A DNA stretch of 34,269 nt from Kiritimatiellia bacterium (lineage in GTDB: Bacteria > Verrucomicrobiota > Kiritimatiellia > RFP12 > UBA1067), in the NCBI GenBank assembly GCA_017962315.1, contig JAGCVN010000053.1, forward strand, positions 1 through 34,269, in the 5' to 3' direction. Within the stretch, counting starts at the first letter, position 1. Every line of letters begins with the position of its first letter. This document shows positions 1 through 34,269 of the stretch, one piece after another. The notes beneath the pieces were generated by a model. That model searched no databases. It saw only the letters and a program-made list of their open reading frames with translations, and was not told the DNA's origin. A program made the position numbers and the translations under genes.

Positions 1-274
1 GATAAATGGCATTTTCGAGGCAAGCCCCCCGCCCGCGCTCCGCACGGGAATGTAGATGGGGATAAGTTTCTGGAAACAACATGGACAACTCAAAACAACG
101 TTTGCTTCTTCCGCGCACAACCATGCGCGGTTTTGAAAACGCCGCGTTGTTACGCGGCGAAAGAAGGATGTTGTCTTTACAAGTTGTTTCGGTTGTCACC
201 AATCGAACTTACAGGCAAGACGCGGAGGCGCAAAGGAATCGGTTGGCGGGCAGAGGGGACGCTGCCCCTCCCAA
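1..274 (+). repeat. Dispersed structured repeat, copy 1 (5' end cut by window edge)
   Basis: About 270 bp that match 18042-18376 closely in the same orientation. It holds a 34-bp GC-rich block (24-57), a hairpin with arms 111-117 and 124-130 (CCGCGCA/TGCGCGG), and a second hairpin with 8-bp arms 140-147 and 152-159 (CGCCGCGT/ACGCGGCG, loop TGTT). After these comes a conserved A/T-richer stretch to about 230 and a GGGCAG...CTGCCC hairpin at 248-267. In copy 2 the 8-bp stem is kept with one compensated base pair, which suggests selection on a folded RNA or DNA. Short ORFs across it are not convincing. It lies 3' of pheT, on the strand opposite to that gene's coding strand. The family is not recognised. 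Confidence 0.8.
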
Positions 275-509
275 ATCTCTACACGCGGGCTGATTTTCTC
301 TTTACACGAGTACGCACCCCGCCGTCGCGGGAGGGGTAACGTCTCCGTTGCCCTTTCTCTGCAGCTCTGCTCCCCCTGCGTTAAAATTTTGCACGCTTGT
401 CCATAGGAGGTAACGGGACACGTTCCGGAGGGCAGCGGAGAGCTGCCCCTCTTTGCATCTCCACGTTTCAATCAGAACTCGCGTAGTATCCGTCTGCAAA
501 GAACGCACA
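275..509. other. Non-coding gap downstream of pheT
   Basis: No convincing gene. The visible structure is a hairpin with 7-bp arms at 430-436 and 442-448 (GGGCAGC/GCTGCCC, loop GGAGA). It resembles the GGGCAG hairpin at 248-267, and both are followed by CCTC and a CATCTC/ATCTCT-like tail, so this may be a diverged partial copy of the end of the repeat. Read on the minus strand it could lie in the pheT 3' UTR, but no T-run follows, so it is not a standard intrinsic terminator. Confidence 0.5.
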
Positions 510-2930
510 TCACGCGCCTTCGCGGACCTCTACTTTCAGCTGGTCTTTCAGCGTCTGGATGATCTTGCGGAAGGCAGCGTTCACCTCGTCGTCCGTCAAG
601 GTGCGGTCGGGTGCCCGGAAGGCCATCGTATAGGCAACGCTCCGGCGCCCCACCCCGATCTGTTTCGACGTGAACGTGTCAAACAGTTCCACCGTCGTCA
701 AAGTCGCGGGAGCGTTGGAACGGATCGCCTCGACGATCTTCGCATGCGTCAACGCCTCGTCGGCGATAAAGGCGACATCGCGGCGGATTTCAGGGAACAG
801 CGGAGGCGGTTGTACCGTTCCGCCCGTCTGATCCACATTTTTTACGAGAGCGGAGAATTTGAATTCCGCCAGTGCCATCGGCCCGGTCATGCGCCAGGGG
901 TGGCGAAGCTCGCGTTTGACAAGCCCCATCACACCGATCTTCTGGTTGTTGAGTTTCACCTCCACGCTCCATCCCGGCTCGAACGCCGGATGGTCGGCAA
1001 GCTTGAACTCCGCCGTCCCCGCATGGAGCGCATCGATCAGGGATTCGACCGCGCCCTTCATCCACAACATGCATTCCTCGTTGGAAACGGGACGGCGGCG
1101 GTCGATCGGCGAACGCCCGGCAGGTCCCATCAGACCGAGGGAAAGTTTCTCTTCCTCGTGCGGGATACCACGCGGATCGGCGAAAAAGGTACGCCCAATT
1201 TCAAAGAGCATGGCGGATTCCGTCTGGCGCGAGAAGTTCCTTCCAAGCGAATCCAGCAACTGCGGCAGGAGGGAGGGACGGAGTACGCCGTAATCCCCGC
1301 TGACGGGGTTGGGCAGGACGACGCGCCGCTTCTGGTCACGGGTGTCGAAGGCGTCAAGCATCTTGGCGGAGAGGAAACTGTAGTGCATGGCCTCGGAGAA
1401 GCCGAGGCCGAGCAACACCTCGCGGCAGCGGGCCTTACGGTAGAACGGACGGTCATCCAGCGTCGAGACGGAGGTCGCATCCGGCATCCGGTCGGGGATC
1501 TTGTCAAGTCCGTGGATCCGGGCGATCTCTTCGACCAGATCCGCCTCCAGCGTGAGGTCGAGCCGCCAGGAGGGGATCTCGAAGATCGCCTTCGCGTCGT
1601 CCTTTTCAACCACCTTCAAGCCGAGGCCGGTGAGGATGTCGAGCATTTCCTTCGTCTCGATGTCCACGCCGATCATGCTGCGGACGCGGGCGAAGGAGAG
1701 CGGGACGCGGACCGGGGTCTTGTCACGGTTATCGACATCGATCACGCCTTTCGCCGCCGTCCCGCCGCCGAGACGGACAAGGAGGGAAACGGCGCGGCGG
1801 CTCGCCCAGTCGGCGAGCGCGGTGTCGATGCCGCGAATGTAGCGGTACGAAGCCTCCGTCGCAAGTCCGAGCTTGCCCGCCGTGAACTTGGTGGCGACAG
1901 GTTCGAACAACGCGCTCTCGATCAAGACATTCTCGGTGCCGGGGGCAATCTCACTCCCCTCGCCGCCCATGACGCCGGCTACGGCGGTCGGCTTCTCCGC
2001 GTCGGCGATGACCAACATGGTGGGATCAAGTTTCCGTTCCACGCCGTCAAGCGTGCGAATCTTTTCGCCTTCGGCGGCGCGGCGCACGACGATGGCACGG
2101 TCGGCAAGCGTCCGGTAATCAAAGGCGTGGAGCGGATTGCCGCACTCCAGCATCACATAGTTCGTGACATCGACGATCAACGAGATCGAACGCACCCCGC
2201 ACATCTCCAGGCGGTGCGCCAGCCAGTCGGGGGATTTACCATCCTTCACGCCGGTCAACACGCGCGCCGTGTAGCGGGGGCAGAGATCCGGCGCGTCCAC
2301 GCGGACGCTCGTGAAGGTTTCGACCGGATCGCCGGACTCGACGAACGAGACGTCCGGCAATTTGACCGGACGTCCGAGAATAGCCGCGAACTCGCGGGCG
2401 ATGCCGATGATGGAGAGGCAGTCCGAACGGTTCCAGGTGATCTCCAGATCCAGTACGGCTTCAGGTTTGGGAAGGAGCGTGTTCATCTTCGTCCCGGGGG
2501 CGACGGCGGGATCCAGCTCCATGATGCCCGAGTGGTCTTCCGAAATCTTCAGTTCGGCGGACGAGCACAGCATACCGTTGCTTTCCACGCCACGAAGCTT
2601 GCGCGGCACGATCGTGAAATCGCCGCCGGGAACATACGCGCCGAGTTTCGCGAACGGGGTCTTCAGCCCGGTCCTGACATTCGGTGCGCCGCAGACGACC
2701 TGATAGACGGATTCGCCGTCTGAAACCTTGCAGACGTGCATGTGGTCGCTGTCGGGGTGCGGTTCGCAACTCAAGACCTCACCGACGACGATCTGGTCGC
2801 CCAGCTCCGCGCCCGTCATCTCGATCCCTTCGACCTCGACGCCGGAAAACGTCAACTTGTCCGCCAACTCCTGCACGGAGAGGTCGCTCACATCCACATA
2901 CTCGTTCAACCAGCTAACAGGTAATTTCAT
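510..2930 (-). CDS. pheT: Phenylalanine--tRNA ligase beta subunit
   Basis: Beta chain of the cytoplasmic alpha2beta2 phenylalanyl-tRNA synthetase, which charges tRNA-Phe. The start MKLPVSWLNEYV is typical of the family. An EMAP-like tRNA-binding domain follows (about 40-150, with PHPDSDHMHVCKV), then B3/B4 editing and B5 domains (about 200-480), a catalytic-like core, and a C-terminal ferredoxin-fold anticodon-binding domain (last 95 residues, starting near PPLFPEIRRDVAF). At 806 aa it is close to the E. coli protein (795). The ATG at 2930 is chosen because GAGG lies 6 nt upstream; the longer frame would need a TTG four codons earlier. Unusually, pheS is not directly upstream: the neighbour is the divergent EF-G paralogue, so pheT appears to be transcribed alone from its own promoter. 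Confidence 0.97.
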   Translation of the reverse strand: MKLPVSWLNEYVDVSDLSVQELADKLTFSGVEVEGIEMTGAELGDQIVVGEVLSCEPHPDSDHMHVCKVSDGESVYQVVCGAPNVRTGLKTPFAKLGAYVPGGDFTIVPRKLRGVESNGMLCSSAELKISEDHSGIMELDPAVAPGTKMNTLLPKPEAVLDLEITWNRSDCLSIIGIAREFAAILGRPVKLPDVSFVESGDPVETFTSVRVDAPDLCPRYTARVLTGVKDGKSPDWLAHRLEMCGVRSISLIVDVTNYVMLECGNPLHAFDYRTLADRAIVVRRAAEGEKIRTLDGVERKLDPTMLVIADAEKPTAVAGVMGGEGSEIAPGTENVLIESALFEPVATKFTAGKLGLATEASYRYIRGIDTALADWASRRAVSLLVRLGGGTAAKGVIDVDNRDKTPVRVPLSFARVRSMIGVDIETKEMLDILTGLGLKVVEKDDAKAIFEIPSWRLDLTLEADLVEEIARIHGLDKIPDRMPDATSVSTLDDRPFYRKARCREVLLGLGFSEAMHYSFLSAKMLDAFDTRDQKRRVVLPNPVSGDYGVLRPSLLPQLLDSLGRNFSRQTESAMLFEIGRTFFADPRGIPHEEEKLSLGLMGPAGRSPIDRRRPVSNEECMLWMKGAVESLIDALHAGTAEFKLADHPAFEPGWSVEVKLNNQKIGVMGLVKRELRHPWRMTGPMALAEFKFSALVKNVDQTGGTVQPPPLFPEIRRDVAFIADEALTHAKIVEAIRSNAPATLTTVELFDTFTSKQIGVGRRSVAYTMAFRAPDRTLTDDEVNAAFRKIIQTLKDQLKVEVREGA

Positions 2931-2959
2931 GGTAATCCTCAACGAAAAAAAGTTCCGTT

Positions 2960-2989
2960 AGGATAACACCTCTCAGCCCCCTTCTTCAA
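2960..2989 (-). promoter_or_regulatory. Predicted promoter of pheT
   Basis: Minus-strand -35 TTGAAG (2989-2984), 18-bp spacer, -10 TATCCT (2965-2960), about 30 bp from the pheT ATG. A reasonable match to a housekeeping sigma promoter; predicted from sequence only. Confidence 0.5.
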
Positions 2990-3014
2990 GCGTAAAATCG
3001 CCTTTCCATTCTTC

Positions 3015-3043
3015 TTGCCTTGCAGGGGGGAAACCTGTATACT
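3015..3043 (+). promoter_or_regulatory. Predicted promoter of the EF-G paralogue/ybaB/recR unit
   Basis: -35 TTGCCT (3015-3020), exact 17-bp spacer, -10 TATACT (3038-3043). A start near 3050 would give a 5' UTR of about 110 nt. The leader is G-rich and contains a possible GGGG/CCCC hairpin near 3114-3135. Confidence 0.6.
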
Positions 3044-3160
3044 AACCAACAAAAGATGCGACGGGTGTGTAGCCGTGTGGCTTCGGGCGCCTGTGCGGAT
3101 TGGAACAAGCGACGGGGGGGACGACCCTTCCCCGTGCGCGCAAACAAAGGGACGAAGACG

Positions 3161-5185
3161 ATGCAAGTACCGATTGCCAATGTTCGTAATTTTGCCATTT
3201 TGGGTCATAGTGGAAGCGGGAAGACGACGCTCACGGATTCCATGGCGTACATCCTGAAAATCAATGACCGGCTTGGAAATGTGGCCAACGGGTCGAGTGT
3301 TTCCGACACGTCGGATGAGGAAAAGGCCCGCAAGATTTCGATTTTTGCCAGTCCGTTCATGGCCCCCTACACGGTCGATGGGACGGAATATAAGTTTGTT
3401 TTCACAGACACGCCCGGCGCCCCCGGATTCTACGGGCAGATGCGAGGGGCCATCCGCGCCGCCGATTTCGCCTTGATCGTGGTCGACGCCTCCTCCGGCG
3501 TGCAGGTCGGGACGCGCCGCGCCTGGCGCGCCTGCAAGAGCCACGGGCTCGCCTCAATCGCGTTCGCCCTCACCGGACTCGACAAGGAAAACGCCGATCC
3601 GCTGAAAGCGCTTGAATCCATCCGCGCCGCCTTCGGCAAGAACTGTGCGCCGGTCACGATCCCGATCGACGGCAAGATCGTCAACATCCTCGACCGGGAG
3701 GAGCTTCCGGCAGAGCTCTCCGAGATCAAAACCCAGCTTTGCGAGTCGGCCGCCGAGACCGACGAGGCGTTGATGAACGAATACTTCGAGAACGGGACGC
3801 TCCCTGCGGCGACGATCCGCAAGGGGCTGCACACGGGGATCGCGGAAGGGGCCATCCATCCTGTCTACTGCATCACCCCGCTGAAAGAAGAGGGTGTCCG
3901 CGAAATGCTGGACAGTCTCTGCCGCCTGCTGCCCGCGCCGGGAAGCCGCGCGTTCATTGCCGCGGACGGCACGAGAATCGAGCCTGACCCCGCCGCGCCG
4001 GTCGTCGCGCAGATCTGGAAGACGTCGGTCGATCCGTTCCTGGGGCAGCTCAGCTACGTCCGCGTCTATTCGGGCACCCTGAAGCCGGGCATGGCGTTGC
4101 AGAACAACGGCCAAGAAGGCGCGCCACAGGAAAACGTCTCCGGCCTGCTTCAGGTCATCGGCAAAAAGCAGACGCAGATCGCCGAAGCCTGTCCGGGGGA
4201 CATCGTCGCCATCCCGAAACTGAAGAATTCGCACACGGGCGACACCCTAGCCACCGCCGGTTGCTCGACGGCCATGCAGCCGATTGACTTCCCCGCGCCG
4301 GTCACCTGGGCCGCCGTTACCGCGAAGACCCAGGCGGACGACGACAAGCTCGGGACCGCCATCCGGCGCCTGCTTGAGAGCGACGCCACGCTCCAGTGCG
4401 AGAAGAGCGTCGCAACGAAAGAGCTTGTCTTGAAGGGTATCGGCGACGTGCATCTCGATGTCGCGGTAGCCCTGCTCAAGTCCCAGTCCAACGTCAACGT
4501 CACCCTCTCCGTCCCGAAAGTCCCCTACCGCGAGACCGTGACCGGCAAGGGCGACGGACATTACAAGCACAAGAAGCAGTCCGGCGGACACGGCCAGTAC
4601 GCGGAGGTCTACCTCCACATCGAGCCGCTTCCGGAAGGCGAGACCGACTGGTTCATTGACGAGATCAAGGGCGGCGTCATCCCCGGCAACTTCATCCCCG
4701 CTATCGAGAAGGGTATCACCGAGACCATGCTCGCCGGCCCGCTCGCCGGGTATCCCGTCCAGGACGTCCGTTCCCGCGTCTACTTCGGCTCCTACCACGA
4801 AGTCGACTCTTCGGAAATGGCGTTCAAGATCGCGACGCGCAACGCCTTCCGCGAGGGTGTGCTCAACGCCAAGCCTGTCCTGCTGGAACCGGTCATGGAG
4901 TTGAAGATCACGATTCCAGACGCCTTCATGGGCGCGGTCACCGGCGACATGCCTCACAAGCGCGGCCGCCTGATCGGCATGGAAGCCGTCTCCGACGGGA
5001 TGCAGGTAATCACCGCCGAGGCGCCGATCGCGGAACTCTTCCGCTACACGGCGGAACTCCGTTCGATGACCGGCGGCCAGGGCGAGTACACGATGACTTT
5101 CGCCCGGTACGAGCGCGTGCCCGAAAACATCGCGCAGAAGATCATCGCCGCGCACAAGGCGGAAGCCACGCAGGAAGACGAATAG
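3161..5185 (+). CDS. Elongation factor G-like translational GTPase (EF-G paralogue)
   Basis: A 674-aa protein with the full EF-G architecture: GTPase domain (about 1-270), domain II (about 300-380), and domains III-V, with GGHGQY in domain IV and a MPHKRGRLIGM domain V segment. The GTPase motifs are not canonical. The P-loop is GHSGSGKT (15-22) instead of GHIDAGKT. G2 reads RKISI instead of RGITI. G3 is DTPGAPGF, with Ala where EF-G has the catalytic His (DTPGHVDF). G4 reads TGLD instead of NKxD. This fits an EF-G2/FusA2-type paralogue rather than the main elongation factor; its exact role is unknown. The start is set by AAAGGG upstream of ATG 3161 and by homology beginning at MQVPIANVRNFAI. 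It leads a unit with ybaB and recR. Confidence 0.9.
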   Translation: MQVPIANVRNFAILGHSGSGKTTLTDSMAYILKINDRLGNVANGSSVSDTSDEEKARKISIFASPFMAPYTVDGTEYKFVFTDTPGAPGFYGQMRGAIRAADFALIVVDASSGVQVGTRRAWRACKSHGLASIAFALTGLDKENADPLKALESIRAAFGKNCAPVTIPIDGKIVNILDREELPAELSEIKTQLCESAAETDEALMNEYFENGTLPAATIRKGLHTGIAEGAIHPVYCITPLKEEGVREMLDSLCRLLPAPGSRAFIAADGTRIEPDPAAPVVAQIWKTSVDPFLGQLSYVRVYSGTLKPGMALQNNGQEGAPQENVSGLLQVIGKKQTQIAEACPGDIVAIPKLKNSHTGDTLATAGCSTAMQPIDFPAPVTWAAVTAKTQADDDKLGTAIRRLLESDATLQCEKSVATKELVLKGIGDVHLDVAVALLKSQSNVNVTLSVPKVPYRETVTGKGDGHYKHKKQSGGHGQYAEVYLHIEPLPEGETDWFIDEIKGGVIPGNFIPAIEKGITETMLAGPLAGYPVQDVRSRVYFGSYHEVDSSEMAFKIATRNAFREGVLNAKPVLLEPVMELKITIPDAFMGAVTGDMPHKRGRLIGMEAVSDGMQVITAEAPIAELFRYTAELRSMTGGQGEYTMTFARYERVPENIAQKIIAAHKAEATQEDE

Positions 5186-5214
5186 TTTTTCGAACATCAC
5201 GGAGAGTTATCCAA

Positions 5215-5580
5215 ATGGGTATTATCGATCAGGTAAAACAGGCCATGGCCCTCCGCAAGGAGGCACAAAAAATCCAGTCGGAAGTCGAACGCCTTTCGTT
5301 CAAGTACGAGAACGGCGGGATTGCCTGTGAAGCCCGCGGGGACATGACAGTCACATCCATCACCATCGCGGACGACGTCGTGAAGGAAGTCCTGTCCGGC
5401 AAACCGGACAAGTTCAACACGATGCTGGTAAACGTCATCAACGGCGCACTCGGCGGCGTCAAGAAAAAGACGCAGGAGATGATGCAGCAGATGATGATGA
5501 ACCAGGGTGGCGACGAAGGCGCCGGCGGTGGCGGCGGCGGAATGTCCGCCATGTCGGCCCTGGGCAAGTTGTTCAAGTAA
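5215..5580 (+). CDS. ybaB: YbaB/EbfC family nucleoid-associated protein
   Basis: A 121-aa homologue of YbaB/EbfC, a small dimeric DNA-binding protein that coats the nucleoid and is often encoded next to recR. The family signature is the helical start (IDQVKQAMALRKEAQKIQ) followed by the beta sheet GGIACEARGDMTVTSITIAD. The C-terminus is unusual: a Met/Gln stretch (MMQQMMMNQ) and a run of glycines before a conserved-looking SALGKLFK end. It lies 29 bp after the EF-G paralogue, with GGAGAG upstream of the ATG. Fusions or linkage of dnaX-ybaB-recR are common; dnaX is absent here. Confidence 0.93.
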   Translation: MGIIDQVKQAMALRKEAQKIQSEVERLSFKYENGGIACEARGDMTVTSITIADDVVKEVLSGKPDKFNTMLVNVINGALGGVKKKTQEMMQQMMMNQGGDEGAGGGGGGMSAMSALGKLFK

Positions 5581-5589
5581 AAAAACGTG

Positions 5590-5624
5590 CGGGGCAGGCG
5601 TCAAGCCTGCCCCGCCTGTATTTT
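5590..5624 (+). terminator. Strong hairpin between ybaB and recR
   Basis: A perfect 10-bp stem CGGGGCAGGC/GCCTGCCCCG with loop GTCAA (5590-5614), then TATTTT. It looks like an intrinsic terminator with a short T-run, placed directly before recR, so it may attenuate recR expression or stabilise the upstream mRNA. Confidence 0.6.
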
Positions 5625-5632
5625 GAAACGCC

Positions 5633-6232
5633 ATGATCCCCCCCGTCCAAGAGTTGATCCGCGCGCTCTCCAAACTTCCCGGCCTAGGCTCGCGCTCCGC
5701 CGAACGCGCCGCGCTCGCCCTTCTGCGGAAACCGGAACTGCTGTCCGACCCGCTCGTAGCGGCCCTTCAGTCCGCGCGCCGGAACGTGCAGTGCTGCCCG
5801 GTCTGCGGCGGATTCACTTCGCTCGACTGCGTGCCGTGCAACCTTTGCACAGACGTGACACGCGACGAGACGCTTCTCTGCGTAGTCGAAGAACCCTCGG
5901 ACATCTACGCACTGGAACGTTCCGGCGCGTTCAAGGGACGTTACCATGCGCTCATGGGAAAACTCTCCCCTTCCCGCCAGACCGGAATCTCCGAACTCCG
6001 TATCCGAGAATTGTTGAAACGGATTTCCGAGGGCATCGTGAAAGAAGTCCTGCTGGCATTGAGTACGGACATGGAAGGCGACGCGACAGCCGGATTCATC
6101 GCCGAGCAACTCCACGAAACGGGCGTCCGCGTGACCCGCCTCGCCTTTGGACTGCCCGCCGACAGCGGGGTCGCCTACTCCGACCCTCTCACACTCAAGC
6201 GAGCGATCACCGGCCGCATCGGTTGTTACTAG
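5633..6232 (+). CDS. recR: Recombination mediator protein RecR
   Basis: A 199-aa protein of the RecFOR pathway, which helps load RecA onto SSB-coated gaps. It shows a helix-hairpin-helix (LSKLPGLGSRSAERAAL, about 12-28), a four-cysteine zinc finger (C55, C58, C69, C72), a Toprim domain (LCVVEEPSDIYALER onward) and the C-terminal motif SGVAYSDPLTLKRAITGR. Full length. No clear Shine-Dalgarno precedes the ATG, and a strong hairpin lies between ybaB and this start, so translation or transcription may be tuned separately from ybaB. Confidence 0.97.
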   Translation: MIPPVQELIRALSKLPGLGSRSAERAALALLRKPELLSDPLVAALQSARRNVQCCPVCGGFTSLDCVPCNLCTDVTRDETLLCVVEEPSDIYALERSGAFKGRYHALMGKLSPSRQTGISELRIRELLKRISEGIVKEVLLALSTDMEGDATAGFIAEQLHETGVRVTRLAFGLPADSGVAYSDPLTLKRAITGRIGCY

Positions 6233-6306
6233 GCAACCCGTCGCCCGCGCCTTACACGGGAAGACAAATAGAGAGAAGGTGTGTCACGCGGGCGGGGCGA
6301 ACCGTC

Positions 6307-6342
6307 CCGGCGAACCGGATGCGCCGGCTTTTCTTCGTTTTT
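6307..6342 (+). terminator. Rho-independent terminator after recR
   Basis: Stem CCGGCG (6307-6312)/CGCCGG (6322-6327) followed by CTTTTCTTCGTTTTT. Ends the EF-G paralogue/ybaB/recR unit before the kinase promoter. Confidence 0.65.
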
Positions 6343-6389
6343 GTGGAAGTCCAGAAACATCCTGCTATGGAATGATAGCGAGTTTACAT

Positions 6390-6418
6390 TTGCGCTTCGC
6401 GAATGGGGATGGTATAGT
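6390..6418 (+). promoter_or_regulatory. Predicted promoter of the sugar kinase/yicC/maf operon
   Basis: -35 TTGCGC (6390-6395), 17-bp spacer, -10 TATAGT (6413-6418), about 80 bp ahead of the kinase ATG at 6501. Confidence 0.6.
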
Positions 6419-6500
6419 TTTCGCCGTTCCGGCGCGAAGGTAAAACAAAAGACGGCCTTGGGTTGGCATGTCTTCGAAAAGCGCGGACGGCGAGGTAACA

Positions 6501-7601
6501 ATGGCGAAATTGTCGATAAAAGACGCGGCGGCCTGTCAGTACGACGAGGTTTCGCTGGGCGAGGTTATGCTGCGACTGGATCCGGGAGAGAGGCGCGTGC
6601 GTAACGCCCGGTCGTTCGATGTCTGGGAAGGCGGCGGCGAATACAACGTCGCGCGCGGCTTGCGCAAGTGTTTCGGACTCCGGACCGCAATCGTCACGGC
6701 CCTCCCGGAAAACGACATCGCGAAACTCGTTGAAGAATTGATCCTCGCGGGCGGCGTCGATACCGGTTGGATCAGGTGGATGCCGTTCGACGGGATCGGC
6801 GCGAACTGCCGCGTCGGGTTGAACTTCACCGAACGCGGATACGGCGTCAGGGGGGCGCTCGGCGTGAGCGACCGGGGCCATTCCGCCGCATCACAACTGA
6901 AACCGGGTGATATCGACTGGGAGCGGCTTTTCGGAAAACACGGCGCCCGTTGGCTGCATACGGGCGGAATCTACGCCGCCCTCTCGGAAACCGCCCCGCT
7001 CGTCATCGAAGAGGCGATGGCCGCAGCCCGGCGGAACGGCACGGTCATTTCCTACGATCTCAACTACCGCCCTTCCCTCTGGAAGCGTTACGGCGGTCTG
7101 GCGAAATGCCGCGAGGTCAACCGGCGACTGGCGAAGTACGTGGATGTGATGATCGGCAACGAAGAGGATTTCACCGCCTGTCTCGGTCTGGAGGTGGAAG
7201 GCGTCGACGCCAATCTCTCCCGCCTTCCGGTAGAAGGGTTCCAGTCGATGATCCGCCGCGCCGTGCAGGAATACCCGAATTTCAAAGTCTGCGCGACAAC
7301 CCTCAGGACCGTGCAAACCGCCTCCGTCAACGACTGGAGCGCGATCTGCTGGTACGACGGCGCGTTCTACCGGGCACCGCAGATGGACGGGCTCGCGATT
7401 CTGGACCGCGTGGGCGGGGGCGATTCTTTCGCCTCCGGCCTTATCTACGGTTTCCTGACGTATCAAGACGGACAGAAAGCGGTGGACTTCGGGTGTGCGC
7501 ACGGCGCACTGGCGATGACCACGCCGGGCGACACGTCGATGGCCTCGAAAGCGGAGGTCGAAAAGCTCGTCGCCGGTGGCAGCGCGCGCGTGGTGCGGTA
7601 A
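6501..7601 (+). CDS. PfkB-family sugar kinase, 2-keto-3-deoxygluconate kinase-like
   Basis: A 366-aa ribokinase/PfkB-fold kinase. It has the N-terminal sugar-binding GGGEYNVARGL motif (about 44-54), the DLNYRPSLW segment typical of KdgK-type members, and the C-terminal PfkB signature DRVGGGDSFASGLIYGF with the likely catalytic base near D308. These features suit 2-keto-3-deoxygluconate or a related sugar acid, but substrate cannot be fixed from sequence, and no Entner-Doudoroff or pectin genes lie nearby. The ATG at 6501 has GAGG 5-6 nt upstream and is preferred to the in-frame ATG at 6468. First gene of a probable operon: yicC begins 19 bp downstream. Confidence 0.85.
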   Translation: MAKLSIKDAAACQYDEVSLGEVMLRLDPGERRVRNARSFDVWEGGGEYNVARGLRKCFGLRTAIVTALPENDIAKLVEELILAGGVDTGWIRWMPFDGIGANCRVGLNFTERGYGVRGALGVSDRGHSAASQLKPGDIDWERLFGKHGARWLHTGGIYAALSETAPLVIEEAMAAARRNGTVISYDLNYRPSLWKRYGGLAKCREVNRRLAKYVDVMIGNEEDFTACLGLEVEGVDANLSRLPVEGFQSMIRRAVQEYPNFKVCATTLRTVQTASVNDWSAICWYDGAFYRAPQMDGLAILDRVGGGDSFASGLIYGFLTYQDGQKAVDFGCAHGALAMTTPGDTSMASKAEVEKLVAGGSARVVR

Positions 7602-7620
7602 AGGGGAAGGAAGTTTAGGC

Positions 7621-8505
7621 GTGAATACGGGTATCCACAGCATGACCGGTTTCGGTCGCAGCGAAGCCAGCGACGGGACGTGGAAGGTCACGATCGAAAT
7701 CGGCTCCGTGAACCGGAAACAGTTCGATTGTAACATCACCCTTCCCCGCGAACTAGCCGTATTGGAGGGACGACTCCAATCGTTCATCCGCAGCCGCGTT
7801 TCACGCGGTTACATCAAAGGGTCCGTCGTGATTTCGGCGGTGGAGGGGACGGTACCCGTCCCCAACCTTTCACAACTCCGCCCGCAGATTTCCGCCCTCC
7901 GCGCTGCGGCGGGAGAACTCGGTCTCGCCGACGATCTCTCCGCCTCTTCGTTGTTCGCCTTCCCAGACGCCCTAAAAACCAGCCTCCTGTCGGGAAGTTC
8001 GGAAATCATCTGGCCGCTGCTGGAAAAAGCACTCTCCGCCGCGCTCGACCAGTTGACCGCGATGCGCCGCGCAGAGGGTGAAAACCTCAAGCAGGATCTG
8101 CTTTCGCGCCTCGGCGACCTCCGTCGCATCAAGGAGGAGATCGCCTCGCTCGCACCGTCCGTCCCCCTACGTTACAAAGAGACGTTGGCGAAACGGCTTG
8201 CCACGCTGCTTCCGCCGGAAAATCCCGTCGCGCCGGAACTGTTGGCCCGGGAAGTCGCCGTGTTCGCAGACCATTGCGATATCAGCGAAGAGCTGACCCG
8301 GCTCGACAGCCATTTCCAGCAAGCGGACAAAATTTTCGCGGACGGAGGCGCATGTGGACGCACGCTGGACTTCCTCTGCCAGGAGATGTTCCGGGAAATC
8401 AACACCACGGGGGCGAAGGCGAACGACGCGGAAATCGCCCGACTCGTTATCACATTCAAAACAGGTTTGGAGGCCATTCGTGAACAAGTTCAAAACATCG
8501 AGTAG
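7621..8505 (+). CDS. yicC: YicC family endoribonuclease
   Basis: A 294-aa member of the YicC family, which in E. coli has endoribonuclease activity linked to small-RNA decay. The N-terminal signature IHSMTGFGRSE and the C-terminal segment EMFREINTTGAKANDAEI are clear. The GTG at 7621 fits the usual start a few residues before SMTGFGR and has AAGGAAG upstream; an in-frame GTG at 7576 lies inside the kinase gene and is less likely. The 3' end overlaps the next gene by 26 bp, implying translational coupling. Confidence 0.95.
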   Translation: MNTGIHSMTGFGRSEASDGTWKVTIEIGSVNRKQFDCNITLPRELAVLEGRLQSFIRSRVSRGYIKGSVVISAVEGTVPVPNLSQLRPQISALRAAAGELGLADDLSASSLFAFPDALKTSLLSGSSEIIWPLLEKALSAALDQLTAMRRAEGENLKQDLLSRLGDLRRIKEEIASLAPSVPLRYKETLAKRLATLLPPENPVAPELLAREVAVFADHCDISEELTRLDSHFQQADKIFADGGACGRTLDFLCQEMFREINTTGAKANDAEIARLVITFKTGLEAIREQVQNIE

Positions 8506-9469
8506 CGTTGCGGCCCAGTTTTTGCGTACGCTGCCTGTTTTGGCGTACTGTTTTTTCGTAGCCGCTCGTGCCGGCGCGGAACGTGACGGACAGGGAGCGG
8601 CGGGAACGTTGCTGTCCCGTCCGTCCGAGGGTATCGCCGCCCCGTTCCTCTGGCGGCTGACCACGCCCGGATGCGCGGAAAGCTGGGTTTTCGGCAGTAT
8701 CCACATTCCCTCCCGCGCCCTACGGAAACTTCCCGACTCGGTGGTGCGCGCGTCCAGGGAAAGCGACGCGGTCATCTGCGAAATCCCGTTTGACGCCGCA
8801 ACGATTGGAAAAATCGCACGGGAATCGATGCGTGCCTCCGAACCTCTGGACAAACGATTGCCGCCCGACCTTTATTCCCGATGCGAACGATTCATGCGGA
8901 ACATTTCCCCCGGATTCCCCCTTTCCTCGCTCGACCGGATGGAATTGTGGGCGTTTTCGTTTTCCATCTTCCTGTTCGAACAGCAGATCGGCAATATCGG
9001 CATCGATCCGCTGGATCAAGTCTTCTACAAACAGGCGGTTGCTAACGGCAAACAAACCGGAGGACTCGAAACCGCCAAAGAGCAGCTTGCCGCCATGCGG
9101 TCGTTCACAAACGGGGAGTTCATCGAAATACTGCGCCTCTCGCTGGACGACGTGGATGCGTTGCGAAAAAAAGGCGAAAAACCGTTCGACCGTCTCCTTG
9201 CCGCCTACTGCACGGGCAGCGAAAAAAAACTGACCGAAGAGGTCGAACGAGCCGAAGCGGACTATCCCTCGACCCTTCGCGGCCGGTTTGAAAAAATCTT
9301 GCTGGACGACCGCAATCTCCGCATGGCGGAACGAATCCGAAAACGCATCCTCGCGCAGCCGGACACCCGGTATTTCTTTGTCATCGGCGCGTTGCACTGC
9401 ATAGGCAGGGGAAGCGTGATCGAACGCCTCTCCGGCGAGGGAACATCCGTCCAGCGCATCGACCGGTAA
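8480..9469 (+). CDS. TraB/GumN family protein, exported
   Basis: A 329-aa protein with a signal peptide (hydrophobic LPVLAYCFFVAARAGA, about 18-35) and the TraB/GumN (TIKI-like) domain. The family's paired motifs are visible: FLWRLTTPG...VFGSIHI near residues 58-76 (GxxH), VICEIPF, and GALHCIGRGSVIERL near the C-terminus (second GxxH). Relatives are thought to be metal-dependent membrane-associated hydrolases or proteases; the role of bacterial members is poorly defined. The GTG start at 8480 has GGAGG 6 nt upstream, inside the end of yicC. Part of the kinase-to-maf operon. Confidence 0.85.
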   Translation: MNKFKTSSSVAAQFLRTLPVLAYCFFVAARAGAERDGQGAAGTLLSRPSEGIAAPFLWRLTTPGCAESWVFGSIHIPSRALRKLPDSVVRASRESDAVICEIPFDAATIGKIARESMRASEPLDKRLPPDLYSRCERFMRNISPGFPLSSLDRMELWAFSFSIFLFEQQIGNIGIDPLDQVFYKQAVANGKQTGGLETAKEQLAAMRSFTNGEFIEILRLSLDDVDALRKKGEKPFDRLLAAYCTGSEKKLTEEVERAEADYPSTLRGRFEKILLDDRNLRMAERIRKRILAQPDTRYFFVIGALHCIGRGSVIERLSGEGTSVQRIDR

Positions 9470-9483
9470 ATCGGAGCCTACCC

Positions 9484-11124
9484 ATGAAAAAAAGCCTCTT
9501 CGCCCTTTTCCTGCTTGCCTCCGCCGTCCGTGCGGATCCGCTTTTCGTCTCCATCCTGGAGATAGACAGTTACGAATCTGCGAGGCAAAGCGTCACCAGT
9601 TTCGAGCGCAAAACGGGCTTGTCCTCGTACAGCGGGAACATGGACGCATTTTTCGCCAAAAACATTCCCCTACCCGTCAACCACTGGTTAATGCTCAACA
9701 AGCCGATCCGGTTCGTCACGGCGCTAGACACCGGAAAGCCGTTGTCCGACAACAACCCGTCCGTCCTAGCAATCGTGCCGATGATCGACCGCGGCGAACG
9801 CCTGCTGGAGGCCGCCTCTGCGTTTTACAAAACCCGTGTCGAACGCGGCCCGGACGCCTACACGCTCCGTGAGCCCGCCACCACCAACCGCGCCCCCGAA
9901 GTCCACCTGTCGCTCGACGGCACGCTCGCCTTAATGACCCGTTCGCGGGAAACGCTAGACTGGGGCTGGAAGGTGCGAGACCGTTTTATCAAGGCCCCGC
10001 TCGACATGCTTCCCGGCACCTTCCGCTTCCTCGTCAACGCGCAACGGTTCGCCGGCCTTCTTCCCCTGTTTTCGCCCGAAATCGCGAGATACGACATCTG
10101 CACGGAGATCTTGAAGAATTTCCCGACCGCGCTCGTCACCCTTGACGTACGTTCGCAAGGCATCGGCCTCGCCGTCCGGGGAATTCCGGTGGACACCTCC
10201 AAACTGGCGGCGAACGCGCGCCTCTGGCTTGCCCCGCCCTCCAAGCTGCTCGCACGGATTCCCCACACCCCCCTCTTCGCGTGCGCCTCCAACAGCCAGC
10301 CGCCGTCCTTCACCAAAAATTACATCCCCGAACCCTACGCCGGACTTTTCGAGCCGTTGCTCCCCCTTCTCCCCGAATCGGTGTTAAAGGGTCCCGCCAT
10401 GTCTGTCCTGACGGAAACAAGCGACGGCAAAGGACTATGCTTCCTCTCCTGCGCGAATGTCGCAGAGGGCACGGATCTCGCCGAGACCGCGGCGAAACTT
10501 CCCCGTGCGGACGGTGCGCTCAAATGGACGGCCCTGCCCTCCCGGCAGGCACTGGACACGACCGTGTACCGATTCAAGGCGGAACTCGCGAAACAGAACA
10601 AACCGCAGGAGAATTCGCCTACCGATGCCCTGCTCCAGATGGTGCTCAAACTCTTCCTCCAGAAAACCGTGATGGAGACGTTCGTGAAAGACGGGGAATT
10701 GATCGTGATGCTCGGTCCGGACCGGCCGCTCGCGGAGGAAGGATGGGAGAAGATCCTGCATCCGTTGCCAAGCGTCCAGACGCTCGATAAGGAGCTTTCT
10801 TTCGATTCCTGGTTCGACTCCGGTATACTCGTCCAAGGGACCCGGCTGCATCCCTCCGCGTTTCTATTGAAATCGTTCTCCATCATCCCCGGTATCCGCC
10901 GCGAACAGCTGCTCTCCCTCCCTCCCCCGGGAGAGCCAGGCCTCTTCGGTGTCGCCAAGGCGGAGGACGGAACCATCACCATCGGCTTGCGGCTCCCGAC
11001 CTCTGAGGTTGCCTCTCTCCGCAAGTTCGACGACGAGGCCCGGCCGATGCTACAGGAAATCTTCTTCCAGCTCCTCGCCCAGCAGATGGAGGCACGGGAG
11101 AAGAAGGACGGAACCGCGAAATGA
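9484..11124 (+). CDS. Large secreted protein of unknown function
   Basis: A 546-aa protein with a clear signal peptide (MKKSLFALFLLASAVRA) and no transmembrane segment afterwards, so probably periplasmic or surface exposed. No family is recognised with certainty. The layout is of large alternating beta/alpha units: an early LFVSILEIDSYESAR segment, VHLSLDGTLALMTRS (about 140-155), and a second half containing GPAMSVLTETSDGKG and GLFGVAKAEDG, which could mean two related halves. This is reminiscent of DUF3352-type surface proteins, but the link is weak. It sits 14 bp after the TraB-like gene, and its stop overlaps the maf start (ATGA), so it is co-expressed with both. Confidence 0.75.
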   Translation: MKKSLFALFLLASAVRADPLFVSILEIDSYESARQSVTSFERKTGLSSYSGNMDAFFAKNIPLPVNHWLMLNKPIRFVTALDTGKPLSDNNPSVLAIVPMIDRGERLLEAASAFYKTRVERGPDAYTLREPATTNRAPEVHLSLDGTLALMTRSRETLDWGWKVRDRFIKAPLDMLPGTFRFLVNAQRFAGLLPLFSPEIARYDICTEILKNFPTALVTLDVRSQGIGLAVRGIPVDTSKLAANARLWLAPPSKLLARIPHTPLFACASNSQPPSFTKNYIPEPYAGLFEPLLPLLPESVLKGPAMSVLTETSDGKGLCFLSCANVAEGTDLAETAAKLPRADGALKWTALPSRQALDTTVYRFKAELAKQNKPQENSPTDALLQMVLKLFLQKTVMETFVKDGELIVMLGPDRPLAEEGWEKILHPLPSVQTLDKELSFDSWFDSGILVQGTRLHPSAFLLKSFSIIPGIRREQLLSLPPPGEPGLFGVAKAEDGTITIGLRLPTSEVASLRKFDDEARPMLQEIFFQLLAQQMEAREKKDGTAK

Positions 11125-11669
11125 TTTACCTCGCGTCCGCTTCCCCGCAACGCAGCCAGATCCTGCGCGAACTCGACCTGACGTTCACCGTCCTGCCGGT
11201 TGAGGTCGAAGAGGTCGCGCTTGTGACACCCGAAGCGACCGTCTGCGAGAACGCGCGCCGGAAGGCGGAACGCGCCCTCCCGCAATGTCCGACGGACGCC
11301 GTCGCACTCGGCGCGGACACGGTCGTCGAAATCGACGGCAAAATTCTCGGAAAACCTGGATCCACGGAAGAGGCTCGCCGCTTCCTCTCCCTGCTAAGCG
11401 GGCGGGTTGTGAAGGCCTGGTCGGGGATTTCGCTCTGCCGTCTCCGCGACGGAAAGACCGTTTCGCAAACCGCGTGCGAATCCGCCTCCGCTAAAATAAA
11501 GGCGTTGACCGACGGTGAAATCGACTGGTACGTCGCGACGGGCGAACCGATGACGCGGGCGGGGGCGTTCGGAATCAGCCGGATCGGCGAGATCTTCGTG
11601 GAACGGATCGAGGGCTCCTACTCCTGTTTCGCCGGACTCCCCAAACGTCTGCTGCTCTCGATGCTGTGA
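11121..11669 (+). CDS. maf: Maf-family nucleoside triphosphate pyrophosphatase
   Basis: A 182-aa housekeeping pyrophosphatase of the Maf/YhdE/YceF family, which hydrolyses non-canonical or modified nucleoside triphosphates (dTTP, UTP, m7GTP depending on subgroup). Conserved segments are LASASPQRSQIL at the N-terminus (usually SPRR, here SPQR), LGADTVVEIDGKILGKP (about 62-78), GEPMTRAGAFGI and RIEGSYSCFAGLP near the end. The usual D/E-K-A-G motif is TRAG here, so subgroup and substrate are uncertain. Last gene of the operon; no strong terminator is seen after it. Confidence 0.93.
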   Translation: MIYLASASPQRSQILRELDLTFTVLPVEVEEVALVTPEATVCENARRKAERALPQCPTDAVALGADTVVEIDGKILGKPGSTEEARRFLSLLSGRVVKAWSGISLCRLRDGKTVSQTACESASAKIKALTDGEIDWYVATGEPMTRAGAFGISRIGEIFVERIEGSYSCFAGLPKRLLLSML

Positions 11670-11876
11670 CCGCTTTGCGCCACGTTTGTCCCCCTACGCC
11701 ACGGAAGGCAGGGAATCAATTTTTTCTCATCGACAAGAATTTCAATATGTAGTACACGTAGCCGAATGAAAAAACAAATTACACATTCCTCCATGCTCAC
11801 TGGATACGGCTTTGGGGGATATTCGTTTTAGGCTTCTCCTCCCTCGTCTTCGCGGAGACGGCGCAAAGGTGAAGGG
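11670..11876. other. Gap after maf with a possible signal-peptide remnant
   Basis: No intact gene. From 11801 a reading frame gives WIRLWGIFVLGFSSLVFAE and ends at TGA 11870-11872. This looks like a Sec signal peptide cut off soon after its cleavage site and lacking a start in its own frame; an ATG with AAAAAA at 11766 lies in another frame. Together with the next locus it suggests decayed secreted-protein genes. Confidence 0.4.
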
Positions 11877-12822
11877 ATGGAGGTTCTGATAAAAACGGGT
11901 TATGCGATAGTATGTGTGCTGATTCTGGCGTCCGCCGCCTTCGCGAAGCGTCCCATGTGCGTAGAGACGCGATCGGCGGTCGAGGTGCTGGGGACCACGA
12001 ACGTGCCGCCGGTCGAAACCGGGCTTGTTTTCATCGGGGGGAAGGTATATTCCGCCGCCTTACGTCGTTAGCCGCGTTGGAAACGAGCTTTACATAAACG
12101 GAATCTACGCGGAGAACCTTCTGCAATGGCCTTCCCCGAAGCAACCGATCTTCGGCGTCGTGACGAATCTCCCTCCAATCCCCGAATCTCTTCTCTGGAC
12201 GCGGAATACAAAACTTTACGGCGCGTGAGTCAACCCCGACTAAAAAAAAGAAAAACTCGGGGAAAAAGACCGCATTTTCTGGACGTATCTAACCGACTGT
12301 GTCGACTATTTCATCTATACGGGAAGCACGAACAGGCGGGTCGATGTCGCGCAGGCGTTGAAGCGGCTTCCATGTATCGACGATTCATATCCAGCCCCGC
12401 ATTATTCAAGGTCAATCGTGATTGTCTGGTCGGGATCGATTACGGACCCATCGACATTCAATGTATTTCCTGAAGTATTTCACCGAGGTCGTAATAAGTA
12501 TTACAATGATGATGCAACAATGATAAATAGAGTGAATCGCAGAATGCGGTTTATCGGCGAATATTTTATACAAAACCGGTATTGCTTCTTCCCGACCGAA
12601 TCCGATCCCCACCCCCGCCAGACGGGAAGGGATGCCCGTCCGATGTTCGCGGTCGCGCTCCCGCTGATCGACAAAGGGGCGTCTGCGGAGGAGATCTCGG
12701 AGGCGGTGGAGCGGAAGACGGGGGCGCCGTTCCCCGTCGAATTCTGCCGCGCCCTCCTCCGCCACCGCGACGCTCTGACGCCGAATTTCCGCGAACGGAT
12801 GGGGACGCGGAAGGAAAAATGA
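11877..12822 (+). pseudogene. Decayed secreted-protein gene (one frameshift, two in-frame stops)
   Basis: Joined, the frames encode about 315 aa. A signal peptide (IVCVLILASAAFA) leads to TNVPPVETGLVFIGG. There the frame breaks at a six-G run (12036-12041); dropping one G restores GGRYIPPPYVVSRVGNELYI. The second frame then meets TGA at 12226-12228 and TAA at 12241-12243, and afterwards stays open in the same phase through KDRIFWTYLTDCVDYFIYTG to RERMGTRKEK and a TGA at 12820. The surrounding residues suggest that TGA replaced a Trp codon and TAA a Tyr codon. No family is assigned. Three lesions make decay more likely than sequencing error. Confidence 0.65.
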
Positions 12823-12825
12823 CGG

Positions 12826-13068
12826 ATGCGGCCACTTTTCTTCCTGTTCCCCCTTCTCATCCTTTTCCTTTCCTCCCATGCCGAAACAGGAGGCGGATAT
12901 GGACAACTGGAAAGAATTCCGGAAACACAGGATCTGCGGAGGCAACTCGGTATTGGCGGTACGGTATTTGAAAAAACTCCCTTATCCGTTGGACTTACCC
13001 AGCAGACGGAACAGTTTTGTCGCTCCCGGCATTCGAGCCCGGTGCCTCTACGGGAGGGACAAGCGTAA
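12826..13068 (+). CDS. Short secreted ORF, probably a truncated remnant
   Basis: An 80-aa frame beginning with a strong signal peptide (MRPLFFLFPLLILFLSSHAE) only 3 bp after the end of the preceding pseudogene, as in an operon. The rest (ETGGGYGQLERIPETQ onward) is not recognised. Near 13005 another frame gives DGTVLSLPAFEPGASTGG and then a stop, so the original gene may have been longer and frameshifted. May be non-functional. It converges on the end of carB. Confidence 0.4.
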   Translation: MRPLFFLFPLLILFLSSHAETGGGYGQLERIPETQDLRRQLGIGGTVFEKTPLSVGLTQQTEQFCRSRHSSPVPLREGQA

Positions 13069-13112
13069 TTGAGCCGTGCCCGTAATTCGAGTTTACAGTT
13101 TCGTCGCCCCCG

Positions 13113-16319
<3,207 letters not shown>

Positions 16320-16393
16320 GAAAATCACCTTCTCTTTCTACGCAACCCCCGCCACGGGACAACCCGAGGGGAAGCTCACGCAATCGGGACTCT

Positions 16394-16422
16394 AGTTTAG
16401 CAAGAATTCCCCTCCCCGTCAA
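16394..16422 (-). promoter_or_regulatory. Predicted carB promoter
   Basis: Minus-strand -35 TTGACG (16422-16417), 17-bp spacer, -10 TAAACT (16399-16394) with an extended TGC before it. Lies about 75 bp from the carB start. Confidence 0.65.
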
Positions 16423-16451
16423 TCCTGCGGTGCGAATAAAATCAGGCAACG

Positions 16452-16486
16452 AAAAACGGCGAGTAAAAGCAAAACTTTTACCCGCC
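16452..16486 (-). terminator. Rho-independent terminator upstream of carB
   Basis: On the minus strand: stem GGCG-G-GTAAAAG/CTTTTAC-T-CGCC (16486-16458, one mismatch, loop TTTTG) followed by GTTTTT (16457-16452). No known gene ends just before it. It closes the predicted short transcript from 16589. Confidence 0.65.
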
Positions 16487-16589
16487 GCCAGGGAGGACAT
16501 ATATTATTCAGCAGCGGCGTTCGCACGCACACGGTCTTTGGGGGAATTCCGTTTCGCTGCCGATTCAAGGACTGGGTGTCGCTTGAACG
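16452..16589 (-). ncRNA. Possible small RNA of about 138 nt between the CsgG-like gene and carB
   Basis: A minus-strand promoter (-35 TTGACG at 16625-16620, 18-bp spacer, -10 TAGTAT at 16601-16596) and an intrinsic terminator (16486-16452) delimit a short unit. The 335-bp gap between the flanking genes has no other explanation. A frame ending AKRNSPKDRVRANAAAE with stop at 16504 lies inside, but it has no ATG or ribosome-binding site within the predicted transcript; a GTG near 16610 overlaps the promoter. No known RNA family is recognised. It could equally be a small-protein mRNA or carB leader material. Confidence 0.4.
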
Positions 16590-16595
16590 GGGCGC

Positions 16596-16625
16596 ATACT
16601 ACTATATGCACCCCGCTCCCGTCAA
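16596..16625 (-). promoter_or_regulatory. Predicted promoter of the short transcript
   Basis: Minus strand TTGACG (16625-16620), 18-bp spacer, TAGTAT (16601-16596). The -35 and the two following G residues are identical to those of the carB promoter. Confidence 0.5.
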
Positions 16626-16654
16626 CAAAAAAATGAAACTTTTTTAGCACCCGG

Positions 16655-17575
16655 TTAACGGGCGGGATGAACCGACATCCCTTTTTCAAATCCGCTCCCG
16701 GAAACGGGTTCGCAGGTCGCGATTTTCTCTTTGACGGTGGTGACGCGAATCTGCCCCGCCTTCTTCATCTCCTCGTCCAGCACTTCCCCGGTGTCGGGAT
16801 CCGTCAAGACCTCCACCGAACCGACATCGAAAACCTGTCCGACCGCGACGCCTTCGCGCGTGCCGCGGTTGATGATGATCTTGTCCGGCTTGGCGAGGAT
16901 CACGGTTCCCTGCCAGGGAATCGAGCCAAGCTGGGCGATAAGGTATTCGACCGTCTGGTTCACCGCGTCCGCCGTCGCCTTGCCCACGTTGTCCTTCTTG
17001 AACCCGGCAAGGTCGCCGGTCAACCCGCCGAGCGCGTTTCCGACGTATCCGAGACTCAATCCGGTACGCCCGGCTTTCCCGATGATGCTCTTGGAACCCT
17101 TGACCTGACCGGTCTGGGAATCGACCAGGTAAATCGTTACGTTGATCTCCGCCGAATCCGTGCCGCCGCCGAGACGAATACCCCGGAAACCGAGTCCTCC
17201 GCCACCACCGGTGGTGGATTGCTGGACGTGCGTAATCGCCCCTTTCACGAGCAACTGAGCGGGGGTCATGTTACCTTTCTTCGGCGCCTTCTTGCCGCCG
17301 GCCATACGTCCGCTGTCGACCAGATCCTGTTCGCGCATCGCCTCGTTGCGCATATCCGCTTCCCCGAGGACGATGAACCGCCCCGTCTGCTGGAGCGAAT
17401 CGGTCAGAATCTCACCCCACGCATGCCCGAGATCCCACTGCCCAGTCCAGTTCGCCTTGTTCTCAAACTTCGAAACGGTAATCGAATACCGAAGATTCCC
17501 TTGACCGAACGCCGGCGACAAAGCGGCGCAGAGCAGGGAAAAGGACACACAAACCAACATACGACTCGTCTTCAT
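16655..17575 (-). CDS. Secreted CsgG-domain protein
   Basis: A 306-aa protein with a signal peptide (MKTSRMLVCVSFSLLCAALSPAFG) and a CsgG/HfaB-type domain. It shows SITVSKFENKANWTGQWDLG, GEILTDSLQQTGRFIVLGEAD (about 55-75), LLVKGAITHVQQST, and INVTIYLVDSQTGQVKGSKS, which are the typical order and spacing of CsgG relatives. CsgG itself is a nonameric outer-membrane pore for curli export. No lipobox is evident here (cleavage after AFG looks likelier), and no curli genes are near, so it is probably one of the general CsgG-like envelope proteins. A C-terminal segment (IINRGTREGVAVGQVFDVG) resembles the FlgT-type C-terminal module. The start at 17575 has GGAGG 5 nt upstream. Confidence 0.8.
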   Translation of the reverse strand: MKTSRMLVCVSFSLLCAALSPAFGQGNLRYSITVSKFENKANWTGQWDLGHAWGEILTDSLQQTGRFIVLGEADMRNEAMREQDLVDSGRMAGGKKAPKKGNMTPAQLLVKGAITHVQQSTTGGGGGLGFRGIRLGGGTDSAEINVTIYLVDSQTGQVKGSKSIIGKAGRTGLSLGYVGNALGGLTGDLAGFKKDNVGKATADAVNQTVEYLIAQLGSIPWQGTVILAKPDKIIINRGTREGVAVGQVFDVGSVEVLTDPDTGEVLDEEMKKAGQIRVTTVKEKIATCEPVSGSGFEKGMSVHPAR

Positions 17576-17634
17576 GGATTCCTCCTTTTGAACAAACAGG
17601 CGGCAACCAATCCGCCTATCCAATGAACGGGGGG

Positions 17635-17663
17635 AGTATAACGTCTTTTCCCACGGCTTGCAA
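17635..17663 (-). promoter_or_regulatory. Predicted promoter of the CsgG-like gene
   Basis: Minus strand -35 TTGCAA (17663-17658), 17-bp spacer, -10 TATACT (17640-17635); 60 bp from the start codon. One of the best promoter matches in the window. Confidence 0.65.
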
Positions 17664-18041
17664 GCCCCGAAGTTTTCGGCTCTTCAACATTTTTCGTGAC
17701 AAGCGCGTTGTGTGCAATTCTTTGGCTCTTCGTAGTTTTTAGTGGAACGGGAATCATCCTTGTTCAAAAATCATCCTTGTCCACCCATACCAATGAAAGC
17801 CAACAAACGGATTTGCTCACGCCTGACGGCGTTCGCGAGGAGGAAGTGAGCCGCGTTAACGGCGAACAAATCCGTGTGTTAGTGTACCGGACGGAATTAA
17901 CGGGTGTATTATGAATTTGGTTGCCCGCGCAAATCCGATCGTTCTACCGCATCTCTGCGTTTCAACAATACCCCTTCGGCGGACGTGAAAAATTTTAACG
18001 CAAAGCGGTCCGACCACGCGGTGCGCGGGAGTATTCATGTG
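17664..18041. other. Non-coding gap with two ISL3-like end motifs
   Basis: No supported gene; a 72-aa frame at 17696-17914 has no family features. Two 28-bp segments in the same orientation, 17678-17705 and 17724-17751, share GGCTCTTC, then TTTTT and GTG. They resemble the start of ISL3-family terminal inverted repeats. No transposase is present, so at most these are solo remnants. Confidence 0.35.
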
Positions 18042-18376
18042 GATAAATGGCATTTCATAGGCAAGCCCCCCGCCCGCGCTGCGCGCTGGAATGTAGATCC
18101 ATGCCGAAAGGCATCCATGAAGGTGCGCCCCCCGCCCGCGCTGCGTGCGGGAATGTAGATGGGGGTAAGTTTCTGAAAACAACTTGAACAACGTTTGCTT
18201 CTTCCGCACACAACCATGCGCGGTTATGAAAACGCCGCGCCATGCGCGGCGAAAGAAGGATGTTGTCTCTACAAGTTGTTTCGGTTGTCGCCAATCGAAC
18301 TTATAGGCAAGACGCAGAGGACGGGGGAAAGTGGATGCGGTTGGCGACGGGGAAGCGGGGAACGCCGCCCCTTTCA
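18042..18376 (+). repeat. Dispersed structured repeat, copy 2
   Basis: Second copy of the element at 1-274. The 34-bp GC-rich block occurs twice (18065-18098 and 18127-18160), separated by a perfect GAAA-loop hairpin (18101-18114). The 8-bp stem is present at 18233-18240/18244-18251 (CGCCGCGC/GCGCGGCG, loop CAT); compared with copy 1 its inner pair changed from T-A to C-G, keeping pairing. It ends about 10 bp from the stop of the hemA fusion gene, so in that gene's direction it would be transcribed as 3' UTR. Both copies have the same orientation relative to the upstream minus-strand gene. Confidence 0.8.
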
Positions 18377-18385
18377 GACAGCGTT

Positions 18386-19846
18386 TCAGGACTGGCCATT
18401 CGCCCGGCCGCCTTGCAAACTCGAACGAATCCGGTCGTAAATTTCACGGTGTTCGTCCAGGACGCTTCGGCAAATCGCCATCGCGCGGCCGAGCGAACCG
18501 TTGCGCGTGCGGTACCAGTGTTTCAGCACGTCGAGATCCGCAATCACGACGGACGGGGACGCCAACGCGGGGTCGAGGTTTCGCGGCATACCGAGGTCGA
18601 TCAACAGCGCCCCTTCCGGATTCATCGGGGAACCGGCCCGCACCACAGGTTCCTTCACATCCACCGCGCTGACGACGAGATCGGCTTCCGGAAGAACGGA
18701 GGGAAGGTCGTCCAGCTGGATCACGCGGACATCCACCGACGCATCAGGACGGTTCCGGTGGTACACCCATGTGCAGACATACCCGCGCGCTTGCAATCCC
18801 TTCAAGACCCCCGTTCCCAGCACCCCCGTGCCGATGACCAGCGCACGGCGGCGACCGTTCAGGATTCTGGCCGCATGGTCGAGAAAATGAAGCGCGACAT
18901 CCTCGATCTCCTGCACGTCCAACAACGCACCGATGGCGTGCCGGATGTCCTTCGAGACGTGGAACGCGGCATCGGCAAGTTCGTGCATGACCGCGCCCGC
19001 CCAGCCTTCGGCCTCTGCTTCCGCCAGCGCGTCCTTGACCTGCGCGACGACGTGGAACTCGCCGGGCGTCTGCGAATCCATCCCCGCCGTGACGGAACAG
19101 AAATGCGCGAACGCCTCATACCCCCGTTTGACGTAATAACCACCGGACGGCAGACGGTCGAAACGGAGAAGCCGGCGCAAGAGTGCGTCCGCACCTTCTT
19201 CTTGCGAGACGGCGGCGATCAGTTCGATGCGGTTGCACGTGTTGAGCAAGATGAACTCCTGGACACCCCATACCTTGCGGATCATCTCCCCTACCCGCTT
19301 CCGTTCTTCCGGCGGCAGTTGGAATGGCTGGCGCTCCTCGGCGGAAAGACACTCGTGGCTGGTCCCCATGATCACAAGGTCTGTCGCAGAAACCGCCTCG
19401 ATGTGGCGGCGCAGATTGTCCTTCACGAACCGGGCGAGACGGCAGGACTTTCCGCCGGTGGAGACCGCCAGGGTGAGGTCGTCGGAACGGATAATCGCAG
19501 GGGTGACGAAATCGCCGTCCGGCCAGTTTCCGTCGGCGCAACAGCATAGGACCTTCGCTTCGCGCGCCGCCTGAAGGATTCCGTGATTCACCTTCCGGTC
19601 GTCTGAACAGGCGAAACAGAGGGCGGCCCCCTCCAGGTCGGACGGCTGGAACGGAGCGGTGCGCAGCAAGACACGGCCTTGCCGCGCAAGCGAGGCAAGT
19701 TCTTCCGTGACGACCGGGGCCACGACCAAAATCTCCGCGCCGGAATCCAGCAGGAGTTCGACCTTCCGCTGTCCGACTTTCCCGCCCCCGGCGACCAAGA
19801 CGCGCCGTCCCTCCAACAGGACGTTGATCGGGAACGTCCTTTTCAT
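18386..19846 (-). CDS. hemA: Fused precorrin-2 dehydrogenase (SirC-like)/glutamyl-tRNA reductase (HemA)
   Basis: A 486-aa fusion of two tetrapyrrole enzymes. Residues 1 to about 150 form a SirC/Met8-like NAD-dependent precorrin-2 dehydrogenase (GRRVLVAGGGKVGQRK at 13-28; FVTPAIIRSDDLTLAVSTGG). From about 155 follows glutamyl-tRNA reductase, the first step of C5-pathway haem synthesis: VIMGTSHECLSAEER, the catalytic NTCNRIEL (Cys204), AGMDSQTPGEFHVVAQVK and an NADPH site RRALVIGTGVLGTGVL (about 333-348). The reductase part is about 330 residues against roughly 420 usually; it stops about 40-50 residues after IADLDVL, so most of the C-terminal dimerisation domain is missing. The start at 19846 has GGA 6 nt upstream; an in-frame ATG at 19864, 2 nt after the fmdB stop, is the alternative. 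Confidence 0.9.
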   Translation of the reverse strand: MKRTFPINVLLEGRRVLVAGGGKVGQRKVELLLDSGAEILVVAPVVTEELASLARQGRVLLRTAPFQPSDLEGAALCFACSDDRKVNHGILQAAREAKVLCCCADGNWPDGDFVTPAIIRSDDLTLAVSTGGKSCRLARFVKDNLRRHIEAVSATDLVIMGTSHECLSAEERQPFQLPPEERKRVGEMIRKVWGVQEFILLNTCNRIELIAAVSQEEGADALLRRLLRFDRLPSGGYYVKRGYEAFAHFCSVTAGMDSQTPGEFHVVAQVKDALAEAEAEGWAGAVMHELADAAFHVSKDIRHAIGALLDVQEIEDVALHFLDHAARILNGRRRALVIGTGVLGTGVLKGLQARGYVCTWVYHRNRPDASVDVRVIQLDDLPSVLPEADLVVSAVDVKEPVVRAGSPMNPEGALLIDLGMPRNLDPALASPSVVIADLDVLKHWYRTRNGSLGRAMAICRSVLDEHREIYDRIRSSLQGGRANGQS

Positions 19847-19866
19847 CAGATTTCCGCTCTTCATAC

Positions 19867-20103
19867 TCAACCGTGATGGCAACACCCGCAGCCGCAACCG
19901 CAACCATGTCCCCCGCCCCCTTCCGATGACGGACAGGAACGACAAGCGGCCGGCGTCGCGGAGGTCTGGGAGAAGGTCGAAAGCTGCTTCTCCACACGGG
20001 ACGAGCCACACGCAGGACACCCCGGCGCGGGCGCGGAATACGATTTCGCGAGGTGGTCAAACGTCTTGCCGCACGCGGCACAGACATATTCATAGATCGG
20101 CAT
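19867..20103 (-). CDS. FmdB-type zinc-ribbon protein
   Basis: A 78-aa FmdB/regulatory-family zinc ribbon starting MPIYEYVCAACGKTFDHLAK, with ligands C8, C11, C29 and C32. The family is found in most bacteria, and its function is not established. The C-terminal 15 residues are unusual: GGGGHGCGCGCGCCHHG packs Cys and His at high density, suggesting extra metal binding. The start at 20103 has GGGAGGG upstream. It sits 23 bp after yidC and 2 nt from a possible start of the hemA fusion, so it is co-transcribed. Confidence 0.85.
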   Translation of the reverse strand: MPIYEYVCAACGKTFDHLAKSYSAPAPGCPACGSSRVEKQLSTFSQTSATPAACRSCPSSEGGGGHGCGCGCGCCHHG

Positions 20104-20126
20104 CGGAAGTCCCTCCCCTCGCATTC

Positions 20127-21953
20127 TCACGCATGGCGGCGCTGCTGCCGCGTCAACGGCGGCGCGTCCTGCGCCGTTCCGGTTCCGCTACCGCCCTTGT
20201 TTCCCTTGCGGTGGATCATCCACATCTGGACGATTGCCAGAATCTGGCTCACCGTCCAGTAAAGCGAGAGCGCGGCGGGGAACGAGTAGAACATGAACAG
20301 CATCATCAGCGGCATCATGACCATCATCATGCGCTGCTGGCGGGGATCGCCCGCAGAAGGCGTGAGGTAACTCTGCAACGCCATCGTCACCGCCATCAGG
20401 ATCGGCAGGATGTTCAACGGGATCGGCAGGACTTTCGCAAAGAGGTTTTCCGGCTCGCTGAGGTCGGCGATCCACAGGAACGGCGCGTAGCGGAGTTCCA
20501 CCGAGTTGCGCAACACGTAGAACAGCGCGATGAACACGGGAATCTGGATCAGCATCGGCAGACAGCTGGAGAGCGGGTTCACCTTGTGTTCGCGGTAAAC
20601 GGCGAAGGTCTCCTGCTGGAGCTTCTGCGGGTTGTCCTTGAACTTCTTCTGGAGTTCCTTGATGATCGGCTGGATCTCCTGCATCTTCTTCATTCCCTCC
20701 GTGCTCTTGTGCGTGAGCGGCCAGAAGATCAGGCGGACCAGGAACGTCAAGAGGATGATCGCAATGCCGTAGTTGGGAATGACGCGGTAGAAGCCGTTCA
20801 ACGTGGGCACAAGCAGCTTGCAGAACCAGGACCACATGCCGAAGTCCATCACGTCGTCGAGCTTGTTCCCGAAGGCCTGCAACAGCGAAAGCTTTTTCGG
20901 TCCGATGAAGAATGTGTAGTCTCGTTCAAACGACTCGCCTTGGTTCAACCCCTTTTCCGGGAACCGCATCCGGGCGGAAAGCTCCTTCAGGAAATAGTTC
21001 GGGCGGGCGGTGTCGCGCGCGGCGGTGAACTGAAACCCGGCGTTCGGAACCGTCGAGGCGAGCGCCGTCAGGAAGAACCGGCTCTTCAGCGCGATCCACC
21101 GCTGGGGCTCTTCAACCGGAACCGTAGTGGATTCCGGCATCCCGACCGCGGACGAGGAGCCGCCGCATCCGAACCCGCTGGCGGAACCGCCAACGAGGAA
21201 ACGGCCGACCTGCTTGTCGCTCCCCCAGAACTTGACCTTCGGCTTTTCCGCGACCGGCAGGGTGTCCACCGAGAGCAGATCCTGTGCGGACTCGCCGCGC
21301 GAGAGCGCGCCGAGGCTGACGCTGTTCGAAGAAAGCGAAAGGGGGCCGGCCGATGTGTTCGTAAACACGTCTTTCACCGCGAGGCGGTGGCCGGGGAGAA
21401 GTTCAAACCGGCGCGTAACCTGCAACCCGGAAGCGGACGTGGCGGTGAACAAGACCACGTTGGTGCCTTCCCGTTTGACGTAATAGGAGGCGTTCGCCGC
21501 GATTCCCGGAAGTCCGTACAGGCGGAGGAAGGGTTCATCCGTCGAGCCAAGGGTGACGGGGGGATTCTCCTCCGAGATCTTCCCCGGTTTCCCGGCATAG
21601 CGCTTCAGCGTCGCAGACCGGAGGGTGCCGCCCCAGGATGAGAACGAAAGTGTGACATCCTCGTCGGAAAGTTCGACGCACTCCTCAGGGCGTTCCGGCT
21701 TCGCCAAGGCGGGGGCGGAGTCGGCCGCCGGAGCGTTGGTCGCGGTCGCAGGGGCCGCAGACGCAGGCGCGGCACTCAACGTGGTATCGACAGGGAGGAT
21801 GGCGGGGGCATTGGTCGCCGCAGCCGCCTGGGCCTCCTGCATCGCCTTCTGGCGCACGATGCGGTTTCGCTTATCGACCTGGAAGGAATAAAAAATCCAG
21901 CCGACAAGGCAGAAGCCCAGAAAAAGGGCAAGAAGCTTTTCTTTCGTGTTCAT
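20127..21953 (-). CDS. yidC: Membrane protein insertase YidC
   Basis: A 608-aa Oxa1/YidC insertase that places membrane proteins with or without SecYEG. It has an N-terminal membrane anchor ([18 protein letters not shown], about 7-24), an Ala/Pro-rich linker, a Gram-negative-type periplasmic domain (about 85-360) and the C-terminal insertase core (from [13 protein letters not shown]). The core carries the hydrophilic-groove Arg in [16 protein letters not shown], the cytoplasmic hairpin ([19 protein letters not shown]) and a Met-rich segment [18 protein letters not shown]. The tail ends in basic RQQRRHA. The start at 21953 overlaps the yidD stop (ATGA). Confidence 0.97.
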
Positions 21954-22225
21954 CGTTTCTCGTTTTCTTCGTTTTTCGTTCTTTTCGGGGGCACGGGGTC
22001 GTAACCGGAAGGACCGAACGGACGGCAGCGCATCAAACGTTTGAAGGTCAACCAGCACCCCTTGAAAACACCGTGGACGCGCAACGCCTCGATGCAGTAG
22101 TTGGAACAGGACGGGGTAAAGCGGCAACAATTTCCGAGATGGGGGGAAAGCGTGACCTGATAGGCCCGCACCAGCGACACCAGGACGGAAACACCCAAGC
22201 GGGAGAGCGCCTCAACGATGGACAT
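21950..22225 (-). CDS. yidD: Membrane protein insertion efficiency factor YidD
   Basis: A 91-aa YidD protein, a small factor assisting insertion alongside YidC. The family core is clear: [35 protein letters not shown] (three characteristic cysteines), then [24 protein letters not shown]. The ATG at 22225 gives the usual short N-terminus, and the frame overlaps the end of rnpA by 14 bp and the start of yidC by 4 bp. An ATG at 22243 is a possible longer start. Confidence 0.95.
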
Positions 22226-22640
22226 CGCCCTGCCCGTCCGCATAGATCCCCGACTTCCTCGCCACATACGCAAGGTCGCGCGAGACCTCCGTGCATGAAA
22301 GCCCGGCGATCCCCGCGCGGGCGACCAGGATCAGTTCGACATCCGGCGCGAATGCGGGACGGAGCAGCCGGAACGCCTCGCGCATCAGGCGCTTGGCCCG
22401 GTTGCGGTCCACAGCCCGTCGGAACGTCCGCTTGGAGACGACCACCCCGGCCTTTCGGCCGTCGGCGGAACCCCGGGCGACCCACACGACAAGCGAACGC
22501 GCCCGGAAGACCTTTTTCTCGTCGAAGACCGCCGGATAGCGGCGTGACGGGAGGCGGGCCTTCCCGGGCGCGGCGGATGCGGATTCGGGAACGTTCGCGG
22601 GAAAAGGCGTTTCCGCGTTTTCGTGTGCGGTGTTCTTCAT
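22212..22640 (-). CDS. rnpA: Ribonuclease P protein component
   Basis: A 142-aa protein subunit of RNase P, which assists the catalytic RNA in removing tRNA 5' leaders. The RNR signature is present ([18 protein letters not shown], about 80-97), preceded by [12 protein letters not shown]. The N-terminus carries about 30 extra low-complexity residues ([18 protein letters not shown]) before the usual start of the fold, a variable feature of the family. It lies 26 bp after rpmH and overlaps yidD. Confidence 0.95.
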
Positions 22641-22666
22641 TCCGCAGTTCGAGTCCGTGGATGCCG

Positions 22667-22804
22667 TTATACCTGCGTCAGGCGCAGACGTCCCTTGCGA
22701 CGGCGGTTCCTGAGGATCTTGCGGCCGCTGTGGGTGGCCATGCGGGCGCGGAACCCGATTTTACGGGCGCGCTTGATCTTAGAAGGCTGCCATGTCATCT
22801 TCAT
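22667..22804 (-). CDS. rpmH: 50S ribosomal protein L34
   Basis: A 45-aa ribosomal protein bL34, translated here from the minus strand. It begins [20 protein letters not shown], has the family motif [19 protein letters not shown], and ends LRLTQV. GAGGAG lies 8 nt before the ATG. It leads the conserved rpmH-rnpA-yidD-yidC string. Confidence 0.97.
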
Positions 22805-22843
22805 GGGTAAAACTCCTCGATTCTGAAAACTCGTTGCTACGTA

Positions 22844-22872
22844 GCCGCGCCCGGTTGACGGCCGGGCGCGGC
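22844..22872 (-). terminator. Strong hairpin between rpsA and rpmH
   Basis: A perfect 11-bp stem GCCGCGCCCGG/CCGGGCGCGGC with a 7-nt loop, 10 bp after the rpsA stop. In the minus direction only a short GTTTTC lies farther on, so it may be a leaky terminator or a processing site that lets rpmH be transcribed from rpsA. No good rpmH promoter was seen. Confidence 0.6.
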
Positions 22873-22882
22873 GGCCCCGTTC

Positions 22883-24631
22883 CTACTCCTGCGAGCCGGG
22901 ACGCCATTCCTCGCTCTGCGCGAAGGCGTCATCGAACGCGGAGGCCAGATCGCCCAGGTTTTCGCCGGACTTGATCTTGGGCTCGACAATGGTGGTCGTG
23001 TCGTTCGCCAGATCGGCAAGCTCGGCGTCGCTCATGTTGACGGCCTTGATGCTGAGGCCGATGCGGCGCTCGTCGCGGTCGATCTTGACGATGCGGGCCT
23101 CGACCTCCTGGCCGGCCTTGAGCGCGTCCTTGACCTTCTCGACGTGCTGGTCGCTGATTTGCGAAATGTGCACGAGGCCGTCGACCCCGTCTTCCAGCGC
23201 GATGAACGCGCCGAAGGAGGCGATCTTCGAGACCTTGCCCTTGACGAGCTGACCGATCTTGTAACGGTCGGTGATGGAGCTCCAAGGATCGTCCTGCGTC
23301 TGCTTCAGGCCCAGGCTGATGCGCTGGTCGTCGGAATTGACCTCGAGGACAATCGCCTCGACCTGCTGACCCTTCTGCAAGACTTCGGAGGGGTGGTTGA
23401 TCTTGCGCGTCCAGGACATATCCGAGACGTGGATCATGCCGTCGATACCCTCTTCCAGCTCGACGAACGCGCCGTAGGTGGTGAAGTTACGAACTTTGCC
23501 GGAAACGCGGCTACCCACCGGGTAGCGGTCCTGGACGGTATCCCACGGGTTGGCTTCCGTCTGGCGGATGCCGAGCGCGATCTTCTGGCTTTCCGAATCG
23601 ATGCTGAGGACAACTACGTCCACCTCGTCGCCGACGTTCAACACGTCGGAAGCCCGGGCGACACGCTTCGTCCAGGAGAACTCGGAAACATGGACCAGCC
23701 CCTCGATACCCGGCTCGATCTCGACGAACGCGCCGTACGGGACGAGGTTGACCACCTTGCCGTGCAAACGGCTCCCGACCGGGTAACGGGTCTCGATGTT
23801 GACCCACGGATTCTCAGAAGCCTGCTTGAGGCCGAGGGAGACGCGCTCGCGCTCCAGATCGACGTCGAGGATGACGACTTCGAGTTCCTGTCCGACCTTC
23901 AACAGCTCGCCCGGGTGCTTGACACGGCCCCAGCTCATGTCCGTGATGTGGAGCAGGCCGTCGATGCCGTTGAGATCGACGAACGCGCCGAACTCAGTGA
24001 TGTTCTTGACCTTGCCCTTGACGCGGGCATCCTTCACCAGCGTGGAAAGCAGCTCGCGCTTGCGGTCCGCCTGACGCTCCTCGATCAATTCGCGGCGGGA
24101 GATGATGATGTTCCGGCGCTCGTTACTGATCTTGATAACCTTGAACTCGTAGGTCTGGTTGAGGTACGGATCCGGGTCGTGGACTGGGGTGACGTCCACT
24201 TGGGATCCAGGAAGGAAGGCGTCGACGCCGTCGACATCGACGATCAAACCGCCGCGCACCTTGCTTGTGATCGTACCGGTAACGACACAGCCTTCGGTGT
24301 ACTTGGCGAGAACCTCGTCCCAGCGGATCTTCTCGTCCGCACGTTTCTTGCTAAGGTTCACTGAGCCGTCGCGCTCGTTCTCAAGCTCGACCAGCATCAC
24401 GTTGACGACTTCGCCGATCTTGGGTTCGGCATCAAATTCATTGACGTTGACAACGCCCTCGGACTTGTATCCGATATCGACAAAGACGTCGTTTCCGTTG
24501 ATTGCGCTGATGGTTCCCTCGATGATGGAACCCGCCGTGAACTGCACCTGCTGTGCGTTCAGAATCGACGCCATCGCATCGTATTTCGGCCCCGTTTTGG
24601 GCGTGCGAGCCATAGGCTTGCGAATTGCCAT
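22883..24631 (-). CDS. rpsA: 30S ribosomal protein S1
   Basis: A 582-aa S1 protein with six S1/OB-fold RNA-binding repeats, needed to bring structured mRNAs to the 30S subunit. The repeats can be followed by their signatures: [120 protein letters not shown]. The last four contain the strongly conserved GAFV/GAFI core. The C-terminus is acidic. The start at 24631 ([12 protein letters not shown]) is likely; an ATG six codons later is possible. The usual cmk partner is not adjacent. Confidence 0.96.
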
Positions 24632-24761
24632 GCTGTTGATTCCCGTCTGCGGAGAAACCCTCCCCGCCGACGTTTGTTCGTTTGTCCTGCCTGCCTCCGG
24701 CATCCCTGCAAATCAGACCACCCGGCCCGCCGCCGATACCTTTCGCAGACGTGAAAGGGTT

Positions 24762-24791
24762 AGTTTAGCAGAAAAGCCACCCCCTTTGCAA
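24762..24791 (-). promoter_or_regulatory. Predicted rpsA promoter
   Basis: Minus strand -35 TTGCAA (24791-24786), 18-bp spacer, -10 TAAACT (24767-24762) with extended TGC. It implies a leader of about 125 nt, long enough for S1 autoregulation; no specific operator is identified. Confidence 0.6.
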
Positions 24792-24887
24792 TCCTGTTTT
24801 TCACAAAATCTTGACGGGATGAAACAAAACATTTTCGTTCGGGGCGTTTTTCTGCTATCCTTATCCGCCGTTGGAAGGAGAAATGGC

Positions 24888-25856
24888 ATGAACGTCTTGA
24901 TCTGGGGACTTGGAATGTTGTTGGCTGTCTGGGCGCGGGCCGGAGAAGCTCTTCCCGGGTATTGCCCCATCCCCGCGAACCCGGGTTTCCGGTTTTCCCA
25001 CGGAGTGGGCGTAAACAACGGCGAAGCCGCGCCGATCGAACGGGCGTACTGGCTCGCCGAGTTCCCGGTCACGAACGATGAGTATGCACGGTGCGTCCAG
25101 TTGACCAACAGCCCCGTGCGCCCTCCGAAGTTCTGGCGGCGGGGCAAGCCCCGCGCGGGGACGGGGCGGCACCCCGTCACCGGCGTGACCTACGCCGCCG
25201 CATGCGCGTACTGCGACTGGCTCGGGACCTTGAACACGAATTGGGTTTTCCGCCTGCCGACGGAAGCGGAATGGGAATGGGCGGCTTCCGGTCCGAATAA
25301 ACGGACATACCCCTGGGGGAACCCGCCCGAACTTCGCTACAGCCCGAAGCGCAACGTTCTGCAGACACGGTTCAACTACAGGGGCGTCTCTGCAGCCGCG
25401 CTCCTGACGGACTCTTCCATAACCAACGCGCTCTACGTGTTCCCGGCCACCGAGATGTACGGTAAGACGGTGCCCCTCCGTTCGCTGCTCTCCATTTCGC
25501 AGAAAGGGGTTGTGGACGGCTGGCGCGATACCGCGCAACGTACAGGCCTCGTCTACACGGACATTTACCGCGAAATGACCCGTGTCGGAGGACGTACGAC
25601 GCCGGTCGACGCCTATCCGAACAACGTGAGCGCGTTCGGTTGCCGCGATATGTCCGGCAATTGCTGGGAGTGGACATCCAGCGTGATCAACGCCCAGTCC
25701 GGCGTGAAACGCGGCCTGCCCGCGCAAGCCGTCAGGGGCGGCGCGTGGGACAGCGACGCCCAGAGCTGCAAGGCGACTTTCCGGGGCGAAGGCCGCCAGA
25801 AAGAAGGCGCGTTCGCAACGGTCGGGTTCCGCGTCGCCGCAGAACCCCGGCGCTGA
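24888..25856 (+). CDS. Secreted formylglycine-generating-enzyme-like (SUMF1/FGE-sulfatase domain) protein
   Basis: A 322-aa protein with a short signal peptide (LIWGLGMLLAVWARAG) and an FGE/SUMF1 fold: EFPVTNDEYARCVQ (about 58-71), HPVTGVTYAAACAYCDWLG, FRLPTEAEWEWAASG (about 121-135), DMSGNCWEWTSS, AVRGGAWDS and a final VGFRVAAE. The cysteine pair that makes true formylglycine-generating enzymes active is not evident in the RGGAW region, so a sugar- or protein-binding or other non-FGE role is likely. Many such domains occur in secreted proteins of PVC bacteria. The start at 24888 has AAGGAG 7 nt upstream. Followed after 40 bp by another uncharacterised gene. Confidence 0.85.
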   Translation: MNVLIWGLGMLLAVWARAGEALPGYCPIPANPGFRFSHGVGVNNGEAAPIERAYWLAEFPVTNDEYARCVQLTNSPVRPPKFWRRGKPRAGTGRHPVTGVTYAAACAYCDWLGTLNTNWVFRLPTEAEWEWAASGPNKRTYPWGNPPELRYSPKRNVLQTRFNYRGVSAAALLTDSSITNALYVFPATEMYGKTVPLRSLLSISQKGVVDGWRDTAQRTGLVYTDIYREMTRVGGRTTPVDAYPNNVSAFGCRDMSGNCWEWTSSVINAQSGVKRGLPAQAVRGGAWDSDAQSCKATFRGEGRQKEGAFATVGFRVAAEPRR

Positions 25857-25896
25857 CCCTAACCACTAGCCACCTCTCACTAGCCACCCACCTCTC
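25857..25896 (+). repeat. Short degenerate tandem repeat between two genes
   Basis: Two imperfect copies of a CACTAGCCACC...CTCTC-like unit fill the 40-bp gap and leave no Shine-Dalgarno before the next ATG. Confidence 0.5.
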
Positions 25897-27291
25897 ATGA
25901 AAACACGACTCGATGAATGTCGGTCTGCGGCTGTCACCCTCTCCGATATGGAGATTTTCGTTTTCCCCGAATTGATGTACAGCCTCGTGCTGGCGAATAT
26001 CCTTTCGCCCCGCATCTGGGCATGGCGCGAGGATCCCTGGTTTGACGGTTTCGCGTCGATGCGCCCTTACAAGCGCGTCCAGCGGCTCAAGCAGTTCATC
26101 ATGGATCACTATATCTTCAACCTCGACCTGGAGACGTGGGGATTGACGCGGCAGGAGCGCGAGCTTGACCGGTTCCGCGCTTTTCTCTCGCCGGAGGAGA
26201 TCGCGCGGTCAAACGCCCTTTTCGGGTATCAGGGCGACAGCTACTATTTCGACATCGGCATCCGCCGCCATTTCGGGCTCGACAAATACGGTCCCGACGT
26301 CATCCCCTACTGGAAGACCGAAACCGTCGAAGCGATGGACGCCTTCCGCCACAAGAAAGGATTCTCGACTGGCGCGGGCGAATGCGTCTCTCTCGCCGCG
26401 CTTTACGCGGCCGCCCTGTTTCTCGTCGCCCGGTTCCCGCTTGAAGACATCTTCCTCATGGCGACGCCTCTCCACTCGCAGAACTTCCTCCTGCTCGACG
26501 ACGGCATCCTCACGAACAACCGGCGCATCGTCACAAAAACCATGTGGTTCAACGGGACGCAGATTTCCGCGCAGGCGCGACGCGCACTCGAAAACGAGAA
26601 CGTGACGATCGTCTCCCACAGCACCGGCTGGATTCATACACTTTACCGCGACGCGACCATCGATCCGTCCGCCTACGCCAGCTTCAGTGGGTGCCTCGCC
26701 GCGTTCCTGTCCGAAGATCCCGCGTCCGCCGCCGCGCAGGGGCGCGCGCCGGATGTCACCGTGCCGAAGTTGCCCGACGCCGCGGCCAAGCGGTTCGTGC
26801 CGGAGGGGGCGCCACTCGGTCTCACGCCGGAGATGAACCGGGAGGAACTATGGGCGCGACTGCTTTCCCTGCGTTCCTCAAACCCGACCGTCGATCTTGC
26901 CTTCTACGCCTTGCGCGACCTCTCCCGCACCGAAGTCGCGCCGTTCTGCAAGGCGGCCGTCGAACGCAACCCCGTCTGCGTGGCGGGGGCGGACGGGATG
27001 GATACGCGCCAGCTTCTGCGGACGCTCGCCGCATGGCCGAACGAGTCCATTTATGACGGGCCGGACCGCGTCGCCCAACCCGACGAAGTGTGGAACTTCA
27101 AGCGCGGAGACGGCCTTGAGAAAGCCCTGACGGTCGCCAGCATCCTTCTTGCCCGTACGGGTGGCGAAGCCACGTTGCAGATCGCCGACGGCATTGCCTC
27201 CTTGGGCCAAGGCGGACGCACGGTCTGTTCCTTCCCGTCCGCAAAGACCCCGCGTGACACCGTCTGGCCGCTTCACAGGGCGCACGAATAG
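25897..27291 (+). CDS. Uncharacterised protein, possibly transglutaminase-like
   Basis: A 464-aa protein without a signal peptide, so probably cytoplasmic. No family is assigned with confidence. The segment GAGECVSLAALYAAALFLV (C163) followed by MATPLHSQNFLLL (H193) and DDGILTNNRR (D201 to N208) has the Cys-His-Asp/Asn order and spacing of transglutaminase/cysteine-protease-like folds, which would make C163 the nucleophile. The N-terminal 150 residues are rich in aromatic and charged residues. The ending (AHE) lies 14 bp from the convergent queD stop. Translation may be leaderless-like or weak, since no ribosome-binding site is seen upstream. Confidence 0.7.
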   Translation: MKTRLDECRSAAVTLSDMEIFVFPELMYSLVLANILSPRIWAWREDPWFDGFASMRPYKRVQRLKQFIMDHYIFNLDLETWGLTRQERELDRFRAFLSPEEIARSNALFGYQGDSYYFDIGIRRHFGLDKYGPDVIPYWKTETVEAMDAFRHKKGFSTGAGECVSLAALYAAALFLVARFPLEDIFLMATPLHSQNFLLLDDGILTNNRRIVTKTMWFNGTQISAQARRALENENVTIVSHSTGWIHTLYRDATIDPSAYASFSGCLAAFLSEDPASAAAQGRAPDVTVPKLPDAAAKRFVPEGAPLGLTPEMNREELWARLLSLRSSNPTVDLAFYALRDLSRTEVAPFCKAAVERNPVCVAGADGMDTRQLLRTLAAWPNESIYDGPDRVAQPDEVWNFKRGDGLEKALTVASILLARTGGEATLQIADGIASLGQGGRTVCSFPSAKTPRDTVWPLHRAHE

Positions 27292-27305
27292 AATCGGCCT
27301 CCCTA

Positions 27306-27716
27306 TCACACTTCCGTGTATTCCGCGCAGTTGCCGGGGGTTTCGTAAACCTGCACCGAGATGACGCGGACACGGGCGGAAAGGGTTTTGAAAAAATATT
27401 TTGCAAGGTTCTCCGCCGTTGAACGGAACGGGATACCCGCGCTCTTCATTCCGTGCTTGGCGACGACGGCGGCGATTTCGGCTTCCGCCGGGCTTTCGGT
27501 GTTGTAGATGAACGAATGGTCGAACCGTGCCAGGATCATCTCTTCCATGACGTGCTTCAAATCTTTGAAATCGATCACCATGTCTTCGCGGTCATCGGAC
27601 TGGGCGACTTTCACGAGGACGCGGTAGGTGTGACCGTGCAGGTTCTTGCATTGTCCCTTGTGGTTGGTGATCAGATGCGCGGCATCGAAATGACATTCTT
27701 TTGTAACGGTCAACAT
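27306..27716 (-). CDS. queD: 6-carboxy-5,6,7,8-tetrahydropterin synthase QueD
   Basis: A 136-aa QueD-type enzyme converting 7,8-dihydroneopterin triphosphate to 6-carboxytetrahydropterin in queuosine precursor synthesis. The zinc ligands are H14 (FDAAH), H27 and H29 (LHGHTY), and the catalytic cysteine is C23 (GQCKNLHGH). The C-terminal [11 protein letters not shown] contains the family's substrate-binding Glu. The start at 27716 overlaps the queC stop by 7 bp. Last gene of the operon. Confidence 0.95.
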
Positions 27717-28381
27717 AACGTCCCCCGTTGTTCGAGATATTGGCGCAACCCTCGCGCGCGGAGTTTGCAACTGGGGCATTCGCCGCATCCCGCACCGGGA
27801 ATTCCGTTGTAGCACGTCACCGTGTGTTCGCGGATGTACGCGAAGACGCCGAGGCGGTCGGCGAGCGCCCAGGTTTCCGCTTTCGTCAAATCCATCAGCG
27901 GCGTGACGACGCGGAAGGGATAATCCATCGCGAGGTTCAAGGTCACGTTGCAGGACTTCACGAATACGTCGCGGCAATCTGGATACCCGCTGAAATCCGT
28001 TTCGCAGACGCCGGTCACGAGTTCGTGAACGCCCTTGTTTTTCGCGTAGATCGCTCCCAGCAACAGAAACAGCATGTTACGTCCGTCGACAACCGTGTTC
28101 GGGCACGCGGCATTCGCCTTCTGGCGGATATCGGTGCGGGTATCGAGCAAAGCGCTGGTCGTGAGCTGCCCGTACCAGTCGAGCGGGATGACCTTATGTT
28201 CCGCGATACCGAAATGCGCGGCGGCCTCGCGTGCCAGTTCCACTTCGATCCCATGCCGTTGCCCGTACTGGAACGTGATCGCGTACACGCGCCTGCCGCC
28301 GTACAGGGAAACCGTCTGTGCGAGACAGGTCGTACTGTCCTGCCCGCCGGAAAGAATCACGACCGCGCCATCCGTCTTCAT
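27710..28381 (-). CDS. queC: 7-cyano-7-deazaguanine (preQ0) synthase QueC
   Basis: A 223-aa ATP-dependent enzyme that turns 7-carboxy-7-deazaguanine into preQ0. The PP-loop SGGQDSTTC starts at residue 11. The zinc site is C190, C199, C202 and C205 ([16 protein letters not shown]), matching the family spacing. Full length. It overlaps queF by 4 bp (ATGA) and queD by 7 bp. Confidence 0.97.
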
Positions 28382-28872
28382 CGGTTGTCCACCTTCTCAG
28401 GAACGAGGTTGTGTTCAGCGAAGCGGTGCTGCGCCAGCTCTTCGTAGGCAGTTCCCGGACGCCCCCAGCAGACAAACGGGTCGATGGACAAACCGCCCCG
28501 TGGCAGGAAACGCCCCAGCACCTCGATGTACTTCGGTTCCATCAACGCACGGAGATCCTTCAAAATCAGGTTCACGGCATCCTCGTGGAAATCGCCGTGA
28601 TTCCGGAAGCTGAACAGGTAGAGCTTTAAGGATTTGCTTTCCACCAGTTTCCCGTCCGGCACGTACTGGATGGTCAGGCGGGCGAAATCGGGCTGGCCCG
28701 TCTTGGGACAGAGCGTGGTGAATTCCGGACAGTTGAACGTCACCCAGTAGTCAATGTCTGGATGCTTGTTCGGAAACGTTTCAAGAACACCGGGGGTGTA
28801 GTCGTCCGGATAGACGGTCTTCGTCGAGCCGAGACGTTTCAGTGAACGCAATTCGCTTTTTTCCCTAACCAT
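28378..28872 (-). CDS. queF: NADPH-dependent preQ0 reductase QueF
   Basis: A 164-aa single-domain (type I) QueF that reduces the nitrile of preQ0 to preQ1, ready for tRNA insertion. The catalytic residues are visible: C55 in [13 protein letters not shown] and D62. The QueF motif [20 protein letters not shown] follows at 78. The presence of QueF shows the pathway leads to queuosine rather than stopping at preQ0. QueE and tgt are not in the window. Confidence 0.96.
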
Positions 28873-28884
28873 GTCGTCAACCGT

Positions 28885-29937
28885 TTAGAAGAAATACTTG
28901 GCGAGCGCGAGAATCCCCTGCTTCCACGGGACGCGGTGCGAGACGCCGCTCTTTCCCTTGAACGAGTCGAGGTTCTTGACGTACCAGCGGTAATTGCGCA
29001 CCAGTGCGTCTTTGTTGGAATACTTCGGCGCGAATCCAAGGATCTTCTTCGCCTTGTCGATGCTGACGAACGAATCCTCGCAGGCGGTCCTGTAGACCCA
29101 GGGATAGAGCGGCGAGAGGTGAAGCTTTTCAAGCACCGTCAACGTCCAGATGATCGGCTTGGCGGGCAGGCCGCGGATTTTTTTCTCGTGGCCCGCCTCG
29201 TCCAGAACGGCCTGGTAGTCCTCCTTCATGGTGGTGAACTCCTCGGCGCCGATGTTGAAGGTGTCGTTCACCTTCTCTTTCGGAAGCGTCAGGCAGAGCC
29301 AAATGGCCTGGCAGAGGTCATCCACGTCCATCAGCTGGTACCGGTTGTTCCCGCTGCCGATCATCGGGAAACCGTGCCCGGTATACGCCCAATCGTAGAA
29401 GAGCGCGAAAACGCCGAGACGTTCCGGTCCAATAAAAGACTTCGGACGCAGGATGCTGACACACTGCCCGCGTTCACGCGCCTTCAGGCATTCGCCCTCC
29501 GCCTCGATTTTCGCGTGGCCGTACGGTCCGACGCCGATCAATGGGTCTGTCTCAAAGAGCGGATGATGATCCGGCACGCCGTAGACGGCGGTCGAGGAAA
29601 TCATCACGAAGCGATCCGCGCCGACCGCGTTCGCTTCGGCCAGCACATTACCGGTCCCGACGACATCCGTCGTGTAAATGTCCTCCGGCGAATAAAGCGG
29701 GAGCGCTGCGGCGGTGTGGATCACCCAGTCGCGGCCTTCCATCGCCTTCGCCAACGCGGCCTTGTCGCGGATGTCGCCCTGAATCGCGTCGATTTCACCC
29801 TTCTCCGGATAATCGAATTCCACCAGATCGATAGAACGGATGTCCTTAATCCCCTGGGCGCGAAGGTAGCGGATGAGATTGATTCCGAGAAACCCGCTTC
29901 CGCCGGTCACGAGTACCTTGATATCGCTTGTGTTCAT
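28885..29937 (-). CDS. NAD-dependent epimerase/dehydratase (extended SDR)
   Basis: A 350-aa extended short-chain dehydrogenase. The nucleotide site is VLVTGGSGFLGINL (GxxGxxG at 12-18), with HTAAALPLYSPEDIY downstream, a catalytic SSTAVYG and the YxxxK pair in GPYGHAKIEAE. GNNRYQLMDVDDLCQAI is typical of sugar-nucleotide epimerases/dehydratases. Substrate is unknown. The start at 29937 has GGGGAAA upstream; a TTG five codons earlier is less likely. It lies 15 bp after lysA and 12 bp before queF, so it is co-transcribed with genes it has no obvious link to. Confidence 0.88.
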   Translation of the reverse strand: MNTSDIKVLVTGGSGFLGINLIRYLRAQGIKDIRSIDLVEFDYPEKGEIDAIQGDIRDKAALAKAMEGRDWVIHTAAALPLYSPEDIYTTDVVGTGNVLAEANAVGADRFVMISSTAVYGVPDHHPLFETDPLIGVGPYGHAKIEAEGECLKARERGQCVSILRPKSFIGPERLGVFALFYDWAYTGHGFPMIGSGNNRYQLMDVDDLCQAIWLCLTLPKEKVNDTFNIGAEEFTTMKEDYQAVLDEAGHEKKIRGLPAKPIIWTLTVLEKLHLSPLYPWVYRTACEDSFVSIDKAKKILGFAPKYSNKDALVRNYRWYVKNLDSFKGKSGVSHRVPWKQGILALAKYFF

Positions 29938-29952
29938 GTCGTTTCCCCACAA

Positions 29953-31215
29953 TTAAGCCTGAAAGGTTTTCAACCCTTCGAAATCCAATGTCGCGAAATA
30001 ATCCTCCACCGTCTCCGCGCGCCGGATCGGCACGACGCTCCCGTCCTCGCGGAGCAGCAGTTCCGCCGAACGGAGCTTGCCATTGTACTGGAAGCCCATC
30101 GCGTGGCCGTGCGCGCCGGCATCGTGGATCACCAGCAAATCCCCCGGCTCGACGGCGGGCAGCCTGCGGTCGATCGCGAACTTGTCGTTGTTCTCGCAGA
30201 GCGACCCCGTGACATCGCAGAGCATGTCGGCGGGGCGGTCGGCCTTCGCGGGGACGGAGATATGGTGGTAGGCGCCGTACAGCGCGGGACGCATCAGGTT
30301 CGCCATGCAGGCGTCCAGCCCGACGTAGGTTTTGTACGTGCGCTTGATGTGGCGGACTCGCGCGACCAGCCACCCGTAAGGTCCCGTCACCATCCGTCCG
30401 CACTCCGTGTAGAGGCGGAACGGCGCCAGTCCTGCGGCGACATGGCGGTCGTACGACAACCGTACGCCCTCCCCCACCCGTTCCAGATCGACGGCGTCCT
30501 GTTCCGGTTTGTAGGGAATGCCGATGCCGCCCCCGATGTTCGCGAATTCAAACGCGATCCCCACGGAACGGGAAATCTCCAGCATCAGGTCGAACAGGAT
30601 TTCCGCCGTGTCGATGAAATATTGCGGATTGAGTTCATTCGACGCGACCATCGTGTGAATGCCGAACCGCTTCACGCCTTTTTCTTTTAAAAGGCGGTAC
30701 CCTTCTACCAGCTGTTCGCGGGTGAACCCGTACTTCGCCTCTTCCGGTTTCCCGATGATGGCGTTGCCTCCTTTGAGCGGCCCGGGGTTCCAGCGGCAGC
30801 AGACGAGTTCCGGAAGTCCGCACGCCTTTTCAAGGAAGGGAATGTGCGAGATGTCATCCAGGTTGATGTTCGCCTCCATCTCCTTCGCCTTCGCGAACTC
30901 CTCCGCAGGCGTGTCGTTCGAGGTGAACATGACCGACTCTCCCGTCACGCCGATCTTCTCGCACAGCAGCAGCTCCGGAAGGGAGGAACAGTCCATGCCG
31001 AATCCCTGCCCCTTCAGGATTTTCATAAGGTAGGGATTAGGTGTGGCCTTGACGGCGAAGTATTCCCGGAATCCGGGATTCCAGGCAAAAGCGTCCTTCA
31101 GCCGCCGCACATTCTTCCGAATGGCCGACTCATCGTAGAGATGGAACGGCGTCGGGTACAACCGCGCCAGCTCCTCCAATCTCTCCACACTCAATGGAAA
31201 CGTTTTTTGCGTCAT
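29953..31215 (-). CDS. lysA: Diaminopimelate decarboxylase-like PLP enzyme
   Basis: A 420-aa fold-type III (alanine-racemase-like) PLP decarboxylase. The PLP lysine is K56 in YFAVKATPNPYL. The glycine-rich phosphate site GGGIGIPY, CGRMVTGPYG, and the second-subunit motif GSLCENNDKFA with its catalytic Cys are present, as is HDAGAHGHAMGFQYNGK. These fit LysA, the last step of lysine synthesis; related carboxynorspermidine or arginine decarboxylases are less likely by motif. It leads the five-gene operon to queD from a strong promoter, with GGAGA upstream of the ATG. Confidence 0.88.
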   Translation of the reverse strand: MTQKTFPLSVERLEELARLYPTPFHLYDESAIRKNVRRLKDAFAWNPGFREYFAVKATPNPYLMKILKGQGFGMDCSSLPELLLCEKIGVTGESVMFTSNDTPAEEFAKAKEMEANINLDDISHIPFLEKACGLPELVCCRWNPGPLKGGNAIIGKPEEAKYGFTREQLVEGYRLLKEKGVKRFGIHTMVASNELNPQYFIDTAEILFDLMLEISRSVGIAFEFANIGGGIGIPYKPEQDAVDLERVGEGVRLSYDRHVAAGLAPFRLYTECGRMVTGPYGWLVARVRHIKRTYKTYVGLDACMANLMRPALYGAYHHISVPAKADRPADMLCDVTGSLCENNDKFAIDRRLPAVEPGDLLVIHDAGAHGHAMGFQYNGKLRSAELLLREDGSVVPIRRAETVEDYFATLDFEGLKTFQA

Positions 31216-31243
31216 CTCGTGTATTCTCCAAAAGAGGGATCAC

Positions 31244-31272
31244 AGTATACGCCTTTCAAAGCCCTTTGACAA
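31244..31272 (-). promoter_or_regulatory. Predicted promoter of the lysA-queD operon
   Basis: Minus strand -35 TTGTCA (31272-31267), 17-bp spacer, -10 TATACT (31249-31244), about 30 bp from the lysA ATG and just after the stop of the upstream gene. Confidence 0.7.
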
Positions 31273-31287
31273 TACAGGAACGAATGT

Positions 31288-32982
31288 CTAGTGAATCTCG
31301 ACACCTTCACTGTGGTCAACGACGAAACGGCCTTTACCGCGCCCGGGGAAGGTGTCCGTACGGATCTCCTCGTTCGCACGCCACACGAGGTTTGAGACGG
31401 AACACGCCCGTAGAAGCGGAGCCACCGGTGTCTCGAAACGGTTGCGCTCGATGACGATGTTACGGTGGTACCGCTCCTTCTGCCCCTTGATGTCTTTCAG
31501 GTTCGGACGAATCTGGATGATCCCCTCGCCACGCAGGAACGCGCAGTCCTTGAACACGTTACCGAGGATCGACACGTCGCGGCAGGCGCCGCTCTCGTAC
31601 CACCCGCTCGCGTCGCCTTCGAGCTGGATCACCTGCGACGACACCCTGTCGAAGAGGTTCCCCTCGATCACCGTCTTGCCCGGCGTCGTGAGAAGCACGG
31701 CCCGCGCGCAGATCTTGCTGACGATGTTGTTGCGGAACACGACGGAAGGCTGCCAGTCCGCGTTCTCCACGGCATCGCCGGGCGCGTACCCATCCGGGAC
31801 CGGCGCGGCAAGCGTCAGCGTGACGTGCGTAGGATCGACGAGCTTCGCATCCGCTACAACCGTCTCGGTGCCTGGTTCCAGCGTCGCCGCCTTGATGAAG
31901 CGCAGCCGTTCGCCGGGGAGGAACACTTCGAATCCCGTCGATTGCCTGTGCATGTACCGGCAGACGAGCGTGTCCGGTTTCGGGATGCTTTCGATCCTGA
32001 GGCTTGTCGAATGGACGTTGATGGCATCATCGACCGTCGCCTCGAAATAACAGTTCTCGACGAATATCCGCCCCTTGCAGTTCGAGAAGTGCGTGGCGTC
32101 CGCCTGGAGCGCGGTCGCGCAGCCAGATCCCTTGCGGGCGAACGCGCCGGCCGTCCGGTCGGACGCCTTGCCGCTGCCTCGCAGCGTCACGTTCTCGCAC
32201 CTTTGCGCGACAAGTCCCATACCGTCGCCGCCATGGATGGAACAGTCTTCCAGCAGCGTGTCGTGCGCACGGCAGAGCGAGACGCCCGGACTTGGCCTGA
32301 ATCCGCTCCGGATCAGCGTGATGTCGCCAGACCGCAACGGCCGGGACGTCCTCCATTTCGCCCTGCCCCGCTCGACGCGGATCGTCCCGTCGCCGAGCGC
32401 CGTCGCCTTGCCCATACCGTTTATCCCCATTACGGGAACGAGCGTATCGCCGTCGAACGCCTCGATGAGGGGGACATGGTTCCGCCATCCTTCGCCGACG
32501 GCGATCAGCCTACCCTTCTCGACCGTCATCGGGAAACGCACAGGATCCGGCTTCAAGACCACGCCGCCCTCGTCGGCTTTCACCACCTTCGCCTCCGAAA
32601 ACGGCGGACGCGCCCAGTCGAAGGCGATCCCCTTCACCGTCGCGCGGTGCGTGTCCATGAGCGTCATTCCGATTCCGTTTCCGTGGAAGACAAATACCGC
32701 GCCGTCGCCGAGGATTGCCAGATCCGTGACGTTCGTGACGGGCAGAAACACGCTGTGCGGCTGCGGGTTGTCGTGGTTCGAGATGTAGTAGCGCAACTTC
32801 GCAGGCGAACGGAAGTGGTATTCGCCTTTCGCGAACCGCAGCGTAGCACCATCCCTCACGGCGGCCATCACCTCCGCCGTGCGATCCGTCCCGCCTTCCG
32901 GCGAGAAAACGGTTTCCTTCGCCGCACTGCACGCACACGTCCCGTACATCACGGCGACCACCGCCAACCAACTCGTTTTCAT
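31288..32982 (-). CDS. Secreted right-handed beta-helix protein, GH110 alpha-1,3-galactosidase-like
   Basis: A 564-aa exported protein (signal peptide WLAVVAVMYGTCACSAA) with a right-handed parallel beta-helix made of repeated short strands (for example VTLRGSG, FVENCYFE, VSILGNVFKDC, VIERNRFE). The early segments YYISNHDNPQPHSVF (66-79), GDGAVFVFHGNGIG and VKGIAFDWARPPFSE, and the acidic pair in TVDDAINVHST (D318, D319), resemble GH110 exo-alpha-1,3-galactosidases, which release terminal alpha-1,3-Gal from host glycans or algal polymers. The family call is from recall of motifs, so a different substrate is possible. AAAGG precedes the ATG. It lies 22 bp after trpS, an unusual partner. Confidence 0.75.
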   Translation of the reverse strand: MKTSWLAVVAVMYGTCACSAAKETVFSPEGGTDRTAEVMAAVRDGATLRFAKGEYHFRSPAKLRYYISNHDNPQPHSVFLPVTNVTDLAILGDGAVFVFHGNGIGMTLMDTHRATVKGIAFDWARPPFSEAKVVKADEGGVVLKPDPVRFPMTVEKGRLIAVGEGWRNHVPLIEAFDGDTLVPVMGINGMGKATALGDGTIRVERGRAKWRTSRPLRSGDITLIRSGFRPSPGVSLCRAHDTLLEDCSIHGGDGMGLVAQRCENVTLRGSGKASDRTAGAFARKGSGCATALQADATHFSNCKGRIFVENCYFEATVDDAINVHSTSLRIESIPKPDTLVCRYMHRQSTGFEVFLPGERLRFIKAATLEPGTETVVADAKLVDPTHVTLTLAAPVPDGYAPGDAVENADWQPSVVFRNNIVSKICARAVLLTTPGKTVIEGNLFDRVSSQVIQLEGDASGWYESGACRDVSILGNVFKDCAFLRGEGIIQIRPNLKDIKGQKERYHRNIVIERNRFETPVAPLLRACSVSNLVWRANEEIRTDTFPGRGKGRFVVDHSEGVEIH

Positions 32983-33004
32983 TCCGCCCTTTCTCCCGCC
33001 CGCG

Positions 33005-33964
33005 TCAGAGTCCCGTCGCGGCGCGGACCTTGTCCATCGTCTTCATCGCCTCTTCGCGGGCACGCGCCGCGCCGGCCTTCAGGATGTCCTCGACATACGA
33101 TTCATCCGCGGCGAGTTTCTCGCGCCGTTCGCGGAACGGGGCGAACGTGCGCTCATAGATGGCGAAGAGTTCTTTTTTCGCGTGGCCGTAGCCATAGTTC
33201 CCGGCACGGAATTTCGCGGCCATCTCGGCGGTCTCCTCCGGCGTTGCGAACAGCTTGTACAACTCGTAGACGGAATTCCCTTCCGGCTCTTTCGGCGCCT
33301 CCATCGGGGTGGAGTCCGTCACGATACCCATGATCTTCTTCTTGATGGATTTCAAATCCTCGAAAAGCTGGATGGTGTTATTGTAACTCTTGGACATCTT
33401 CTGCCCGTCGGTTCCGGGAATCGTCGCCACCGTGTCGGGGATGTACGGTTCGGGAATCTTGAAACACTCGCCATAGGCGTTGTTGAACTTGATCGCGATA
33501 TCGCGCGTCACCTCCAGATGCTGCTTCTGGTCCTTACCGACGGGAACGAGGTCGCTCTGCATGATGAGGATGTCGGCGGCCATCAGAACGGGATAGGCGA
33601 AAAGGCCGTGCGTCGCATCCATGCCGTGTGCGAGTTTGTCCTTGTAGCTGTGGCAACGCTCCAAGAGTCCCATAGGGGTAACGCAAGAGAGGAACCAGGC
33701 CAGCTCCTGCACTTCCGGCACGTCGCTCTGGCGGTAGAACACGGTCTTTTCCGGATCAAGCCCGCACGCCAGCCAGTCCAGAGCCACGTCGCGAGTCGCC
33801 TCGCGAAGGCGCTGTCCGTCGCGCACGGTCGTCATCGCGTGGTAGTTCGCGATGAAAAGGAATGCCTCTCCCTTCTGCTGCAACGCGAAGGCGTTGCGCA
33901 TCGCGCCGAAATAGTTGCCCCAGTGGAGCTTTCCGGACGGCTGGATACCTGTCAATACTCTCAT
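33005..33964 (-). CDS. trpS: Tryptophan--tRNA ligase
   Basis: A 319-aa class I tryptophanyl-tRNA synthetase. The ATP site HWGN (14-17) lies in LTGIQPSGKLHWGNY, and the KMSKS loop in GTDGQKMSKSYNNTI near 188-192. Length matches bacterial TrpS (about 330). The ATG at 33964 has AAGGAG 9 nt upstream and gives the usual MRVLTGIQPSG N-terminus; an earlier in-frame ATG would touch the ribosome site. Confidence 0.97.
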   Translation of the reverse strand: MRVLTGIQPSGKLHWGNYFGAMRNAFALQQKGEAFLFIANYHAMTTVRDGQRLREATRDVALDWLACGLDPEKTVFYRQSDVPEVQELAWFLSCVTPMGLLERCHSYKDKLAHGMDATHGLFAYPVLMAADILIMQSDLVPVGKDQKQHLEVTRDIAIKFNNAYGECFKIPEPYIPDTVATIPGTDGQKMSKSYNNTIQLFEDLKSIKKKIMGIVTDSTPMEAPKEPEGNSVYELYKLFATPEETAEMAAKFRAGNYGYGHAKKELFAIYERTFAPFRERREKLAADESYVEDILKAGAARAREEAMKTMDKVRAATGL

Positions 33965-33993
33965 GGTCGTCATCTCCTTAAAACGAGGCATCC

Positions 33994-34022
33994 AGTTTAC
34001 CTGATTTATCCACCGGATTCAA
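33994..34022 (-). promoter_or_regulatory. Predicted trpS promoter
   Basis: Minus strand -35 TTGAAT (34022-34017), 17-bp spacer, -10 TAAACT (33999-33994), 30 bp from the start codon. Confidence 0.6.
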
Positions 34023-34133
34023 GCCTTCGTTGCAAGGGTTGCCGTGCGTCCGTTTGGGACGAGGCGACTCGTAAAAAAGGATGAGGGGGATGCGTACCCT
34101 TGCGGCCAGACACGCCCCAAAGATTTCAGTGTC
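34023..34133. other. Non-coding stretch upstream of trpS
   Basis: No gene recognised. It contains a small ACGAG/CTCGT hairpin near 34060-34074. Confidence 0.4.
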
Positions 34134-34179
34134 GTGTAGTTTTCAAAACAGGACTGGTGTAGTTTTCAAAACAGGACTG
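34134..34179 (+). repeat. Perfect 23-bp tandem repeat, two units
   Basis: Units at 34134-34156 and 34157-34179 are identical. Each starts GTGTAG, contains the near-palindrome GTTTTCAAAAC, and ends AGGACTG. Repeated motifs of this kind occur at the ends of some insertion sequences, for example the IS21 family. Confidence 0.8.
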
Positions 34180-34251
34180 CCTCAACAAGTGCAAACCCTT
34201 TGATTTTATTGGGTTTTGTTGAGGGGCAAGCTTGTCGGGAGTCCTGTTTTG
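34167..34251. repeat. Nested inverted repeats at the right edge
   Basis: An outer perfect 12-bp pair CAAAACAGGACT (34167-34178)/AGTCCTGTTTTG (34240-34251) encloses an inner 9-bp pair CCTCAACAA (34180-34188)/TTGTTGAGG (34216-34224) and an inner AACCC/GGGTT. The whole could fold as one long hairpin. The left arm lies in the second tandem unit. It may be the end of a mobile element or a MITE-like remnant; the window stops before any transposase. Confidence 0.7.
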
Positions 34252-34269
34252 CGCGAATTCAGCCGTGTA

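Follow-up and report, generated by a model that had tools for sequence, protein, structure and literature searches.

A SirC-HemA fusion gene in Kiritimatiellia with predicted glutamyl-tRNA reductase and precorrin-2 dehydrogenase functions in one chain

Analysis of a 34,269-nucleotide stretch of DNA from a Kiritimatiellia bacterium (assembly GCA_017962315.1, contig JAGCVN010000053.1; here called the window) revealed a gene in which a SirC module and a glutamyl-tRNA reductase (GluTR, HemA) are encoded as a single chain of 486 aa with zero internal stops. Judged from the sequence, the product is probably a bifunctional tetrapyrrole enzyme with GluTR and precorrin-2 dehydrogenase in one chain. The C-terminal half would be the glutamyl-tRNA reductase of the cell and yield glutamate semialdehyde for HemL, the N-terminal half would act as precorrin-2 dehydrogenase and yield sirohydrochlorin, and the fusion would join the first and the last steps of the route from Glu-tRNA to sirohydrochlorin, with both halves presumably active in vivo. 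Directly observed were the architecture, the catalytic residues, the single branch formed by the fused proteins, the purifying selection, the neighbourhood in relatives and the co-occurrence with HemL. The fusion is a new arrangement of known enzymes and not a new kind of system. The coordinates of the gene, its parts and its neighbours are given in Table 1.

Table 1. Position of the sirC-hemA fusion gene, its domains and residues, and the genes upstream of it in the window
Feature	Position in window	Strand	Remarks
sirC-hemA fusion gene	18386..19846	(-)	486 aa; 492 aa if the start is the in-frame ATG at 19864
SirC module, residues 1-150: NAD-binding Rossmann domain and alpha/beta dimerisation element, without all-helical domain	19397..19846	(-)	Pfam; alignment to CysG 5-148
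Asp105, equivalent of CysG Asp104	19532..19534	(-)	alignment to 1pjq; invariant in 27-sequence alignment
Cys135, at the place of CysG Pro133 (tetrapyrrole platform)	19442..19444	(-)	alignment; invariant in 27-sequence alignment
GluTR catalytic domain, residues 155-310	18917..19384	(-)	GlutR_N; 1gpj alignment
Cys204, catalytic cysteine of the TCNR motif	19235..19237	(-)	aligned with Cys of Arabidopsis GluTR
GluTR NADPH-binding domain, residues 330-445, altered loop WVYHRNRP	18512..18859	(-)	Shikimate_DH
C-terminal helices, residues 451-477, base of the spinal helix; the dimerisation domain expected next is absent	18416..18496	(-)	model; 1gpj alignment ends at 334
Zinc-ribbon gene upstream, possibly co-transcribed	19867..20130	(-)	PF09723
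yidC-like gene further upstream	20127..22130	(-)	named by eye from translation

The single-chain fusion of SirC and HemA suggested in the preliminary description was borne out by the open frame, by the Pfam domains and by its recurrence: of 387 genomes sampled across the phylum Verrucomicrobiota, 67 have it in one place at near-full length. This count from the listed rows leaves out G213, where a contig edge interrupts the copy, and G139, G162 and G276, which carry remnants. The Pfam families matched were NAD_binding_7 (PF13241; residues 9-117, 1.4e-27), Sirohm_synth_M (PF14824; residues 123-148, 6.9e-7), GlutR_N (PF05201; residues 161-303, 9.4e-27) and Shikimate_DH (PF01488; residues 332-442, 8.4e-15). 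Neither GlutR_dimer (PF00745) at E<=1 nor the SUMT (TP_methylase) module of trifunctional CysG was found in the 486-aa chain. The protein passes TIGR01470 with 100.7 bits (cut-off 62.3) and remains with 121.8 bits under the cut-off of 209.55 of the hemA equivalog TIGR01035. Of a GluTR it has the TCNR catalytic domain and the NADPH Rossmann domain and lacks the canonical long-form dimerisation domain; of a precorrin-2 dehydrogenase it has the NAD-binding and central dimerisation parts and the catalytic Asp and lacks the long-form all-helical domain. The in-frame ATG upstream of the frame lies 2 nt past the stop of the zinc-ribbon gene and may be the real start. Long open frames at 13128-15782 (+), 16667-17626 (+) and 19659-21641 (+) oppose likely genes and were not counted as genes.

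For comparison, 168 distinct GluTRs were kept, comprising 80 fused (the window protein included), 51 unfused short and 37 long proteins; fragments, duplicates, contig-cut frames and rows without TC[NDS]R (e.g. L049, L037, L180, L207 and L208) were left out. The residues T203, C204, R206, G262, E263, Q269, D417 and P421 are kept in all 80 fused proteins, the conservation of T203 and C204 stemming partly from this choice of rows. The catalytic Cys is present in 80/80 fused, 51/51 short and 37/37 long GluTRs and is independently invariant in the alignment of 27 fused sequences. In the SirC half, Asp105 is likewise invariant (27/27), and the corresponding CysG variant D104A is inactive (PMC7018833). 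As read by regular expression, Cys occupies the position of residue 135 in 76 of 79 fused SirCs (the others having G, G and V), in three of three remnants and in all nine SirC rows filed as alone; of these nine, L117 is in truth a fusion interrupted at the edge of its contig, and the SirC of L076 continues into HemC. Pro is found there in the SirCs of Omnitrophota (L148) and Enterococcus (L124), and in CysG it is Pro133 that serves as platform for the tetrapyrrole (PMC7018833).

The Arg of the NADP-phosphate loop (NR[ST]) was found in 37/37 long and 49/51 short GluTRs and in only 23/80 fused ones, with the window protein among those that retain it. Since this motif, which we take to bind the 2'-phosphate of NADP, lacks its Arg in most fused proteins, their cofactor use may differ. 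Signatures of the fused group are Y362 (75/80), H363 (66/80) and P367 (73/80). The dN/dS values were 0.00-0.22 for the SirC half (14 of 15 pairs computable) and 0.04-0.21 for the GluTR half (13 of 15 pairs, the remnant pair included), both rough because many dS exceed 1; the pairs left over were saturated, including that of the window protein with L079 in the GluTR half. Both halves are under purifying selection.

An AlphaFold2 monomer model was built from 27 fused sequences and reached a mean pLDDT of 86.6 and a pTM of 0.67. Residues 6-150 of the model align to CysG 5-148 over 144 residues with an rmsd of 1.4 (CysG rows 1.3-1.6). Residues 156-486 align to residues 3-334 of the Methanopyrus kandleri GluTR 1gpj (chain length 404) over 319 residues with an rmsd of 11.7, so that the fit holds domain by domain and not as a single rigid body. 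The fold of the NADPH-binding domain matches 3oj0 and 1gpj; families left unlisted in the VIA-align rows are not thereby excluded.

That most of the GluTR dimerisation domain is missing, as had been described, was confirmed in that PF00745 found no match and the 1gpj alignment stops at residue 334 of 404, which leaves about the last 70 residues of a GluTR absent and the base of the spinal helix retained. The domain is absent from the relatives as well: in the 27-sequence alignment (window protein included), NAD_binding_7, GlutR_N and Shikimate_DH were matched in 27/27, and the 23 families that scored E<=0.01 do not include GlutR_dimer. The frame continues past the catalytic Cys for 239-317 aa in 79 of the 80 distinct fused proteins, 343-404 aa in the 37 long GluTRs and 279-319 aa in 51 of the 88 unfused GluTRs gathered, mostly from the same phylum. 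The loss of a longer C-terminus by frameshift can thus be set aside, as 79/80 fused proteins end at about one place. The exception is L085, whose fused frame reaches 554 aa beyond the catalytic Cys, perhaps into the downstream gene.

Nor did a second hemA come to light in the own genome, in which the sole match of GlutR_N is the fusion gene and PF00745 was not found by profile search; this genome is 84.6% complete, so that absences from it are soft. When 12 other genomes of the own family were searched with GlutR_N, exactly one match was obtained in ten, and none in G389 (66% complete) and G171. Across the phylum sample, PF00745 was found in 26/387 genomes and missing in 361, some of which have no GluTR at all, and among 14 control genomes Thermus composti has GlutR_N and not GlutR_dimer. 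GlutR_N and Shikimate_DH were matched in 51/51 of the short unfused GluTRs and GlutR_dimer at E<=0.01 in none, for which reason GlutR_dimer is not treated here as defining the GluTR family. A BLAST search with three SirC modules against the frames of these short GluTRs placed SirC in front of none of the 51, all matches being to their own NADPH domains behind the catalytic Cys. The ratio of 51 short to 37 long proteins is not a frequency, as many of the loci were hand-picked and the long ones came partly from the GlutR_dimer search.

A match to the fusion protein was obtained in 221 of the 387 phylum genomes. The scan of named genomes added fused loci from records that bear the names Kiritimatiellae, Lentisphaerae (the complete chromosome CP071032 among them) and others. 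MAG titles are unreliable; fused loci come also under the names Akkermansia muciniphila (L084), Victivallis vadensis (L097) and Spirochaeta (L101). The fused GluTRs form one side of a single branch in the tree of the 168 sequences (SH-aLRT 99), and the same branch was supported with 100/100 in a careful tree of 74 sequences (25 fused, 26 short and 23 long). Read without a root, the trees put the fused GluTRs on one branch, most simply of one origin; by sequence, a single origin of the SirC-GluTR fusion is probable. The short unfused GluTRs are not one clade on either tree (at least five changes, the starred branches alone forcing only one), and a clade of fused and short proteins, as loss of the dimer domain ahead of the fusion would give, was not rejected by the AU test (p-AU 0.222). 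Two MAGs titled Spirochaetes carry fusions (L101 and L120) inside the fused group on the 168-sequence tree, as transfer or misnaming may give.

Several further loci were noted. Two full fusions per genome occur in G118 and G297. Part of the NADPH domain is missing from the fusions L061 and L062 (G029 and G032), and a stretch of the catalytic domain from L059, L060, L063 and L168 in order-level relatives (f2), for L168 by length only; the genomes of these shortened fusions (L059-L063 and L168) have HemL and one fusion match each. Candidate fusions in Enterococcus (L124) and in a plasmid record of Peptoclostridium were rejected as separate adjacent genes, the latter by annotation. An internal TAG in L014, L018, L031 and L077 was likewise dismissed, since the open frame reaches about the end of the match and the TAG is most likely the stop of the gene itself.

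The fusion and HemL co-occur. HemL was matched at E<=1e-60 in 66 of the 67 full-fusion genomes, own genome included, G306 being without; weak matches were those of G197 (2.5e-80) and G293 (8.8e-93). In the own family (f1), eight of nine sampled genomes without a full fusion are also without HemL, the exception being G203, which has a weak fusion match. Genus g4 of this family (G171, G183, G239, G253, G329, G335 and G377) showed neither a fusion match nor HemL, and the route seems to have been lost in most of the genus (7/8 sampled; G203 differs). Besides the fusion, a further GluTR is present in 4/67 full-fusion genomes (G087, G159, G209 and G216) and a GlutR_dimer protein in 2/67. HemE was matched in 12/67 (one, in G065, below the cut-off), and the fusion thus also occurs outside a sirohaem-only layout.

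In four relatives (L092, L106, L113 and L118) the gene order is fusion, HemC-CobA-HemD, HemB and HemL. Pfam confirmed the four proteins for L092, HemL only as a class-III aminotransferase, and HemC-CobA-HemD for L113; in both loci the TP_methylase module sits in the HemC-CobA-HemD protein. In some relatives the fusion adjoins cobalamin genes (e.g. L113, CbiK by Pfam), a sulfite-reductase-like gene (L118 and L106, by eye from translations) or a siroheme decarboxylase (L014 and L123, by eye), the last also adjoining the remnant L207 (by Pfam). All three sinks draw on sirohydrochlorin. Locus L207 (3015-4787, G276) also encodes two PF17805 domains and a CbiK chelatase in one 591-aa chain. The own genome contains HemL, HemC in a 752-aa frame on a contig other than that of the fusion gene, and two PF17805 (siroheme-decarboxylase-type) domains in one 350-aa frame. 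HemE (classical UroD), CbiD, NIR_SIR and CbiK, the last being the sole iron chelatase family searched, were not found in this 84.6% complete genome. Because HemE was not found and a siroheme decarboxylase of the AhbA-AhbB type was, the gene content points to haem synthesis by the sirohaem-dependent route, and the product of the fusion most likely goes to haem in this way.

Why the two enzymes are joined, and how the chain is held together, allows several explanations besides plain bifunctionality. That two genes were joined by an annotation or assembly error is virtually out of the question: no supporting point was found, and against it stand the 67 genomes, the 80 distinct sequences in one frame and the separate assemblies, a complete chromosome among them. 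It had also been suggested that SirC, itself a dimer in CysG/Met8, takes over the role of the lost GluTR domain, a SirC-held dimer having let the C-terminus go. In CysG the N-terminal module has three parts, namely a Rossmann fold, an alpha/beta dimerisation domain and an all-helical domain, and it dimerises by domain swapping (PMC7018833); the SirC part of the fusion does carry the dimerisation element, as its two strands and helix lie within the portion aligned to CysG 5-148. The opposite view, that SirC had lost its dimerisation part since the later Pfam domain of CysG is missing, was discarded because the alpha/beta dimerisation domain of CysG is the retained part (PMC7018833). In the monomer model, pLDDT drops to block means of 63-70 over residues 101-140, which would suit a swapped element, and SirC helix 135-153 passes straight into GluTR strand 155-162 without a linker. 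Low pLDDT may have other causes, however, and the corresponding region (residues 111-150) of the truncated relative L214 scores 81-87. The causal part of the proposal is weakened by the 51 unfused short GluTRs, which lack GlutR_dimer with no SirC in front, so that absence of the domain needs no SirC; the want of PF00745 in most of the phylum sample, though some genomes have no GluTR, argues in the same direction. As the reason for the loss, replacement by SirC did not hold, and the reading as a whole is possible but doubtful. A dimer of the fusion borne by SirC is plausible and would form through the alpha/beta element; the fusion lacks the all-helical domain, which in CysG helps to shape the domain-swapped cavity, and a dimer of the CysG kind therefore cannot be taken for granted.

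The GluTR catalytic body might pack where CysG has its helical domain, and it may have become a structural half of SirC that closes the precorrin-2 cavity in place of that domain. This is suggested by three remnants, L214 (G162) and L207/L208 (G276 and G139), which are without the NADPH domain but still have SirC and the GluTR catalytic body and finish with the terminal helix of the full fusion; L207/L208 are also without the TCNR motif, and L214 keeps the Cys. In the L214 model the body and the helix lie relative to each other as they do in 1gpj 2-329 (rmsd 2.9 over 164 residues), and the L207/L208 remnant is under purifying selection with a dN/dS of 0.214 over 155 codons, against 0.085 for SirC, in the one pair testable. 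A separate GluTR exists in G162 (L073) and G139 (L046), and G276 shows only the GlutR_dimer part of one at a contig edge (L047). On the SirC tree, which has 155 columns and a weak backbone and of which only starred groups were used, L214 and L076 join the full fusion L114 with 100/99 support and L200 next with 98/90, which makes descent from the fusion their simplest origin. Against a structural role speak short SirCs without a GluTR body in the same class (L215 and L217, frames of <=166 aa), SirC matches in L218, L219, L220 and L223 that end at about the same point with no GluTR match adjoining, the Cys of L214, with which some GluTR-related activity might remain, and the single pair behind the selection test; we regard this explanation as rather unlikely. 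Erosion of the GluTR half does happen, as the same remnants and a SirC-HemC-CobA-HemD protein of G098 indicate, and the GluTR half of the window protein could be a dying domain, with ALA coming from elsewhere. In the window lineage, however, no catalytic residue has been lost, the close pairs tested give low dN/dS (the GluTR dS of the window protein against L079 being saturated) and HemL is present with no other GluTR found, which makes decay highly improbable. In G098 the quadruple fusion occurs at L163 (967-3615) and L076 (4098-6779), with neither a GlutR_N nor a HemL match in the genome; here an old fusion seems to have shed its GluTR part, with SirC becoming joined to the next gene. A redox or substrate channel linking the two halves was set aside, because the product of GluTR goes to HemL and eight GluTR turnovers are required per SirC turnover. 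Channelling and redox balancing therefore do not explain the fusion, and sensing would: precorrin-2 or an end product bound at the SirC cavity, itself partly built from the GluTR body, could set the activity of the entry enzyme. The clade-specific platform Cys and the rewritten NADP loop, with possible use of NADH, the coenzyme released by SirC, would then be part of the adaptation. Such a feedback device is an unlikely refinement of the bifunctional enzyme that we prefer.

Tetrapyrrole synthesis is entered through GluTR, a step under tight control, and as a dimer this enzyme takes on a V shape thought to receive HemL (PMC6399207). A clade that apparently works without the GluTR dimer domain and the helical domain of SirC raises the question of what these domains are for. 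The joining of first and last steps is a natural test of end-product control where haem may come only through sirohaem, and the remnants amount to a deletion series made by evolution.

In the literature outside subscription journals, covered through portions of PMC7018833, PMC11237513, PMC10564238, PMC4726326, PMC6399207, PMC6378601, PMC3004389 and PMC4870792, a SirC-HemA fusion was not found, database annotations aside. Archaea have HemA-HemB and HemC-CobA-HemD fusions, which like SirC-HemA join early haem-pathway enzymes; SirC-HemA is not mentioned in the accessible part of that source (PMC11237513). The siroheme operon of Ruminococcus bromii contains hemA, a MET8-like cysG, hemC, cobA-hemD, hemB and hemL as separate genes (PMC6378601) and covers the same steps in one cluster with six genes, where L092, L106, L113 and L118 have four, two of them multi-domain fusions. 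Compared with the N-terminal module of CysG, SirC and Met8, the fusion shares the Rossmann and alpha/beta dimerisation parts and Asp105; it differs from CysG in lacking the all-helical domain and in having Cys135 for Pro133. The short GluTRs, mostly of Verrucomicrobiota, resemble it in their end point and in the absence of GlutR_dimer (51/51), and differ in having no SirC and in lying outside the fused group on both trees. Short GluTRs without GlutR_dimer also occur in Chlamydiae, and the NCBIfam model NF001909 is 338 positions long. With HemA of M. kandleri (1gpj) and Arabidopsis (4n7r) the fusion has in common the catalytic and NADPH domains, their order and the TCNR cysteine; it stands apart by the missing dimer domain, the SirC module in front, the replacement of the NADP-phosphate loop NR[ST]xxRA by WxYHxNxP in most fused members and His in place of Q/E at residue 265 (75/80).
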